DNA of 64,000 nucleotides from Halosolutus amylolyticus (GTDB taxonomy: Archaea > Halobacteriota > Halobacteria > Halobacteriales > Natrialbaceae), in assembly GCF_023566055.1 (NCBI RefSeq), contig NZ_JALIQP010000002.1, forward strand, positions 124,001-188,000, written 5' to 3'. The first letter of the stretch is position 1. The number at the start of each line of letters is the position of its first letter. Below are positions 1-64,000 of the stretch, piece by piece. The notes under the pieces were generated by a model. The model did no database searches, was not told the origin of the DNA, and saw only the letters and a list, made by a program, of their open reading frames with translations. The position numbers and the translations under genes were made by a program.

Positions 1-60
1 CTCTGTGAGGGCTGTCGGTACAAGTTCGTCACGGCGGACTGGGTACAGGCCGTCGTCTAG
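1..60 (+). CDS. C-terminal end of an unidentified protein (partial)
   Basis: The first 20 codons read in frame 1 to a TAG at 58-60. The 19 visible residues contain a CEGC pair followed by an aromatic and basic stretch, which suggests the last strand of a small zinc ribbon. Codon use is GC3-rich, like real genes in this window. The gene begins to the left of the window, so family and function cannot be named. Confidence 0.5.
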   Translation, partial: LCEGCRYKFVTADWVQAVV

Positions 61-155
61 GACCGGATCGTCATGGCGCTCGATCCGGCCCGATCGACGA
101 GTCGTCGCCGCGACGGGACCGCGATCCGGGACCGATCGGCCCCAGGGTGACGAGA

Positions 156-296
156 TCAGGCGTGCTGGAGGTCGTGAATGCTCACCCAGTGCTCGGTGAA
201 CTCGGCCTCGTGATCGCTGGCGTACCTGTTCGCGTCGGCCCAGTCCGCGAACTCGCGATCGAGATCGCAGCTATCGCACCGGAGCTGGTATGCCAT
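156..296 (-). CDS. 46-residue mini zinc-finger protein
   Basis: A very short acidic protein starting at ATG 294-296. Cys7 and Cys10 form a CDSC pair, followed 18 residues later by His29 and then His36, so the pattern is C-x2-C-x18-H-x6-H. The same spacing occurs in the 57-residue protein at 24732-24905, which argues that this is a real single-finger domain rather than a chance ORF. Haloarchaea encode many such micro-proteins, mostly without known function. A regulatory role is possible but not shown. Confidence 0.6.
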   Translation of the reverse strand: MAYQLRCDSCDLDREFADWADANRYASDHEAEFTEHWVSIHDLQHA

Positions 297-421
297 ACTG
301 TATCGTACTACACGGCCCCGCTTAAACGTTCGTCGCGGGAAATCGCCAGCCGCTGGCTTCCCGGAGCGTGTCACGACCCCTCTCGTACCCATCGCCCTCT
401 CGGTGTCCTTCGTGAACGTCG

Positions 422-1228
422 TCACGGCGCGACCTCGCGAATCCGGACCCCGTACTCGTCCGGCAGATCGTCGACCTCGACGCGGACCTGGAGTACGGAG
501 ACGTTCGGCGCTGTGGCTTTCCGTTCCATGATCGCGCGCTGTTCCCGCTCGAACGACGCGTCGCCGGTCTTGATCTCGACGACGTACGTCCGGAGCGTCG
601 CGCCCGTCGACTCGCGACGAGCCTCCGCGACCGCGTCGGGGTCCCACCGCGCTTTGGTGCCGTCGGCCAGCCGCATCGTCACCGCGTCGGGGTCGCGCAG
701 TCGGACCGTCAGGTCCGCTCCGTCGATCCCGAGATCCCGTCGCACGAAGTAGGAAAGCGCCGGCGGGTTCGTCCGCGGCGTCGTCACCAGGGCCTGCCCG
801 ATCGCACCGTACTGGTTCGCGCCCGGCTGGAAGGCCCACGTCGTCGCGTCGGGATCGATCGGTTCGTCCCGGTACCGAACCGGCCGTGGGATCAGGTAGG
901 CGTCCGCCCGCGTCTCGTCCTGCGGTGCGACGGCCTGGAGTCGAACGCGAACGCCGCCGTCGGTCGTCATCTCGTCGGCGAACGCCGCCGCCTCCTGCCG
1001 GGACCCGAACTCGAGTCGTCGACCCTCCTCCGCGGCGATCGCACCCACTGCGGCGTTTCGCTCGCAGGCACTCGTCTTGAGTTCGAGCACGAACGGGTCC
1101 TGGGACGAACGATCGCTGCTCGCACGCTCGGTTCGACCGTCGGCCTGGCGACCGCTCGCCTCGATCGGTTCCTCGTCGTCGAACTGGAACAGGTTCGTCT
1201 GGTCGTCATCCCCGGGCACGACGATCAC
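422..1228 (-). CDS. Uncharacterised haloarchaeal protein with a possible nuclease-fold core
   Basis: 268 residues read from a GTG at 1226-1228; another in-frame GTG lies three codons on, so the exact start is uncertain. The first 60 residues are polar and acidic (DDEEP), probably disordered. In the C-terminal third there is a strand with the pattern V-V-E-I-K-T-G-D after an upstream aspartate-rich segment. This resembles the (D/E)-x-K half of the PD-(D/E)XK nuclease core. It is followed by a charged helix, as expected for that fold. I do not recognise the family, and the motif alone is weak evidence. It is monocistronic on the minus strand. Confidence 0.6.
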   Translation of the reverse strand: MIVVPGDDDQTNLFQFDDEEPIEASGRQADGRTERASSDRSSQDPFVLELKTSACERNAAVGAIAAEEGRRLEFGSRQEAAAFADEMTTDGGVRVRLQAVAPQDETRADAYLIPRPVRYRDEPIDPDATTWAFQPGANQYGAIGQALVTTPRTNPPALSYFVRRDLGIDGADLTVRLRDPDAVTMRLADGTKARWDPDAVAEARRESTGATLRTYVVEIKTGDASFEREQRAIMERKATAPNVSVLQVRVEVDDLPDEYGVRIREVAP

Positions 1229-1460
1229 CGTCTCCGTCTGCTGTCGTCACGACGTGTTCCGTCTCTCGTGGGCGTGACCTGAAGGTGGCGATCGACCGTC
1301 GTCCACTTCCTTCTCGCCAGTAGCTGGACACCGCGTCGCGGGCTCACGGCGTCGATCAGCGACAGCGGATCGGGACAGTGAGGTCCACCGCGGGGATCGA
1401 TCGGGGCGGACCGTCGCCGGATCTGTTCTGTCCTGGCGTCGAGTCCGTCACGACGCGGCG

Positions 1461-2375
1461 CTAGCAGTCGTCGGCGGTGCCGGATGCCTCGTCCGGATTC
1501 GATTCTTCGGGTTCCGTGACCCACACGAAGTCGTCGTCTTCGCTCTGTTCCTCGCCGTCGTCCGACGATTCGTCCCCCTCGTCGGTTTCGTCCGTCCCGT
1601 CGGTTTCGTCCGTCTCGTTCTCGTCTTCGGAACCGTCTTCGCCCCCGGTGTCTTCTTCGCCCGCACCGTCACCCTCGCTGTCCGTTTCCTGCTCGTCGTC
1701 CCCGAGGCGCTTCTCGATCCAGTCGAGAATATCGTCCCTGTCGTGGTGCGGTGCCGTCGTGTCGCCACCAAGTTCGAGGGTCGGGGTGAACGAGACGTCG
1801 TCCGCTGCCGCCGCTGCGGCGACCTGCTCGACCTCGTCGTCGTACTCCCCCACCCTGGCACGATCGACGATCGCCTCGGCGTTGGCGACGCCCGCCGATT
1901 GGAGTCGCTCCTCGAGGTCGTCGTAGTCGACGGTCCCGCTCGGCGTGTCGGCGACCGTCTCGCGGTGGAATCGCCAGTACCCGTCGGGGTCTTCGTCCCA
2001 GACACCGACGTCGACGGCTGCGATGCGCGGATCGCTACTGGAGATGTAGTACGCCGACGTGTCTCCCGGCTCGTAAGCCAGATTGTGGAACTGGAGGGCG
2101 AGTCGTCCCGGTTCGACGAACTCCTCGACGATCGCTTCGAGGTTTCCGGCGACGAACTCCTGGGTATAGGGACACTTGTAATTCCCGTAGATCGTGGCCG
2201 TCGGAGCGTCGTCGTCGCCCATCGTCGGGTACGCGTACGCGTCCGGGTCCGACGGAACGGGCGCGTCCACGATCGGCGACGATCGACCGGCGGCGACACC
2301 AGCGATTCCGAGCAGGGAAACCGTTCCGGTTGCTGTCAATACGGCTCTGCGTGACGTTCGTGGCTCACGTCGCAT
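1461..2375 (-). CDS. DsbA-like exported thioredoxin-fold protein with CPYT active site
   Basis: 304 residues. The N-terminus carries a twin-arginine signal (SRRAVLTATG plus hydrophobic stretch to about residue 30). A thioredoxin fold of the DsbA type follows, with the active-site loop at Cys68 reading K-C-P-Y-T. The usual second cysteine is replaced by Thr, so the protein cannot form the normal CxxC disulfide. A cis-proline-like segment (SFTPTLELGG) lies near residue 195. The last 90 or so residues are almost only Asp, Glu, Ser and Thr, ending in a lone C-terminal Cys304. Likely role: thiol-disulfide exchange or substrate binding outside the membrane. Single-Cys variants may act as isomerase-like or mixed-disulfide traps; that is inference. 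Confidence 0.8.
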   Translation of the reverse strand: MRREPRTSRRAVLTATGTVSLLGIAGVAAGRSSPIVDAPVPSDPDAYAYPTMGDDDAPTATIYGNYKCPYTQEFVAGNLEAIVEEFVEPGRLALQFHNLAYEPGDTSAYYISSSDPRIAAVDVGVWDEDPDGYWRFHRETVADTPSGTVDYDDLEERLQSAGVANAEAIVDRARVGEYDDEVEQVAAAAAADDVSFTPTLELGGDTTAPHHDRDDILDWIEKRLGDDEQETDSEGDGAGEEDTGGEDGSEDENETDETDGTDETDEGDESSDDGEEQSEDDDFVWVTEPEESNPDEASGTADDC

Positions 2376-2840
2376 CGCCCTCGCGTCTCGATGGCTCCAG
2401 AATAAACCGGTGTCATCGTTCTGGTCATTCGTCCCGACTTATCGGCTATTGATCCCCTCGCAACGGTACTAGCGAGTTCCTCACCCTGCCCACCGATCGA
2501 TGCAACTGTTTTGGGCCTCGTTTCGTCCGTGGGTGGGATTGCAAGTCTCGTTTGAACCCCAGCGATCGCCGTTCCATTTCGAGAACGGTGCGACTGGTAC
2601 CTCCCTCGTTGCCGATCGGTCTCCGCAGGGCGTGACCAGCACAGTTGTAGACGCGGCGGTATATTTAGAATACCCACCACGTCCTGGCCTGGCGGCTCTC
2701 GGATCGGCATGTGGACTATTCGGTCGTGTGGGTGGAATCGACCTGATAGCCTCCCTGCCCCGACGGGCCGGACAGTAGCTTTGACGCTCGGTGCCTAACC
2801 AGGTCCATGCTATTTGGGGGTCAGCAGTGGTAGACCACCT
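2376..2840. other. Intergenic region, no gene seen
   Basis: About 460 bases between two divergent genes with visibly more A/T than the flanks. No convincing ORF. An A/T-rich patch at 2660-2672 (TATATTTAGAAT) could be a promoter element for the MFS gene. It lies too far from the start for a leaderless transcript, so a long 5' leader would be needed. Confidence 0.4.
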
Positions 2841-4571
2841 ATGCCCCCAGCTGGCCCTCCGTCCACCGGGAGTACTCGTTCCTCCACGGATTTACAGACG
2901 AGAGTACAACACTGGGCCCCAGCGATCGCCGTGAGTCTGACGACGTTCATCGTGGTCCTCAATGCATCCCTGATGAACGTGGCGATCCCCACGATGGTGG
3001 ACGAGTTCGATACCACGGTTACCGTGATTCAAGGGGCGGTTGCACTCTACTCGCTGGTGACGGCTGCGCTGGTTCTCCCAGCCGGTACGCTGCCGTCTCG
3101 CCATAGTATTCGGCGTGTACTGGCAGTCGCACTGATCGTCTACGCCGGTGGGACGCTGGTGGCGTCGATTAGCTGGAATACGACGATCCTCTATCTCGGC
3201 TGGTCAGTCATCCAGGGTACCGCGGCCGCCGTGATTTTTCCCCTGACGTTCACTGTATTGATAATCAGCTACGAAGACGATGACCGGGCGAAGGCATTCG
3301 GACTGTTGGCTGGTGTGAGCGGGGTTGGATCGACTATTGGACCGATTATCGGTGGTGCACTCACCACGTACGCGAGTTGGCGGTGGGGGTTTGCGCTCCA
3401 ACTCGTCGGTGTGGGGATTATTCTCTTTTTCGCTCAGTATGTGAGTCCGAACCCGCTGACAGAAACACGCAGTTCGCTGGATAAAGGCGGGACAGTGTTG
3501 TCCATCGTCGGTGCGACGTCGCTCGTCACTGGATTCCTTCTGAGCGGGAAGTATGGATGGTTAGTGGAACGGCGGCCGTTCGTCGTCGGCGGGATGCAGT
3601 TCAATCCGCTTGGGACGTCGCCGGCGATCTGGCTTCTCGGGCTCGGACTGCTCGCGTTCGCCGCGTTCGTTCAGTACGAACGCCGACTGGAACGGGCCGG
3701 GAAGTCGCCGCTCGTTCCGCTGCACGTCCTGACGAACCGCCCGTTTTTGGCCGGTGTTCTCACATACAACATTCGCTCGATCGTCTCGGCTGGCTTCTTT
3801 TTCATCTTCCCGGTCTATCTCCAGGCAGTACTCGGATACACCGCCTTCGAAACCGGGCTCGCGCTGTTACCGTATTCACTCGCGTCGATCCTCTTTTCGA
3901 CGTTTACACCCAGCTGGCGGAAGTACGTCTCGCCGAAGACGCTTATCCAGGTCGGTATCGTTTGCATGGGCGTTGCACTGGTGCTGTTGTACGAGCAGAC
4001 GGGCCCCGGTCAGACGATCGTCAGGATGGCTCTCCCGGTGGCGCTTTACGGGGCCGGCGTCGGACTCGTACTGGCACAGATCACCAATATGACGATGTCG
4101 GCCGTCCCGACCGCGTACTCCGCCGAGGCGTCCGGCGTTCTGAACGTAAGCTATTCGATCGGATTTGCCCTGGGGACAGCAGTCGTCGGCTCGTATTTTC
4201 TCGGGCGGTTCTACGGGAGCGTCGTCGATGGAGTACTCCGAGCGGAACACGAGACCGTTTCGGCCGAGCAACGAAATGAGCTGGTGATCGCACTCGAAGA
4301 TGCAGCAGAAACGGCGACCGAAGCCACGCAGCAACAGTTCCTGAACCAACTCACTCCGACGCAACGGCAGTTGCTCGAGGGGATCTTCGAGGCTGCGATG
4401 TTCGACGCCCAACGGGCGGCGCTGCTCCTCCTGGTACTGGTCGTGTTGCTCCTGCTTCTCGCATCGACGTTCTTACCGCGGCAGATACCGGACGCCGACG
4501 ACGAAACCGACCCCTCCGAATCAGCCCAGGATTCGACGCGTGAGACGTCTGAAACGGCCGTGGATGACTAA
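2841..4571 (+). CDS. MFS transporter, DHA2-like drug/proton antiporter
   Basis: 576 residues from ATG 2841; a TTG at 2814 also opens the frame but has no support. About 14 hydrophobic segments follow a short polar N-terminus, with the usual first-helix motif around FIVVLNASLMNVAIPTM and a basic loop after helix 2 (PSRHSIRR). The 14-helix layout, a long loop before the last helix and an acidic C-terminal tail match the DHA2 branch of MFS exporters. Likely role: proton-driven efflux of a small molecule; the substrate cannot be told. Codon use is less GC-biased than in neighbours (many ATT, GGT, GTA codons), which hints at recent acquisition. Confidence 0.85.
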   Translation: MPPAGPPSTGSTRSSTDLQTRVQHWAPAIAVSLTTFIVVLNASLMNVAIPTMVDEFDTTVTVIQGAVALYSLVTAALVLPAGTLPSRHSIRRVLAVALIVYAGGTLVASISWNTTILYLGWSVIQGTAAAVIFPLTFTVLIISYEDDDRAKAFGLLAGVSGVGSTIGPIIGGALTTYASWRWGFALQLVGVGIILFFAQYVSPNPLTETRSSLDKGGTVLSIVGATSLVTGFLLSGKYGWLVERRPFVVGGMQFNPLGTSPAIWLLGLGLLAFAAFVQYERRLERAGKSPLVPLHVLTNRPFLAGVLTYNIRSIVSAGFFFIFPVYLQAVLGYTAFETGLALLPYSLASILFSTFTPSWRKYVSPKTLIQVGIVCMGVALVLLYEQTGPGQTIVRMALPVALYGAGVGLVLAQITNMTMSAVPTAYSAEASGVLNVSYSIGFALGTAVVGSYFLGRFYGSVVDGVLRAEHETVSAEQRNELVIALEDAAETATEATQQQFLNQLTPTQRQLLEGIFEAAMFDAQRAALLLLVLVVLLLLLASTFLPRQIPDADDETDPSESAQDSTRETSETAVDD

Positions 4572-4731
4572 CCGAAACAACCAATCCGGACGCCTCGAAT
4601 GCGAGCCGACATCCGTTCGATCGGCACAGTGTGGATCGAGAGGTCGCAGGTGGCTTCCGATCGATGTACCCAGGACAATGTCGACTGCGATCGCACCGGA
4701 GTCCGTCCTTCGACTTCAGTAACTGAACGAG

Positions 4732-4806
4732 TGGGTTGGGGCAGATTTGAACTGCCGACTTCCTCCGTGTGAAGGAGGTATCATAACCGGACTAGATCAC
4801 CAACCC
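4732..4806 (-). tRNA. tRNA-Val (anticodon CAC)
   Basis: On the minus strand the sequence folds as a full cloverleaf: acceptor GGGTTGG/CCAACCC, D arm ATC/GAT, anticodon stem CCTCC/GGAGG with loop TTCACAC giving anticodon CAC, and T arm GGCAG/CTGCC with loop TTCAAAT. Discriminator base A. No intron and no encoded CCA. It reads GUG valine codons. Confidence 0.95.
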
Positions 4807-4833
4807 GCACCGGGACGTATCAGTGCGTTCGAC

Positions 4834-5112
4834 TTAAGACTTCCTTTCAGCGCCGACCGGGTACTTCGTCTCACCCGATCGGCCCCGCTCGTCCAGCGAC
4901 GATCGAGCCGCTGCGATCGTCGCACGGGCCTGTCCCGCGACTGTTTCCAGGTCGTCACGCACGCGGTCGACCCGACGCTCCGGTTCGACCTCTCGTCCGG
5001 TCAGCGATCGAACGCGGGTTTCGGCGTCGTCGGCCACGTCGCGGAGGCCGAGGATGGCGTGTTCGCCGGCGCGCCGGAGGTAGTACAGACTGTCGTGGAA
5101 GTGGTTGTTCAT
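4834..5112 (-). CDS. Small helical haloarchaeal protein, DUF7553-like
   Basis: 92 residues from ATG 5110-5112, chosen because the upstream extension to 5202 is cysteine-rich and unlike the family. The N-terminus MNNHFHDSLYYLRRAGEHA is typical of a group of small, charged, all-helical haloarchaeal proteins annotated as DUF7553 (assigned from memory of the N-terminal pattern). The rest is Arg/Asp/Glu-rich with heptad-like spacing and probably forms a helical hairpin. No signal peptide or membrane segment. Function unknown. Confidence 0.65.
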   Translation of the reverse strand: MNNHFHDSLYYLRRAGEHAILGLRDVADDAETRVRSLTGREVEPERRVDRVRDDLETVAGQARATIAAARSSLDERGRSGETKYPVGAERKS

Positions 5113-5301
5113 GGGTTCCTCTACCACACAGTAGCACGAGAGTGAATATAGACCTTTTGCAGGCAACACAATTCCTTGCGCGACGATCGCGGCGGTTGTC
5201 ATCGGCTACTCGGCGGTTTCCGTCCACCGAACCGGTAGCACAGTTGAGGAGTGGCCCCGGGTTTCCGAATCCTTAACACGGCCCACGGAAAGGAACCGAC
5301 G

Positions 5302-6315
5302 ATGTTCGATCGTCGTTCGATCCCGACGCCGTTCCCCGTCGGTGACGTCAATACCTATCTCGCGGGCCGCACGATCGTCGATCCCGGTCCCGACAGCGAC
5401 GAGGCCTGGGACGAGGTCCGATCGTTTCTCTCCGTGCACGATCTCGAACCGGGCGATATCGAGCAGGTACTCCTGACCCACTCCCACCCGGACCACTTCG
5501 GCCTCGCGAAGCGCTTTCGCGATCGGGGCGCGACCGTCGCCGCGAGTCCGCCCGCGGCCGCGGTCGTCGAAGACTTCGGTGCCAGACTCGACGCCGAAGC
5601 CGCCTTCTTCCGCGACCTGTTCCCGGCCCACGGGATGGACGCCGACGCTGCCGCGACGATCACCGATCTCTCGAGCGCCTACCGATCGTACGCGCCGGAC
5701 TGTGTGGTCGATCGACGGCTCACCGACGGCGACACGATCGAGGTCGGACCGGCGACGCTGTCGGTCCAGCAGGTGTCGGGCCACGCCGCCGGCGAACTGA
5801 TCCTGTCCGTCGAGTCCGCCTCCCGTGGCGGGGTCGGGGCGCCGATCGGAGACGGTGGCGACCGGGCTCCCGAGGCGGCCGCGGGCACGACGGCCATCGT
5901 CGGCGATCACGTCCTCGAACACATCACGCCGAATCCGCTCCTGCGGCCCCCGGTGGACGATGGCGTGGACCGACCGCAACCGCTTCTGGAGTTCAACGCC
6001 TCGCTGCTACGCCTGCGCGACCGGGGGTTCGATCGGCTCCTGCCGGGCCACGGCGGGATCATCGACGAGCCGGCCGAGCGCATCGCGGAGGTCCTCGCCG
6101 CGCACGAGGATCGGACCGAGAACGTCGCCTCGATCCTCGACGAGGGGGGCGAGGCGACCGCCCACGAGGTCATGGAGGGCCTGTTCGGCGAGCTCTCGCT
6201 GGCCGACCAGTACACCGGCATGAGCGAGGCGATCGGCCACCTGGACGTGCTCGTGGACCGCGGGCGGGCGCGGCGCGTCGACGGGGCCGACCGCATCACC
6301 TACGAGCCTGCGTGA
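5302..6315 (+). CDS. MBL-fold metallohydrolase
   Basis: 337 residues from ATG 5302 (MFDRRSIPTPFPVGDVNTYL). The upstream in-frame extension is not protein-like. The metal-binding motif T-H-S-H-P-D-H-F-G lies near residue 70. Later ligands are in V-S-G-H-A-A-G-E, G-D-H-V-L and the C-terminal L-P-G-H-G-G. This order matches the glyoxalase II/RNase Z-like lactamase_B group with a winged-helix-like C-terminal region (residues 270-337). Substrate unknown; a thioester or phosphoester hydrolase is likely. It lies 12 bases before the adenine deaminase gene on the same strand, so the two are probably co-transcribed. Confidence 0.88.
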   Translation: MFDRRSIPTPFPVGDVNTYLAGRTIVDPGPDSDEAWDEVRSFLSVHDLEPGDIEQVLLTHSHPDHFGLAKRFRDRGATVAASPPAAAVVEDFGARLDAEAAFFRDLFPAHGMDADAAATITDLSSAYRSYAPDCVVDRRLTDGDTIEVGPATLSVQQVSGHAAGELILSVESASRGGVGAPIGDGGDRAPEAAAGTTAIVGDHVLEHITPNPLLRPPVDDGVDRPQPLLEFNASLLRLRDRGFDRLLPGHGGIIDEPAERIAEVLAAHEDRTENVASILDEGGEATAHEVMEGLFGELSLADQYTGMSEAIGHLDVLVDRGRARRVDGADRITYEPA

Positions 6316-6327
6316 GAATCACGCCCC

Positions 6328-8106
6328 ATGAACGAGTGCCAGCCGATCGCGCTCGAACGCGAGGGCACGAGCGCCGACCTGGTCGTCCGGGACGGTCGCG
6401 TCTACTGCTCGAATCGCCGCGAGTTCCTCGACCGTGACGTCGCCGTCGTCGGCGATCGGATCGCCGCCCTGCTCGAGGACGCGGACTCCGTCGTCGGTCC
6501 GGACACGACGATCGTCTCGGCGGCCGATCGGGTCGTGCTCCCGGGACTTATCGACGCACACACGCACGCCGACATCCACCTCACGCCCGAGCGGGGCGCC
6601 CTGCCGTTGCTCGCGACCGGGACAACGTCGATCGTCACCGAGACGTCCGGACTGGGACTGCTCTTCGGGAGTCGCGGCGTCGAGACGACGCTCGAACGGA
6701 CCGCCGATCTCCCGCTCTCGGTCTTCTGTACCCTGCCGCCGCAGGGGCTGGTCGACACCTTCGACCCGGCGACCGCCGACGACGCGGAACACGAGGCGCT
6801 CGCGGACCTGCTCGAGCACGATCGAGTCGTCGGGATCGGCGAGATCGACTGGATCCACGTCGTCGGCCGTGACGCCCCCGTCGAACGCCTCTACGACCGC
6901 GCACGCGAGGCTGACGCGACGATCGTCGGCCACGGAGCGGGCTGTCGCGGGGCCGCGCTCCGGGCGTTCGCGACCGTCGTCGACAACGACCACGAGGCGA
7001 TCTCGGCCGAGGGGATCCGCCGCCGTGCGGAACACGGTCTCCACGTGGTCGGCCGCTGTGGGACGATCCGCGACGACCTCGCCCCCTTCGTCGAGGCGTT
7101 CCCGGACGTCGATCGGGGGAGCGTCTCGCTCTCGACGGACGGCGTCTGGCCGCCGGATCTCGTCGACGGCTTCGGCATGGGCGAAGTGGTCCGGCGCGCG
7201 ATCGAGGCCGGCATCCCCGCCGCGGACGCGATCGACGCCGCCACCCGGAATCCCGCCGATCACTTCGGACTCGAGAACCGCGGCGTGATCGCGCCGGGCG
7301 CGGTCGCCGATATCGTCCTCGTCGACGACCTCGAGTCGATGTGCGTCGAGACGGTGCTCGCGGACGGGTCGATCGTCGTCGACGACGGGAAACCGACGAT
7401 CGATCCCCCGAACGGCCCCTATCCGGAGTTCGCCACCGACACCGTCGCCGTCGACCTCGAACGCGATCGGTTCACCGCCCCGCGATCGGCGGCCCCCGGG
7501 GGAACCGTTCGCGCGATGGCGGTCGAGGAGGGGCTCGTAACGACGGAGACAGTGGTCGAACCGGCCGTCGTGGAGACTACGGGTGAGACAGAGCGATTCG
7601 GGCCGGCCCCCGACGCCGACGTCTGCACGGCCACGCTGCTCGATCGGGATCCGGCGACCGAGGATCGCGGGTTCACCGGCTTTCTCACCGGGTACGGCCT
7701 CGAGACGGGTGCCGTCGCCGCCAGCGGGACGTGGGAGACCGCGGGGCTCGTAACCGTCGCCGCTGACACCGACGACGCCCTCGCGGCCGCCGAGCGCGTG
7801 CGTACGATGCAGGGTGGGTTCGCCGTCGTCGAGAACGGCGAGGTCGTCGCCGACCTCGCGATGCCGGTCGCCGCGACTGCGGCAGACGCACCGCCCGAAG
7901 ACGTCGCGGCGGGCTTCGAGGCGCTCGAACGCGCCCTCGACGATCTCGGCGTCGCGGTCGATCGACCCCTGTTGACCCTCCAGACGCTCACGTTCCTCGG
8001 CGTCCCCGCGCTCAAACTTACGCCCTCGGGGTACGCCGACGTGCTGGACCGATCGCTGGTCGGACTGGATCCACACGCTAGCGGATCGACTGCAGAATCG
8101 TACTGA
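6328..8106 (+). CDS. ade: Adenine deaminase, amidohydrolase superfamily
   Basis: 592 residues, close to the usual length of Ade. It converts adenine to hypoxanthine and ammonia in purine salvage. The N-terminal composite domain ends in L-P-G-L-I-D-A-H-T-H-A-D, with the metal ligands His78 and His80. The barrel also has a GEIDW segment near residue 175 and an S-T-D-G-V-W segment typical of adenine deaminases. The C-terminal third is the family-specific domain. It sits directly behind an MBL hydrolase gene. Haloarchaea salvage purines widely and this gene fits the nucleoside import and breakdown genes at 27-37 kb, though it is not linked to them. Confidence 0.9.
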   Translation: MNECQPIALEREGTSADLVVRDGRVYCSNRREFLDRDVAVVGDRIAALLEDADSVVGPDTTIVSAADRVVLPGLIDAHTHADIHLTPERGALPLLATGTTSIVTETSGLGLLFGSRGVETTLERTADLPLSVFCTLPPQGLVDTFDPATADDAEHEALADLLEHDRVVGIGEIDWIHVVGRDAPVERLYDRAREADATIVGHGAGCRGAALRAFATVVDNDHEAISAEGIRRRAEHGLHVVGRCGTIRDDLAPFVEAFPDVDRGSVSLSTDGVWPPDLVDGFGMGEVVRRAIEAGIPAADAIDAATRNPADHFGLENRGVIAPGAVADIVLVDDLESMCVETVLADGSIVVDDGKPTIDPPNGPYPEFATDTVAVDLERDRFTAPRSAAPGGTVRAMAVEEGLVTTETVVEPAVVETTGETERFGPAPDADVCTATLLDRDPATEDRGFTGFLTGYGLETGAVAASGTWETAGLVTVAADTDDALAAAERVRTMQGGFAVVENGEVVADLAMPVAATAADAPPEDVAAGFEALERALDDLGVAVDRPLLTLQTLTFLGVPALKLTPSGYADVLDRSLVGLDPHASGSTAESY

Positions 8107-8195
8107 CGAATCGACTGTCGAAAAGCGTACCTCGCGTCGACGACGTCTGCGCGTCCGTGCTACCCTGAAAGCGCGTTATCGCCTCGCTCGACGGC

Positions 8196-8729
8196 TCAGT
8201 ACTGCGGCGACTCCTCGGGTTCGCCGTCGCGCTTGTTCACGACGCGGGCGAAGGTGAACAGCCCGTCGGAGAGGCGGTTCAGGTACTGCACGGCCTGTTC
8301 GTTGATCTGTTCCTCGTTCGCGAGTGCGACCGCTCGGCGTTCGGCGCGTCGACAGACCGTCCGCGCGTGGTGGAGCTGGGCGCCGTGTTCGCTTCCGGTC
8401 GGCAGGATGAACGAGGTCAGCGGCTCCAGTTCCTCGTCGTACTCGTCGATCCAGTCTTCGATCGTCTCGACGTGTTCGGCCCGGACGACGGGGTCGTCCT
8501 CGTCGGGATCCGGGTTCGCGAAGTCGGCCAGGACGACGTGGAGGTGATTCTGGACCGTTCGGAGTCGATCGTCGACGTCGTCGTGGCCCGTCGGACGGAT
8601 CGTCCCGATCAGGGCGTTGAGTTCGTCGACGGTCCCGTAGGCTTCGATCCGCGCGCTCGCCTTCGAGACCCGGGTCATGTTCCGGAGATCGGTCTTCCCT
8701 TCGTCGCCGCGACCAGTGTAGATCGACAT
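8196..8729 (-). CDS. pduO: ATP:cob(I)alamin adenosyltransferase, PduO type
   Basis: 177 residues, normal for the PduO family. It transfers the adenosyl group of ATP to cob(I)alamin or cob(I)inamide, making coenzyme B12. The N-terminus has Y-T-G-R-G-D-E-G-K-T-D-L, the ATP-binding loop, and E-A-Y-G-T-V-D-E-L-N-A follows. The C-terminal half has the helical R-R-A-E-R-R motif and the conserved L-N-R-L-S-D segment. Monocistronic and divergent from the zinc-ribbon gene at 8831. No cobalamin riboswitch was seen upstream, as expected for archaea. Confidence 0.93.
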   Translation of the reverse strand: MSIYTGRGDEGKTDLRNMTRVSKASARIEAYGTVDELNALIGTIRPTGHDDVDDRLRTVQNHLHVVLADFANPDPDEDDPVVRAEHVETIEDWIDEYDEELEPLTSFILPTGSEHGAQLHHARTVCRRAERRAVALANEEQINEQAVQYLNRLSDGLFTFARVVNKRDGEPEESPQY

Positions 8730-8830
8730 ACGCGAACCGATGGTCGGGGCTCACTTAACTCCGCTGTCGTGTCGCGTGAGGTCGTGGGAAAATCAGTACG
8801 TTAAACTCGCTCCGGTCGGTAGTCTTCGAC

Positions 8831-8998
8831 ATGTCCATGGAACGCGAAGGCGAGTGTCCGAACTGTGGAGAGGTCACGTTCTATCGCGCCGCAAGCACGA
8901 CGCTCCACCTCGGCGAGAAGGTCAAGTGGCACTGTCCGAACTGTGACTATGGATTCGTCCGGATCAACGGTATCGACTCCAGCACCGCAGAGGCCTGA
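8831..8998 (+). CDS. 55-residue zinc-ribbon protein
   Basis: The ORF starts MSMEREGECPNCGE and ends at TGA 8996-8998. Two CPNC pairs about 25 residues apart form a classic rubredoxin-like zinc ribbon. The remainder is too short for another domain. A TATA-like GTTAAAC lies about 27 bases upstream, giving a leaderless transcript. Small zinc ribbons of this kind are common and conserved in haloarchaea, but their partners are unknown. A 79-bp palindromic repeat begins right behind the stop codon. Confidence 0.75.
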   Translation: MSMEREGECPNCGEVTFYRAASTTLHLGEKVKWHCPNCDYGFVRINGIDSSTAEA

Positions 8999-9077
8999 TA
9001 CGGTCCCCTGTACCGATGTCCCGGTGCAACCGCACAGCGATCGCGGTTGCGCCGGAACTGGCTTGCAGTAGTCCGTA
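8999..9077. repeat. 79-bp palindromic intergenic element, copy 1
   Basis: Imperfect palindrome. The outer ends read TACGG and CCGTA. The central hairpin has arms CCGGTGCAACCGC (9021-9033) and GCGGTTGCGCCGG (9043-9055) with a 9-base loop; the one non-Watson-Crick position is a G-T wobble. It aligns without gaps to copies at 52321-52399 and 58394-58472. It starts one base after the stop codon of the upstream gene. Confidence 0.85.
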
Positions 9078-9244
9078 GGAACTGCGGATCGATCGCTCGT
9101 TTCGCGACCGCTATCGTCTTTCTCGACCGGCGTCCCTCCCGCAGTTTTCGACCGCCAGGTAGTTTTACTCAGTTCATAGATACGAGCATAAAAGCTCGGC
9201 TTGGCGAAACAACGGCCCGTTCGAGAGTCGATATACAAATGGGT

Positions 9245-9262
9245 GTGCTCTGCTGTGAGCAC
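9245..9262 (+). promoter_or_regulatory. Small hairpin in front of the NAD kinase gene
   Basis: GTGCTC (9245-9250) and GAGCAC (9257-9262) are perfectly complementary around a six-base loop and end eight bases before the ATG at 9271. If it is transcribed, the hairpin would sit in the 5' leader near the start codon. It could also be an operator for a dimeric regulator. Confidence 0.35.
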
Positions 9263-9270
9263 GGTATACG

Positions 9271-11061
9271 ATGCAAGGACGCAGGCTGGCCACGACGGAC
9301 GAACTCATCGCGATCGTCAGTCCCGACAGCGACGCGGCGCTCGATCGGCTCGAGACCTGGACCGACGACCGCGGGATCGACTGCTCGGTCGTCGACGTCG
9401 GGGACGACATCGACGACGCGTACGACGAGAACCGGGCGACGCTGGGCGTTACCCTCGGCGGCGACGGCACCTTCCTCGAGGGGATCAAGTCGTTCGCCCC
9501 CCGGAACATTCCTCAGCTCGGAGTCAACACGGGGACGCTCGCCTTCCTGGCCCGGGTCGAACCCGAGGACGTCGGGGCGGCGCTCGACGAAGTCATCCAC
9601 GGCCGGGCCGCTGTCGACAGCCGCCAGCAGGTCGCCGTCGACGGTCCGGGAATCGACGCGACCGGGATCAACGACGTCATGATCCAGCACGTCCCGCCGG
9701 AGAACCCGATCGATCGGAAGATCACGCGGCTGGACGTCCACGCCGACGACGAGTACGTCGGCGAGTTCGAGGGGACCGGCGTCGCCGTCTCGACGCCGAC
9801 CGGCTCGACCGGCGTCTCGCTCTCCGCCGACGGTCCCGTCCACTACCCCGTCAACAACCACACCCTTCAGCTCGTCCCCCTGCACACGCACCAGATCGGC
9901 GTTCGACCGGTCGTCTTCTCGCCGGAAACCGAACTTCGGATCACTACCCGGGGACAGGCGAGCCTGCAGGTCGACGGCGGCCGGGCACACACGATCCTCG
10001 ACGAAGACGACGAGATCGTCGTCACGGGCGCCGACCAGCTCGCACACGTCGTCCGGACCAGCTACGACGACCACTTCTTTACCGCCATCTCGAAGAAACT
10101 CGGCTGGGACGTCCGCGACGCGGACGGGCCGGACGCGTCGGCCGGGGGAACGACCGTGGGCGCCGATGGGGCGGCCGCGACGGGCGACGGTGGGACCGAT
10201 CGCACCACCACGACGTTGGCCGGACCCGCCACGTCGTCCGGGACGGACGACCCCGAGCCGGACACCGTAGATCGCGCCCTGACGATCGCCAAAGAGGCCG
10301 CTCAGGCCGCCGGCGACCCGCTCCGGGAACTCCACGGCCAGGTCGAGTCGGTCGACGTCAAGAGCGACAAGTCCGACATCGTCACCGAAGCCGACCACCA
10401 GGCCGATCGGATCATCACGACGGTCATCGGCAACGAGTTCCCCGACCACGCGATCGTCTCCGAGGAGAGCGCCCGCCAGACCGGCACCGATTCGGCGTAC
10501 ACGTGGGTCGTCGATCCCCTCGACGGAACGGGGAACTTCGCCCACGGCAACCCGAACTACTCGATCTCGATCGCGCTCGTCGAGAACGGCGAACCGGTGC
10601 TGGGCGTCGTCTACGTCCCCGAGACCGACGAACTGTTCAGCGCCGTCGCGGGCCGCGAGGCCAGAAAAGACGGGGCTCGAATCGAGACGACCGATCGCGA
10701 CCGCCTCGACGAGAGTATGCTCATCTCGGGATACGATCCCGACGGGACGTTCCTCTCGCACTTCTACCAGGAGTCACGCGGCGTCCGCCGACTCGGTTCG
10801 GCCGCGCTCAACCTGTGTTATCTCGCCAGCGGCAGCGCCGACGCCACCTGGGAGTACGACACCTACCCGTGGGACGTCGCCGCCGGTCTCGTGATCGCTC
10901 GCGCCGCCGGTGCGGAGATCACCGACGAGACCGGTCAGCCGTTCGCGTTCGACCTCGAGACGAACGATCGGGCGGCCCTGCTGGGATCGAACGGCTCGCT
11001 CCATCCCGCACTGCTCGACCACCTGGAACGCGATACCGGGTTGGCGACGCCGTCGCGGTGA
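9271..11061 (+). CDS. NAD kinase fused to an IMPase-type phosphatase
   Basis: 596 residues in two enzymes. Residues 1-280 are an NAD kinase: GGDGTFLEG at 63-71, the NDV loop near 134 and STPTGSTG at 174-181. These bind ATP and NAD and transfer phosphate to the 2'-OH of the adenosine ribose. A low-complexity Gly/Thr/Asp linker spans about 282-330. Residues 331-596 are an inositol monophosphatase-family domain with D-I-V-T-E-A-D (369-375), E-E-S (398-400), D-P-L-D-G-T (415-420) and Y-P-W-D-V-A-A-G, the full set of Mg ligands. In Methanocaldococcus the same architecture (MJ0917) is an NAD kinase plus NADP phosphatase, so this protein may both make and remove NADP. It converges on gcvPB, 12 bases apart. 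Confidence 0.9.
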   Translation: MQGRRLATTDELIAIVSPDSDAALDRLETWTDDRGIDCSVVDVGDDIDDAYDENRATLGVTLGGDGTFLEGIKSFAPRNIPQLGVNTGTLAFLARVEPEDVGAALDEVIHGRAAVDSRQQVAVDGPGIDATGINDVMIQHVPPENPIDRKITRLDVHADDEYVGEFEGTGVAVSTPTGSTGVSLSADGPVHYPVNNHTLQLVPLHTHQIGVRPVVFSPETELRITTRGQASLQVDGGRAHTILDEDDEIVVTGADQLAHVVRTSYDDHFFTAISKKLGWDVRDADGPDASAGGTTVGADGAAATGDGGTDRTTTTLAGPATSSGTDDPEPDTVDRALTIAKEAAQAAGDPLRELHGQVESVDVKSDKSDIVTEADHQADRIITTVIGNEFPDHAIVSEESARQTGTDSAYTWVVDPLDGTGNFAHGNPNYSISIALVENGEPVLGVVYVPETDELFSAVAGREARKDGARIETTDRDRLDESMLISGYDPDGTFLSHFYQESRGVRRLGSAALNLCYLASGSADATWEYDTYPWDVAAGLVIARAAGAEITDETGQPFAFDLETNDRAALLGSNGSLHPALLDHLERDTGLATPSR

Positions 11062-11073
11062 GCGCCGTGGAAA

Positions 11074-12567
11074 TCACTCGTCGTCCGCGAGCGCCTGCCA
11101 CGAGAGCCGCGGGTTTCGCGCCGCACTGGTCTGGTCGATCCGTCGGGCCGTCGTCCGATCGGGCGCGGCCGCGAGCGTCTCGTCGTCCTCCTCGGCGACG
11201 GCGTCGAACGCCGCGGCGAGCCGGTCGAGCGTCGCCTTGCTCTCGACCTCGGTCGGTTCGGTCATCAACGCCTCGGGGACGATCTCGGGCCACTTGGTCG
11301 TCGGCGGGTGGACGCCGTAGTCGAGCATCCGCTTTGCGACGTCGGCCGCGTCCTGCTCGCCCGCGCTGGCGACGAACTCGTGGTGGAACGGCTCGTAGGG
11401 AACGTCGTAGTCGATCTGGCTCGCGAGGTAGTTCGCGTTGAGCACCGCCTTCGCGCTGGCGTCGGTGAGCCCCTCGTCGCCGAGGCGGGCGATGTAGGCG
11501 AACGTCTTGACGAGGACGAGCCAGTTGCCCTGGTAGCCGTGGACCTGCCCGATCGTGTGCTCGGGGTCGAACAGTTCGTAGGTCTGCTCGCTCCCGCTCG
11601 AGCCGTCCGCTCGCACGCGCGGCGCGGGCAAGAACGGCGCGAGGTCGTCGACGACGCCGACGGGGCCGGCACCGGGGCCGCCGCCGCCGTGGGGCGTCGC
11701 GAACGTCTTGTGGACGTTGTAGTGCATCACGTCGAAGCCCATGTCGCCCGGCCGGGCGCGACCGAGGAGGGCGTTGAGGTTCGCCCCGTCGTAGTAGAGG
11801 AGACCGCCGACGTCGTGGACCATCTCGGCGATCTCGGTGATGTCGCGCTCGAACAGGCCGAGCGTGTTCGGGTTCGTGAGCATCAGCGCGGCCGTGTTCT
11901 CCGAGAGCGCCGCCTCGAGTGCCTCGAGGTCGACCCGTCCCTCGTCGTCGCTGGGCAGGGAGACGACCTCGTACCCGCCGAGCGCGGCGGTCGCGAAGTT
12001 CGTCCCGTGGGCGCTCTCCGGAATGATGACCTCGTCGCGGTGGTCCTCGCCGTTGTGCTCGTGGTAGGCCGCGGCGACCCGGATGCCGACGAACTCGCCG
12101 GCCGCCCCCGCCGGCGGCTGGAGCGTCACGGCGTCCATCCCGCCGATCCGGGCCAGGTAGTCCTGCAGGCGGTACATCAGTTCGAGGGTGCCCTGGATCG
12201 ACCCCTCGGACCGATCGGGGTGGACGGCCGCGTCCGGGAGGGCGGCCACGTCCTCGGTGAACTTCGGGTTGTACTTCATCGTACACGAGCCCAGCGGGTA
12301 GGGGCCGCTGTCGATCCCGTAGATCATCTGAGAGAGGCGCGTGTAGTGGCGGGCCAGTTCTGGTTCGGAGAGTTCCGGGAGTTCGATCGCGTCCCGCGTG
12401 AGGTCGTCCGGGAGCGGGGAGTCGTCCGCGTCGATCTCGACCTCGGTCCGGTCCTTCTCGGCGAGCAGGGGTTCGTACTGCCCGTCGTCGACGTACCGGG
12501 CCTGATCGTAGCGAGCCTGTTCGCCCCGCTCCTGGGAGGGGTTCCCGTCGGCGCTCTCGTCGGTCAT
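11074..12567 (-). CDS. gcvPB: Glycine dehydrogenase (decarboxylating) subunit 2
   Basis: 497 residues, a normal length for the split P-protein beta subunit. With GcvPA it decarboxylates glycine, using pyridoxal phosphate and passing the aminomethyl group to the H-protein lipoate. The PLP lysine lies in N-V-H-K-T-F, followed by the Gly-rich loop G-G-G-G-P-G-A-G-P. The N-terminal M-K-Y-N-P-K motif is also typical. About 25 extra polar residues precede the conserved start. The start codon overlaps the stop of gcvPA (ATGA), so both are translated from one message. Confidence 0.95.
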
Positions 12568-13901
12568 CGAACCACCTCCGTGAACGCGGTGACGAAGGCG
12601 TCGATCCGATCGTCGGGGACGCCGGCGACGCAGACCTGGATCTCGTGGTCGCCGACCACGTGGATCGCGAACCCTCTCGTCTCGAGGTCGTCGGCGATCG
12701 CCGCCGCGGGCTGGTCGACGTGGGCGACGAACTCCCGGACGTGTCGCCGACCGTGGACCGGTGCCACGACCCCGACGAGGTCGTCGAGTCTATCCGCGAG
12801 GTTCTCGGCCCGCGTGACCCCCCGTTTGGCGAGGTCGACCATCCCGCTCGGGCCCAGAGACGCGGCGTGCATCGCGGTCCGGAGCGCGACCCACGCCTGG
12901 TTCGTACAGATGTTGCTCGTCGCGCGCTCCCGGCGAATGTGCTGTTCGCGGGTCTGGAGCGTGAGCGTGTACGCCCGGCGATCGGTCGCGTCCTCGCTCG
13001 CGCCGACGAGTCGGCCGGGCACCTGCCGGAGGTAGTCCTCGCGACAAGCGAAGAGGCCGAGCCCCATCCCGTAGCTGGTCGGCAGACCGAGTACGCTCGC
13101 GTCGCCGACGACGACGTCCGCGCCGACGTCGACCGGCCGCTGGAGCAGGGAGAGCGCGATCGGGTCCGAACCCAGCACGAACAGCGCGTCCTCGTCCGCG
13201 ACGAGGTCACCGATCGCGTCGAGTTCTCCCTCGATCGTCCCGCGCACGGTCGGGTTCTCGGCGTAGACCATGACGACCTCCTCGTCGACTGCGGCCGAGA
13301 GCGCGTCGACGTCGACGGTGCCGTCCTCGGTCGGGTACTCCTCGATCGCGAGGTCGGTGCCGGCCACGTAGTTCGCGAGCGTGCTCCGGCGCCCCTCAAG
13401 CAGGAGATCCGGGACGAGCACCCGGTGGCCGCTCGTGCCGCGAACCCGATCGGCCAGTGTCGCGGCTTCGCCGAGCGCCGTCGCGGCGTCGTACATCGAG
13501 CAGTTCGCGATTTCGAGGCCCGTCAGTTCGACCAGCAGCGACTGGTACTCGAACAGTGCCTGCAGGAATCCCTGCGACACTTCGGGCTGGTACTGGGTGT
13601 ACGACGTGAGAAACTCCGATCGATCCGCAAGGTGATCGACGAGCGAGGGCACGTAATAGCCGTAGTGACCCCGCCCGAGCAGTTCCGTCAGGTCGTCGTT
13701 GCGCCCGAGGATCGACCGGACTAGCCGCCGCGTCTCGCGTTCCGTTCGCGACTCGATGCCGAACTCCTCGTCGAATCGGACGTCTTCGGGGATGTCGAAG
13801 AGGTCGTCGACCGCGTCTACCCCGATCACTTCGAGCATCGCCGCCCGATCCGCGTCCGTGTGGGGAGCGTACGGACTCCCCGTGGTGTCTGTTCCGTACA
13901 T
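12564..13901 (-). CDS. gcvPA: Glycine dehydrogenase (decarboxylating) subunit 1
   Basis: 445 residues from ATG 13899-13901 ([14 protein letters not shown], the conserved N-terminus). The longer frame to 14030 is non-conserved. This is the alpha half of the split P-protein, with the aminotransferase fold but without the PLP lysine. The motif [11 protein letters not shown] and the D-A-A-T-A-L-G-E-A segment near residues 110-145 are diagnostic. It is the first gene of a two-gene unit with gcvPB. The T- and H-protein genes, often placed beside it, are not in this window. Confidence 0.95.
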
Positions 13902-14051
13902 GCTAGAGCAGGTCCCGACCGAACGCGCTTGCCACGCCACTCTCACACCGAGACGGTCGACGGCCAGGTTCGATTCGGGACACGATATTCGCCTCTTACG
14001 GGCACGGGATAATGAACACACCTCTTCCATCGCGGTCGACGGTGCGCGATA

Positions 14052-15323
14052 CTACTCGTCGGAATCGGCCGATTCCTCTGGCCCCCCGTCCTCGGCGTCC
14101 GTCTTTGCCTCCGCTTCCGGGGCCGATCGATCGTCGTCCGGTTCCGAGTCCGGGGCGCGATCGGCGTCGTCCTCCATGCCGGGCCGAATGCCGGTATCGG
14201 GTTCGGTATCCACCGCGGCGTCGTCGACCGCGTCGGTGGCCACGGCGGCGTCAACGTCGGGGCTAGCCTCGCCCTCGGGCACGCTGGGTTCGCCCTGCCG
14301 AGTCGATCGTTCCCGGGCGAACAGGTCCAGCGTGACCTTGGCACCGCCGAGCACGACCGGCCCGACGAAGAGGCCGACGGCACCGAAGACGACGATCCCG
14401 CCGAAGATACCGACGACGATGATCGCGGAGTTGAACGCGCCCGTCTTGCCGATGAGCGCCGGACGCAGGTACGTATCCGAGGCGCTCACGAGCGAGCCGT
14501 AGGCGACGAGGATGGCGGCCGAGATGACGTCGCCGATCGCGACGAGATACAGGACGACCGGTACCCAGACCCCGAACGCGCCGACGAGCGGGAGCAACGT
14601 CAGGACGAACGTCACCACGCCGAGAAACGCCACGGCAGGAACGCCGAGCAGCCACAGCCCGGTCGCGAGCAGGACCGCCTGGATCGCCGCCACGGCGACG
14701 TTTCCGACGAGCGACGCCCACATCAGCTGGTCCAGTTCGCCGATCAGTTCCCGCTGGACGTCGTCCTCGATCGGGACGACGCGACGCATCCACGCGACGA
14801 GTCGCTCGCCGTCGCGCAACAGCGCGAACAACACGAACAGCGTCACCGTGAGCCCGATGAGAATGCCGGGCAGCCCGCCGACGAACTCGATTCCCGTGCT
14901 CGCGACCCCCTGGAGGGCGGTTCCGATCGGCTCCTGGTAGGTTCCGTACATCTCGGCGAGATCGACGGTGAGTCCGCTCGATTCGAGTTGCCGCTCGATG
15001 TCGCCGACGTCGAGGGTACCCTCCTGGATGGCCGTCACCACCTCGAGCGCCTGCTGGAGTGCGATCGCGAGGACGTACATCGTCGGCAGGAGAATCGCGA
15101 GAATCGCCACGGCGACGAGCGCGAGTGCCGCAATCGCCGGACTGACGACCGTTTCGAGCCGCCGCTGTGCGGGCACGAGGATGTACGCGAGAACAACACC
15201 GAGGAGAATGTACTGGAGGTACGGCAGGACGATGAGCGTTGCGAGGGCGACGCTCACCAGCGCGAGCGCTGTCAACCCCGCCCCGTCGGCGAACCAGTCC
15301 GAGGAATCGGCGTCGTCGGCCAT
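14052..15323 (-). CDS. AI-2E family transporter (PerM/YdiK type)
   Basis: 423 residues from ATG 15321-15323; a GTG at 15341 is an alternative start. Eight hydrophobic segments span about residues 15-330. They are split by a soluble region (about 90-140) and a later amphipathic part with the family motif G-D-V-I-S-A-A-I and G-I-F-G-G-I-V-V-F-G. The last 90 residues are a highly acidic, repetitive cytoplasmic tail (Asp, Glu, Ala), an elaboration common in halophiles. Members export autoinducer-2-like molecules or act as Na+/H+ antiporters. The substrate here is unknown. Confidence 0.85.
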   Translation of the reverse strand: MADDADSSDWFADGAGLTALALVSVALATLIVLPYLQYILLGVVLAYILVPAQRRLETVVSPAIAALALVAVAILAILLPTMYVLAIALQQALEVVTAIQEGTLDVGDIERQLESSGLTVDLAEMYGTYQEPIGTALQGVASTGIEFVGGLPGILIGLTVTLFVLFALLRDGERLVAWMRRVVPIEDDVQRELIGELDQLMWASLVGNVAVAAIQAVLLATGLWLLGVPAVAFLGVVTFVLTLLPLVGAFGVWVPVVLYLVAIGDVISAAILVAYGSLVSASDTYLRPALIGKTGAFNSAIIVVGIFGGIVVFGAVGLFVGPVVLGGAKVTLDLFARERSTRQGEPSVPEGEASPDVDAAVATDAVDDAAVDTEPDTGIRPGMEDDADRAPDSEPDDDRSAPEAEAKTDAEDGGPEESADSDE

Positions 15324-15416
15324 ACCCTCACTTGGGGGCACACGCTACATTATCCCCAGGGCCGGACAGCGACAATCGGCGATCGAACCCGCGAACGGGA
15401 ACCGACGGCGAACGCG

Positions 15417-16754
15417 CTACTCGACGTAGCGGTACTTCCGTTCGCCCATTCGACCCCAGCCGTCGAAGACGAACTCCTCGCTGGGGGTCGTGAACTCCTC
15501 GACGTCGACGTCCATATCGTGGTTGTGGGCGTCGTGGATCTCCTCGTAGTCGTCCCAGCTCATGTCGTACCGGTTCGCGAGCTGTTCGTCGACGTTCAGC
15601 GCCGCGATTTCGTCTTCCCAGCCGTCCTGGATCGTCTCGGCGTGGATCTCGGCCTGGGCACCGCTGCCGTAGGAGCCGACCAGCAGTTGCTCTCCCGTCA
15701 GGTCGCGCCCGGCCTCCAGGGCCGTCTTGAGCGCGCTCACGCGAGCGACGTGAACCGACCCGGTGTACCAGTTGCCGACCTCGCGCGAGAGCGTCAGCGT
15801 CGGGTCGATCGTCGCGTCGTACCACTCCTGGTAGCGAGCCGTCCCCTTGAGCGCGTCCATGTACTCCCGGAGCGCGTCGCGGTACGCGTCGTCAGTGTCG
15901 AACGCTTCGGGACGGGGCTGGCGGCCGATCTCCTCCGCGAGTTCGTCCTCGATCGCGGTGTCGCGCGTGATGTGGCGGTAGGCGAGCATCGCCGCCTTGC
16001 GGACCATCCCCGGGAACGGCGTGTGGAACGGCGCGAAGACGATGTCGTCGGGGTGGACGTCGCCCGCGACGCTCTCGTAGTCCTCGAGCGCCTCGCGCAT
16101 CCGGGCGAGATACACCTGCACGGAGCGTTTGCCGTCGACGGAAGGGAACTGCTGGTTGGGTTTGAGGAAGTCCGTCTCGTCGGCCGAGCCGTAGCCCTGC
16201 TCGGCCGAGAGTTCGACCAGATCGGGATCCTCGGCGATGTACATCGCGACCGCGCCCGCCCCCTGGGTGGCTTCGCCGGCGTCGCCGCGCGCGTAGAGTG
16301 CGGTGTCGGTCGCGATCACGAGCGCACCGCGGCCGCGATTTCGCCCTGCCCGGATCCAGTTGTACGCGTCGTCCAGGCTCTGGGTCCCGGCGATACAGGC
16401 GAACTTCCGTTCGCCCTTGTTCGCGTGGTGGAAGTCACCGTCGTAGACCGTTTCGAGACAGCCTGCGACGTACGTCGAAACCGGTTTCGAGTTGTCGAAC
16501 GCGCTCTCCGTCGCGACGTCGATTCGGCCGATATCCTCGGGTTCGAGCCCCTTGCGTTCCATCAGCCGGTGGGCCGCGTTGGCCGCCATCGTGACGATGT
16601 CCTCGTAGCTGTCGGGAAACGAACTGGCCGTCAGCCCGAGCCCCTTCGTGTACTTCTCGGGGTCTTCGCCCTTCTCGGGCGCGAACGTGCCGGGCAAGTC
16701 GAGTTTGAGATTTCCCGTCCAGATCTCGATCGCGTCGATACCGACTGCTGTCAT
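15417..16754 (-). CDS. hmgB: Hydroxymethylglutaryl-CoA synthase
   Basis: 445 residues, normal for haloarchaeal HMG-CoA synthase. It condenses acetyl-CoA and acetoacetyl-CoA to HMG-CoA, the entry step of the mevalonate route to archaeal isoprenoid lipids. The catalytic glutamate is Glu83 in A-T-E-S-A-F-D, the nucleophile Cys120 in F-A-C-I-A-G-T, and the histidine lies in F-H-T-P-F-P-G. A TATA box sits 22-29 bases before the ATG, so the message is probably leaderless. The gene is single and leftward. Confidence 0.95.
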   Translation of the reverse strand: MTAVGIDAIEIWTGNLKLDLPGTFAPEKGEDPEKYTKGLGLTASSFPDSYEDIVTMAANAAHRLMERKGLEPEDIGRIDVATESAFDNSKPVSTYVAGCLETVYDGDFHHANKGERKFACIAGTQSLDDAYNWIRAGRNRGRGALVIATDTALYARGDAGEATQGAGAVAMYIAEDPDLVELSAEQGYGSADETDFLKPNQQFPSVDGKRSVQVYLARMREALEDYESVAGDVHPDDIVFAPFHTPFPGMVRKAAMLAYRHITRDTAIEDELAEEIGRQPRPEAFDTDDAYRDALREYMDALKGTARYQEWYDATIDPTLTLSREVGNWYTGSVHVARVSALKTALEAGRDLTGEQLLVGSYGSGAQAEIHAETIQDGWEDEIAALNVDEQLANRYDMSWDDYEEIHDAHNHDMDVDVEEFTTPSEEFVFDGWGRMGERKYRYVE

Positions 16755-16775
16755 AGGTGGAGACTATTGCCGACG

Positions 16776-16783
16776 CTATATGG
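16776..16783 (-). promoter_or_regulatory. TATA box of the HMG-CoA synthase gene
   Basis: Minus-strand CCATATAG, 22-29 bases upstream of the ATG at 16752-16754. The spacing matches a haloarchaeal promoter firing at or next to the start codon. Confidence 0.6.
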
Positions 16784-16864
16784 TATTGTCGTTTGAGGTT
16801 TCGACAGCTGTCGATTACTTCGGAGAGGTCGGTTTACGTACAGTCCGATCCTGATCGAGGGTCG

Positions 16865-19474
16865 CTATCCAACGGAGAATCCAGTCGTATCGTCGTTCGT
16901 ATTGTCGATATCCTGCCGGAGAACATCAACGGGGTATGAGCCATCTGTACCAGTCTGAACGTCATCGATCAGTATTTCGATCACGTCGCCATCGCTGTCC
17001 GTCTCACCCGCAGTGTAGGTGATGCTAGCTCGGAACTGATCCTGTTGCGTGAACGTCGCTTCGCTACCACTGCTTCCGCTAACGTCGACGACCCGCGAGT
17101 TTTGATAATCCACGTCCCGACCGAATAACCAGTGCCAATTTTGAGCGGCATCGAGGTCAATTTCGATAGTTTCGCCCTCCTCGAGGTCACCCTTCAGTGT
17201 GAAGGTAACCGCTTGATTCTGTCCAGCCTCGTTTGCGGCCAGGTCAGTTGCGGTCGCATCATACACCCCGGGACGATCGAGTCCGAAGTCGACGCCCGTC
17301 ACGTCCTCCCCCGGCCCCACCGAAACCGCCCGTGAATCCGATTCGAGGTAGCCGTCGGCGTCCGCGGAGACGGTGTACTCGTCGCGTGGCATCTCGATCG
17401 CGTACCCGCCGTCGGTCGCCGTCGTCGCCTCGTACTCGGACCCGTCGTCAGCGACTGCGGTCACGGTCGCGTCCGCGATCGCCTCGCCGTTCGCATCCTC
17501 CACGACGCCGTTGATCGATCCATTTTGCGCATCGAGCGCGAAGTCGACGCCGGAGACGTCCTCGTTCGCGCCGACAGAAACCGCCGAGGAGCCGGACTCG
17601 ACGTAGCCGTCGACATCGGCTGAGACGTCATACTCGTCGGCTGGCACGTCGATCGTATACGTTCCGTCATCGGCTGTCATCGTCTGAAACTCTCCGTCGG
17701 TGCTGACGGCAGTCACCGTCGTGCCGGCGATACCATCGGTCGTCTCACCGTCTCTGACGACGCCGCTGATCGATCCGTTTTCCGGCTGGAGGTCGAAGTC
17801 AGCGGTGGTGTTCCCGTTTTCGTCCACGGTAATCGTCTGCATATCATCCTGATGCGTATCGACGGCCACCGTCACGTCCTGCTCCCCCGCCGGAACGTCG
17901 TCGATCGCGTACTCGCCCGACACGTCAGTCTGGGCGGACTGGCCGGTGTCGTCGACGGTCACCGTTGCACCCCGGATCGCCTCGCCGGTCTCTGCATCCG
18001 TAACTGTCCCATCGATCGTGCCGGTATCACTGCTCAGTTCGAAACTCGCGTCGACGCTCCCGTTATTCGGAACGGTAACGTCCTTCCATTCGCTGCTGTA
18101 GCCGTCCGCAGTCGCGACGACGGTATGCTCTCCCGACGGGACGTTCGTCAACGCGTAGGTGCCGTTGGCATCGGTCGTCGTCTCGTTGCCGGTGTCCTCG
18201 ACTGTAACTGTGGCATCCTGGATGCCGTCTCCTGTATCGACGTCGGTGACCGTTCCGTCGATAGTCCCCGTGGGTGAGTCGCTGACTAGTTTGAACGACA
18301 GCCGATCGCCGTCGCTCCCGCTCGACACGAAGGCTCTGAGCCACGCTTCACCGCCGCGGGCGTCGACCGCCGATTCGTTGATGTCCAGCGTGGGATCGTC
18401 TTCCCCGTTCTCGATGACGCCGTCCGAGTCGATCGTCCCGAGGTCGGTATCGTCGACCGCGTATTCGACCGTTGCCCCGTCGACGACCGGATCGGTTTCT
18501 ATCCACACTGTCGTCGTCTCCCTGCTCTGGACGGTGAGTTCACAGCCGGAATCACAATCGTCGACGTTGGCGTTCTCCGCTTCGATGCGCGTCACGTTCC
18601 ACTCCGTCGCGTACGCGCCACCGTCCCCACTGGCGTTCGATTCTCGCCGTTCGGTTCCGATATCGAAGTCGTCGTTCAGTGAACTCCCGCCGCTTCCGAC
18701 GCCGACGCGAGCGATGTCGAGATCGAACTCTTTCTCGAGAACCAGCACCACCTCGCCGGCGCCGCTCTCGCTCTCGTCGTATCGCACCCCGGCAGTCTCC
18801 TCGAGTTGCGCTTCCCACCGCTCGGCGCTTCGCGTCGGAAGGGTTATTCTCGTATCCGGTTCGAGCGTCGTCGTCCGCACCCGATCGAGCGATTCGACGC
18901 TCACCGATGCTGTGCCAGTACTGCGCTCGTTCACGGTCCCGTCGAGGAGCACGATCGAAATCCGTTCGTCGCCGATCAACTGCTGACTTCCAACGGAAAC
19001 GTTCGTCTCGTCGAACCGGTTGTAGACGAATCCGTGCTCGACGACGGTTCGGGGCGCACTGGTGTACTCGTTGTAATCGGGTTCGTACACCAACTGGCGC
19101 GTCCCGAACTCGTGGTCGCTCCCGTCGGGTTCCTCGATCGTCACGTTCGACTCGGGTTCGATCGTCCGAACCGTCCCCGTCGGATGCGGTGGATTGACGG
19201 CGGTCACCCGCGACTCGTACTGCGTCCCGAGTTCGATCGGAACCCCCTGCGTGCCGCCCGTCGTCCCCGTGTTCAGGATCGAGTCCCGCAACTCGACGAG
19301 ATCACCCCGGACCCGATCGTTGTGGTCGATCTCGACGCGCTCGTTCTGCTGGGGGACGGCGTTGACCTGGTAGAGGGCGAGTGCCGAGAACGCGATCGCG
19401 AGGAGGAGGACGGCACCGATCTGGATCGTCACGGCTCGCTCGTCGAGTCCGATCCCCTCCCCCCGACGTGACAT
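16865..19474 (-). CDS. Pilin-like surface protein with four carboxypeptidase-regulatory-like domains
   Basis: 869 residues. The N-terminus (MSRRGEGIGLDERAV, then a single hydrophobic helix to about residue 36) resembles archaeal type IV pilin-like or DUF7289-type proteins, with a short basic leader. Residues 40-400 are a beta-rich extracellular region with one Cys pair (D-D-C-D-S-G-C). Four tandem Ig-like carboxypeptidase-regulatory domains follow at about 402-483, 484-566, 567-651 and 652-733. Each has the pattern G-x-I-x-G-x-V-x-D...A-T-V-T...G-x-Y. A 136-residue C-terminal domain of unknown type ends the chain, with no PGF-CTERM signal. Likely role: a membrane-anchored stalk outside the cell. 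Confidence 0.75.
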   Translation of the reverse strand: MSRRGEGIGLDERAVTIQIGAVLLLAIAFSALALYQVNAVPQQNERVEIDHNDRVRGDLVELRDSILNTGTTGGTQGVPIELGTQYESRVTAVNPPHPTGTVRTIEPESNVTIEEPDGSDHEFGTRQLVYEPDYNEYTSAPRTVVEHGFVYNRFDETNVSVGSQQLIGDERISIVLLDGTVNERSTGTASVSVESLDRVRTTTLEPDTRITLPTRSAERWEAQLEETAGVRYDESESGAGEVVLVLEKEFDLDIARVGVGSGGSSLNDDFDIGTERRESNASGDGGAYATEWNVTRIEAENANVDDCDSGCELTVQSRETTTVWIETDPVVDGATVEYAVDDTDLGTIDSDGVIENGEDDPTLDINESAVDARGGEAWLRAFVSSGSDGDRLSFKLVSDSPTGTIDGTVTDVDTGDGIQDATVTVEDTGNETTTDANGTYALTNVPSGEHTVVATADGYSSEWKDVTVPNNGSVDASFELSSDTGTIDGTVTDAETGEAIRGATVTVDDTGQSAQTDVSGEYAIDDVPAGEQDVTVAVDTHQDDMQTITVDENGNTTADFDLQPENGSISGVVRDGETTDGIAGTTVTAVSTDGEFQTMTADDGTYTIDVPADEYDVSADVDGYVESGSSAVSVGANEDVSGVDFALDAQNGSINGVVEDANGEAIADATVTAVADDGSEYEATTATDGGYAIEMPRDEYTVSADADGYLESDSRAVSVGPGEDVTGVDFGLDRPGVYDATATDLAANEAGQNQAVTFTLKGDLEEGETIEIDLDAAQNWHWLFGRDVDYQNSRVVDVSGSSGSEATFTQQDQFRASITYTAGETDSDGDVIEILIDDVQTGTDGSYPVDVLRQDIDNTNDDTTGFSVG

Positions 19475-19546
19475 ACCCGAGGATAGTCATGCCAGCTTAA
19501 ACGCTTGGTGGCCGCGAAAACGGCGGTCGCGACTGTTGCACGCCGG

Positions 19547-20917
19547 TTACTCGTCACCGACCAGGCAGTACGCGTGGCCCGGTTCCTCCATGATCGTCTC
19601 CCGATCGTCGTCGTAGTAGTTCGAGAAGACGGCCCGCTCGGCGTAGTAAATCCGACCGTCGACGGGAACCGGTGCACTGGTGACGCGACCCCGGTTCTCG
19701 ACGCGCCAGCAACGCGCCCCCGTCTCCTTGTCGAGGGCGTAGAGGTGCCCGTCGTACGATCCGGCGAGTACCGTCCCCGCGGTAACGGAGAGGGCACCGA
19801 TGACGCGACCGCCGACGTTCGTCGACCACAATTCGTCGCCGGACGCGGCATCGATCGCGTAGACGTACTCGTCGTCGCTACCCATGTAGACGACGTCTTC
19901 CTCGACGTCGACCCCCGGGTTCGACATGATCGCCCCGTCCGTCTCGAAGACCCACTCGGGTGACCCGTCCTCGAGATCGAGGCAGTAGACGTTCTCGTCC
20001 CAGGAGCCGACGTAGCCGTAGCCGTCGTGGGCCGCGACCGTCCCTTTGATCTCGGCGCCCGCGTAGAACGCGCCGCCTTCCCGTTCCTCGCCATCCGCCT
20101 CGGCCTGGAACTCCCATGCGAACTCGAGGGACGGGAACTCCCAGCAGTAAACGACGCCGTCGTTCGACCCGGCGAGGATCCGCCCCGCCTCGAGATCGAT
20201 CGTCGGCGACGGATGGGGCTGGCCCCACAGCCGATCGTCGCTCCAGGTCGGCTCACCCGTTTCGGGATCGATCGCCCAGAGGGCCCCGGACGAGGGCGAC
20301 CCGTACTCGGCGATGACGTAGAGCGTCCCGTCGTAGTAGGCCGGACTCGACCCGACCGCGAGCGTCCCCTCGAGATCGGCCGATCGCGTCCGCCAGACGA
20401 GGTCGCCGGTCTCGAGGTCGAGCGCGTAGAGGTCGCCGTCGTAGCCGCCGATGTAGACCGTGTCGTCGACGATCGCCGGTGAGCCGTGAAAGCCGAGGTC
20501 CGTCGCGCCCGTCCGCGTCGACCAGCGGAGTTCGCCAGTCGGCGTGTAGGCGTGGACCCACCCGGAATCGCCCGCGAACACGATCGTCTCCCCGTCGGGC
20601 GACGGGACGGGACTCGACTTGGCCGCGGTGTGGCCGACGTAGTTGATCGGGAACGTCCAGTTGACGCTGACGGACGACGGAACGACCTCGTCGGGGTAGT
20701 AGCCGAGTCGACGCAGTCCGCGACGGAACAGTGACACGTCGTCGTCGGGGTGTGTCGCGTACTCGGAGACGGAATCGGCGGGCTCAGCACCAGCGCCGCA
20801 GGTCTCGTCGGTCCAGGTACTGCTGTCGTCCAGGACCCCCGGATCGTTGCTACAGCCAGCGAGGCCCGCGACTGCAGTCGCGCCGGTCAGTCGAAGGAGG
20901 TGCCGTCGGGACGGCAT
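19547..20917 (-). CDS. Tat-exported lipoprotein with PQQ-like beta-propeller
   Basis: 456 residues from ATG 20915-20917. The signal is twin-arginine (SRRHLLRLTG) and ends in a lipobox L-A-G-C-S, so the mature protein should be lipid-anchored outside the membrane. The rest is a run of propeller blades. Each blade carries W-x-(T/F) strands and motifs such as G-D-L-Y-A-L-D-L-E-T-G-D and V-Y-A-I-D-A-A-S-G-D typical of PQQ enzyme repeats (BamB/YVTN-like). There is no evidence of a bound quinone. It is probably a binding or scaffold protein. The tail has two Cys that might pair. Confidence 0.85.
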   Translation of the reverse strand: MPSRRHLLRLTGATAVAGLAGCSNDPGVLDDSSTWTDETCGAGAEPADSVSEYATHPDDDVSLFRRGLRRLGYYPDEVVPSSVSVNWTFPINYVGHTAAKSSPVPSPDGETIVFAGDSGWVHAYTPTGELRWSTRTGATDLGFHGSPAIVDDTVYIGGYDGDLYALDLETGDLVWRTRSADLEGTLAVGSSPAYYDGTLYVIAEYGSPSSGALWAIDPETGEPTWSDDRLWGQPHPSPTIDLEAGRILAGSNDGVVYCWEFPSLEFAWEFQAEADGEEREGGAFYAGAEIKGTVAAHDGYGYVGSWDENVYCLDLEDGSPEWVFETDGAIMSNPGVDVEEDVVYMGSDDEYVYAIDAASGDELWSTNVGGRVIGALSVTAGTVLAGSYDGHLYALDKETGARCWRVENRGRVTSAPVPVDGRIYYAERAVFSNYYDDDRETIMEEPGHAYCLVGDE

Positions 20918-21134
20918 GACGGAACGCCTTCGATCGGTCCCGGGCGCTTGAGACTGGTTCGTCGGGTGCATGTGGGGCTCTCCTGTGTGTCAAGAACGCT
21001 GGCCAGCAAAATAAATCACGATTCTGCTGGGTTCGTCCCGGGCTGGCGAACGGGGGCAGTGTCGGCCTCGTTCGAGCCGCCAGGTGTCTGCGACCAGCAG
21101 GGCGACACGCGAGGGATCCCTCGACGTCAGTCGG

Positions 21135-23390
21135 TCACTCCTGCTGGGCGTCCACCACGGCGACGCCGGCCAGGTTCACGATGTCCTTGACCTCGTCGCC
21201 GCGCTGGAGGACGTGGACCGGTTTGTCCATGCCGACGAGCATGGGACCGATCGCGTCCGCGCCGCCGAGACGCTGGAGCAGTTTGTAGCCGATGTTGCCC
21301 GACTCGAGGTTCGGGAAGACGAGCACGTTCGCGGGTTCTTCGAGTTCCGAGAAGCCGTACGTGCCCTCGAGGATGTCCTCGACGACCGCCGTGTCGGCCT
21401 GCATCTCCCCGTCGACCGGGAAGTCGACCTCGGGGTCGTTCTGGAGCATCTTCGCGGCCCGGCGCGGTTTGCGGGTTCCCTCGTTGTTCACGCTCCCGAA
21501 GTTCGAGTACGACAGCAGTGCGGCGCGGGGTTCGATGTTGAACCGACGGGCCAGTTTCCCGGTCTGTCTGGTCACTTCCGCGAGGACGTCCTCGTCGGGA
21601 TCCTGGTTGACCGTCGCGTCGGCCACGAAGATCACGCGGTTCTTGAACGTGAGCATGTAGACGCCCGCCGCGTAGTCGACGTCCTCGTCGGTGCCGACCA
21701 CCTGCAGGGGCGGCCGGAGCGCCGAGGGATAGTGATGGGAGAGGCCGGTCAGGAGCGCGTCGGCGTCGCCCTGTTCGACCATCACGCTGCCGAAGTAGTT
21801 CGTGTCGTGCTCGATGAGTTCGCCCGCTTCGGACCGGGTGATCCCCTTGCGCTGGCGGAGTTCGTGGAGCCGTTCGGCGTACGCTTCGTAGTCACCCACG
21901 GACGGGTCGGCAACCTGCGGTTCGAAGTCGAGTCCGAGGTTCGCCGACGTCTGGCGGATCTCGCTCTCGTCGCCGATGAGGATCGGGAGCGCGATCCCCT
22001 GCTCCTGGATCTGGTAGGCCGCCCGGATCATCTTCTCGTTCTCGCCCTCCGCGAGCGCGACCGTCTTGGGGTCGCTCTTGGCCTTGTTGAGGACGACCCG
22101 CATCATCTCGCGGGACTTGCCCAGCCGCGCCTCGAGTTCCTCCTCGTACTCGTCGAGATCGATCTCGGTGCGGGCGGCACCGGACTCCATCGCGGCCTCG
22201 GCGATCGACGGCGCGACGCGGAAGAGCACGCGCGGGTCGACGGGCTTTGGAATGATGTAGTCGGGCCCGAACTGGAGCGGTTCGTCGCCGTAGGCCTTGA
22301 CGACCGCGTCCGGCACGTCCTCGCGGGCGAGGTCGGCGAGGGCCCGGGCGCAGGCGACTTTCATCTCCTCGTTGATCTCGGTCGCGCGGACGTCCAGTGC
22401 GCCGCGGAAAATGAAGGGGAACCCGAGGACGTTGTTGACCTGGTTCGGGTAGTCGGAGCGGCCGGTCGCCATGATAACGTCGTCGTCGCGGGCCGCCTTG
22501 GCCTCCTCGTACCCGATCTCCGGATCGGGGTTGGCCATCGCAAAGACGATCGGATCCGAGGCCATCGACTGGATCATCTCCTGGCTGACGATACCGCCGA
22601 TCGAGAGGCCGACGAAGACGTCCGCTCCCTCCATCGCGTCCGCGAGGTCGCCCTCCCGCACGTCGCGGGCGAACTGCTGTTTGTACTCGTTGACCTCGCC
22701 TCGCTCCGCGCGCCGCTGGGTGATGATCCCCGAGGAGTCACACATGGTGATGTTCTCCTTCTTGCAGCCGAGCGAGACGTAGAAGCGGGCCGTCGCGATC
22801 GCGCTCGCGCCGGCGCCCGAGAAGACGATCTCGAGGTCTTCGAGGTCCTTTCCGGCGATGTCGGCGGCGTTGAGCAGGGCGGCACCGGAGATGATGGCGG
22901 TCCCGTGCTGGTCGTCGTGGAAGACGGGGACGTCGATCTCCTCGCGGAGCCGTTCCTCGACGGTGAAACACTCGGGGGCCTTGATGTCCTCCAGGTTGAT
23001 CCCGCCGAAGGTCGGCTCCATCATCTTCACCGCCTCGACGATCTTGTCCGGGTCGGCCTCGTCGAGTTCGATGTCGAAGACGTCGATGTCGGCGAAGCGC
23101 TTGAACAGGACGCCTTTCCCCTCCATGACGGGTTTGGAGGCCTGCGCGCCGATGTCGCCCAGTCCCAGCACGGCCGAACCGTTCGAGACGACGCCCACGA
23201 GGTTCCCCTTCGCGGTGTAGGTGTAGGCGTCCGTCGGGTCCGCGTCGATCTCCATACACGGGGCCGCGACGCCGGGCGAGTAGGCGAGCGAGAGGTCCCG
23301 CTGGGTGTTCGTCGATTTCGTGGTCGAAATCTCGATCTTTCCGGGTGGATCCGTCCGATGGTATTCGAGTGCGTCCTCGTCTAGTCCCAT
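21135..23390 (-). CDS. maeB: NADP-dependent malic enzyme with phosphotransacetylase-like C-terminal domain
   Basis: 751 residues from ATG 23388-23390 ([20 protein letters not shown]); the frame upstream of this is not conserved. It oxidatively decarboxylates malate to pyruvate, supplying pyruvate and reducing power. The malic-enzyme core occupies about 1-430: Y-S-P-G-V-A-A-P-C, the [10 protein letters not shown] loop and G-A-G-A-S-A-I-A nucleotide loop. A PTA-like domain follows at about 440-751, thought to be regulatory (acetyl-CoA sensing) in the MaeB family. Divergent from coaD. Confidence 0.95.
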
Positions 23391-23542
23391 ACCGGGGACA
23401 GTGCGGGGCAGGACTAAAAACAATGCGAAGGGGAGTTTCGACACCTGTCGTACTCTCCGGCCGAAAGATGCCGACGGCGAACCGGCCGACCGGGAGTCGG
23501 GGATTCGACCGTTTTATACGCTCCGCCCAACTGGGATGGGAT

Positions 23543-24013
23543 ATGGACGTCGCGCTTGGTGGGACGTTCGACCCCGTTCACGACGGCCATCGACGGCTGT
23601 TCGAACGGGCGTTCGAACTCGGAGACGTGACCGTCGGGCTGACCAGCGACGAGCTCGCACCCAGGACACGGCACGTCGAACGGCGGGTCAGGCCGTACGA
23701 CGAACGAGAGCGGCGACTCGAAGCGGAACTCGAGTCCTTCGCGGCGGAGTACGATCGCGAGTTCGAGATTCGGACCCTGGAGGAACCGACCGGGATCGCG
23801 ACCGAGCCGCAGTTCGACTACCTCGTCGTTTCGCCGGAGACCCGCGACGGCGGCGAGCGAATCAACGAGATCCGTCGCGAGCGCGGGCACGACCCGCTCG
23901 AGGTCGTCGTCGTGCCACACGTCCGCGCCGACGACGGGGACATCATTTCGAGTACCCGGATCGTCAAGGGCGAGATCGACGAACACGGGAACGTGCTTTC
24001 GGACGACGCCTGA
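23543..24013 (+). CDS. coaD: Archaeal phosphopantetheine adenylyltransferase
   Basis: 156 residues from ATG 23543, the first start that keeps the N-terminal motif close to the end (MDVALGGTFDPVHDGHRRLF). The G-G-T-F-D and H-D-G-H pair is the nucleotidyltransferase signature, and I-S-S-T-R-I near residue 140 is the second conserved motif. It joins AMP from ATP to 4'-phosphopantetheine, the fourth step of CoA synthesis. A TATA box (TTTTATA near 23511) lies about 28 bases upstream. Confidence 0.95.
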   Translation: MDVALGGTFDPVHDGHRRLFERAFELGDVTVGLTSDELAPRTRHVERRVRPYDERERRLEAELESFAAEYDREFEIRTLEEPTGIATEPQFDYLVVSPETRDGGERINEIRRERGHDPLEVVVVPHVRADDGDIISSTRIVKGEIDEHGNVLSDDA

Positions 24014-24175
24014 GTTACCCCCGCAATTTTCGGCCTCGCCGATCGCGGCCCGTCACCGTGCTCGAACGGGCGCTTCTCGTTTCCCATCGGCCGATTCCGC
24101 GATCGACTGCTACCGTTTCGTCAGCGTATCGTACACTTACGTGGATAAGCGATCGGCTGACCGGTGAAACGGTCG

Positions 24176-24484
24176 CTACCAGCGCGGTGGCTCGAGCCCG
24201 GCCGACTCGAGGAGGTCCTTCCAGCGCGACTGGATCGAGAGTCGCGAGACGTCGGCGGCGTCGGCGACGGTCCCCTGTGTCCGTCCGTCCCCGGCGACGA
24301 GCGAGCCGGCGTAGAGACTGGCCGCGAGAACGGCCCGTTTCGACCGATCGGTCTCGGGCACGTCCGAGAGAAAGAGATCGATCGCACACGACCGCGCCTC
24401 GTCCGCGAGGTCGAGGCGATCGGCGACGGTCTCGAGTTCATCGAGCCACGGTTCGTACTCGATGCGATCCCGGGCGCTGTGCAT
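24176..24484 (-). CDS. Mini-TFB: short TFIIB-family protein without zinc ribbon
   Basis: 102 residues from ATG 24482-24484. It contains only one cyclin-like half of a TFB. The last helices read T-Q-G-T-V-A-D-A-A-D-V-S-R-L-S-I-Q-S-R. They align with the BRE-binding helix-turn-helix of the full TFB at 54111-55091 (T-Q-N-D-V-S-E-V-A-S-I-S-E-V-T-I-R-N-R), followed by K-(D/E)-L-L-E in both. It lacks the zinc ribbon and B-reader, so it should not recruit polymerase by itself. It may bind BRE-like DNA or compete with TFB. Short 'TFIIB family' proteins are known in haloarchaea, with unknown role. Confidence 0.75.
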   Translation of the reverse strand: MHSARDRIEYEPWLDELETVADRLDLADEARSCAIDLFLSDVPETDRSKRAVLAASLYAGSLVAGDGRTQGTVADAADVSRLSIQSRWKDLLESAGLEPPRW

Positions 24485-24731
24485 ACGACGACCTATCGCG
24501 TCATCCGGGATAAACCCACGGTCCGGTCGGGAGATCATCGGACCGGGCCGTTGAGAGTCGGTGAAACGGAGCCCAATACGGAGCTACGCGGGGCAACGTT
24601 CAGCTACGAACGACTCAGGGAAACGGCCGTTCACCGCCGATTTCACTAGGAGACGACTACTAAAGCCGGAGAAGATCCAAGGTCGCCACGACGCCTGTCG
24701 TTCGATCCCGGTCCGCGGCTCGCGTTTCGCC

Positions 24732-24905
24732 ATGAAAGAACCAACGTGTAAACTCGTCTGTACCGGCTGTGGTCTCGAGATGCCGTACCGGGACCGATCG
24801 CTGGCCGAACAGGCGGCCGAACTCCACCAGCTTCGCGATCCCGAGCACGTGACGTTCATCGTGCCCCCAGACTGGTCACCGGAGGAACCGGTCAAACACG
24901 AGTAG
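24732..24905 (+). CDS. 57-residue mini zinc-finger protein
   Basis: A short ORF starting at ATG 24732 with stop at 24903-24905. Cys10 and Cys13 form a CTGC pair, then His32 and His39 follow, giving C-x2-C-x18-H-x6-H, exactly the spacing seen in the 46-residue protein at 156-296. A helix (S-L-A-E-Q-A-A-E-L-H) carries the first histidine, as in C2H2 fingers. An extra Cys6 may add a ligand. The tail is acidic with prolines. Function unknown; possibly a nucleic-acid or protein binding finger. Confidence 0.65.
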   Translation: MKEPTCKLVCTGCGLEMPYRDRSLAEQAAELHQLRDPEHVTFIVPPDWSPEEPVKHE

Positions 24906-24951
24906 GACGGATCGACAGCTTCTTACTCGATTCGAAAAAAGCGGGACGTGA

Positions 24952-25036
24952 GCGCGGGTAGCCAAGCCAGGCCAACGGCGCAGCGCTTAGGACGCTGTCT
25001 CGTAGGAGTCCGCCGGTTCGAATCCGGTCCCGCGCA
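24952..25036 (+). tRNA. tRNA-Leu (anticodon TAG)
   Basis: Full class II cloverleaf: acceptor GCGCGGG/CCCGCGC, D arm with GCC/GGC, anticodon stem CAGCG/CGCTG around loop CTTAGGA (anticodon TAG), a long variable arm, and T arm GCCGG/CCGGT with loop TTCGAAT. Discriminator A and no encoded CCA. Reads CUA leucine codons. Its 3' end is duplicated 130 bases downstream. Confidence 0.95.
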
Positions 25037-25142
25037 TGCTTCTCCGAGCAACTACGCGAGGAGAAGCATCGCGACTAGGATTCGAACCCTGCAAGTCACA
25101 GCCCGCGCAGGGAACGAAGTGACCGAGCAGGACTGTCTTGCT

Positions 25143-25167
25143 CCGGTTCGAATCCGGTCCCGCGCAT
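25143..25167 (+). repeat. Direct repeat of the tRNA-Leu 3' end (att-like scar)
   Basis: A 25-base perfect copy of 25013-25037, from the T arm through the acceptor 3' strand, discriminator and one further base. The 105 bases between contain an inverted T-loop word (GGATTCGAACC at 25078-25088) and no gene. This is the arrangement left by site-specific integration into a tRNA gene, here without a remaining integrase. Confidence 0.7.
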
Positions 25168-25341
25168 TCGTTCTCGATCGCGTCACCCGATTACGCCATG
25201 CGAGTCGATCGCGGTCGAAACCCGATCGATCGCGGCCCAACGCACCCGATCGGTCGACCCGATCGCGGGCGAACCGCTCGGATCGGATGTCCCCTGGTCC
25301 GATCGCTCGGGCGACGGACACACGTCTGACGCTTCACAACG

Positions 25342-25347
25342 TTTATT
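25342..25347 (+). promoter_or_regulatory. TATA box of dacZ
   Basis: TTTATT lies 26-31 bases before the ATG at 25373, inside an otherwise GC-rich stretch, consistent with a leaderless dacZ-mscS message. Confidence 0.6.
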
Positions 25348-25372
25348 CGCGCGCGACTGGGTGTTATGAGCA

Positions 25373-26185
25373 ATGGCCGGATTAGACGACGTGTTCGGGG
25401 ACATCTTTTCGAGCGTGGACGCGGTCGTCCTCTTCTCGCCGAGTGGGTCGTACTACGAGCGGTTCTCGGACGTCGACGATCTCGACCTGATCGTCGTCGG
25501 GACGGAAAACCCCGTGGGGGCCGAGACGTTCGTCGAACTCCCGCTCGCGTTCGACGAGATGTCCGAACGGATTCGGTTCGGGATCGAAGGGGCGTTCGAA
25601 CAGGACCTGATCGAGGACGGCGACGTGCTCGCGTGTGCGACGGGCGTCTTCGGCAACGAGATCGACACCGTCTCTCGCGTGCGAGCGAGCGCGGACCAGC
25701 ACACCGGAGTCTACGACCTCTTCGCGAAATCACGCGCGGATCCGGACGTCATCAAGGCGGTGCTGGAGCTGGCGATCGAACTCGGGAAGAAGGGCCAGAA
25801 GGGCAAGCCCGTCGGCGCGCTGTTCGTCGTCGGTGACGCGGGCAAGGTGATGAACAAGTCCCGGCCGCTGTCGTACAACCCCTTCGAGAAGTCCCACGTT
25901 CACGTCGGCGATCCGATCGTGAACGTGATGTTAAAGGAGTTCTCGCGACTCGACGGCGCGTTCGTGATCTCGGACGCGGGCAAGATCGTCTCGGCGTACC
26001 GCTACCTCGAACCGTCGGCGGAGGGCGTGGACATCCCGAAGGGGCTGGGTGCACGGCACATGGCCGGGGGAGCCATCACGCGCGATACGAACGCGATCGC
26101 GATCGTGCTCTCGGAGAGCGACGGCCTGGTGCGGGCGTTCAAAGCGGGAGAACTCATCCTGGAGGTCGATCCGGAGGCGTACTGA
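25373..26185 (+). CDS. dacZ: Diadenylate cyclase DacZ
   Basis: 270 residues. It condenses two ATP into cyclic di-AMP, a messenger for osmotic control in haloarchaea. The C-terminal DisA_N catalytic domain has the two signature motifs: R-L-D-G-A-F-V-I-S-D (DGA, near residue 195) and R-H-M-A-G-G-A-I-T (RHR/T-type, near 225). The N-terminal 110 residues are the archaeal DacZ-specific domain, beginning close to the ATG. The next gene, an MscS channel, begins one base after the stop, so they form a tight operon. In Haloferax volcanii DacZ is essential and overproduction is harmful. Confidence 0.93.
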   Translation: MAGLDDVFGDIFSSVDAVVLFSPSGSYYERFSDVDDLDLIVVGTENPVGAETFVELPLAFDEMSERIRFGIEGAFEQDLIEDGDVLACATGVFGNEIDTVSRVRASADQHTGVYDLFAKSRADPDVIKAVLELAIELGKKGQKGKPVGALFVVGDAGKVMNKSRPLSYNPFEKSHVHVGDPIVNVMLKEFSRLDGAFVISDAGKIVSAYRYLEPSAEGVDIPKGLGARHMAGGAITRDTNAIAIVLSESDGLVRAFKAGELILEVDPEAY

Positions 26186-26186
26186 T

Positions 26187-26954
26187 ATGGTGGACTGGCA
26201 GACGCTGATCGACGAACCGGCCGTCATAGCGGCGGCGGTGCTGGCGCTCGGACTGGTGATCGGCTATCTCGTCGGCCGACTGAACAAGGAGTTGCTCACC
26301 GCCTCCGGCGTTCCCGAGGCGGTCGAAGGGACGCCGTTCGAGCGGACCGCCCAGTCGATCGGGACCTCGACGGTCGAGATCGTCGCCCGACTGAGTTCGT
26401 GGTTCATCTACGGGATCGCCGTCCTGACCGCGATCCACATCGCGCAGTTGCTCGATACGAACGCCTTCTGGCTCCGCGTGACGGAGTTCATCCCGCAGGT
26501 GTTTATCGCCGTCCTCGTGCTCATTCTCGGCTTCATCATCGCGGACAAGTCCGAACTGGTGGTCAGCGAGTACCTCCGCGGGGTCAAACTCCCGGAGGTG
26601 TCGGTGATCCCGAAGATCGTCAAGTACTCGGTGCTCTACGTGGCGTTCATCATCGCGCTGGGCCAGATCGGCGTCCACGTGATCGCGCTGATGATTTTGC
26701 TGACGGTCTACGCGGCCGGGATCGTGATCGTCGGTACCTTCGCGTTCAAGGACTTCCTCGTCTCGAGTGCGGCGGGAATCTACCTGTTGCTCAACCAGCC
26801 GTACAGCATCGGCGACGAGATCGAGATCGGCGACCAGTCGGGCATCGTCCAGGAGGTCGATCTGTTCGTGACGAAGATCGAGAACGACTCGGAGGAGTAC
26901 ATCGTTCCCAACCGGAAGGTGTTCGAAAACGGGATCGTCCGTGTCAGGGAGTAA
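26187..26954 (+). CDS. MscS-family mechanosensitive ion channel
   Basis: 255 residues from ATG 26187, one base past the dacZ stop. The protein has four to five hydrophobic segments (about 10-28, 70-90, 105-125, 145-165, 170-195). The pore-lining helix is rich in Ala and Gly and runs into a Phe-Lys-Asp-Phe stretch. It is followed by the MscS beta domain with the conserved N-Q-P-Y-(S)-I-G-D-E-I and Y-I-V-P-N-R-K motifs. It is short and ends after the beta domain, without the large C-terminal vestibule. It would release osmolytes on hypo-osmotic shock. Co-transcription with dacZ suggests control by c-di-AMP. Confidence 0.9.
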   Translation: MVDWQTLIDEPAVIAAAVLALGLVIGYLVGRLNKELLTASGVPEAVEGTPFERTAQSIGTSTVEIVARLSSWFIYGIAVLTAIHIAQLLDTNAFWLRVTEFIPQVFIAVLVLILGFIIADKSELVVSEYLRGVKLPEVSVIPKIVKYSVLYVAFIIALGQIGVHVIALMILLTVYAAGIVIVGTFAFKDFLVSSAAGIYLLLNQPYSIGDEIEIGDQSGIVQEVDLFVTKIENDSEEYIVPNRKVFENGIVRVRE

Positions 26955-26992
26955 GGCGACCGTCGGCGCCCGAAACGGCCGGCTCGACGATA

Positions 26993-27817
26993 CTATCCGT
27001 CGATCGAGAGACCCGCGTGCCAGCGATCGACGCCGGCCTCGCGCTTGACCGCGTCCATCTTCGCCAGCAGGTGGGTCGCGAGGGTGGCCGTCTCGGCCGC
27101 GCGTGACTCGCCCTCGGTCCGGAACTCGCCCGTTTCGCGGTTGGCGTAGACGGTACAGACCGCACCGGCCCGGAGGCCGTAAATGTTCGCGAGCGTGAGG
27201 ATGGCGCTGGCTTCCATCTCGATGTTCTTGACGTTGGCTTCGGCGAGCTGGTCGACGAGGTCGTCCGCCCCCGCGGCCTCGAAGCCGTCGAAGCCGGGCC
27301 GGCCCTGCCCGGCGTAGAAGGAGTCGGCGCTCATCGTCACGCCGGTGTGGTAGTCGTAGCCGAGCCGTTCGGCGGCGGCGACGAGCGCCGAGACGACCTC
27401 GTGGTCCGCGGCGGCGGGGTAATCCTCGCGGACGTACTCGTCGCTGGTCCCCTCCTGGCGGACGGCACCGGTCGTGATCACGAGGTCGCCGACGTCCATC
27501 TCGGCCTGGATCGCGCCGCAGGAGCCGACCCGGATGAACGTATCCGAGCCGACGCGGGCGAGTTCCTCGACGGCGATCGCGGCGGAGGGACTCCCGATCC
27601 CGGTCGAGGTGACGGAGATCGGCGTCCCCTCGGCGGTCCCCGTCGCGGTCCGGTACTCGCGGTGGTGGGCGACGACGTCGTGGTCGTCCCAGCCCGCGAC
27701 GATCTTCTCGAGGCGTTCGGGGTTGCCCGGCAGGAGTACGGTGTCGGCGACGTCTTCGGGGCCGACCTCCAGGTGATACTGTACGTCAGCGTTGGGATCT
27801 TCGCTGTCCCCTGGCAT
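26993..27817 (-). CDS. udp: Uridine phosphorylase (nucleoside phosphorylase-I family)
   Basis: 274 residues. It cleaves uridine (or a related nucleoside) with phosphate to uracil and ribose-1-phosphate. Hallmarks of the NP-I family are L-L-P-G-N-P-E-R near residue 28, the T-G-I-G-S-P-S-A phosphate loop near 73, G-S-C-G-A-I-Q near 97, and E-M-E-A-S-A near 198, which contacts the ribose. Start ATG 27815-27817, divergent from the DUF488 gene. It fits the cytidine deaminase, nucleoside importer and mutase genes to its right. Confidence 0.9.
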   Translation of the reverse strand: MPGDSEDPNADVQYHLEVGPEDVADTVLLPGNPERLEKIVAGWDDHDVVAHHREYRTATGTAEGTPISVTSTGIGSPSAAIAVEELARVGSDTFIRVGSCGAIQAEMDVGDLVITTGAVRQEGTSDEYVREDYPAAADHEVVSALVAAAERLGYDYHTGVTMSADSFYAGQGRPGFDGFEAAGADDLVDQLAEANVKNIEMEASAILTLANIYGLRAGAVCTVYANRETGEFRTEGESRAAETATLATHLLAKMDAVKREAGVDRWHAGLSIDG

Positions 27818-27876
27818 GGAATAGCGGCGTTTCGCACCGCCACTGTATATAAATGCGGGGCGGGCGTAGCCCGCGT

Positions 27877-28317
27877 ATGGCAGACGCGACGCTCTCGGAC
27901 ACCTACGTCGCCGCGATCCAGCACGATCGGGCCGACGTGGCGCCGGACGCGACGCTCGTCGGCGTCGTCCGGAGCCCGACCGGGTGGTTCCACGCGGCCG
28001 TCGACGAGAACGTGCCCGAACTCGGGCCGCCGGCCGCGTTGCTCGACGAGATCAACGACGTCGAGGAGGAGTTCAAGATGCAGGGGCTCTGCGAGGAAGG
28101 CGCGCACAACGCCGCATGGGATCGGGTCGACTTCGACGATCGGTACCGCGAGCACATAGACGAGTCCCCCGACGCCCGGACGGCGTTCGAGTCGCTGTGC
28201 GATCGGCTAGAGAGCGGCGAGTCGATCGCGCTCGTCTGTTTCGAGAACACGGACAAGAAGCGGTGTCACCGGACGATCCTGCGCGATCGGCTCGAAACGC
28301 AACTGGCCGACGACTGA
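27877..28317 (+). CDS. DUF488 family protein
   Basis: 146 residues from ATG 27877 (MADATLSDTY), 8 codons inside the longest frame. The C-terminal pattern A-L-V-C-F-E-N-T-D-K-K-R-C-H-R is the DUF488 signature, with a Cys pair and His that may bind metal or act as a nucleophile. The family has no established function. It is divergent from udp with about 60 bases between, so the two may share control. Confidence 0.85.
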   Translation: MADATLSDTYVAAIQHDRADVAPDATLVGVVRSPTGWFHAAVDENVPELGPPAALLDEINDVEEEFKMQGLCEEGAHNAAWDRVDFDDRYREHIDESPDARTAFESLCDRLESGESIALVCFENTDKKRCHRTILRDRLETQLADD

Positions 28318-28339
28318 GCGGGACCACGGGCCAACGGCG

Positions 28340-28738
28340 CTACTCGAGCGTCTCCTCCGTAATCGTGTTCGGCAGCAGATCGCCGAGCGCGTACTCGGAC
28401 GCCGGTTCGTCGTCCCCTTCGTCGCAGATCACGACGAGGTCGTCGTCGCAGAACTCTGCGAGGGTCTGGCGGCACATCCCGCAGGGGGTGACGCCGTCCC
28501 GGCGGTTCGAACTGACCGCGATTCGTGAAAAGTCGCGGTGGCCGTTCTTGACCGCCTCCGCGATCGCGACCTCCTCGGCGTGGAGGCTGTTGCTGTAGTT
28601 CGCGTTCTCCAGGTTGCAGCCGACGAACACCTCGCCGTCGGCGGTCTCGAGGGCGGCCCCGACGCGGTACTCGGAGTAGGGGACGTGCGACTGCGACTGG
28701 ATCTCCCGGGCGGCGGCGACGAGTTCGGCTGCGCTCAT
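28340..28738 (-). CDS. cdd: Cytidine deaminase
   Basis: 132 residues, the usual length of the homotetrameric type. It deaminates cytidine or deoxycytidine to uridine, feeding uridine phosphorylase. The zinc ligands and catalytic glutamate are in H-A-E-E-V-A (near 54) and P-C-G-M-C-R-Q (near 87). The N-terminal V-P-Y-S-E-Y-R-V-G-A-A-L motif positions the nucleoside. Leftward, within a group of nucleoside genes. Confidence 0.95.
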   Translation of the reverse strand: MSAAELVAAAREIQSQSHVPYSEYRVGAALETADGEVFVGCNLENANYSNSLHAEEVAIAEAVKNGHRDFSRIAVSSNRRDGVTPCGMCRQTLAEFCDDDLVVICDEGDDEPASEYALGDLLPNTITEETLE

Positions 28739-28807
28739 GGGAAGAGGTATCTCGGGTTCGAGGAAGAAAGTACCGACCCGATCGCGATCGATCGGCCGCT
28801 CTCGGAA

Positions 28808-29950
28808 TCAGTCGCCGTCCAGCAGTGACTCGATCGCCGCCTCGTCGTAGCCGATCGATGCCAGGACGTCCCGGGTGTGCTCGCCGTGGCCCGGCGTCTC
28901 CGACGGGGCGGGCGACGCACCCCTGATCGGCGAGAGGATCGCCGGGTCGTCACCCCGCCTGACCAGTCCGCGGTCCGCGAACTGGGGGTGCTCGAGCGCT
29001 TCCGCCGGCGTCAACACGGGTGCGACGGGGACGTCCGGGTCCACGAACGCGACCCACTCGTCGCGGGTCCGGTCGGCGAACACGTCCTCGAGTTCGGCCC
29101 GGAGGGCCGCCTGCTCGGCCTCGTCGTCGGTCCCATGGACGGACGCGAGGTCGGGGCGATCGACGGCGTCGCAGAACACCCGCCAGAACTTGGGTTCGAG
29201 CGCCGAGAGCGTGACGTACCGGCCGTCGGCGGTTTCGTAGACGTTGTACCACGGATGACCGCCGGTGAGGAAGTCGTCGCCCGGACGCGGGTCGTCGCCG
29301 TACAGGGCGGGCGTGGCCACCGCCTGGGAGAACGACAGCACCGCGTCCGAGAGCGAACAGTCGAGGTAGGTACCGCCCGTGCCGCCGAGTTCCCGCGAGA
29401 GCAGGGCCGAGACGATCACGAACGCGGCGGACAGTCCGCCGGCCATGTCCGCGATCGGGTAGCCCGGGATCCGGGGCCGTTCGTCGCGATCCGTTCGGGT
29501 CACATCGAGCAGCCCGGCCAGGCCGACGTAGCCGAGGTCGTGACCGGCGTGATCGCGGTACGGTCCCTCCTGACCGTAGCCGGAGAGCGAGCAGTAGACC
29601 AGGTCGGGATTGCGTTCGCGCACCGTCTCGTGGTCGATCCCGAGCCGATCGACCACGCCGGGACGGAAGCTCTCGATCAGGACGTCCGCGTCCTCGACGA
29701 GTTCCAGGAACGCGTCGCGTCCGTCGTCGGCTTTCAGGTCGAGCGCGACGCTTCGTTTCCCGCGGTTGACCGCCTCGAAGACGGCCCCGGTGCCGTCGTC
29801 GGTAATCGGCGGCAGGTACCGCGCGTAATCGCCGCGATCGGGATCTTCGACCTTGAGCACGTCCGCACCGAGGTCCGCGAGCAACTGGGTGGCGTACGGG
29901 CCGGGCAGGAGCCGCGTCAGATCGAGCACGCGGACCGAATCGAGGTTCAT
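28808..29950 (-). CDS. CaiB/BaiF family CoA-transferase
   Basis: 380 residues from ATG 29948-29950 (MNLDSVRVLDLTRLLPGPY); a GTG at 29962 is an alternative. Type III CoA-transferases move CoA between carboxylic acids through an aspartyl-CoA intermediate, and racemases of 2-methylacyl-CoA share the fold. The catalytic Asp lies in G-H-D-L-G-Y-V-G-L-A-G, and the N-terminal L-A-D-L-G-A-D-V-L-K-V-E motif is conserved. The substrate is not evident. It is not obviously part of nucleoside metabolism. Confidence 0.88.
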   Translation of the reverse strand: MNLDSVRVLDLTRLLPGPYATQLLADLGADVLKVEDPDRGDYARYLPPITDDGTGAVFEAVNRGKRSVALDLKADDGRDAFLELVEDADVLIESFRPGVVDRLGIDHETVRERNPDLVYCSLSGYGQEGPYRDHAGHDLGYVGLAGLLDVTRTDRDERPRIPGYPIADMAGGLSAAFVIVSALLSRELGGTGGTYLDCSLSDAVLSFSQAVATPALYGDDPRPGDDFLTGGHPWYNVYETADGRYVTLSALEPKFWRVFCDAVDRPDLASVHGTDDEAEQAALRAELEDVFADRTRDEWVAFVDPDVPVAPVLTPAEALEHPQFADRGLVRRGDDPAILSPIRGASPAPSETPGHGEHTRDVLASIGYDEAAIESLLDGD

Positions 29951-30080
29951 ACCTGCAGTCACGACGGGGCGGTACTTTACGGAATTGCAAGGAGAACGCC
30001 CCGGGGCTCGACCCCGAGGCGATTCACCGTCGGTATACGGAACCGCGACCTGGATTCGGATGGATCGCGCGAAGCGCTCC

Positions 30081-30164
30081 TATAGTAGCAACTGAAAGTC
30101 AATGCACACCTGATCGCAGGACAGCTTTGCGATCAGTATGTAAATCGTTTCAGTTGCTACGATA
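30081..30164. repeat. 84-bp nested palindromic element
   Basis: The outer arms GTAGCAACTGAAA (30085-30097) and TTTCAGTTGCTAC (30148-30160) pair perfectly over 13 bases and extend with one mismatch to the element ends. Inside is a second perfect 9-bp hairpin, CTGATCGCA (30110-30118) and TGCGATCAG (30128-30136), with loop GGACAGCTT. The element is A/T-richer than its neighbours and fills the gap between the CoA-transferase promoter and the last importer gene. It has the look of a miniature mobile or RNA-forming repeat. Confidence 0.75.
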
Positions 30165-30179
30165 CCCGCCGATCCGGTA

Positions 30180-31235
30180 TCAGTCCTCGCCGGACTCGTA
30201 GTGTTCGCCAGCGGCCTCCGGGAGACGGGTGCGACCGACGAACACGAGGACGACGATGACCGTCATGTGCGGGATCGTCCGGATGAGTTCCGTCGGAATG
30301 GCGTAGCCCGCCGTCTGGAGCCCGGTTTGCATCGAGTTGAGCCCGGCAAAGAGGAACGAGCCGAGCAACGCGCCGATCGGGTGGTAGTTCGCGAGCAGAT
30401 AGGTCGCGATCGCGATGAACCCGCGGCCGCCGATCGCCGTGTCGCCGCCGCCGGCGAACGTTCCGAGGTGGCCCAGTGCGAACCCGGCACCGCCGAGGCC
30501 GGCGAAGACGCCGGAAAGGAGCACCGCGGCGTACCGGACCTTGCGGACGTCGACGCCGGCCGTGTCCAGCGCCTTCGGATTCTCGCCGCTGGCGACGACC
30601 CACCGTCCGAACGCCGTCCGGGAGAGCAGGTACCAGCCGGCGACCGCGCCGACGAGCATGAGGTACACCTGCGGCGGCGTGTCGAACAGCAGGTGGCCGA
30701 TCAGGGGGATCTCCGACAGCACCGGAACCGTCACGGCGCCAAAGCGCGTGACGTTCGCGGTGTTCGGACTGCCGAAGACGATCCGCGAGGCGAACGGCGC
30801 GAGCCCGAGCGAGATGAGCCAGACCGCGAGCCCCGCGATGATCTGGTCGGCCTCGAAGTCGATACAGACGATCGCGAAGACCAGCGCCAGCAGGACGCTG
30901 ACGAGGACGCCGACCAGCAGGCCCCACCACTGGTTCGAGAGCCCCATCGTCGCGGCGCCGTCGCCGAGCCAGTGGACGGCGATGATCGAACTGAACGCCG
31001 ACACGATGAGCAGGCCCTCGATCCCGATGTTGATGACGCCGCTCTTCTCGGCGAAGATGCCGCCGATCGCGGCGAGCGCGATCGGGACGGCCAGCCGGAG
31101 CGTCGCCGCCTGCCAGCTCGCGGGCGTGACCCACAGGAACGCGAGGAGGAGGATGAGCCCACCGATCGTCGCCTCGAGCGGGCGCTCGGCCAGCTGCTCG
31201 CGAGCGGTGCGGAGTCGCTTACGCATCGGTCTCAC
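30180..31235 (-). CDS. ABC importer permease 2, BmpA-type nucleoside system
   Basis: 351 residues with about eight to nine membrane helices. It belongs to the BPD_transp_2 (LivH/RbsC-like) permease group. It shows the E-K-S-G-V-I-N-I-G-I-E-G-L motif that marks the second permease of BmpA/PnrA-linked nucleoside importers. Last gene of a leftward four-gene operon. Its start overlaps the end of the preceding permease gene by 17 bases. With its partner it forms the channel for nucleosides (inferred from the substrate-binding family). Confidence 0.9.
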   Translation of the reverse strand: MRPMRKRLRTAREQLAERPLEATIGGLILLLAFLWVTPASWQAATLRLAVPIALAAIGGIFAEKSGVINIGIEGLLIVSAFSSIIAVHWLGDGAATMGLSNQWWGLLVGVLVSVLLALVFAIVCIDFEADQIIAGLAVWLISLGLAPFASRIVFGSPNTANVTRFGAVTVPVLSEIPLIGHLLFDTPPQVYLMLVGAVAGWYLLSRTAFGRWVVASGENPKALDTAGVDVRKVRYAAVLLSGVFAGLGGAGFALGHLGTFAGGGDTAIGGRGFIAIATYLLANYHPIGALLGSFLFAGLNSMQTGLQTAGYAIPTELIRTIPHMTVIVVLVFVGRTRLPEAAGEHYESGED

Positions 31236-32469
31236 CTCCGTCGTCGGTGCCGCCGTCCGCCCGCACCGGTTCCCGCGAGCCGACGTCGGTGTAGCGTCGG
31301 CCGAGCATCCTGAAGAACTCCGGCATCGCGACGAAGAGGATGATCAGGCCGGAAAGGATGCCCACGAGCTCCGGCGGGACGTCCGTCGCGGTCCCGATCG
31401 AGTTCGAGCCGCTATCGAGAACGCCGAACAGGAACGCCGCCGCGCCGACGCCGAGCGGGTTGTTGCCGGCCAGTACGGAGACGGCGATGCCGTCGAAGCC
31501 GATCGAGGGGACGTTCTCGAGCCAGCGGCCGTGGACCATGAGCACCCAGAACGCGCCGGAGATGCCCCCGAGCGCCCCGGAGAAGGTCATGCTGGCGACG
31601 GTCATCCGCTTTTCGTCGACGCCGCCGTAGGCGGCCGCCGCGGGCTGGATGCCGCTGGTCCGCAGTTCGTAGCCGAACGAGGTTCGCGCGAACAGCCAGG
31701 CGATCCCGAGGATGAGCGCGACGGCGAAACCGAGCGCGAGCAGCGAGAAGTCCATCCGCGGGTCGAAGCCGACGACCGGAACGGTCGGGATCTCTGCGTA
31801 CTCGGGCACCGGCGCCGTCTGGGAGTTGGGGCTGTTCGGGTCCTGAAACTGCCAGGAGAGCAACGTCGACGTGATGCCGACCGCGACGAAGTTGAGCATG
31901 ATCGTCGTGATGACCTCGTTGGCTTCTGCGTAGGCCTTCAGGACGCCCGGTATCGCGCCCCACAACCCACCGACGATCGCGCCGGCGAGCACGCCCAGCG
32001 GGATGAGCGCGACCGTCCCGACGAAGCCGCCGGGGACGACTGCCGCCGCGTAGACGACCGTGATGGCCGTCGCGAGTCCGCCGATGACGAGTTGTCCCTG
32101 GGTCCCGATGTTGAGCAGGCCGGCGCGGAACGCCACCGCAACCGACAGCCCGGCGAAGATCAGCAGCGTCGTCCGCTGGAGGGTCTCCGCGAGGCTGTAG
32201 TTAGTGAGGCTCCACCCGCCCTCGAGCGGGTGGCCCAGCGCGCCGAGGAACAGTTCGTAGTAGACCTGCATCGGATTGTAACAGAACGTCCTGCCGGCGA
32301 GATCGAGGCCGGCCCGGCAGGAGGCGTAGCCGCCGGAGACGAACACGAGCACGCCGCCGACGAGGACGGCGGCCAGCAGTGCCGCGAGGCTGATGACGAC
32401 CCGTTCGAGGACCGACGCCCGGACGAGCCGTTCGAGAAGCCGTTCGAACCGCTCTTTTGCCGCGCTCAT
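31219..32469 (-). CDS. ABC importer permease 1, BmpA-type nucleoside system
   Basis: 416 residues. About nine helices of the BPD_transp_2 fold, with the N-I-G-T-Q-G-Q-L-V-I-G-G motif of the first permease in these systems and a family-typical extracellular loop between helices 1 and 2 that carries two Cys. It overlaps the ATPase gene by four bases (ATGA) upstream and the second permease gene by 17 bases downstream, a strong sign of translational coupling. It forms the heterodimeric membrane part of the importer. Confidence 0.9.
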   Translation of the reverse strand: MSAAKERFERLLERLVRASVLERVVISLAALLAAVLVGGVLVFVSGGYASCRAGLDLAGRTFCYNPMQVYYELFLGALGHPLEGGWSLTNYSLAETLQRTTLLIFAGLSVAVAFRAGLLNIGTQGQLVIGGLATAITVVYAAAVVPGGFVGTVALIPLGVLAGAIVGGLWGAIPGVLKAYAEANEVITTIMLNFVAVGITSTLLSWQFQDPNSPNSQTAPVPEYAEIPTVPVVGFDPRMDFSLLALGFAVALILGIAWLFARTSFGYELRTSGIQPAAAAYGGVDEKRMTVASMTFSGALGGISGAFWVLMVHGRWLENVPSIGFDGIAVSVLAGNNPLGVGAAAFLFGVLDSGSNSIGTATDVPPELVGILSGLIILFVAMPEFFRMLGRRYTDVGSREPVRADGGTDDGGETDA

Positions 32470-34130
32470 CGGGTCTCACCCCCGAGGTCGCCAGTCGTAC
32501 CGTCGCCGCCGTCGTCGGCGCGATCGGCCCCGGGACGGTGGCCGGCCATGAGCAGACCGAGGTCCTCCTCGGTGACGGCGTCGGGATCGGTGACGTCGAT
32601 GAACTCCCCCTCGTAGATGACCGCCAGCCGATCGGACAGCGAACGGACCTCGTCGAGTTTCGAGGAGACGAGCAAGATTGCGACCCCCTCGCGCCGGAGT
32701 TCGAGGAGTCGATCGTGGATGAATTCGGTCGACCCGATGTCGACGCCCCGGGTGGGGTGGGTCGCGACGACCAGCGACGGATCGCGCTCGAACTCGCGAC
32801 CGACGATGAACTTCTGCTGGTTGCCCCCGGAGAACGAGTGGGCGGCGGCGTCGGCGTCCGGTGGGCGGACGTCGTAGGTCTCGATGAGTTCTTCGGTGTG
32901 GTCGCGGACGTCCTCCCAGTCGATGCGACCGTCGTCGGCGAACTCCGGCGATCGCTGACTGCCGAGGAGGCCGTTCTCGACGAGGTCGAACGGCATGACG
33001 AGGCCGCGCTCGTGGCGGTCCTCGGGAACGTAGGCCATCCCGGACTCGATCCGCCGGCGGCGGGGCCACTCCGTGACGTCCTGCTCCTCGTAGCGGATCG
33101 TCCCCGTCTCGGGCGTCCGCAGGCCGGTAATCGCCTCGATCAGTTCGGCTTGCCCGTTGCCGTCGACTCCCGCGATGCCGACGATCTCGCCGGCACGAAC
33201 GTCGAGGTCGATTCCGGAGACGACCTCGACGCCGCGAGCGTCCTCGACCGTTACGTCCCGCGTCGAGAGGACGACGTCGCCCGTCTCGACCGGTTCGGAT
33301 TCGGCCTCGAGGATCACTTCCCGACCGACCATGCGCTCGGCCAGGTCCGTCCGACTCGTGGTGGTGGGGTCGACCGTCCCCACGGACTCCCCGTCCCGGA
33401 GGACGGTGATCGCGTCCGCGGCGTGGGTCGCCTCCTCTAGCTTGTGCGTGATGAAGATGATCGTCTTCCCCCGATCGGTGAGTTCCTCGAGGACGTCGTA
33501 GAGCCCCTCAACCTCCTGGGGCGTGAGGACGGCCGTCGGTTCGTCGAGGATAAGGACGTCCGCGCCGCGGTAGAGGGTCTTGAGGATCTCGACGCGTTGC
33601 TGGAAGCCGACGCTCAATTCCTCGACCGTCGCCGTCGGATCGACGTCGAACCCGTACCGATCGCAGAGGTCCCGGATCTCGGCGTCGATCCGATCGCTGT
33701 CGACTGCCATGCCGAACCACTTCGTCGGTTCGTTCCCCAGCGCGATGTTCTCGGCGACCGTCATGGGATCGACGAGCATGAAGTGCTGGTGGATCATGCC
33801 GATACCGGCGTCGATCGCGTCCCGCGGCGTCTCGAACGACCGTTCTTCGCCGTCGACCACGACGCGTCCCTCTTCGGGTTCGTAGAGCCCGTAGAGGACG
33901 TTCATCAGCGTCGTTTTGCCGGCGCCGTTCTCGCCGAGCAACGCGTGGACGGTCCCCTGCTCGACGCGCAGGTCCACGTCGTCGTTGGCGACGACGCCGG
34001 GGAACCGTTTGGTGATGCCGTCGAGGTGGACGGCGAGGTCGCCACCCGTCCCGTCCCGGTTCGCGGAGTCGCCTGCCACTCCCTCGGACGTTCCCGTCCC
34101 GTCAGTCGTTCCCGTTCCCGACTCGGTCAT
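32466..34130 (-). CDS. ABC importer ATPase with two nucleotide-binding domains
   Basis: 554 residues from ATG 34128-34130 after rejecting a long non-conserved extension. The N-terminal 25 residues are Gly/Thr/Ser-rich. Domain 1 has G-E-N-G-A-G-K-T-T (Walker A), the variant signature L-S-V-G-F-Q-Q-R and L-I-L-D-E-P-T. Domain 2 has a degenerate Walker A (G-V-D-G-N-G-Q-A-E) and F-S-G-G-N-Q-Q-K. This duplicated layout with one altered site is typical of sugar and nucleoside importers of the RbsA/YufO type. It starts four bases after the binding-protein gene. Confidence 0.93.
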   Translation of the reverse strand: MTESGTGTTDGTGTSEGVAGDSANRDGTGGDLAVHLDGITKRFPGVVANDDVDLRVEQGTVHALLGENGAGKTTLMNVLYGLYEPEEGRVVVDGEERSFETPRDAIDAGIGMIHQHFMLVDPMTVAENIALGNEPTKWFGMAVDSDRIDAEIRDLCDRYGFDVDPTATVEELSVGFQQRVEILKTLYRGADVLILDEPTAVLTPQEVEGLYDVLEELTDRGKTIIFITHKLEEATHAADAITVLRDGESVGTVDPTTTSRTDLAERMVGREVILEAESEPVETGDVVLSTRDVTVEDARGVEVVSGIDLDVRAGEIVGIAGVDGNGQAELIEAITGLRTPETGTIRYEEQDVTEWPRRRRIESGMAYVPEDRHERGLVMPFDLVENGLLGSQRSPEFADDGRIDWEDVRDHTEELIETYDVRPPDADAAAHSFSGGNQQKFIVGREFERDPSLVVATHPTRGVDIGSTEFIHDRLLELRREGVAILLVSSKLDEVRSLSDRLAVIYEGEFIDVTDPDAVTEEDLGLLMAGHRPGADRADDGGDGTTGDLGGETR

Positions 34131-34134
34131 GCGG

Positions 34135-35187
34135 TTACAGTTCGCTCGGGACGTCGATCTCGCCGTCGATGATCGCCTGTCTGGACTCCGCGACCCGATC
34201 TTTGATTTCCTGGGGGATTTCGTCGCCGAGTTCGTCGCCGTAGGTGGCGCCGACGCCCTCCTCCTCGAGGCCCAGCGTCTCCGTCTGGCCACCTTCGAAG
34301 GCGTCGTCGACGACGGACTCCGTGGCCGAGTAGACCGCGGTGTCGACGCGCTTGACCATGCTCGCGAGGATGACGTCCGCGAAGTCCGGGTTGGACAGCG
34401 ACTGGTCGTCGTCGACGCCGATCGCGAACCGGCCTTCCTCCTGGGCCGCCTGGAAGACGCCGATGCCGGTGCGTCCGGCCGCGTGGAAGACGATGTCCGC
34501 GTCCTGCTCCTGGTACATCGTTCGCGCGGCTTCCTGGCCCTGTGCCGTGTCGTTGAAGCTTCCGATGTACGAGGAGACGACCTCCGCGTCCTCGTTCGCG
34601 TACGCGACGCCGGCTTCGAAGCCGGCCTGGAACGACTCGATCAGCGTGGATTCGGTCCCACCGACGAAGCCGACGACGTTGGCGTCGGGATTGGTCTCGC
34701 CCGCGCCGGCCGAGAACTCCTCGGTGGTGAGCAGACCCGCCAGGTGACCGACCTGGAACGATCCCTCCGGTTCGCCGAAGACGTAGCTCCGGACGTTGTC
34801 TGCCTCGACGACCGAGTCGACGATCATGAAGTTCTGATCCGGATACTGCTCGGCGTTCTCCGTGAGGGCTTCCGCCTGAGCGTAGCCGATACAGCTAATC
34901 AGGTCGTACTCGCCGGATTCGGCGAAGTCACGCTGAGCGCTGGGGAACTCGCCTTCGCTCCCCGGTTCCGTCTTGTCGTACGCGAGGTCGAAATCCTCCT
35001 CGGCCTGCTGGATCCCCTGCTGGGCCATGTCGTTGAACGAGTCGTCGCCGAGGCCACCGGTGGCGTACACCATCCCGACCTGGGCGTCCGCACTGCCTTC
35101 GTCGCCGAACCCACCGACACAGCCCGCCATAGCGGTGAGCCCTGCGATCGCTGTCCCCTTCAAAATTGTCCGTCGATCTCGTACCAT
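34135..35187 (-). CDS. BmpA/PnrA family substrate-binding lipoprotein
   Basis: 350 residues. It starts with a Tat signal (D-R-R-T-I-L-K-G-T) and a lipobox A-G-C, so the protein is lipid-anchored outside the membrane. The BMP domain shows G-G-L-G-D-D-S-F-N-D near residue 45 and two alpha/beta lobes, and E-S-F-Q-A-G-F-E-A-G-V in the middle. Members bind purine or other nucleosides. First gene of the importer operon and probably the most highly made product. A clear TATA box lies upstream. Confidence 0.92.
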   Translation of the reverse strand: MVRDRRTILKGTAIAGLTAMAGCVGGFGDEGSADAQVGMVYATGGLGDDSFNDMAQQGIQQAEEDFDLAYDKTEPGSEGEFPSAQRDFAESGEYDLISCIGYAQAEALTENAEQYPDQNFMIVDSVVEADNVRSYVFGEPEGSFQVGHLAGLLTTEEFSAGAGETNPDANVVGFVGGTESTLIESFQAGFEAGVAYANEDAEVVSSYIGSFNDTAQGQEAARTMYQEQDADIVFHAAGRTGIGVFQAAQEEGRFAIGVDDDQSLSNPDFADVILASMVKRVDTAVYSATESVVDDAFEGGQTETLGLEEEGVGATYGDELGDEIPQEIKDRVAESRQAIIDGEIDVPSEL

Positions 35188-35210
35188 CGGGCAGACTAGC
35201 GCAAACCATC

Positions 35211-35220
35211 ATTTTATACC
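35211..35220 (-). promoter_or_regulatory. TATA box of the nucleoside importer operon
   Basis: Minus-strand GGTATAAAAT, 24-33 bases before the BmpA start codon, in a notably A/T-rich pocket. It predicts a leaderless message for the whole four-gene operon. Confidence 0.65.
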
Positions 35221-35376
35221 CATCGAAACGGACATGTGTCGATTCAGTACGATCGAGCACCCAGGCCATCCGGCCAGCGACCCGATCGAGGACGGAGGCG
35301 TGTGCGTCGGCGCCGATCGGGAGCCACGCCGGAGGAGTCGATCGTACACTCACGAGGGGGAACCAAACCCGGCCCC

Positions 35377-36774
35377 TCACGCCGAGCTAACGGTTGCAAC
35401 CGCCGTCTCGATGTGCTCGGTGGCGTCTTCGATCAGGGTGTCGACGTCGTCGCTCTCGGCGTAGAGCCGGACGTACGGTTCGGTTCCGCTCGGACGGACC
35501 AGGAGCCAGGACGCATCGGCGAACTCCAGGCGGATGCCGTAGTCGGTGTCGACCGTCGCCTCCGGGAACGCGTCCTGGAGGGTCGTTTCGAGTTCGGCCA
35601 TCGCGTCGGCCTTGGCCGCATCGGGACAGTCGACGCTGACCTTCCGGTAGGGCCGTTCGGTAATCGGCGCCCGGAGCGTGTCGGTGTCGCCGGCGTCAGC
35701 AACGAGCGCGGCGACCGTGGCGGCGCTCGCGACGCCGTCGATCCAGCCCCCGAACGCGGTGTGGATGTGCTTCCAGGGTTCCGCGGCAAAGACGACCTTG
35801 GCTTCGGGCCCGCCCCGATCGCGCTCCCTCGCGATCCCCTCGTGGAGCGCGCCGAGTCGAACCCGCTCGACGCGCCCGCCCGCCTCGCGGACCTGCTCGT
35901 CGATGCGGGCAGAGGCGTTCGGGGTGGTGACCACGACGGGGTTGTCGGCCTCGCTCTCGGCCGTGTAGTGGGCCGCGACCACGGCGAGGACCGTATCCTC
36001 GTGGATCACGTCGCCGTCGGGTCCGAGGACGACGAGCCGATCGGCGTCGCCGTCGTGGGCCAGTCCGAGGTCAAACGCGCCGGCGGCGAGGAACGCGGAG
36101 AACTCGGCGAGCGTCTCGGGGGTCGGTTTGCTCGGCCGGGCCGGGAAGTGGCCGTCGACGGACGCGTTGACGCCGACCACGTCCGCACCGAGCCGATCGA
36201 GTACCTGCGGCGTCGCGAGCGTCCCCACGCCGTTGCCGCAGTCGACGGCGATCGAGAGCCCCGCGAGCGGCCGATCGTCCGGCGTCGCGGACTCGCCGTC
36301 GCCCGCGAACCGATCGCGCACGTACGCGACGACGGCCTCGCGGTACCGATCGAGGATCTCGAGGCGGCGTGACTCGCCCCACTCGTCCCACGGCGCGAGT
36401 CCGCTGGCTTCGCCGGCGACTCGGTCGTCGATCGCCCGCTCGGCGTCGCTGTCGTACTCGACCCCGTCGGCGAAGAGTTTGATGCCGTTGTCCGTCGGCG
36501 GGTTGTGGCTCGCGGTGAGCATCACGCCCCGGCGTCCGCGCGAGGCGAACGCGAGCGCGGGCGTCGGGACGACGCCGACGCGGCGGACGTCCGCGCCGGC
36601 GCTCTCGAGGCCGGCCTCCATCGCGGCCGCGAGCGCCGACCCCGTCTCCCGACCGTCGCGGCCGACGACGAACATCGTTCCGGGATCGCCCGCCGCCTGC
36701 CCGACCGAGAGCGCGAGCGACGGCGTAACCTCCTCGACTGGACCCCGGATGCCTGCTGTCCCGAACAGTGTCAT
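35377..36774 (-). CDS. Phosphohexomutase-family protein (PMM/PGM/GlmM or phosphopentomutase-like)
   Basis: 465 residues of the alpha-D-phosphohexomutase superfamily. The phosphoserine loop T-A-S-H-N-P has Ser89, the metal loop is D-G-D-A-D-R, and the phosphate-binding loop R-P-S-G-T-E-P is near the C-terminus. All four domains appear intact. The family moves phosphate between sugar positions. Given the neighbouring uridine phosphorylase, cytidine deaminase and nucleoside importer, it could convert ribose-1-phosphate to ribose-5-phosphate, but a phosphoglucosamine or phosphomannose mutase role is equally possible. It has its own leaderless-type promoter. Confidence 0.88.
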   Translation of the reverse strand: MTLFGTAGIRGPVEEVTPSLALSVGQAAGDPGTMFVVGRDGRETGSALAAAMEAGLESAGADVRRVGVVPTPALAFASRGRRGVMLTASHNPPTDNGIKLFADGVEYDSDAERAIDDRVAGEASGLAPWDEWGESRRLEILDRYREAVVAYVRDRFAGDGESATPDDRPLAGLSIAVDCGNGVGTLATPQVLDRLGADVVGVNASVDGHFPARPSKPTPETLAEFSAFLAAGAFDLGLAHDGDADRLVVLGPDGDVIHEDTVLAVVAAHYTAESEADNPVVVTTPNASARIDEQVREAGGRVERVRLGALHEGIARERDRGGPEAKVVFAAEPWKHIHTAFGGWIDGVASAATVAALVADAGDTDTLRAPITERPYRKVSVDCPDAAKADAMAELETTLQDAFPEATVDTDYGIRLEFADASWLLVRPSGTEPYVRLYAESDDVDTLIEDATEHIETAVATVSSA

Positions 36775-36797
36775 GGTGGCCCGTTCCGCGAGGAACT

Positions 36798-36806
36798 ACT
36801 TATATG
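36798..36806 (-). promoter_or_regulatory. TATA box of the phosphohexomutase-family gene
   Basis: Minus-strand CATATAAGT, 24-32 bases upstream of the start codon at 36772-36774. Confidence 0.6.
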
Positions 36807-36936
36807 TCCGAGAAGGAGCGTCGTCTGCCATCCGGGAACCGGACCGCGAAATCGAGGTCGGATCGATCCCGGGACTCGACGGCGATCGAGGCCGGGCGCG
36901 AGGCGGAGAATCAGGTGGGAGGAGCGGACCGGCGGA

Positions 36937-37578
36937 TTACTCGTCGTCCGGGATTTCGTCGATCAACACGACGGCCTCGCCGTTGATCACCGTCGCGTCG
37001 TCGTCCTCGTTCCGGATGACCGTCTCGAGGCGGTACTGGTCGTTGCCGAGGTCCTCGACGACCTCGACGCGGGCGGAGACGCGATCGCCGATGCCGACCG
37101 GGCCGCTGAACTCGAGGTCCTGCGAGAGGTAGATCGTGAGGCCGGGGAGTCGAGCCAGCGCCGCGCTGATCAGTCCGGAGACGAGCGTCCCGTGGACGAT
37201 GCGCTCGCCAAAGCGCGTGTCGGCGGCGAACCCCTCGTCCAGGTGGAGGCGGTTCGTGTCGCCGCTGACGGTGGCGAAGGCGCGAACGTCCTCGTCGGAG
37301 AGGCTCTTCTCGAAGGTCACGGCGTCGCCGACGCTGATGTGTTCGGGGTCGTCGACGGTCCGATCGAACTGCCAGTCGAGGCTCGAGTGATCGATCGAGG
37401 GAATGGATCCGGGAACGGTGTCGCTGTCCGTACTGTTCTCGCTATCGGAGGGGGGCAGCATGGCGGAGACCGCCGCGCGGTTCGCGGCTGTCGCACTCTG
37501 CAGGAGGGTCTGGGTCATCGCCGTCCACGCGTTCGTCATGGCAGCGAAGTTACTCCCCCCAGAGTTCTGGTGTGACAT
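36937..37578 (-). CDS. phaJ: MaoC-family (R)-specific enoyl-CoA hydratase, PhaJ-like
   Basis: 213 residues, longer than the usual 130-160 of PhaJ. The hydratase core at about 80-205 has F-A-T-V-S-G-D-T-N-R-L-H-L-D with the catalytic Asp107 and His112, and the G-T-L-V-S-G-L motif. It hydrates trans-2-enoyl-CoA to (R)-3-hydroxyacyl-CoA, linking beta-oxidation to PHA monomers. The first 60 residues are an extra helical, Ala/Thr/Gln-rich segment (T-N-A-W-T-A-M-T-Q-T) that looks like a granule-binding phasin helix. It is divergent from the PHA regulator operon, sharing a 380-base control region. Confidence 0.88.
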   Translation of the reverse strand: MSHQNSGGSNFAAMTNAWTAMTQTLLQSATAANRAAVSAMLPPSDSENSTDSDTVPGSIPSIDHSSLDWQFDRTVDDPEHISVGDAVTFEKSLSDEDVRAFATVSGDTNRLHLDEGFAADTRFGERIVHGTLVSGLISAALARLPGLTIYLSQDLEFSGPVGIGDRVSARVEVVEDLGNDQYRLETVIRNEDDDATVINGEAVVLIDEIPDDE

Positions 37579-37877
37579 CTACCCGCGCATAAGCGTGTGG
37601 GGGTTATGACTTCTTTGGCCGAAGCAAACCGCACTTACTCTCCGAAATCCGGTTTCACCGGCTTTCAGACCGGTCCCGTACTGCGGTTCGATCGTGGACC
37701 GGGTGGCGATCCGGGTTCCGGAATTGGCCGATACCCATCGCGGACTCGTCAGCAGGTGACCCCATTCGCGGACCTGCCAGCACGCAACTTCGTCCTCGCC
37801 GATCCCCGTCTTCACCTCGACAGTCCCCGATCTCGTGGCTGGAACGGGAGCATCACCCGATACTCTCTGAACCACGA
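37579..37877. other. Divergent intergenic region of the PHA locus, left part
   Basis: About 300 bases between phaJ and the operator in front of the regulator gene. It holds the phaJ promoter, perhaps the A/T patch at 37599-37606, and several short GC palindromes around CCGGTTTCACCGG and GACCGGTC. No ORF with real coding character was seen. Confidence 0.45.
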
Positions 37878-37915
37878 GATACCATGTTCTCCATCCCATG
37901 GTATCAGATGGTATC
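37878..37915. promoter_or_regulatory. Candidate operator: three GATACCAT/ATGGTATC half sites
   Basis: GATACCATG (37878-37886) faces its exact inverted copy CATGGTATC (37897-37905), and the word ATGGTATC recurs directly at 37908-37915. The array ends 11 bases before the TATA box of the PHA regulator gene. A dimeric or tetrameric AbrB-type protein could bind here, and self-repression by the adjacent regulator is the simplest reading. Confidence 0.6.
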
Positions 37916-37926
37916 TGAGGGCAACC

Positions 37927-37933
37927 TTTATTA
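37927..37933 (+). promoter_or_regulatory. TATA box of the PHA regulator-phasin-synthase genes
   Basis: TTTATTA, 25-31 bases before the ATG at 37958, predicting a leaderless transcript that starts the phaR-phaP-phaE-phaC unit. Confidence 0.6.
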
Positions 37934-37957
37934 CGATCGGGGACCTCCGTACAGGTG

Positions 37958-38272
37958 ATGACGGACGACTCCGACCGATCGCTCTGGTTCCCGCCTGCGA
38001 TGTTCACCGAACAGATGCAGGAGGCAGGCGAGCAGGTCGCCGAATCCCAGCAGGAGATGATGCGAAAGTTGATGCAGGCGAGTTCCGCGAACCCGTTCGA
38101 GGGTTCGTCCGCACTCGGCCCGATGAACATGGGAACGGCGACGTTCAAGGCTCGCGTCCAGAGCGGCGGTCGGATCAGCATTCCCGGCCCGGAACGGGAA
38201 GCCCTCGACATCGAGGAGGGCGATATCGTCCAGACGATCGTCGTCCCCGTCAAACGCAACCGAGACGAATAA
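37958..38272 (+). CDS. phaR: AbrB/SpoVT-type PHA regulator, PhaR-like
   Basis: 104 residues from ATG 37958; GTG at 37955 is an alternative. The C-terminal swapped-hairpin AbrB domain covers about 62-100: F-K-A-R-V-Q-S-G-G-R-I-S-I-P...L-D-I-E-E-G-D. The N-terminal 50 residues form an amphipathic helix (Gln, Met and Glu rich) suited to binding PHA granules. In Haloferax mediterranei an AbrB-like PhaR gene next to phaP represses its own operon and sits on granules; gene order here matches. It precedes phaP by two bases. Confidence 0.85.
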   Translation: MTDDSDRSLWFPPAMFTEQMQEAGEQVAESQQEMMRKLMQASSANPFEGSSALGPMNMGTATFKARVQSGGRISIPGPEREALDIEEGDIVQTIVVPVKRNRDE

Positions 38273-38274
38273 CC

Positions 38275-38760
38275 ATGACCCAGAACCCATTCACCGCCGT
38301 CTTCGACGCACAGCGCACCGCAGTCGAACAGTCCCAGAACCTCACCCACGACGCCCTCGAGGCCCAGAAGACCTCGATCAGCGCCGTCTCCGACGCCGTC
38401 CAGACCTCGGGCGCGATGTTCGAGTCGAACGCCGAACTCACGAAGGGTGCGATCCACGCGTACTTCGACGCGATGGAAGCCTCGCTCCCCGAAGAGGCCG
38501 CCGACTTCGACGAGGCTCGCGAACTCGTCGACGAGAGCTTCGACGCCGCCACCGAGGCCCAGTCGCAGTCGCTCGAGGCCGTCCTCGACGCGATGGAGGA
38601 GTCCGAAGCCGCCTACGACGAGTTCGCCGGCAACTACTCCGAGGTCGTCGACTCCTCGTTCGACGCCTTCCTCGAGGCCCACGAGCAGGTCGAGCAGAAC
38701 GTGACGGCCGTCGCCGAAAACGTCGAAGACGCGGCCGAAGAGTTCGACGTTTCCGCGTAG
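38275..38760 (+). CDS. phaP: Phasin PhaP, PHA granule-coating protein
   Basis: 161 residues, all helical, without Cys, Trp or Pro-rich parts, and strongly acidic. It begins M-T-Q-N-P-F-T-A-V-F-D-A-Q-R, a motif shared by haloarchaeal phasins, and continues with heptad-like repeats (E-A-A-Y-D-E-F-A, S-F-D-A-F-L-E-A). Phasins cover the polymer surface and set granule size. It is translated two bases after the regulator gene and 42 bases before phaE, as in other haloarchaeal PHA loci. Confidence 0.88.
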   Translation: MTQNPFTAVFDAQRTAVEQSQNLTHDALEAQKTSISAVSDAVQTSGAMFESNAELTKGAIHAYFDAMEASLPEEAADFDEARELVDESFDAATEAQSQSLEAVLDAMEESEAAYDEFAGNYSEVVDSSFDAFLEAHEQVEQNVTAVAENVEDAAEEFDVSA

Positions 38761-38802
38761 AGCGACCTCAGCCTTTTCACACTAGCTCCCCAATTTTAGC
38801 CA

Positions 38803-39351
38803 ATGGCAGACTCACAGCAGCCCCAGGCGCAGAACTGGAACGAACTCGTCGAACAGTGGAACGAACAGTTCATCGAATCGCTCGAGGACAACATGGAGGC
38901 CCAGGCCCAGTTCGTCGAGAGCTGGTCGGAAGCCGTCGGGGAGGTCAGCGAAGAGAACGAGATCTCCGACGGCGTCGAGGGCTACGCCCGCGCCTACGAG
39001 ACGTGGATGAACGCCTCCCAGCAGATGGTCGAGCGGATGAACGACGCGCTCGAGGGCGAAGACGTCGAGATGGAGGAGTTCCGCGACGTCTGGCTCAACA
39101 CGGCCAACGAGGCGTTCAAGGAGGTCATGTCGACGACGGCGTTCGCCAAGATGACCGGTGAAACGGTCGGCGACGTCCTCGAACTCCAGCAACAGGCCGA
39201 CGAAGCCGCCGAGGAGACGCTGCACAGCCTCGGCTTCGCGACCGAAGGCGACGTCGTGGAGATCGGCGACCGCCTCGTCGAACTCGAGCGTCGCCAGCAC
39301 GCCGTCGAGCAAAAACTCGACCGCGTCCTCGAACACCTCGACGAGCAATGA
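38803..39351 (+). CDS. phaE: PHA synthase subunit PhaE (class III)
   Basis: 182 residues, the short type found in haloarchaea. It is helical and acidic, opening with [14 protein letters not shown] and closing with a coiled-coil ([12 protein letters not shown]). PhaE has no catalytic site of its own; it binds and activates PhaC. The gene overlaps phaC by four bases (ATGA), giving translational coupling and a likely 1:1 ratio. Confidence 0.9.
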
Positions 39352-40898
39352 TCAACCCGTACACAACCGTCCTGGACATGCAACGCCAGGCCTGGGAAAA
39401 CGCGGCCGATCTGGCCGACAAGGGCCGGGTCGCACCCGATCGCACCGAGACGCTCGAGAACGTCGAGGTCGGCCAGACCCCGAGCGAGGTCGTCTACGAG
39501 GAGAACAAGCTTCGGCTCCTCCACTACGAGCCGATGACCGAGGAGCAACACGACATCCCGATCCTCGTCGTCTACGCGCTGATCAACAAGCCGTACATCC
39601 TCGACCTCCAGCCGGATCGATCGGTGGTCCAGACGCTGCTCGAGGCCGGCTTCGACGTCTACATGATCGACTGGGGCGAGCCCTCGAAGCTCGATCGATC
39701 GCTCACGCTCGACGACTACGTCAACCGGTACATCGACAACTGCGTCGACGTCGTGCGCGATCGCTCCGGGCTCGACGCGATCAACATCCTCGGCTACTGC
39801 ATGGGCGGCACGATGACGGCCATGTACACGGCGCTCCACGCCGAAAAGGTCGAGAACCTCGCCCTGATGGCCGCCGGGCTCTGCTTCGCCGGCGACGGCG
39901 GCGTCCTCGAACTCTGGGGAGCGGAGGACTACTACGACCCCGAACGGGTCACCGAAACGTTCGACAACGTGCCCTCGGAGTTCCTCGACGTCGGGTTCGC
40001 GCTGATGGACCCCGTGGCGAACAACCTGACGAAGTACGTCCGCTTCTACGACAACGTGGAGGACGAAGACTTCGTCGAGAACTTCGCCCGGATGGAACGG
40101 TGGCTCGACGAGGGCATCGACGTCGCCGGCGGCGCCTACGAGGAGTTCATCGAGGACATCTACCAGGACAACAAGCTGTACGAGAACGAACTCCATCTGA
40201 ACGGCGAGCACGTCGACATCACCAACATCGACATGCCCGTCCTCCAGATCGTCGCGGAGTACGACCACCTGATCCCGCCGGGGGCCTCCAAGCCGTTCAA
40301 CGAGAAGATTCCCTCCGACGACACCGATATCATGGAGTTCGCGACGGGGCACATCGGGATGTCGGTCTCCTCGCGGAGCCACGCCGAACTCTGGCCCGAC
40401 GTCTGTGACTGGTTCGAGGCGCGATCGGTCGGCGAGGAGGAAGCCGAAGCAGCCGAACCCGAGACGCCGACGCCCGACGAACCGGACGCCGCGCTCGCCG
40501 AGGACGTCGCGGGCGACGAGAGCGGTGCCGAGGACCTGACCGACGGCGGCGCGACCGTCGACCGCCGGTCCGACGACCTCCCCGGTGAAACGCGTTCCGA
40601 CGAAGAGATCGCCGAACGCGCCGAAGACGACGTCCAGGAAGCGCCCGCGGAACCGGGCGAGATGACCGTCGACGAGGACATCGCCGAGGGCGTTACTGAC
40701 GACGAGGTCGTCGAGGAGTCCGCGGACGATCTCACCGACCTCACCGGCGTCGGCGAGGCCTACGCGGCGGATCTCTCCGAGGCCGGCATCGAGACGTTCG
40801 ACGACCTCGCGGCCGCCGACGTCGCCGACCTCGCGACCGAGACCGGGATCTCGCCGAGCCGGCTCGAAGACTGGATCGAGCAGGCGGCGAACCGGTAG
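39348..40898 (+). CDS. phaC: PHA synthase subunit PhaC (class III) with C-terminal HhH extension
   Basis: 516 residues. The alpha/beta-hydrolase core (about 1-358) carries the lipase-like box G-Y-C-M-G-G with nucleophile Cys151, Asp306 in E-Y-D-H-L-I, and His335 in T-G-H-I-G-M. It polymerises (R)-3-hydroxyacyl-CoA with release of CoA. The usual class III enzyme ends near 355. Here an acidic disordered linker (360-460) leads to a helix-hairpin-helix module at about 462-516 (L-T-G-V-G-E-A-Y-A, then [10 protein letters not shown]). A long C-terminal extension is typical of haloarchaeal PhaC. The HhH may bind DNA or protein. It is last in the phaRPEC unit. Confidence 0.93.
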
Positions 40899-40983
40899 CC
40901 GGCCTGGGACCGGCGCCTGGCGTCCGGTAGGTCCGATCGAAAACACGTTCGTTTTGCTGTATGTTCTGGTATCTCACAGGTCG

Positions 40984-40991
40984 TTATTTAG
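40984..40991 (+). promoter_or_regulatory. TATA box of phaB
   Basis: TTATTTAG, 25-32 bases before the ATG at 41016. It suggests that phaB has its own leaderless promoter and is not only read through from phaC. Confidence 0.55.
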
Positions 40992-41015
40992 TATCGGAGG
41001 TGGAACAGTCCGTGT

Positions 41016-41759
41016 ATGTCTATGGAGGGACGCACCTGTGTCATCACGGGTTCGGCACGCGGTATCGGACGGGGCATCGCGGAATACCTCGGCGAAAGGG
41101 GTGCGAACGTGGTCGTCAACTACCGATCGTCTGAGGGGCCTGCCCACGAAGCCGTCGACGCGATCGAGGCGGCGGGCGGTCAGGCGGTCGCGGCCCAGGC
41201 CGACGTCTCCGAACGCGACGAGGTCGAGCACATGCACGAGGTCTGCCACGAGGCGTTCGGGCCCGCAGACGTGCTGGTGAACAACGCGGGGATCACCGCC
41301 GACGAACAGTTCACGGACATGACTCGCGAGGAGTGGGACCGGGTGATGGACGTCAATCTCGGCGGGATGTTCAACTGTACCCAGGTGTTCTACGACGACA
41401 TCTGGAACGCTCACGAGGGCCGCCTGATCAACATCTCGAGCGTCGTCGGCAAGCAGGGCAACTTCGGCCAGGCGAACTACGCGGCCGCCAAGAGCGGTAT
41501 GTTCGGCTTCACCCGGACGATCGCGCTCGAACTCGCGAAAGGCGGATCGACGGCGAACTGCGTCGCCCCCGGCTTTACGCGCACCGACATGCTCGAATCC
41601 GTCCCGGACAAGGTCCTCGATCGGATCATCGCCGGGATTCCGCTCGAGCGACTCGCCGAGGTCGAGGACATCGCGGCGGTCGTCCAGTTCCTCGCGAGCG
41701 AGGACTCCTCGTACGTCACCGGCGAAGTGATCGACGTCAACGGCGGGATGGACCTCTAG
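41016..41759 (+). CDS. phaB: Acetoacetyl-CoA reductase, SDR family, PhaB-like
   Basis: 247 residues, the standard length. It reduces 3-ketoacyl-CoA with NADPH to (R)-3-hydroxyacyl-CoA, the PHA monomer. T-G-S-A-R-G-I-G-R-G is the cofactor loop, N-N-A-G-I-T is the strand-4 motif, and the catalytic Ser, Tyr and Lys lie in I-S-S-V-V...N-Y-A-A-A-K. The FabG/PhaB class is clear; assignment to PHA rests on its position behind phaC. The start is ATG 41016, or ATG 41022 if the first two residues are not used. Confidence 0.88.
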   Translation: MSMEGRTCVITGSARGIGRGIAEYLGERGANVVVNYRSSEGPAHEAVDAIEAAGGQAVAAQADVSERDEVEHMHEVCHEAFGPADVLVNNAGITADEQFTDMTREEWDRVMDVNLGGMFNCTQVFYDDIWNAHEGRLINISSVVGKQGNFGQANYAAAKSGMFGFTRTIALELAKGGSTANCVAPGFTRTDMLESVPDKVLDRIIAGIPLERLAEVEDIAAVVQFLASEDSSYVTGEVIDVNGGMDL

Positions 41760-41811
41760 GGGTCACGATCCCGCCCGACCGGGCGATTCACCCGGGCGTA
41801 GATAATCTGCG

Positions 41812-42357
41812 TCAGGCGTCACCATCGGACTCGCGACGTTTCTCCTTCTCGCGGACCCGCACGTTCTCGATCGCCGTCTCGGGGTACTGGCCGTCTGCGT
41901 CTTTCTCGACGGCCTTGACCATGTCCCAGACGACGTTCAGCCCCGTCGTGACGCCCTCGAGGGCCTCCATCTCGCAGCCCGTCTTTCCGGTCGTCTCGAC
42001 GGCCACCTCGAGTTCGACCCGATCGTCGCCCAGATCGAACGCGGTGTCGACGTTCGTGATCGGGATCTGGTGGCACATCGGGATCGTCTCCCAGGTGTGT
42101 TTGACCGCCTGGATCGCCCCGACGCGGGCGGTCGCGAGCACGTCGCCCTTGCCGATCTCGTCCTCGCGGATCGCGTCGATCGTCGACGGCCGGAGGCGGA
42201 TCTCGCCGGCGGCGACGGCCCGGCGCTCGCTGTCGGGTTTGTCGCCGACGTCGACCATCTGGACGTCGCCCTCCGCGGTGGTGTGGGTGAGGTCGTCGGC
42301 CGGGGATTCGCGGTTCTCGGCCGCGTCAGACGTCGACTCGGGGCGATCGTCACTCAT
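41812..42357 (-). CDS. moaC: Cyclic pyranopterin monophosphate synthase MoaC
   Basis: 181 residues from ATG 42355-42357 (MSDDRPEST). It forms cyclic pyranopterin monophosphate, the first stable intermediate of molybdenum cofactor synthesis. Motifs: K-G-D-V-L-A-T-A-R-V-G-A-I, P-M-C-H-Q-I-P-I and the active-site G-C-E-M-E-A-L-E-G-V. A 30-residue acidic N-terminal extension precedes the domain. It starts eight bases inside the end of the NAD(P)H-hydrate repair gene, so the two are probably one transcript, a pairing also seen in other haloarchaea as I recall. Confidence 0.93.
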   Translation of the reverse strand: MSDDRPESTSDAAENRESPADDLTHTTAEGDVQMVDVGDKPDSERRAVAAGEIRLRPSTIDAIREDEIGKGDVLATARVGAIQAVKHTWETIPMCHQIPITNVDTAFDLGDDRVELEVAVETTGKTGCEMEALEGVTTGLNVVWDMVKAVEKDADGQYPETAIENVRVREKEKRRESDGDA

Positions 42358-43777
42358 CGTCCTCACCCCACAGGACCGCGGGGATCTCCGCGAGCATGTC
42401 CGACGCGAGAAAGCCGTGTCCGTCGCGCTCGGCGAGGCGTTCGCCGGCGAGTCCGTTGACGTGGGCGGCCGCGGCGGCGGCGTCCATCGGATCGGCGTGT
42501 TCGAGGAGCGCCGCCACGATTCCCGCCAGCGTGTCGCCGGTGCCGCCGACTTTCATCCCGATCGTTCCGGAGCGGCTGATCCGCGTTCGCTCGCCGTCCG
42601 TGATCACGTCGTCGGCCCCCTTCGCGAGGACGACGTGGCCGAGGTCGGACGCGAAGGATTCGATCTCGTCGGCGACCTCGCGGAGGTCGGACGCGTCCGG
42701 CCCGCCCATCCGCGCGAGTTCGGCCCGGTTGGGCGTACAGACCAGCGTCGCGTCGGTCTCGACCTCGGGGACGACCGCGAGTGCGTCGGCGTCGACGACC
42801 ACCCGGCCGTCGTACGACTCGAGGAACTCCCGCGCGGCCTCGAGGGTCTCGTCGGCGGTCCCCAGTCCCGGCCCCAGCACGACGGGGTTGTCGTACTGCT
42901 TTGCCGTTTCGAGGAGGTCCTCGGCCCGATCGGAAGTGAGGATCTCCTCCTCGTAGGGCTGAACGATGAGGTCCTCGGCGTAGCCCTGGATCTCGGCGGC
43001 GACCGTCTTGGGTGCCGCGACGAAGGACAGTTCCGCACCGGCACGAAGCGCGGCCTGGGCGGCGAGTGCTGGTGCACCCGTGTAGGGACCGCCGCCGATG
43101 ACGTACGGTCGTCCTTCGCGGTCGTCCGGCCGCGCGAGCGAGATATCCCCGGGGCCGACGAACCGTTCGGCCGCGGCGGGGATGCCGATGTCCGCGACGG
43201 TCACCTCGGCCGCGAGGTCCTCGAGTCCGGGCTTCGTGTCGTGGAAGGTGACCACGCGGTCGGCCTCGACCCGATTCTCGGCGTGGTCGCCACCGTCGGC
43301 GTCGAATCCGGAGGGAACGTCGACGGCGACGACCGTCGCGTCGGCACCGTCGATCGCCTCGGCCGCGGTCGCGACGGGTTCCCGGAGATCGCCGCTGATT
43401 CCCGTCCCGAGCATCGCGTCGACGACCACGTCCGCGTCGGGGAGGTCGAACTGGCTCGAGTCTTTGATCTCTCGCGTCTCATAGTCTGCCTGCTCGAGGG
43501 CGTCCCAGTTCTCCCGGGCGATCTCGGTGCCGATGTTCGTGGCGTGACCGAGCAGGAGGATGGTGACGTCGTATTCGTCCAGAAAGCGAGCGGCGACGAA
43601 CGCGTCCCCGCCGTTGTTCCCGCGCCCGGCAACGATCGCCACGCTCGATCCCGGCTCGGTGACGTCCCGGACCGTGCGGGCGACTGCGTTCCCGCTCGAC
43701 TCCATAAGCTGCTTGCGCGGCACGCCCAGCGCCGCGGCGTTCTCGTCGACGGCGGCCATTCGCCTGCCTGTGATCAT
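42350..43777 (-). CDS. nnr: Bifunctional NAD(P)H-hydrate epimerase/dehydratase
   Basis: 475 residues from ATG 43775-43777 (MITGRRMAAVDENA). Residues 1-210 are the YjeF-N epimerase, with the loop G-R-G-N-N-G-G-D-A and L-G-T-G-I. Residues 225-475 are the ADP-dependent dehydratase of ribokinase fold, with V-V-L-G-P-G-L-G-T, A-K-G-A-D-D-V and G-T-G-D-T-L-A-G-I. Together they repair hydrated NADH and NADPH formed by heat or by side reactions. Two in-frame upstream codon runs are not protein-like. Coupled to moaC downstream. Confidence 0.93.
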   Translation of the reverse strand: MITGRRMAAVDENAAALGVPRKQLMESSGNAVARTVRDVTEPGSSVAIVAGRGNNGGDAFVAARFLDEYDVTILLLGHATNIGTEIARENWDALEQADYETREIKDSSQFDLPDADVVVDAMLGTGISGDLREPVATAAEAIDGADATVVAVDVPSGFDADGGDHAENRVEADRVVTFHDTKPGLEDLAAEVTVADIGIPAAAERFVGPGDISLARPDDREGRPYVIGGGPYTGAPALAAQAALRAGAELSFVAAPKTVAAEIQGYAEDLIVQPYEEEILTSDRAEDLLETAKQYDNPVVLGPGLGTADETLEAAREFLESYDGRVVVDADALAVVPEVETDATLVCTPNRAELARMGGPDASDLREVADEIESFASDLGHVVLAKGADDVITDGERTRISRSGTIGMKVGGTGDTLAGIVAALLEHADPMDAAAAAAHVNGLAGERLAERDGHGFLASDMLAEIPAVLWGEDDE

Positions 43778-43843
43778 ACCGAGTCGTTCGACCGGCCAAC
43801 CGTTCAAGATTGCGGACGACACGCTCATGCCCTGCGCCCGGCT

Positions 43844-44368
43844 ATGGCTGACGTGAACGTCTTCTGGCTCGACGACGATTCTCGCCTCGCCGCTCACTAT
43901 CACTGCGATCAGCACGTCAACAAGATGCTGCTCGAGGCCGCACAGGTGCTCTGTACGGCGGCCCGCGAGAACGGGTACGACGCCGAGTTTCTCTACGGCT
44001 CGACCCACGTCGGCCACCCGGTCACCCGCTGGGCAGCCGAATCGCGGGCCAACTGGCTGCGTCTGCGCGAGCACGCCGAGGCGCTCAACGCGGAGTTCGT
44101 CGAGCGCTACGACAAGGACGGCGACCACGCGAGTTGGCACGTAATCGAGCGGATCGAGTCCGACGAGATCACGTTCCCGACCGACGAACCGACGCCGCGG
44201 CCGCAGGCCATGCCCGACGAGTACAAGCGACCCGGCGATCCAGTCGCGGCCTACCGGGCCTACTACGCCGGCGAAAAGGCCGAATGGGCCGAGTGGAACT
44301 ACATCGAGGAACCACCGTGGCTCGAGGACTATCGATCGAGATTTGACCCGGACGTGAAGACGACCTGA
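43844..44368 (+). CDS. Phage-type conserved protein of unknown function
   Basis: 174 residues from ATG 43844. The opening V-F-W-L-D-D-D-S-R-L-A-A-H-Y-H-C-D-Q-H-V-N-K-M-L-L-E-A-A-Q and later S-T-H-V-G-H-P-V-T-R-W-A-A-E are the conserved core of a family common in phage genomes, usually as a single-copy hypothetical protein. Conserved His, Asp and Trp residues suggest a metal or nucleic-acid site. It is not similar to T4 endonuclease V. No phage genes lie beside it. Codon use is like the host, so any transfer is old. Confidence 0.7.
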   Translation: MADVNVFWLDDDSRLAAHYHCDQHVNKMLLEAAQVLCTAARENGYDAEFLYGSTHVGHPVTRWAAESRANWLRLREHAEALNAEFVERYDKDGDHASWHVIERIESDEITFPTDEPTPRPQAMPDEYKRPGDPVAAYRAYYAGEKAEWAEWNYIEEPPWLEDYRSRFDPDVKTT

Positions 44369-44431
44369 GCGCGGCTCGCTTGCGTGTCCGCGTCCGAAGT
44401 GTACTTTGCGATGCGTGCTCACTAGCCACAC

Positions 44432-45595
44432 ATGCGAGACGCTGTCATCGTCGACGCAGTTCGAACACCGTTCGGGGCGCGCGACGGGGCCTTCGCCGGG
44501 GTACACCCGCAGGACCTCGCCGCGGAGCCGTTGCTCGCGCTCGAGGAGCGACTGGGATTCGACCCGCAGCGGACGATCGAGGACGTCATCTACGGCTGCG
44601 TGAGCCCGATCGACGAACAGGGCGGTAACGTCGGGCGGCTCGCCCCGCTGGTCGCCGGCTGGGGCGACGACGTGCCGGGCGTTCAGTTGAACCGGATGTG
44701 TGGCTCCGGCCAGCAGGCGATCAACTTCGCCGCGGGCGCGATCGCGACGGGGGCACACGACGCGATCGTCGCCGGCGGCGTCGAACACATGACCCGCGTC
44801 CCGATGGGGAGCGACCTCGGCGGCGTGACGGAGACCTACTTCGAGCACTACGACGAACTCGTCCAGCAGGGCGAGAGCGCGGAACGGATCGCCGAGCAGT
44901 GGGGGTTCGATCGGCGCGAACTCGACGACCTCGCGGTCGACTCCCAGCGGCGCTGGAAGGCGGCCTGGGACGACGGCCGGTACGAGTCCCAGATCGCCCC
45001 CGTCCGCGTCGGGGCGGAGGGCGAGACGCGCGTCGTCGACACGGACGAACACCCGCGGCCGGAATCGACGGTCGAGGATCTCGGAAGTCTGCCGCTCGCG
45101 TTCCGTCAGGAGGGCGACGGCGTGATCCACGCCGGCAACTCCTCGGGGATCGTCGACGGCGCGAGCGCGGTCCTCGTCACCAGTCGCGAGGCGGCAGAGG
45201 AACACGGCTGGGAGCCGATGGCCCGGATCGTCCAGACCGAGGTGGTCGGCGTCGACCCGGTCACGATGCTCACCGGCCCCATCCCCGCGACCGACGGCGT
45301 CCTCGAGAAGACCGACGTCACGATCGACGACGTCGACCTATTCGAGGTCAACGAGGCGTTCGCCTCGGTCGTCGCGGCGTGGCTCGACGAGATGGACGCA
45401 CCGCGGGAGGACCTCTGGGAGCGGACGAACGTCAACGGCGGTGCGATCGCCCACGGCCACCCGCTCGGCGCGACCGGTTCAGCCCTACTCACGAAACTCG
45501 TCCACGAACTGGAGCGGACCGGCGGGGACGTCGGCCTCTCGACGATGTGTATCGGCTTCGGGCAAGGGATCGCGACGATCGTCGAACGCATCTGA
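44432..45595 (+). CDS. Acetyl-CoA acetyltransferase (thiolase)
   Basis: 387 residues, typical of thiolases. It condenses or cleaves 3-ketoacyl-CoA. The acyl-binding cysteine lies in N-R-M-C-G-S-G-Q-Q, the His in N-G-G-A-I-A-H-G-H-P-L-G-A-T-G and the second Cys in S-T-M-C-I-G-F-G-Q-G. It is 2.7 kb from phaB and could supply acetoacetyl-CoA for PHA or for the mevalonate pathway. A biosynthetic or degradative role cannot be told from sequence. Confidence 0.9.
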   Translation: MRDAVIVDAVRTPFGARDGAFAGVHPQDLAAEPLLALEERLGFDPQRTIEDVIYGCVSPIDEQGGNVGRLAPLVAGWGDDVPGVQLNRMCGSGQQAINFAAGAIATGAHDAIVAGGVEHMTRVPMGSDLGGVTETYFEHYDELVQQGESAERIAEQWGFDRRELDDLAVDSQRRWKAAWDDGRYESQIAPVRVGAEGETRVVDTDEHPRPESTVEDLGSLPLAFRQEGDGVIHAGNSSGIVDGASAVLVTSREAAEEHGWEPMARIVQTEVVGVDPVTMLTGPIPATDGVLEKTDVTIDDVDLFEVNEAFASVVAAWLDEMDAPREDLWERTNVNGGAIAHGHPLGATGSALLTKLVHELERTGGDVGLSTMCIGFGQGIATIVERI

Positions 45596-45662
45596 GGGGC
45601 CATCTATCGCGTTCCGAGACGACGTTTTCAGCACCGATCGCGAGTAGTTCGCAGGACCCGCA

Positions 45663-45930
45663 AACACCACGAAAGCCCCTGGCGGCTCCGGTCGATGGAC
45701 TCGCTGTGCGCTTCGCTCACTTCGTTCGCTGTAGTGCTTGCGTCGTCCGTCTTCCCGGAGCCGCCAGCCCCTTTCATTCCCCCCCGTGACGGCTGGTCGG
45801 ACAGGCCACCGCGGGTGGGAATGAAAGGGGCTGACCCGATCGATCCTTCCCAGGCGAAGTAAGCACCGAACGAAGTGAGGCGCGCAGCGAGCCTCGGGAG
45901 GTCGATCGGGTCAGGGGCTTTCGTGGTGTT
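45663..45930. repeat. 268-bp multi-arm inverted-repeat element
   Basis: The ends are a perfect 19-bp inverted repeat, AACACCACGAAAGCCCCTG (45663-45681) and its complement at 45912-45930. Three further perfect arms tile the inside: 13 bp (45679-45691 with 45755-45767), 17 bp (45765-45781 with 45817-45833) and 12 bp (45832-45843 with 45902-45913). The loops of arms one and three share a complementary 13-mer (CTCACTTCGTTCG at 45716-45728, its complement at 45867-45879). There is no ORF. The whole can fold as a cloverleaf. Confidence 0.85.
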
Positions 45931-45973
45931 CGTAAGCAATTCAAGACTGACCTGCCCTATCCGATCGCGAGTA

Positions 45974-47194
45974 TCAGTTCACGCCGAGTTGATCGGCGAT
46001 CGTGTTCAACTGGATCTCGTCGGTGCCCTCGACGATCCGGAGGATCCGGGCCATGAGCAGGTGGTCGACGTAGGGGTTCTCCTCCGCGAGGCCGCTGCTG
46101 CCGTGGACCTGGACGACGTCGTCGGCGACGTCCCAGCAGACGTTCGTCGCGAACCACTTGGCGATCGACGCCGCTTCGATCGCGGATCCGGTTCGCTCGA
46201 GGTCCCACGCGGCGCGCAGGCCCGCCGCGTCGGCCGCGTACGATCGCGCCCGGCCGCGGGCGAGTTTGTGCGAGATGCCCTGGAAGGAGCCGATCGAGCG
46301 GCCGAACGCCTCGCGCTGGTTGGCGTACTCGACCCCGCGATCGAGCAGGTGTTCGGCGAAGCCGACTGCCTCGGCTGCCAGTTCCAGCCGACCCAGCGAG
46401 AGGAACTCCATGGCGGTGTAGAAGGCGGCGTCGACCTCGCCGAGGACGCGATCGGCGGGGAGGCGCACGTCGTCGAAGACGAGTTCGGCCTGCATCCCCT
46501 CCATCCCAACCGCGTTGTTGATCGCGCCCAACTCGTACTCGTCGGCCTCGACGAGGAAGCAGGTGATGCCGCCGTACCGGCCCGCCTCGGACTGGGGCAT
46601 CGTCCGGGCGAACACCTGCACGAAGTCCGCGTAGGGGGCGTTGGTGATCCACTGCTTGCGCCCGTTCAGGACCCACTCGTCGCCATCGCGTTCGGCCGAC
46701 GTGTCCATATCCGGCGCGTCAGACCCCACGCCGGGTTCGGTCAGCGCGAACGCGGTCGACTTCTCGCCGGCGATCGCCGGTTCCAGGTAGCGATCGACCT
46801 GATCCCCCTCGGCGTCCGCGAGCAGGGGTTTCGGCCCCTCCGGGCCGGCGAGGACGAACTCGGTGAGTCCCGTGCCGTGGCTGGCGACGTGGCGCTTGGC
46901 GCGGTACCACGTCACGGTCGAGACGCCCTCGCCGCCGACCTCCTCGGGGAGGTTCATCGCGTAGAACCCCGCGTCGGCGCTCCGTCTACGGATCCGATCG
47001 ATCGCGTCGACCACCTCCTCGACGTAGCGCCCGTCCGGCCGGTGGCGGAGCCGGGGGTTCGACCACGTCTCGCCCAGTTCCGACTCGATCGGGTCGACCT
47101 CCCGGGCGACGAACTCGTCGAGGCTGTCGAGTACGAGTCGCGTCTCCTCGTCGACGCCGAAGCTGACGCCGGACACCTGGTCCTGTGTCACCAT
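45974..47194 (-). CDS. Acyl-CoA dehydrogenase
   Basis: 406 residues from ATG 47192-47194 (MVTQDQVSGVSF); earlier in-frame starts extend into the promoter. FAD enzyme introducing a trans-2 double bond in acyl-CoA, first step of beta-oxidation. F-A-L-T-E-P-G-V-G-S-D binds acyl-CoA and FAD, W-I-T-N-A-P-Y is the beta-sheet core, and R-I-V-E-G-T-D-E-I-Q holds the FAD partner and base region. Q-V-H-G-S-S-G-L-A-E closes the site. Its product could feed PhaJ. Leftward, alone. Confidence 0.93.
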   Translation of the reverse strand: MVTQDQVSGVSFGVDEETRLVLDSLDEFVAREVDPIESELGETWSNPRLRHRPDGRYVEEVVDAIDRIRRRSADAGFYAMNLPEEVGGEGVSTVTWYRAKRHVASHGTGLTEFVLAGPEGPKPLLADAEGDQVDRYLEPAIAGEKSTAFALTEPGVGSDAPDMDTSAERDGDEWVLNGRKQWITNAPYADFVQVFARTMPQSEAGRYGGITCFLVEADEYELGAINNAVGMEGMQAELVFDDVRLPADRVLGEVDAAFYTAMEFLSLGRLELAAEAVGFAEHLLDRGVEYANQREAFGRSIGSFQGISHKLARGRARSYAADAAGLRAAWDLERTGSAIEAASIAKWFATNVCWDVADDVVQVHGSSGLAEENPYVDHLLMARILRIVEGTDEIQLNTIADQLGVN

Positions 47195-47314
47195 ACCACG
47201 GTGAACCCCCGGATCGCGCATCAATCCACCGGTCGGACGGGGCTCGGAAACGCGACCGGCTACCGAAACCGGTTCACTAACTGTTAACACACACCACCAC
47301 GAACGTCATCGGGT

Positions 47315-48091
47315 ATGGAGTTCGGACTCGACGGGAGAACCGCCCTCGTGACCGGGGGCGCGGGACGAATCGGGAGCGCTGACTGTCACGTACTCGCGGC
47401 GGAGGGAGCCAAAGTGGTCGTCCTCGACGTCGACGGGGACGGCGCGCAGGACGTCGCCGACGAGATCGAGGCCGACGGCGGGGACGCCATGGCCGTCGCA
47501 TGCGACCTGACCGATCGCGACGAGGTCGCCGCGGCCGTCGATCGCGTCCGCGAGGAGACCGGCGGGGTCGACGTCCTCGTCAACAACGCGGGGATGGTCG
47601 ACGCCGTCGGCCGGACTGGCGACCTCGATACCGACCTCTGGGATCGCGACCTCGAGATCAACCTCACTGGAACGTACAACATCACCGAACGGGTCTTCCC
47701 GGCGATGTGCGATCGCGGCTGGGGGCGCGTGATCTCGATGTCCTCCGTCGCCGGGACCCACGGCGGCTTCGGCCAACTGTCCTATTCGACGACGAAGTCG
47801 GGACTCGTCGGCTTCGGCAAGACGCTCGCGCTCGAGGGAGCCCCCGAGGGCGTCACGTCGAACGTCATCGCGCCCTCGATCGTCGTCGGCCAGCTCGCCG
47901 ATATGGACCCCGAGGAGATCGAGAACGTCAACCCACACTGGGCGGACATCGCCCGCGCGACGCCGGCGGGCCACCTCGGTCGGGAGGAGGACGTCGCGAA
48001 CCTCGTCGCCTACCTCGCCAGCGAACAGGCGAGTTTCGTCACGGGCCAGGTCGTCGGCGTCACTGGCGGCGTCGATCTGTTCACATACTGA
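47315..48091 (+). CDS. SDR family oxidoreductase
   Basis: 258 residues from ATG 47315. The cofactor loop is T-G-G-A-G-R-I-G-S, not the common GxxxGIG but still compatible with NAD(P). The catalytic residues lie in M-S-S-V-A-G and Y-S-T-T-K-S. The strand-4 motif is N-N-A-G-M-V. It resembles 3-oxoacyl reductases and related alcohol dehydrogenases. Substrate unknown. Divergent from the acyl-CoA dehydrogenase gene with 120 bases between, so shared control in fatty-acid use is possible. Confidence 0.85.
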   Translation: MEFGLDGRTALVTGGAGRIGSADCHVLAAEGAKVVVLDVDGDGAQDVADEIEADGGDAMAVACDLTDRDEVAAAVDRVREETGGVDVLVNNAGMVDAVGRTGDLDTDLWDRDLEINLTGTYNITERVFPAMCDRGWGRVISMSSVAGTHGGFGQLSYSTTKSGLVGFGKTLALEGAPEGVTSNVIAPSIVVGQLADMDPEEIENVNPHWADIARATPAGHLGREEDVANLVAYLASEQASFVTGQVVGVTGGVDLFTY

Positions 48092-48170
48092 CGCGGGCGA
48101 TCGGGTTTCTCGGCGGCGCGGGAGGCCCCTGTTTTCGGCAGCGAGATCGTGCCGGACGTGAGCGCGCCGA

Positions 48171-48449
48171 TCAGTACCGGATTTCGAACCCGTCCTCTCC
48201 CTGCGGTTCCTCGTACTCGACCGTCACGTCGTCGACCTCGGCCGCGGGACTACCATCGTGGCAGAACTCGATCATCGACTCGACGGCGTCCTCGGGCCCC
48301 TCGAAGACGGCCTCGACGCGACCGTCGTCCAGGTTCTTCACCCAGCCGTCGACGCCGTGCTCGCGGGCCGTGTCGCGCGTCGTCGCCCGGTAGTAGACGC
48401 CCTGTACCGTCCCCGAGACGAAGACGTGAGCGCGGGTTCGATCGGTCAT
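48171..48449 (-). CDS. acyP: Acylphosphatase
   Basis: 92 residues from ATG 48447-48449, standard size. It hydrolyses the carboxyl-phosphate bond of acyl phosphates. V-S-G-T-V-Q-G-V-Y-Y-R is the signature with the catalytic Arg, and G-W-V-K-N-L-D-D-G-R-V-E-A-V supplies the catalytic Asn. The family fold is a two-layer alpha/beta sandwich. It converges on the SDR gene. Confidence 0.95.
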   Translation of the reverse strand: MTDRTRAHVFVSGTVQGVYYRATTRDTAREHGVDGWVKNLDDGRVEAVFEGPEDAVESMIEFCHDGSPAAEVDDVTVEYEEPQGEDGFEIRY

Positions 48450-48533
48450 GTGCGGGCCATCGACCGCGATCGGCAAAAAGCATGGTCGTCGATCGCGATC
48501 GGCGTGTACCGACCGAACAGCGGTCGCCCCGTG

Positions 48534-49589
48534 TCACTCGAGTTGTTTCCACTCCATTCCGACCGGGTCTTCGGGCGGTTCGAGCGGACTCCCGCGCAGT
48601 TCCGTTCTGACGTCCGGTTCGTTGTACGATCGCGGCGCGACGTCGTTCGGGCCGTCGGGGTAAAACAGCGACGCGAGCAACTGGATGTGGCCGCGGCCGA
48701 CGCAGAGTTCGAACTGGCCGCCGCCGTACATGCCGATCTCGCGGTCCTCGCAGTACTCGATCGTCTCGAACAGCGATCGGACGGTTCCGAACCGCGACGG
48801 TTTGACGGTACACCAGGCCGGTTCGAACGGGCGCTCGCGAAGGTCGACGACGCCGTGGATCGGTGCGTCCCACGAGAGACGATCCGCGTTCGCCGCGAGA
48901 AGGTCCCGGACGTCGTCGGTGACCGCCGGGTCCTCCACGACGGCGTCGGGAAACGAGTCGAAGACTCGCCGGTAGAGCGCGGGATCCGGCGGCTGGTCCG
49001 GCTCCGCACCCTCGTACTGCCCCTTGAGGTCGAGCACCCGGACCGCGTCGGTCGCGGCGAGCGTCGCGAACGTCCCCGCGGTCCACTCAGCGGACGGATC
49101 GAGTTTGAACTCGCAGTCGGGGTTGGCCGCGAGCGTCTCCTCGATGCGCGCGGGATCGCCGTCCGCCAGTCCGGCGCTGGCGACGAACCGGACCGGTGAT
49201 CGGTCGCGATCGAGCAGCGACGCGAGCGTCTCGTCGTTCTGTTTGAGCGCCAGGTCGAGCGCGGCGCTCTCGATCGCCCAGCGCCGGTAGTTCCGCGACA
49301 CCTCGCGCTCGGGTTCCTTCGTCGGGAAGAGGTCCACGTCGTCCAGCGATCGGGAGAACTCGTCGAACGTGTACTCGCCCGCGAAGTCGAACACCGGCGG
49401 CTCGGGCAACGCCTCGTGGTCGACGGCCTCGCGGGTGACGTCCTCGCCGGCGCCGAACTCGTCCCCCGAAAGCAGGACGAAGGTCGACGTGACGCGGGTG
49501 GATCCGTCCGAGATCTCCCGCCGACGGCTGGTCCGCTCCTCGGTCGCGACCGTCAGCGGCAGGTCCGCGACGCGATCGTACAGTGTCAT
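48534..49589 (-). CDS. Enolase-superfamily protein (MenC/muconate lactonizing-like)
   Basis: 351 residues from ATG 49587-49589. A barrel with the superfamily ligands in order: the Lys strand E-F-K-L-D-P-S, metal Asp in V-L-D-L-K-G-Q-Y, Glu in V-V-E-D-P-A, Asp in S-W-D-A-P-I-H-G, and catalytic Lys in T-V-K-P-S-R-F-G. The N-terminal capping domain is shorter and more variable than in o-succinylbenzoate synthase. Substrate unknown. It may be a dipeptide epimerase or MenC-like enzyme. Haloarchaeal annotation usually reads enolase-like. Confidence 0.78.
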   Translation of the reverse strand: MTLYDRVADLPLTVATEERTSRRREISDGSTRVTSTFVLLSGDEFGAGEDVTREAVDHEALPEPPVFDFAGEYTFDEFSRSLDDVDLFPTKEPEREVSRNYRRWAIESAALDLALKQNDETLASLLDRDRSPVRFVASAGLADGDPARIEETLAANPDCEFKLDPSAEWTAGTFATLAATDAVRVLDLKGQYEGAEPDQPPDPALYRRVFDSFPDAVVEDPAVTDDVRDLLAANADRLSWDAPIHGVVDLRERPFEPAWCTVKPSRFGTVRSLFETIEYCEDREIGMYGGGQFELCVGRGHIQLLASLFYPDGPNDVAPRSYNEPDVRTELRGSPLEPPEDPVGMEWKQLE

Positions 49590-49931
49590 TGCGTGTACCG
49601 TCGGACGAGGCAGCGGACAGTTGCCGGAACGGCTACGGCGCTGTCGGGACGATCGAACCCGGGCGAGAAGGGACGTGACGGGCGACGGGGCTGCAGGTGA
49701 CGTTCCATCGGGCAATAGTATGGTGCGAACAGTACATAGCTATTGGGTTATTCGAATCCCTCTCCTCCCGTAGATGCCTAATCGGGCAGTACTCTCGCAG
49801 ACAACCCCGTTGTGTGTTTGTATAGTAATGGGAATAATTCTCACAAACGATTGCCCGGTACGGCAAGCGGTTAGCACGGCGTCGATGCCGAATGCCACGG
49901 TCCGAAGGACGAAGGAAACGACAACCCGACG
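49590..49931. other. Intergenic region, no gene seen
   Basis: About 340 bases between divergent genes. An A/T-rich part at 49720-49850 includes a short inverted word (GTTTGT at 49816-49821, ACAAAC at 49843-49848) and likely holds the promoters. ORFs on both strands here have no coding bias. Confidence 0.4.
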
Positions 49932-50948
49932 GTGTTCCAGCCCCTACCCCCTGCAGTGACCGTACGCCACCGGGACGGCATCCACTTCGAGTTCGCGGGC
50001 GGCGGCGAGGCGAGCGTCGTCGCGGATGCGCGAAGCGCCGTCGGCGAGATCAACGTCGTCAGCCACGCCCACGCCGATCACACGTTCCGATCGACACCAG
50101 ACACCGTCGTCTGTTCGGCCGAGACGGCGGCGATCGCGACGGCCCGGACCGGCACCGAGTTCGACTTCGTCGAGGACGCGCCGGGGATCGATCTCGTCCC
50201 AGCGGGCCACGTCGTCGGCTCCCGTGCGGCCCTGCTTTCGGACGCGGACGGCCGTCGCTACTGCTACACCGGCGACGTCTCGACGCGGGATCGGTGCTAC
50301 CTCGAGGGGTTCGATCCCGCGGCCGTCGACGCCGACGTGCTCGTGATCGAGACCACCTACGGCAGCCCCGCGTACCGGTTTCCCGCCCAGTCGGAACTCG
50401 AGGGGGCGATCGCGGACTGGCTCCAGGACACCGACGGTCGGCCGCTGTTCCTCTTCGGGTACTCGCTGGGACGCGCCCAGAAACTCCAGTGGATCGCGGG
50501 GAACGCGACCGACCGCGAGATCCTCGTCTCGGACGCGATCCACGACGTCACGCGCGCGATCGAGTCGGCGACCGACCTCGCGTTCGCCGGCCGACCGTAC
50601 GACTCCCTGCGGGGACTCGCCGACGAGATCGTGATCCTGCCGTCGAACCAGGCCCGATCGGAGTGGGTCGAGCGGGCGGTCGATCGCGAGAACGGGCTGA
50701 AGGCCGGCTTTTCGGGCTGGGCGGTCGACGACTCCTTCCTGTATCGCGGCAACTACGACGTCACCTTCCCGCTGACCGACCACTGCGACTTCGACGAACT
50801 CGTCGCGACGGTTCGCGAGATCGACCCCGAGGTCGTCTACACGCACCACGGCTTCGACGAGGCGTTCGCGGACCACCTGGCGACGGAGTACGGCTATCGC
50901 GCACGACCGCTGAAACGCGATCAGCGAACGCTGGAGGAGTTTTCCTGA
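49932..50948 (+). CDS. YSH1/CPSF-like MBL-fold hydrolase (mRNA 3'-end processing-type)
   Basis: 338 residues from GTG 49932; another in-frame GTG at 49956 would remove eight residues. The beta-lactamase metal motif S-H-A-H-A-D-H-T is near residue 45. The family then shows G-D-V-S-T-R-D, I-E-T-T-Y-G, and L-F-G-Y-S-L-G-R-A-Q-K beta-CASP-like features, ending with D-H-C-D-F-D-E-L and T-H-H-G-F-D. Proteins of this type process or degrade RNA or cross-linked DNA (SNM1/YSH1). Overlaps the next gene by three bases. Confidence 0.82.
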   Translation: MFQPLPPAVTVRHRDGIHFEFAGGGEASVVADARSAVGEINVVSHAHADHTFRSTPDTVVCSAETAAIATARTGTEFDFVEDAPGIDLVPAGHVVGSRAALLSDADGRRYCYTGDVSTRDRCYLEGFDPAAVDADVLVIETTYGSPAYRFPAQSELEGAIADWLQDTDGRPLFLFGYSLGRAQKLQWIAGNATDREILVSDAIHDVTRAIESATDLAFAGRPYDSLRGLADEIVILPSNQARSEWVERAVDRENGLKAGFSGWAVDDSFLYRGNYDVTFPLTDHCDFDELVATVREIDPEVVYTHHGFDEAFADHLATEYGYRARPLKRDQRTLEEFS

Positions 50949-51196
50949 TGGGGATCATCGATCGCCTCGAGGAGGAGTTCCTCGACGTCTCTGGCCGGCG
51001 TGCGACGCTCCGGGAACTGGTCGAGTTGCTGGTCGGGTCGATCGCGTTCCTGCTCGTCGCGGGCGGACTCGCGTACTACCTGCTCGGCGAATCGGTCGCG
51101 ATCGGCGTCGCCGCCGTCCTCGCGGTCGTGTTCGCGGTGACGATCGCGTCACAGGCCTACTGGGCGGTGACCGGCCGCGAGGACTACGACGAGTAG
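50948..51196 (+). CDS. Small two-helix membrane protein
   Basis: 82 residues. It begins at an ATG overlapping the previous stop (TGATG), so it is translationally coupled to the MBL gene. A charged 25-residue start (R-L-E-E-E-F-L-D-V-S-G-R-R) leads into two hydrophobic helices (about 29-47 and 51-71), and it ends with an acidic tail. No known family. Co-expression with the YSH1-like gene suggests a linked job, but this is inference. Confidence 0.75.
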   Translation: MGIIDRLEEEFLDVSGRRATLRELVELLVGSIAFLLVAGGLAYYLLGESVAIGVAAVLAVVFAVTIASQAYWAVTGREDYDE

Positions 51197-51296
51197 CGTG
51201 AACCGGGCAGGCGATGCCGACCGATCGCAAGCGTGGTGAGAGAACAGCCGATGGTATCGACGCGGGGTCGTCGTCTCACCGGCCCGCGAGGCTCAC

Positions 51297-52229
51297 TCAC
51301 TCGCCGGTCCGGAGGTGATGAAAGACGTACGTCTGGGCGTAGCCCGCGTACTCGCCGCCCAGCCGATCGCGTATCGCTCGCGACGTCGCCGCGTACGAGC
51401 CCCGATCGCAGCCGGGGTAGTACTCCTCGATCGCCGACCTGATCCACGTGTCGAGTGGCACGGCCTCGTCGAAGCCGAGCGAGAACAGCAGGACGCAGTC
51501 GGCCACCTTGTCGCCGACGCCAACGAACTGCGTCAGGTACTCCCTGGCGGCCTCGTACTCGAGCGTCCTGGCCTCGGCGGGGTGGGCCTCGCCGTCGGCG
51601 ACCATCTCGGCCGTCCGCACGACGTAGGGGGCGCGATAGCCGAGTCCGAGGTCCCGGAGCTCCGCCTCGGTCGCGGTCGCGAGCTGGTCCGGCGTCGGAA
51701 AGGCGTGGTACGTTTCGCCGTCGAACTCGATCGGGTCGCCGTACTCGCGGGCCAGCGTCGAGACCATCGAGTGAATGCGGCTCACGCGCATCTGGGCCGA
51801 ACAGATAAAGGAGATCAGCGTCCCGAAGGGAGGATCCTCGACCAGTCGCATGCCCTGGTGGGCGTCGTAGGCCTCCCGGACGAGCGGATCGTCGGGCGCC
51901 GCCGCGGCGATCGCATCCAGGTCGTCGTCCAGCCGGAGGAGCCGGCCCAGGAGCGGTTCGGCGTCGATCGACGACTGCCACTCCAGCCTGCCGTCTCGCA
52001 GTCGGGCGCGGATGACGGCGCCGGAATCCGGTTCGACGTGCGAGCCACCGCTGGCTCGACTCGCGACGGCCCCATCGACGACGGTGTAGTACCACGCTCC
52101 GGGTGCCGGCTCTCCGGTGTACATCTCGCCGTCCGATCGACGCCAGAGGTAGCTCTGCCCGCTCTCGAGGGTTCGGTACAGGTCGAGCCCACCAGCGAGG
52201 TCGGCGACAGGGATCGCACCCGATTGCAT
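51297..52229 (-). CDS. ogg: 8-oxoguanine DNA glycosylase/AP lyase, HhH-GPD family
   Basis: 310 residues from ATG 52227-52229. It removes 8-oxoguanine from DNA in base excision repair. The HhH-GPD core shows F-V-G-V-G-D-K-V-A-D-C with the catalytic Lys after the hairpin, and A-V-P-L-D-T-W-I with the catalytic Asp. The N-terminal domain (P-V-A-D-L-A-G-G-L-D-L, S-G-Q-S-Y-L-W) matches OGG1-like enzymes. Convergent gene downstream, 79-bp palindromic repeat upstream. Confidence 0.92.
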   Translation of the reverse strand: MQSGAIPVADLAGGLDLYRTLESGQSYLWRRSDGEMYTGEPAPGAWYYTVVDGAVASRASGGSHVEPDSGAVIRARLRDGRLEWQSSIDAEPLLGRLLRLDDDLDAIAAAAPDDPLVREAYDAHQGMRLVEDPPFGTLISFICSAQMRVSRIHSMVSTLAREYGDPIEFDGETYHAFPTPDQLATATEAELRDLGLGYRAPYVVRTAEMVADGEAHPAEARTLEYEAAREYLTQFVGVGDKVADCVLLFSLGFDEAVPLDTWIRSAIEEYYPGCDRGSYAATSRAIRDRLGGEYAGYAQTYVFHHLRTGE

Positions 52230-52320
52230 TCGCCGGAGAGTTGGCGAGGGACGGCTTGGGCCTTTCGAAGCGGCACCCGGCCTGGTGGACGCGGACGCCC
52301 CCGTTTCGACCCGCTGGCTC

Positions 52321-52399
52321 TGCGGATTGCTGTACCGGTGTACCGGCGCAAGCGCAGCCGGGTCGCGGTTGCGCCGGAACTGACGTACAGCGGGCCGTA
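52321..52399. repeat. 79-bp palindromic intergenic element, copy 2
   Basis: The central hairpin has arms CCGGCGCAAGCGC (52343-52355) and GCGGTTGCGCCGG (52365-52377), one mismatch. Outer words CTGTAC (52330-52335) and GTACAG (52385-52390) also pair. It sits between the divergent ogg and DUF555 genes, within their promoter region, and aligns without gaps to the copies at 8999 and 58394. Confidence 0.85.
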
Positions 52400-52469
52400 T
52401 CGTCGTTGCCGCCTGATCCTCGGTCACACGAGGCGAACCTTCATACCGGATGCGATACAATATCCTGGT

Positions 52470-52958
52470 ATGGACTGCAGGGTTGTCGTCGAAGCTGCCG
52501 TGCCGGTATTCGACGTTGAGACGGAGGACGAGGCGATTCGGATCGCCATCTCGAAGACGGGCGAGATGCTGAACCCTGACCTGAACTACGTCGAGATCAA
52601 CATGGGCGAGCGGACCTCCCCATCGGGGGAGGAACTCCCGCCCGCGTTCATCGCCGCCGACGAGGCGCTCGTCGCCCTCGAACTCGAGATGACCGTCTTC
52701 AACGTCGAGCGCGAGGAACACGCCTCGCGCATCGCACGCAAGGAGATCGGTCAGCGACTCGAAAACATCCCGCTCGAGGTGACCCGCGTCGACGTCCTGG
52801 AGGACGAGGACGGCGAAGACGGAGAGACCGAGGAGACGTCGTCATCAGCCGACGCCGACTCGTCCGACACCACTGACACCGACTCCGAGAACGACGAGAC
52901 GGCGTCGACCGACGAGGACGACGAAATCCTGCCCGAGTTCGAGGACCTCGTCGAGTAA
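52470..52958 (+). CDS. DUF555 family protein
   Basis: 162 residues from ATG 52470. The N-terminal 110 residues match the archaeal DUF555 family: M-D-C-R-V-V-V-E-A-A-V-P-V-F-D-V, then E-D-E-A-I-R-I-A-I-S-K-T-G and N-P-D-L-N-Y-V-E-I. The last 50 residues are a halophile-specific acidic tail of Asp, Glu, Ser and Thr. Members form a small compact fold of unknown function, conserved in euryarchaea, which suggests a housekeeping role. Confidence 0.9.
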   Translation: MDCRVVVEAAVPVFDVETEDEAIRIAISKTGEMLNPDLNYVEINMGERTSPSGEELPPAFIAADEALVALELEMTVFNVEREEHASRIARKEIGQRLENIPLEVTRVDVLEDEDGEDGETEETSSSADADSSDTTDTDSENDETASTDEDDEILPEFEDLVE

Positions 52959-53320
52959 TCGCCCGGTTCCGTCGAAACGACCTCCCTCGAAACCCCGTTC
53001 GTGCGGGCCTGCAATGTCGTACTCGCGATCAGTATTCGATTCGTGTCGCTGGCAATCGCTCCAGTGACACCGCCGTGCTCGATGACGCCGCTGGTGCCGT
53101 CGCTGGAGCACGCCCGTCGACGGGCGACGGGTCGGTAATCGGTGGCAGGTCGAGAGCCGGTCGCTGGCAGGAGCAAGTCGGAGTGGAACGCGGAATCGAG
53201 AGCCGGCAGAAACAGAATCGAGAGTCAGCAGGGAGAGAGTCGATCGGCGACGGGATCGAGTTCGACCGAGAGAGACAGGTCTCGACGATCGGTGTCGGGT
53301 CGGAGGATACGACGGTAGAC
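52959..53320. other. Intergenic region, no gene seen
   Basis: About 360 bases. On one strand it is purine-rich with repeated words around GAGAGCCGG, GGCAGG and CAGCAGG, unlike the codon pattern of neighbours. The 121-codon frame on the minus strand (53029-53394) has no coding bias. It could be the 3' region of the UPF0058 transcript or a decayed sequence. Confidence 0.4.
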
Positions 53321-53557
53321 TCAGTCTGCGGTGGCGGCGACGGCTTCCTGTTCCCCCTCTCGCATGTTCGTCGTGATTCCCCCCGCGAGCGCAAAAACAG
53401 CAGCTTTGTGGTCGGTTTTCGATTTGTGGATCGATGTCGGTCGAATACCGCGCGACTCGTACTCTTCGAGGTCGATCTGACAGTCGTTCCACTCTGCGCA
53501 CTGGTTCGATACCTCCGCGAGAAGGCCGTGAAGGTGAATGAGCTCCTGCTTCTTCAT
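53321..53557 (-). CDS. UPF0058 family protein
   Basis: 78 residues from ATG 53555-53557. The opening M-K-K-Q-E-L-I-H-L-H-G-L-L-A-E-V is the UPF0058 signature, with His8 and His10 as possible metal ligands. A Cys-W-N-D-C pair lies at about 20-26. It is a small helical protein, common and conserved in haloarchaea, without a proven function. It has its own leaderless promoter. A/T content is higher than in most of the window. Confidence 0.88.
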   Translation of the reverse strand: MKKQELIHLHGLLAEVSNQCAEWNDCQIDLEEYESRGIRPTSIHKSKTDHKAAVFALAGGITTNMREGEQEAVAATAD

Positions 53558-53582
53558 AACCATCCAATCCTACCCACTGCAG

Positions 53583-53591
53583 GGTTATATT
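53583..53591 (-). promoter_or_regulatory. TATA box of the UPF0058 gene
   Basis: Minus-strand AATATAACC, 26-34 bases upstream of the ATG, followed further up by more A/T-rich sequence. Confidence 0.55.
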
Positions 53592-53826
53592 ATTATCTTG
53601 AGTCGCGTTAACACGCACCCGGTGTTCGTTTACTGGTGTGTCACTATTCGAGAGCGAGAGAAAGCACTCCCTACCCGGACCGATCGACCACCACATCGCG
53701 GCGATAGTCCAGTATTACTCAGGTAAGGGTGGATTACTCTGCAGTTTCTGACACTGGACGGTCGGAGAGTTAAACCGTCGCTACCGTGGGAACGACAGCG
53801 AAACGAGAGAGTCGTCGACTGCGGAG

Positions 53827-54006
53827 CTAGCCCAGCTGTTTCAGCGTCTGGAGATCGCGGTCCGTCCGCATGAACTCGGACGTCCGACGCGAAGCGTGAC
53901 AGTTCGGACAGTGAAACATGTCCGCGGGAGTGGGGAGGTCGTCCGGAGAGGCCTGCCAGTCCTTCGTGCATTCTGGACACAAGAGTTGAATAGTCGTTTC
54001 GTCCAT
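53827..54006 (-). CDS. 59-residue putative zinc-binding protein, DUF7836-like
   Basis: The ORF starts MDETTIQLLCPEC and contains two Cys pairs, C-P-E-C and C-P-N-C, spaced about 28 residues as in zinc ribbons. The C-terminus E-F-M-R-T-D-R-D-L-Q-T-L-K is strongly conserved in a haloarchaeal group annotated DUF7836 (from memory). Function unknown. It is leftward and followed downstream by the UPF0058 promoter region. Confidence 0.75.
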   Translation of the reverse strand: MDETTIQLLCPECTKDWQASPDDLPTPADMFHCPNCHASRRTSEFMRTDRDLQTLKQLG

Positions 54007-54110
54007 GGTAATTACGTGCACACGAGGCGGCAAAAACTTTGTCGCGCAGTCGCACGTGATGGGAGTCCCCCGATCGGCTGACAGTCGACCGCCTGCACCG
54101 GGCGACCCGG

Positions 54111-55091
54111 TTAGGCCGGAGCGGCGGTATCCGACGCCTCGAGCAGTTCCTTGTACCGGTTGCGGATGGTCACTTCGGAGATGCTCGCGACTTCGCTGAC
54201 GTCGTTCTGGGTGACCTTCTCGTTCGTCAGGAGGGCCGCGGCGTAGACTGCCGCCGCGGCGAGGCCGACCGGCGACTTGCCGCTGTGGACGCCCTTCTGT
54301 CGGGCCGACTCGAGCAGTTCGCGGGCCATCCGCTCGGTCTCGTCCGAGAGATCGAGGTCGCTGACGAACCGGGGCACGTAGTGTTCCGGATCGGCCGGCT
54401 TGACCTCGAGGCCGAGTTCGCGGATGATGTACCGGTACGTGCGGGTCAGTTCCATCTTGTCGACCCGGCTCACCGCCGAAATCTCGTCGAGGCTTCGCGG
54501 CGTGCCGGCCTGGCGAGCGGCGGCGTACAGCGAGGCCGTCGCGACGCCCTCGATCGATCGGCCCGGGAGGAGGTCCTCCTCGAGCGCGCGGCGGTAGATG
54601 ACGCTGGCGGTCTCGCGGACGTTCTCGGGGAGACCCAGGGCCGAGGCCATCCGGTCGATCTCACCGAGCGCCTGCTTGAGGTTGCGCTCCTTCGAGTCGC
54701 GCGTGCGGAACCGCTCGTTCCAGGTTCGGAGCCGCTGCATCTTCTGGCGCTGGCGGCTCGAGAGCGCGCGGCCGTAGGCGTCCTTGTCCTGCCAGCCGAT
54801 GTTCGTCGAGAGCCCCTGGTCGTGCATCATGTTCGTCGTGGGGGCCCCCACGCGACTCTTCTCGTCTTTCTCCGCGGCGTCGAACGCGCGCCACTCCGGT
54901 CCGCGATCGATCTCGTCCTCCTCGACGACGAGGCCACAGTCCTCACAGACCGTCTCGGCGTGCTCCGAGTCCGAGATCAGTCGACCGCCACACTCCGGAC
55001 ACTGTTCGCGCTCGTCCGATCGCGTCGTGGTCTCTTCGGTTTCCTCCTCGTCCCGTTCGTCCGTATAGGTTCTGATGGTCGTATCTGTCAT
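54111..55091 (-). CDS. tfb: Transcription initiation factor IIB
   Basis: 326 residues. A 27-residue acidic N-terminal extension precedes the zinc ribbon (C-P-E-C-G-G and C-E-D-C-G). Then come the B-reader region (P-E-W-R-A-F, T-N-M-M-H-D) and two cyclin folds. It bridges TBP-DNA and RNA polymerase. The second cyclin fold ends with the BRE-recognition helix T-Q-N-D-V-S-E-V-A. Haloarchaea carry several TFBs; this one is full length, and a short relative lies at 24176-24484. A/T-rich sequence at 55160-55255 probably holds the promoter, with a 5' leader. Confidence 0.95.
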   Translation of the reverse strand: MTDTTIRTYTDERDEEETEETTTRSDEREQCPECGGRLISDSEHAETVCEDCGLVVEEDEIDRGPEWRAFDAAEKDEKSRVGAPTTNMMHDQGLSTNIGWQDKDAYGRALSSRQRQKMQRLRTWNERFRTRDSKERNLKQALGEIDRMASALGLPENVRETASVIYRRALEEDLLPGRSIEGVATASLYAAARQAGTPRSLDEISAVSRVDKMELTRTYRYIIRELGLEVKPADPEHYVPRFVSDLDLSDETERMARELLESARQKGVHSGKSPVGLAAAAVYAAALLTNEKVTQNDVSEVASISEVTIRNRYKELLEASDTAAPA

Positions 55092-55279
55092 TGTGTATCG
55101 GGTGGGTTACTCGGGGCTCCCGGGTGGGATAACCAGAAGAAACCCGGTCGCCTCAGCTAACATATCGTAAGGCCGTAAACCATATAAAGGTTTCGCCTAC
55201 TTTATAAGCTAATCGCCACAACTGGTATATATGTTTTGGTTATATTGGTATTAATCGTGTAGGATTGTGGGCCGGCGAG

Positions 55280-55576
55280 TCAGGTCGAGTCGTCCACCGT
55301 GAACAGGTGGCCCTCCGTCGGCACGTCGAACAGGCCGACGCGTGCGCCGGCGTCGAGCCAGGCGTGGCCGTAGGAGAACGACGCCAGCGCGTTGACGAGA
55401 TCGCCGTTCTCCCGGAAGTGCGTTCCGTCGGACAGGTACGACTCGGCCATCTCCCGACAGTCGGCGGCCGCCGCCGCCATCGGCGTCCCCTCGGGCGGGG
55501 CGATCGACGCCTCCTCGAGCGCCTCCGCGAGCAGTCGGCCGTAGCGATCCGTCTTCTCCTCTATGTCCGCGGCCAT
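55280..55576 (-). CDS. DUF357 domain-containing protein
   Basis: 98 residues from ATG 55574-55576. It is a short helical protein. The motif A-S-F-S-Y-G-H-A-W-L-D-A-G-A-R-V-G-L is the core of DUF357. An acidic N-terminal helix (A-D-I-E-E-K-T-D-R-Y) precedes it. The fold is related to four-helix or TPR-like bundles; function unknown. It lies upstream of tfb on the same strand, 188 bases apart, so it is probably transcribed separately. Confidence 0.85.
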   Translation of the reverse strand: MAADIEEKTDRYGRLLAEALEEASIAPPEGTPMAAAAADCREMAESYLSDGTHFRENGDLVNALASFSYGHAWLDAGARVGLFDVPTEGHLFTVDDST

Positions 55577-55699
55577 GGTCGATACTCGTCGGTCGGGCCC
55601 GTAAGTGCGTCGTCGAGACCTGGGGAATCGTCACCCGTAATCGCTGGATCGGGTTTAGTCGCCGGATAGGTTTCACCCGTGTCGTCGAATCGATCGTGA

Positions 55700-57013
55700 A
55701 TGCGATTGATCCAGGTACTCGTTCCGGACGCCAGACGGGACGATGCACTCCGGGCACTGGAGCGCGAAGACATCGACTACGTCCGGACGAACGAGCACAG
55801 CGACGACGTCGACGCCGAACTCGTCACGTTCCCGGTCCCGACGCAGGCGGTCGAACACGTCCTGACGTCGCTTCGCGAGGCCGGCATCGACGACGACTTC
55901 GTGATCGTCTCCTCGATCGAGACCGCTCGAACGCCGGGGATCGAGACGCTCGAAGAGCGGTACGTCAACGGGACGGAAGCGGACGACAGCATCGCGCCCG
56001 AGGAGATCCGCTCGCGCGCGATGAACATGACGCCCGGTCGAGCCACCTACTACGCGATGACGCTTCTGAGCGCGTTCGTCGCGACCGCCGGCCTGTTGCT
56101 CGACTCGCCCGCGGTCGTCGTGGGGTCGATGGTGATCGCCCCGCAGGTCAGCGCCGCACTGACCGGGACCGTCGGTCTCGTCCTGAACGATCGGCGGATG
56201 TTCCTCGACGGCCTCACCTCGCTGGTCGTCGGCCTCGTCGTCGCCGTCTGCGGGGCCTTCGCGTTCTCGTGGCTGATCCGCTCGGGCGGTATCGTCCCCG
56301 TGACGATCGACATCACGGCCATCACCCAGGTTCAACAGCGGATCTCGCCGGGGGTGCTCTCGCTGCTCGTCGGCGTTGCCGCCGGTGCCGCGGGTGCGTT
56401 CGGACTCGCGACGGCGATTCCCGTGTCGCTGGTCGGCGTGATGATCGCGGTCGCGCTGATCCCCGCCGCGGCCGCAGTCGGGATCGGACTGGCGTGGGGC
56501 GACGCCGGCGTGGCGATGGGGGCGTTCGTCCTGCTCGCGGTCAACGCGACGTCGATCCTCCTGTCGGGGCTCGCCGTCTTCTGGTATCTCGGCTACCGAC
56601 CGAAGGGGTGGACCGGCGGCAACCTTCGGGCGAACCTCTCGCCCCAGCGGGTCGGGACGCTCGCGATCGTTCTCCTCGTCGGGGCCGTCGTTCTCCTCGG
56701 CGGTGGACTCGTCCTCGGACAGCACGTCGCCTTCGAGAACGCCGCCAACGACGAGGTCCGAACCGTCGTCGACGGGGACGAGTACAGCGACCTCGCACTC
56801 GTCGAACTCCGGACGGAGTTCCACGACGGCGGGGCGGTGAGCGACGAGACCGAGGTCACAGTCGTCGTTCGACGGCCCGCGGACGCACCGTACCCGTCGC
56901 TCCCGATGGACCTCGAACTGGCGCTCGAGGATCGAACCGGCCACCCCGTCACGATCGTCGTCGAGTACGTCGAGGGGACGACGGCTCCGGACGGGGATCC
57001 CGCCCCGTCGTAG
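55700..57013 (+). CDS. DUF389/TIGR00341 membrane protein
   Basis: 437 residues from ATG 55700. An N-terminal soluble domain of about 100 residues (L-V-T-F-P-V-P-T-Q-A-V-E-H-V) is followed by eight or so hydrophobic helices with the DUF389 motif D-S-P-A-V-V-V-G-S-M-V-I-A-P. The C-terminal 90 residues form another soluble part. The family occurs in many prokaryotes and has been linked to ion or nutrient transport without proof. It is rightward and followed by trxB. Confidence 0.85.
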   Translation: MRLIQVLVPDARRDDALRALEREDIDYVRTNEHSDDVDAELVTFPVPTQAVEHVLTSLREAGIDDDFVIVSSIETARTPGIETLEERYVNGTEADDSIAPEEIRSRAMNMTPGRATYYAMTLLSAFVATAGLLLDSPAVVVGSMVIAPQVSAALTGTVGLVLNDRRMFLDGLTSLVVGLVVAVCGAFAFSWLIRSGGIVPVTIDITAITQVQQRISPGVLSLLVGVAAGAAGAFGLATAIPVSLVGVMIAVALIPAAAAVGIGLAWGDAGVAMGAFVLLAVNATSILLSGLAVFWYLGYRPKGWTGGNLRANLSPQRVGTLAIVLLVGAVVLLGGGLVLGQHVAFENAANDEVRTVVDGDEYSDLALVELRTEFHDGGAVSDETEVTVVVRRPADAPYPSLPMDLELALEDRTGHPVTIVVEYVEGTTAPDGDPAPS

Positions 57014-57067
57014 CAATCGGGAGTCGTTGCTGAGAACGCAAGCGGTTTAGGCCCAGTTTCCCAATGC

Positions 57068-58393
57068 ATGGGCATGAGCGACCAGCCCCGCGTAGAGATC
57101 TATACCAAGGACAACTGTCCCTATTGTGACAAGGCGAAGAACCTCTTCGACAGCAAGGGCGTAGAGTACGAGGAGTACAACGTCACCGGCGACGACGAAC
57201 GCTTCGAGGAGATGGTCGAACGGGCTGATGGGCGAAAGACCGCCCCCGAAGTGTTCATCGACGACGAACTGATCGGCGGCTGGGACGACACCTGCGAACT
57301 CGAGGAACGCGGCGAACTCGACGAGAAACTGGGCATTACGGACGGGGACGACGACGCGATCGAACACCGCAAACTGATCATCGCCGGCACGGGCATCGCC
57401 GGCCTCACCGCCGCGATATACGCGGGCCGGGCGAACAACGAACCGCTGGTCATCGAAGGCGACGAACCCGGCGGCCAGCTCACCCTCACGACCGACGTCG
57501 CGAACTACCCGGGCTTTCCCGAGGGAATCAGCGGTCCCGACCTCGTGAACAACATGAAAGAGCAGGCCAGGCAGTTCGGCGCCGAACTCGAGAACGGCAT
57601 CGTCGAGTCGGTCGACGACACGTGCCGGCCGTTCCGCGTCGAGTTGACCAACGGCGACGTCTACACCGCCGACGCCGTCATCGCCGCCTCGGGCGCGAGC
57701 GCACGGACGCTCGGCGTCCCCGGCGAGGACGAACTCATGGGCTACGGCCTCTCGACGTGTGCGACCTGTGACGGCGCGTTCTTCCGCGACGAGGACATGC
57801 TCGTCGTCGGCGGCGGCGACGCCGCCATGGAAGAGGCGACCTTCCTCACCAAGTTCGCCGACACCGTCTACATCGCCCACCGCCGCGAGGAGTTCCGCGC
57901 CGAGGACTACTGGGTCGATCGCGTCCAGGAGAAAGTCGAAGACGGCGAGATCGAGATCATGAAGAATACGGAACTGATCGAGATCCACGGCTCTCAAGAG
58001 GCGGGCGTCGACCACGTCACCCTCGTCGAGAACGAACAGGGCCACCCGACCGATCGCCTCGACGATCCCGAGACGAACGAGTTCGAGTTCGACGTCGGTG
58101 CCGTCTTCTACGCGATCGGCCACACGCCGAACACGGACTATCTCGAGGGGACCGGCGTCGAGACGGACGCTGAGGGCTACCTCCACACGCAGGGCGGCGA
58201 CGGGGGCGGCCAGACCGAGACCGACGTGCCCGGCATCTTCGGGGCTGGCGACGTCGTCGACTACCACTACCAGCAGGCGGTGACCGCCGCGGGCATGGGG
58301 AGCAAGGCCGCACTCGACGCCGACGAGTACCTAGAGGACCTCGAACGGGCGAGTTCGAGCGGCGAGGCCGAACCCGCCGCCGCGGACGACTGA
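57068..58393 (+). CDS. trxB: Glutaredoxin-thioredoxin reductase fusion
   Basis: 441 residues. Residues 1-90 are a glutaredoxin with the redox pair C17-P-Y-C20 and T-A-P-E-V-F as the cis-Pro loop. From about 100 on it is a thioredoxin reductase: an FAD-binding loop G-T-G-I-A-G-L-T-A-A (the first Gly position usual in TrxR is replaced), redox centre C231-A-T-C234, NADPH loop V-G-G-G-D-A-A and the C-terminal G-A-G-D-V-V-D-Y-H-Y. NADPH electrons could pass through both sites. ATG 57068 or ATG 57074 can be the start. No thioredoxin gene is nearby. Confidence 0.92.
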   Translation: MGMSDQPRVEIYTKDNCPYCDKAKNLFDSKGVEYEEYNVTGDDERFEEMVERADGRKTAPEVFIDDELIGGWDDTCELEERGELDEKLGITDGDDDAIEHRKLIIAGTGIAGLTAAIYAGRANNEPLVIEGDEPGGQLTLTTDVANYPGFPEGISGPDLVNNMKEQARQFGAELENGIVESVDDTCRPFRVELTNGDVYTADAVIAASGASARTLGVPGEDELMGYGLSTCATCDGAFFRDEDMLVVGGGDAAMEEATFLTKFADTVYIAHRREEFRAEDYWVDRVQEKVEDGEIEIMKNTELIEIHGSQEAGVDHVTLVENEQGHPTDRLDDPETNEFEFDVGAVFYAIGHTPNTDYLEGTGVETDAEGYLHTQGGDGGGQTETDVPGIFGAGDVVDYHYQQAVTAAGMGSKAALDADEYLEDLERASSSGEAEPAAADD

Positions 58394-58472
58394 TACGGAT
58401 TGTTGTACCGAGTTACCGGCGCAACCGCGATCATCCTGCGGTCGCACCCGAGCTGACGGACAGGTGTCCGTA
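58394..58472. repeat. 79-bp palindromic intergenic element, copy 3
   Basis: Outer ends TACGGA (58394-58399) and TCCGTA (58467-58472) are perfect inverts. The inner hairpin pairs CCGGCGCAACCGC (58416-58428) with GCGGTCGCACCCG (58438-58450). It fills the space between the convergent trxB and 58-residue membrane protein genes, where it could act as a bidirectional terminator. Confidence 0.85.
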
Positions 58473-58478
58473 CGAGGA

Positions 58479-58655
58479 CTACTCCTCGCTCCAGCGATCG
58501 GCGAGCAGCGCCGCGATCACGACGCCGAAGGTCAGGGCGGACGACGCCCCGAGAAACAGGTCTTCGAACGCGAGCACGAACGCCACACCGATCAGCGCCC
58601 CGATCGGCAACCCGATCGCGAGCGCCTTGACGGTTCGCTCGGACGACTCGTTCAT
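58479..58655 (-). CDS. 58-residue two-helix membrane protein
   Basis: A short ORF from ATG 58653-58655 to TAG 58479-58481. It begins M-N-E-S-S-E-R-T-V-K and has two hydrophobic helices (about 11-30 and 34-53) separated by a short E-D turn, ending in W-S-E-E. Codon use is as in real genes here. Family unknown. The next gene to the right is also leftward, so it could be the last cistron of that unit. Confidence 0.6.
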   Translation of the reverse strand: MNESSERTVKALAIGLPIGALIGVAFVLAFEDLFLGASSALTFGVVIAALLADRWSEE

Positions 58656-58784
58656 CGTTCCACCCCCTCGGTCCGTCCAGTCGCCAGCACGGACGTCCCT
58701 GCGACGGCCCGCGGCTTCAGTGTGCTGGTCGCGATTTGGATACTGGTACGCCCGGTGCGATCGGCCGCCCCTGCGTGGGACGGC

Positions 58785-59696
58785 CTATCGGCGTGCGATC
58801 GCGACGGCAGCCAGCAGCGCGACGAGGGCCGTAGCCGCGCCGAAGCCCGGCAATCCGTCGTCCTCGCCCTCGTCGGGTTCGTCGGCGTCCGCCTCGTCGT
58901 CGCCGTCGTCGTCGCTTTCCGTCGCCGCCATCGTCACGTCACCGTCGACCGTCTCGTTCTCGGCGACCTCGATCGTCGACTCGATCCCCTCGTGGTCGTC
59001 GGCCTCGACCGTCAGCGTGTACGACCCCTCGCGCAACTCGAGTTCGTACGTGCCGTCGGCTCCGGTCGTCGTCGACTCCACCGACCCCTCGACGGCAATC
59101 TCCGCGCCGTCGACCGGTTCACCGTCGTCGTTCGTCACGGTGCCTTCGACGACCCCCGTGGGCGGATCGGCGAGTTCGGTCGCCGCCGCGGTCAGGTTCT
59201 CCCGGATCGCCTCGACCCGATCGGCGTTCTGCCAGAGCGAGTCGGCCGCCGTCTGGGCGTCCTCATCGATGTGAACGTACGTGTCCTCGATGTTCTGGGC
59301 CTCCGTCCGCGCCTCTTCGGGCGTCGAGACGGAGTCGTCGGCGATGTCCCGACCGATCTTCTCCTGTGAGCGGTAGTTGATCTCGGCGACGACCTGGGTG
59401 AGGACGGCTTCCTCGAGCCGATCGGCCTCGTCCCACAGCCGTTCGGCTTCCGCCTCGGCCTCGGCGTCCGTCTCGGCCTCGACCGGATCGACGCCCTCGA
59501 CCGCCGAGACGTTGCCCAGTCCCGCGTTGACTTCCTCGACCATCTCGTTGACCGTCGCGATCTCGTCGTCGTTGACCTCGTCGACGACGTCGTCGTCGAT
59601 TTCCTCCGCCGTCGCGGAGCCGGAGAGTCCGGCGATCGCCAGCGACGCCACGAGAAGCAGTGTCAACAGAAACGTTCCAGCCTGCCGTTCATTCAT
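58785..59696 (-). CDS. Secreted protein with Ig-like regulatory domain and PGF-CTERM anchor
   Basis: 303 residues. A Sec-type signal peptide (1-30) leads to an acidic helical region (30-170) of Asp, Glu and Ala. A carboxypeptidase-regulatory-like domain follows at about 180-260 (G-V-V-E-G-T-V-T-N-D-D-G-E-P, G-A-D-G-T-Y-E-L). A linker of Asp and Glu ends in L-P-G-F-G-A-A-T-A, a hydrophobic helix and A-R-R, the full PGF-CTERM signal for archaeosortase A. The protein should be lipid-linked to the outer face of the membrane. First of three surface genes. Confidence 0.85.
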   Translation of the reverse strand: MNERQAGTFLLTLLLVASLAIAGLSGSATAEEIDDDVVDEVNDDEIATVNEMVEEVNAGLGNVSAVEGVDPVEAETDAEAEAEAERLWDEADRLEEAVLTQVVAEINYRSQEKIGRDIADDSVSTPEEARTEAQNIEDTYVHIDEDAQTAADSLWQNADRVEAIRENLTAAATELADPPTGVVEGTVTNDDGEPVDGAEIAVEGSVESTTTGADGTYELELREGSYTLTVEADDHEGIESTIEVAENETVDGDVTMAATESDDDGDDEADADEPDEGEDDGLPGFGAATALVALLAAVAIARR

Positions 59697-59793
59697 GCTG
59701 TGTGACGTTTGGAACCGGTTCGCATATAGCTTACGCAGTCCGCAGAACTGGGACTGTGCCGGTCACACGCCTCCGTTCGCGGCTACAGCCTCG

Positions 59794-62010
59794 TCACCGA
59801 TCGGGCCGTCGACGCAGGACCGCGATGGTGGCCGCGAGCAACGAACCGACGGCGACGGCAGGCCCGAAGCCGGACGTCGCGTCGTCGCCGCTTCCGTCCT
59901 CGCCGGATTCGACGGCGTCGTCGATCGCGTCGGACGCCGTCCCGTTCTCGTCGGCGTCGGTTCCACCGGTGTCATTATCGGTCTCGTCCGCCCCGTCGCC
60001 CCCACCGGTCCCGTCGTCGCTCCCGTCGGAGCCGCCGTCCTCGGTCGGTTCGTCGCCTTCCGCAGGTGCGGCCTCGACGACGTCACCCACGAGTGTCGCC
60101 TCGAGGTCCGTGTAGACGGCGTCCGTCGCGGTGAGTTCGTACTCGGCCCCGGGGGACTGGTCGCCGAGGTCGTACGTCGGTTCGACGTACCGGTAGCCGT
60201 CGTCCCGCGACTCGACCGTGGCGGCCGCCGTGTCGAACCCGTCGTGGGTCCGCAGCGACGTCTCGATCGTCGTCCCCGGTGCGACATTCGTCCAGGCGCG
60301 AGGACTCGCCCCGGCGGTGGTCCCGAGGGTTTCGGCCCCCTCACTCCACTCGAGATCCCGCTCGACGAACTCGAATTCGGCCGTCTGCTCGAGTTCGAGA
60401 TCGGGATCGTCGATGTAGCTGCTCTCGGGGGTCACTTTGAACCGGACCTCGTAGGATTCGAACGGAGAGAGGTCGAGGTCGTCGTACTCGATCGCGCCGA
60501 CGAGGTCGCCCCGGTAGTGCTCGACGTTCGCGGCACGGACCGCGAGGTCGTCGCTCGAGTTCCAGACGGTCGCCTCCTCGTTCGGCCCGGGTTCTAACTC
60601 GACGACTTCGAGATAGATTCCCTCACTCGCGATGAGGGGGCTGACGTCCGTCCCGTCGCTCTCGCCCCGTTCGCCGATCCCCTCGGCGAGCCTGCTGACC
60701 AGGTCGACGGCACCGCCGGCCCCAAAGTCATCGACCCGCACGAGGAGGTGATCGTGGCGGGCGATCCGCCCCTCGTCCGCGTCCGTGATCGTCGCCGCCT
60801 GGAGACTCTCGAGACCCACGACCTCGTCCTCGGCCGGCGCGGTGTACACCGAGAACGTCCCGGGCGGCGTTCGCCGATCGATCGACAGCGACGATCGATC
60901 CTCGACCGTCCCGATCCCCTCGCCCGCCCGGCGGTCGCCGAGCACCAGCGGGTAGTCGCCGGCCTCGATCGGCGTCTCGAAGGGGTCGTCGGGATAGACC
61001 GTCTCGGCGTCGATCTCGACGTCGCCCTCGACGACGCCCCAGCCGTCCTCGTCGTACTGGGCCTGCGGCTCGCTGCCGGCCACGTGGGTGTTCAACAGGA
61101 GCGTGATCTCGTCGCGATCGCCCTCGACGTCAAACTCGACGATCGACTCGAAGCCGACCGTTTCTCTGTCGCCCAGCCGGACCGCCCCCTCGTCGACGTA
61201 CTCGAGTTCGATCGGCACCTCGACGATCGACCCGCGTTCGCCGGCGACCGGTGCGTCGGCGAACGCCCGCTCCGGGTCCTCGTCGACGACCTCGATCGTG
61301 GCCGTCGCCGTCGCGTTCGTATCGGTGACGGCGAACTCGAACGCGTACGTGCCGGGGTCGACGTCGGACGGGTCGAGCGCGAGCGTGTCGTCACCGCCCA
61401 CCGACCCGAGCGTCAGGGATCCTTCCTCGTCGTCGGTCGCGGCGTGGCTCGAAAATACGTCCGCCAGGTCGCCAGCGGAGAGCCCGTCCGCCGTGACCTC
61501 GACGTTCTGCGCGTCGCGATCGGATTCGAACGTCAGCGCGACGGATTCCGCCTCCCGGGTCACGACGTCGGTCTCGAACGCGGCGTCGAGATCCTCGCGT
61601 TCGAACCGGAACGTCGCCTCCGCGGCGCCGGGCGCGCTCTCGTTCTGCGGGACGATCGTGTACGCCCGGCCCGTCTCCAGGTCGGCCGTCTCGAAGACGA
61701 CGCCGTCCGGGGCGGCCTCGTGATCCCCCGCGAAAACGGTGGCGACGACCTCGCCGTCGTCGTCGAACCCCTCGTGAATCTGTGCGTCGCTCCCGTAGGT
61801 CTCGACGACGACCGTCTGGCCGAGCCAGATCGGGTCGGCCTCCGCGAGCGCCGCTCCGTCGTCGAACGATGCGTCTTCCGTCGCCGGGGACCCGTACTCC
61901 GCGCTCGCCGCGCCGGCGAACGCGACGCTCCCGGCGAGAACCGCCCCGAACACGATGAACGTCACGACGATCGGGCGGTGAGTGTCTGCGTCCAGTCGAT
62001 TTCGAATCAT
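59794..62010 (-). CDS. S-layer-like surface glycoprotein with SGFG tail
   Basis: 738 residues from ATG 62008-62010. A signal peptide ends near residue 38 (A-S-A). Beta-rich domains of the haloarchaeal surface-glycoprotein type follow, starting with P-I-W-L-G-Q-T-V-V and holding motifs such as N-V-A-P-G-T-T-I-E-T and S-P-G-A-E-Y-E-L-T-A. These are matched in the S-layer gene next door (N-I-A-P-G-S-E-I-D-T, S-A-G-T-E-F-E-L-S-A). An acidic Gly/Thr/Asp linker leads to S-G-F-G, a hydrophobic helix and basic tail, a PGF-CTERM signal with Ser in place of the first Pro. A secondary surface layer component or adhesin is likely. Confidence 0.82.
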   Translation of the reverse strand: MIRNRLDADTHRPIVVTFIVFGAVLAGSVAFAGAASAEYGSPATEDASFDDGAALAEADPIWLGQTVVVETYGSDAQIHEGFDDDGEVVATVFAGDHEAAPDGVVFETADLETGRAYTIVPQNESAPGAAEATFRFEREDLDAAFETDVVTREAESVALTFESDRDAQNVEVTADGLSAGDLADVFSSHAATDDEEGSLTLGSVGGDDTLALDPSDVDPGTYAFEFAVTDTNATATATIEVVDEDPERAFADAPVAGERGSIVEVPIELEYVDEGAVRLGDRETVGFESIVEFDVEGDRDEITLLLNTHVAGSEPQAQYDEDGWGVVEGDVEIDAETVYPDDPFETPIEAGDYPLVLGDRRAGEGIGTVEDRSSLSIDRRTPPGTFSVYTAPAEDEVVGLESLQAATITDADEGRIARHDHLLVRVDDFGAGGAVDLVSRLAEGIGERGESDGTDVSPLIASEGIYLEVVELEPGPNEEATVWNSSDDLAVRAANVEHYRGDLVGAIEYDDLDLSPFESYEVRFKVTPESSYIDDPDLELEQTAEFEFVERDLEWSEGAETLGTTAGASPRAWTNVAPGTTIETSLRTHDGFDTAAATVESRDDGYRYVEPTYDLGDQSPGAEYELTATDAVYTDLEATLVGDVVEAAPAEGDEPTEDGGSDGSDDGTGGGDGADETDNDTGGTDADENGTASDAIDDAVESGEDGSGDDATSGFGPAVAVGSLLAATIAVLRRRPDR

Positions 62011-62043
62011 GGTATGTGGCTGGTACTCGACGCCAGGTCGCAC

Positions 62044-62343
62044 CGCGACCCGACCAGCCCATACGCTCCCCTCCCCGCGACGATCGCGAGGATCTATCAG
62101 AACAAATCTGTAACGATAAATAAACCTTCTGTTTATCGTGGTCGCGGTCGATCGATCGAGTGGGGCTTTCTGGTGGCGGCGGGTGCGAAAATTGCCTGCC
62201 AGCGTAGGAATCGTGACGTATGGCGATCAGTACCGACACAAAATCACTTCCGTGTCAGCGATTCGTCGGATGAAGACCGTCTACGGCCAGTAATCCGCAA
62301 GAACAGCGCGGAGAACAGTGCTATCGCTACGCGGTGTAGCGCT
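62044..62343. other. Intergenic region upstream of the surface glycoprotein gene
   Basis: About 300 bases. It holds the promoter region of the leftward gene starting at 62010, including a perfect 7-bp hairpin CGATAAA (62114-62120) and TTTATCG (62132-62138) in an A/T-rich patch that can serve as a TATA site on either strand. No ORF was seen. Confidence 0.45.
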
Positions 62344-62384
62344 CAATAAAAAGAATGTGCCGCAAGAACCGGAGTGAATCCGGT
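62344..62384 (-). terminator. Hairpin and T-tract behind the S-layer gene
   Basis: Read on the minus strand after the stop codon at 62397-62399, a 6-bp stem ACCGGA/TCCGGT (62368-62384) is followed by a T-rich run ending TTTTTATTG (62344-62353). This fits a strong termination site for a highly expressed gene. Confidence 0.55.
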
Positions 62385-62396
62385 AGTTAGGCTACG

Positions 62397-64000
62397 TTAG
62401 TTCTGGCGGCGGAGTGCCAGCATCGCGGCTGCGAGGAGTGCGACGGCGGCGACAGCGGCACCGAAGCCGGGCGTGTCGTCCGACTCGTCGCCGTTCTCGT
62501 CACCGTTCTCGTCGCCGTTCTTCTCTTCGTCGCCGTTCTCGTCGCCGTTCTCGTCGCCGTTCTTCTCGTCGCCGTTCTCGTCGCCGTTCTTCTCGTCGCC
62601 GTTCTCGCCCTCTTCTTCAACGGTCAGCGTGCCGGAGGCGTCATCGTCGTCGGTGGAGACCGACCAGCTGATGTCGCCTGCTTCGCTGGTGTCGAAGTCG
62701 TAGGACTTGTCGACGGAGTCGCCAGCGGCGAGCGTGAGTTCGTCACTGTCGACTTCCTCACCGTTGATCTCGACCGTGAAGTTGGTCGTCGCCTCTTCGT
62801 CACCGTCGTTCGTGACGGTCACGTCGAGCGAGGCGTCCGCATCGACCTTGACCGAGGAAGGTGCGTCAGCGCTGACGCTGACTCCACCATCGTCCGAGGG
62901 CTCGCCCTCGACGAGGACGGAGTCGACCGAGTCACTGGTGCCGTGCGGACCGGTGGCCGAGAGTTCGAACTCGGTGCCGGCACTGTATTCACTGAAGTCG
63001 AACTGGGCCGCGAAGTGGCGGTCGCCATCGACTTCAACGGTTGCGGGCATCACGAAGTTACCCGTCGAACGAGCGCGGGTGTCGATCTCCGAGCCGGGTG
63101 CGATGTTGGTCTCACCCGTCAGTTCGGATTCAGCCGTAGCCGGGGCTTCTGCAGCGCTGTCATCCCACTCGACGTACGGCTTTTCGAGATCGAATGCGGT
63201 CGTCGCAGTCTCGCCCTCTTCGTCGTCGGTGGCGAAGTCGTTAGTCGCGTCGACGTTGAAGCGGACGTCGTAGCTCTGACCCTCTTCGAGGCTGTCACCG
63301 AAGGAGTCGTAGTCAACCTTGAGGATGACCTGACCTTCGGACTGGTTAGCGTCAACGATCGAGACGTGAGCGCCGATGTCTTCGTCAGCAGTAGCACCAA
63401 CGTCGGTGCTGTTGGTGGTCCACACCAGCGGGTCAGCGTTCAGCGAAGAGTCCTGCTCTTCGATCTCGAGATAGACATCCTCAAGCGAATCGAGGTCGGT
63501 CTCGCCGTCGAAGTATGCATGGAGACTCTCGGTGTCGACGGTGACGAGCAGTTCGTCATCGTTCGCGATCTGGTCCGTCTCGGTGACGGTGGTATCCTCG
63601 AAGTCTTCGAGGTCACTGACGCTATCAGGTGCCGTGTGCGTCGCAACGGCGTCCTCAGCGAGCGCTTCACGGGGGTTAAGCGTCAGGTATGCAGTGTCCC
63701 GCTCGTCGTTGAACTGGGCGTCGAGCGCGATCGACAGTTCGTAGTCACCGGCGGCAAGCGGGTTGTTGAGGTCGCCAGTCGTAACCGATTGGAGACTGAC
63801 AGTGTCGTCGCCAGCAGCGGTAACTTCTTCATTATTGATGCTGGTGTCACCGGATGCGAGTTTGTGGACGTTCGTCGTGTCGACGTACAGGGTGACTTCG
63901 CCGTCTTCGTCGACGTCGGTCACACTCAGGTTAATTTCGTAGTTGGCTTCGACTTCGTCACCGATCTGGACGTACGCTTTGTCCGTGTTATCGAGTTCGA
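62397..64000 (-). CDS. S-layer glycoprotein, C-terminal 533 residues (5' end outside window)
   Basis: The frame is open to the right edge, so the start is beyond 64000. The visible part has repeated beta-sandwich units of the haloarchaeal surface glycoprotein type, followed by a Cys-free CARDB-like domain (P-S-S-V-K-V-D-A-D-A-S-L, A-A-G-D-S-V-D-K-S-Y). It then has a hydrophilic stalk of nine N-G-D-E units and the C-terminal T-P-G-F-G, hydrophobic helix and R-R-Q-N. The last is a PGF-CTERM signal for archaeosortase A processing and lipid attachment. The long acidic stalk replaces the Thr-rich stalk of Haloferax. Probably the main cell-wall protein. Confidence 0.85.
   Translation of the reverse strand, partial: ELDNTDKAYVQIGDEVEANYEINLSVTDVDEDGEVTLYVDTTNVHKLASGDTSINNEEVTAAGDDTVSLQSVTTGDLNNPLAAGDYELSIALDAQFNDERDTAYLTLNPREALAEDAVATHTAPDSVSDLEDFEDTTVTETDQIANDDELLVTVDTESLHAYFDGETDLDSLEDVYLEIEEQDSSLNADPLVWTTNSTDVGATADEDIGAHVSIVDANQSEGQVILKVDYDSFGDSLEEGQSYDVRFNVDATNDFATDDEEGETATTAFDLEKPYVEWDDSAAEAPATAESELTGETNIAPGSEIDTRARSTGNFVMPATVEVDGDRHFAAQFDFSEYSAGTEFELSATGPHGTSDSVDSVLVEGEPSDDGGVSVSADAPSSVKVDADASLDVTVTNDGDEEATTNFTVEINGEEVDSDELTLAAGDSVDKSYDFDTSEAGDISWSVSTDDDDASGTLTVEEEGENGDEKNGDENGDEKNGDENGDENGDEEKNGDENGDENGDESDDTPGFGAAVAAVALLAAAMLALRRQN
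62484..62603 (-). repeat. Coding tandem repeat, nine NGDE units
   Basis: 120 bases encoding exactly 40 residues, nine Asn-Gly-Asp-Glu units with two Lys and one Glu-Lys insertions. The DNA repeats are near-identical 12- and 15-mers. It forms the stalk between the S-layer protein body and its membrane anchor. Length is prone to change by slippage. Confidence 0.8.

Follow-up and report, generated by a model that had tools for sequence, protein, structure and literature searches.

The 268-bp element analysed here, from a 64,000-nucleotide stretch of Halosolutus amylolyticus DNA (the window), probably belongs to a family of dispersed palindromic repeats, mobile but non-autonomous, that extends over a whole order. 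It is composed of two head-to-head modules of about 120 nt, separated by a 29-bp spacer (Table 1), and it sits where a thiolase gene converges with an acyl-CoA dehydrogenase gene, between the two stop codons; its non-coding nature and its position, already reported in a preliminary description, agree with the gene calls. The family is found in most of the haloarchaea examined, with up to about 97 copies per genome and strong covariation, and it offers a clear way to test how repeats devoid of genes move when no transposase is recognisable, and whether the shape of a mobile element can be maintained by selection acting on one folded strand; in addition, the in-place inversion of a DNA that forms a four-way junction represents a natural assay for archaeal junction processing.

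Table 1. Features of the element and of its surroundings, in window coordinates.
Feature	Position	Strand	Details
Whole composite element	45663..45930	.	268 bp; ends match where inter-copy similarity stops
Left terminal inverted repeat	45663..45681	+	AACACCACGAAAGCCCCTG
Right terminal inverted repeat	45912..45930	-	
Module A, structured, ~120 nt	45663..45784	-	covariance model R1, 121.7 bits
Module B	45814..45930	+	covariance model R1, 116.4 bits
Asymmetric spacer, 29 bp	45785..45813	.	inner palindrome GGCTGGTCGGACAGGCC; orientation reports inversions
Arm 1 (module A hairpin)	45680..45766	-	stem 45680-45691 / 45755-45766
Central arm	45767..45831	.	GCCCCTTTCATTCCC / GGGAATGAAAGGGGC flanking spacer; stem 45767-45781 / 45817-45831
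Arm 3 (module B hairpin)	45832..45913	+	stem 45832-45843 / 45902-45913
Thiolase gene, flanking	44432..45595	+	Thiolase_N, Thiolase_C
Acyl-CoA dehydrogenase gene, flanking	45974..47290	-	start codon uncertain
13-bp direct repeat, copy 1	45634..45646	+	CCGATCGCGAGTA; 16 bp outside element's left end
13-bp direct repeat, copy 2	45961..45973	+	30 bp outside element's right end

The terminal inverted repeats pair perfectly over 19 bp, as first described, and they enclose three hairpins that abut without unpaired bases between them. The stem of arm 1 has 12 perfect pairs, or 13 counting one junction base, that of the central arm has 15, or 17 counting two junction bases, followed by one C.T mismatch and 4 further pairs, and that of arm 3 has 12 pairs; the arm lengths originally given (13, 17 and 12 bp) are right, with the qualification that one or two junction bases are common to the arms and the terminal stem, in a four-way junction able to branch-migrate. 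A single 500-bp bin, the one containing the element, accounts for 20 of the 27 exact 12-mer inverted-repeat pairs of the window (span up to 300 bp), and the comparison of its folding with shuffles gave z values of -9.2 as DNA and -10.0 as RNA, which no shuffle equalled, in line with the early judgement that this geometry is unlikely by chance.

The covariance model has exactly two matches in the window, namely modules A and B. The module is asymmetric: it starts with GGGYGGGAMTGAAAGGGGC, followed by a variable arm, by the conserved core GACGYAAGCAC ... GCGCAGCGAG, by the complementary arm, by GGGGCTTTC and finally by a terminal segment; its start GGTGGGAATGAAAG (in the window, for instance, 45814-45827) may resemble the way in which CRISPR repeats of haloarchaea end on the 3' side. 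The arms differ among copies yet remain paired. When two modules lie within 1 kb of each other, the arrangement is head to head in 65 of 66 cases, and the spacer most often measures 28-30 bp. The complementary 13-mers in the loops of arms one and three (45716-45728 and 45867-45879) are real, but the cloverleaf with kissing loops is a by-product: the 13-mer is the conserved core of the module read in both orientations, and the two loops are complementary because the element consists of two inverted copies of one asymmetric module. In the potassium-rich cytoplasm of haloarchaea, a G-quadruplex might additionally form at the G-rich junction, which comprises GGGYGGGA and an internal loop GGG/GGG; this is a speculation that starts from sequence conservation. 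Longer forms (L063, L236, L237 and L112) have a spacer of 234-310 bp between head-to-head modules; this spacer contains extra hairpins but no gene that is clear. The modules of L328, L329, L338, L339 and L265 have small perfect hairpins nested within them (e.g., GGAGAGCTTCGCTCTCC and GCGAGACGTGAAGCGTCTCGC), which look as if palindromes grew by the insertion of further palindromes.

Compensatory changes strongly support the structured nature of the element, one of the readings put forward at the outset. In a sequence-based alignment of 40 modules, double changes that keep the pair occur in 22 of the 30 predicted pairs; the covariation score was 0.49 and 0.55 in the model-aligned sets (99 and 61 sequences, respectively), which lean towards the covariance model, versus 0.13 when shuffled and about 0.05 when slid. 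The outer stem GAAAG/CTTTC is also doubly substituted, from G-C to C-G, in eight sequences. A gapless, model-free count of the main arm gave 1787 Watson-Crick pairs out of 1992, together with 88 G.U and 29 A.C; for the whole structure, with similar sequences thinned, G.U was 177 versus 48 A.C; the excess was seen at 21 pairs and the opposite at 6. Single modules (71 to 16) showed the asymmetry more clearly than composites did (49 to 22). The prevalence of G.U indicates that the constraint acts on one folded strand, the sense strand of the module; this working strand could be either RNA or folded single-stranded DNA, since both would fit the excess.

The same prevalence bears on the proposal that the element is a neutral palindrome, the pairing of its arms being kept by template switching (quasi-palindrome correction), with one arm copied onto the other. 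Arm correction is strand-symmetric and thus does not predict more G.U than A.C, and it explains neither the dispersal nor the presence of a conserved unpaired core across an order. Although nested perfect mini-hairpins, truncated hairpins and inverted cores inside copies, as well as a similar hairpin in opposite arms of the sister-species elements L015 and L055, are consistent with such copying, a purely neutral origin appears improbable.

The DNA search revealed more partial and full copies of the element in its own genome, and the relatives carry many copies, frequently matched on both strands. The covariance model matched 90 of 119 related genomes and, in a phylum-wide sample, 48 of 295, every one of them in the same order as the host; among the 80 matches listed for the 5' motif of the module, the named genomes are all Halobacteria. 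Fuller scoring gave 12 copies in the own genome, 40 in G002, 97 in G103 and 14 in G342, numbers that vary with how many candidates are scored, and the terminal-repeat pattern had 6, 51, 16 and 16 matches in four genomes (51 in G002), the reversed control having 0 in each. An accident of local duplication, which had been linked to a single-copy element devoid of compensatory changes in its arms, is at odds with the 12 own-genome copies and with the double changes. No Rfam 15 family reaches its gathering threshold, with only weak sub-threshold matches to microRNA families, and no description of the repeat family was found in the open-access literature, where matches to the motif letters concerned unrelated papers only; the family appears to be uncatalogued, as far as Rfam and the open-access literature searched are concerned.

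In the loci studied, which are a convenience sample from the search matches with neighbouring genes predicted by a simple codon model, the copies are intergenic and occur in divergent, tandem and convergent gaps alike. This distribution, and the fact that the sister species G001 manages without the element, make it highly improbable that the element acts in cis on transcripts, as a terminator or mRNA stabiliser between convergent genes, which the location of the window copy would suggest. A role connected to convergent genes or 3'-UTRs was also considered and discarded, as no orientation bias relative to genes was seen.

In G001 the thiolase/acyl-CoA dehydrogenase junction is present with a short gap and without the element; alone, this empty site fits a gain in the window genome or a loss in G001, which it cannot separate. 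Taken together with the multiple copies and with very similar copies at unrelated sites, it supports the miniature mobile element of the preliminary description. The modules of L017 and L218, within one genome, are 92.6% alike and have unrelated flanks, and the single-module copies of G103, about 385 bp long, have modules 97-98% alike, with a similarity that ends about 150 bp upstream and about 190-220 bp downstream of the module start; in the own family of the window element, few copies that occupy unrelated sites of the same genome are very similar.

Copies also lose their arms. Twenty of the G002 sites, read individually, form a graded series, which goes from 68-bp armless stems to one-arm forms, to full forms and to forms with nested extra hairpins. 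The “empty” arms mostly retain 1-3 stem bases, so that deletion by slippage fits better; the idea that each hairpin is a cassette transposing on its own within a GGGGC frame was rejected on account of the same leftover bases. At the nucS-endA junction the module is kept in one orientation across several genera, with hairpins that are replaced, shortened or absent, a long residence that need not be expected of a purely selfish element. The hairpins at this junction differ by genus (L247, L250, L252, L268, L269 and relatives); L248 lacks its hairpin, a clean absence that leaves GAAAGGGGCTTTC.

Retention at nucS-endA across genera would also suit a multi-copy structured non-coding RNA, expressed from the sense strand, with dispersal as a secondary event. 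The strong covariation, the conserved internal loops of the module (GACGYAAG / GCAGCGA) and the large excess of G.U over A.C are in keeping with such an RNA, as is the single-module form of G103, in which a conserved T-rich stretch follows the module inside the ~385-bp block. However, tolerance of G.T is expected of folded single-stranded DNA too, the orientation relative to neighbouring genes is not fixed, and both presence/absence and arm loss are common; moreover, the 28-30-bp spacer of the composites is too small for two promoters, no conserved promoter-like block is visible upstream of single modules, and Rfam gave no match at gathering thresholds. Overall, an RNA function as the primary role of the module is considered unlikely, and the reading as a dispersed mobile repeat is preferred.

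The composites of this mobile family can also invert in place. Three orthologous composites (L022/L051, L019/L056 and L062/L066) are turned around with respect to the flanking DNA and the sister copy; no such turn is seen in L065/L066, the closest pair. In the case of L062/L066, the near flank could be aligned clearly on the right side only, and both far flanks agreed in a separate comparison. In L022/L051 the inside is reversed and the outermost repeat bases beside the right flank have kept their place, suggesting that the exchange occurred within the terminal repeats. A replication or recombination site, another of the initial suggestions, found no direct support, even though the element inverts.

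Of the marks of mobility sought from the beginning, multiple copies and an empty site were found; a general target-site duplication was not, as direct repeats near the ends are no more frequent than in offset and inverted controls, against which a seeming excess near composites also vanished. The exceptions are an exact 9-bp duplication at L018, which may be a remnant or chance, and the 13-bp repeat that brackets the element analysed here, which may be an insertion footprint, a remnant or chance.

Among the genes beside the copies no transposase family is enriched, IS605 genes included; an associated gene was likewise dismissed, because the neighbour families shared most widely, each at 7 loci, are ordinary syntenic genes and one plasmid-like gene of unassigned family. 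No long form with a transposase was seen among the copies, and the 89 terminal-repeat matches in four genomes include no obvious gene-sized pair. The Y1 transposase is absent from three copy-rich genomes (G002, G023 and G103), on which ground a REP/RAYT system was rejected, and no module is found at the five TnpB and three Y1 loci examined; a TnpB-associated guide RNA was set aside on the basis of the former. The 96 G103 copies listed have no replication polarity (54 plus, 42 minus, permutation p 0.82).

Two other features recur near modules. A gene of unassigned family encoding about 285 aa (MSSNNSSSKVVTVDEQ...), without a Pfam hit in the one member tested, has a module about 0.4-1.2 kb upstream in seven loci (L041, L053, L058, L070, L079, L080 and L101), two of which are on contig C7 of the own genome. 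In other families, single modules are preceded upstream by a second conserved block with GGYTGGGGAGG and GCGAGGGAYG, which can also stand by itself (L063, L115, L276, L282, L025, L032, L024 and L223-L229; no Rfam match), for instance downstream of a thiolase in L276 and L282; it looks like another dispersed structured repeat.

According to the proposed mechanism, one strand of the asymmetric ~120-nt module folds as a long hairpin with interruptions, and two head-to-head modules with their ~29-bp spacer constitute a composite that can be extruded as a four-way junction, made of the terminal stem and three arms. A recombinase or transposase supplied in trans may recognise the folded strand and the terminal repeats, allowing the spread of the element; later recombination inside the terminal repeats would flip the interior, and slippage between the GGGGC repeats found at the hairpin base would remove single hairpins. 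More tentatively, spread could depend on the element's own structured strand, which might be an RNA that is reverse-copied to DNA, as in SINEs, or serves as a guide in an RNA-guided process, or else a folded DNA strand read by a recombinase; such a dependence is considered unlikely.

On the basis of their description, the small mobile repeats (SMRs) of Haloquadratum walsbyi can be read as the closest known relatives in kind. SMR-A and SMR-B have terminal inverted repeats, no tie to known transposons and no target duplication, and their mobilisation is enigmatic; SMR-A, of about 110 bp, is inserted mainly into IS605-type elements and PATEs (PMC3119063). The element shares with them the haloarchaeal host, tens of copies, terminal inverted repeats, the absence of target duplication and of genes, and a length too short for a transposase; unlike the SMRs, known here by description, it is about 268 bp long, lies between genes, extends over an order and consists of two inverted structured modules that show compensatory changes. 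Its relation to known transposons was checked through the neighbouring genes and the terminal-repeat pattern search.

As with MITEs, including MITEHsal and ISH2, the element is short, non-coding, multi-copy and dispersed, and has terminal inverted repeats; however, it lacks the fixed-length target duplication of MITEs and, compared with MITEHsal and ISH2, no parent transposon was found among the neighbouring genes and the terminal-repeat matches, the multi-arm fold is conserved and single-module forms without terminal repeats exist. REPs and REPINs (RAYT, TnpA-REP) are similarly intergenic palindromes arranged head to head, for which a specific folded strand appears to matter, but the units of REPs are of 20-40 bp (PMC3733652), against the ~120 nt of the module. 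PATEs and IS605-type ends are also palindromic, gene-less and without target duplication; PATEs, unlike the element, have no terminal inverted repeats, and the TnpB and Y1 loci examined are devoid of modules, while the replication strand bias of IS200/IS605-type single-strand elements is not seen in the G103 copies. The element, not a proven MITE or SMR, is filed as a variant among the non-autonomous dispersed palindromic repeats.
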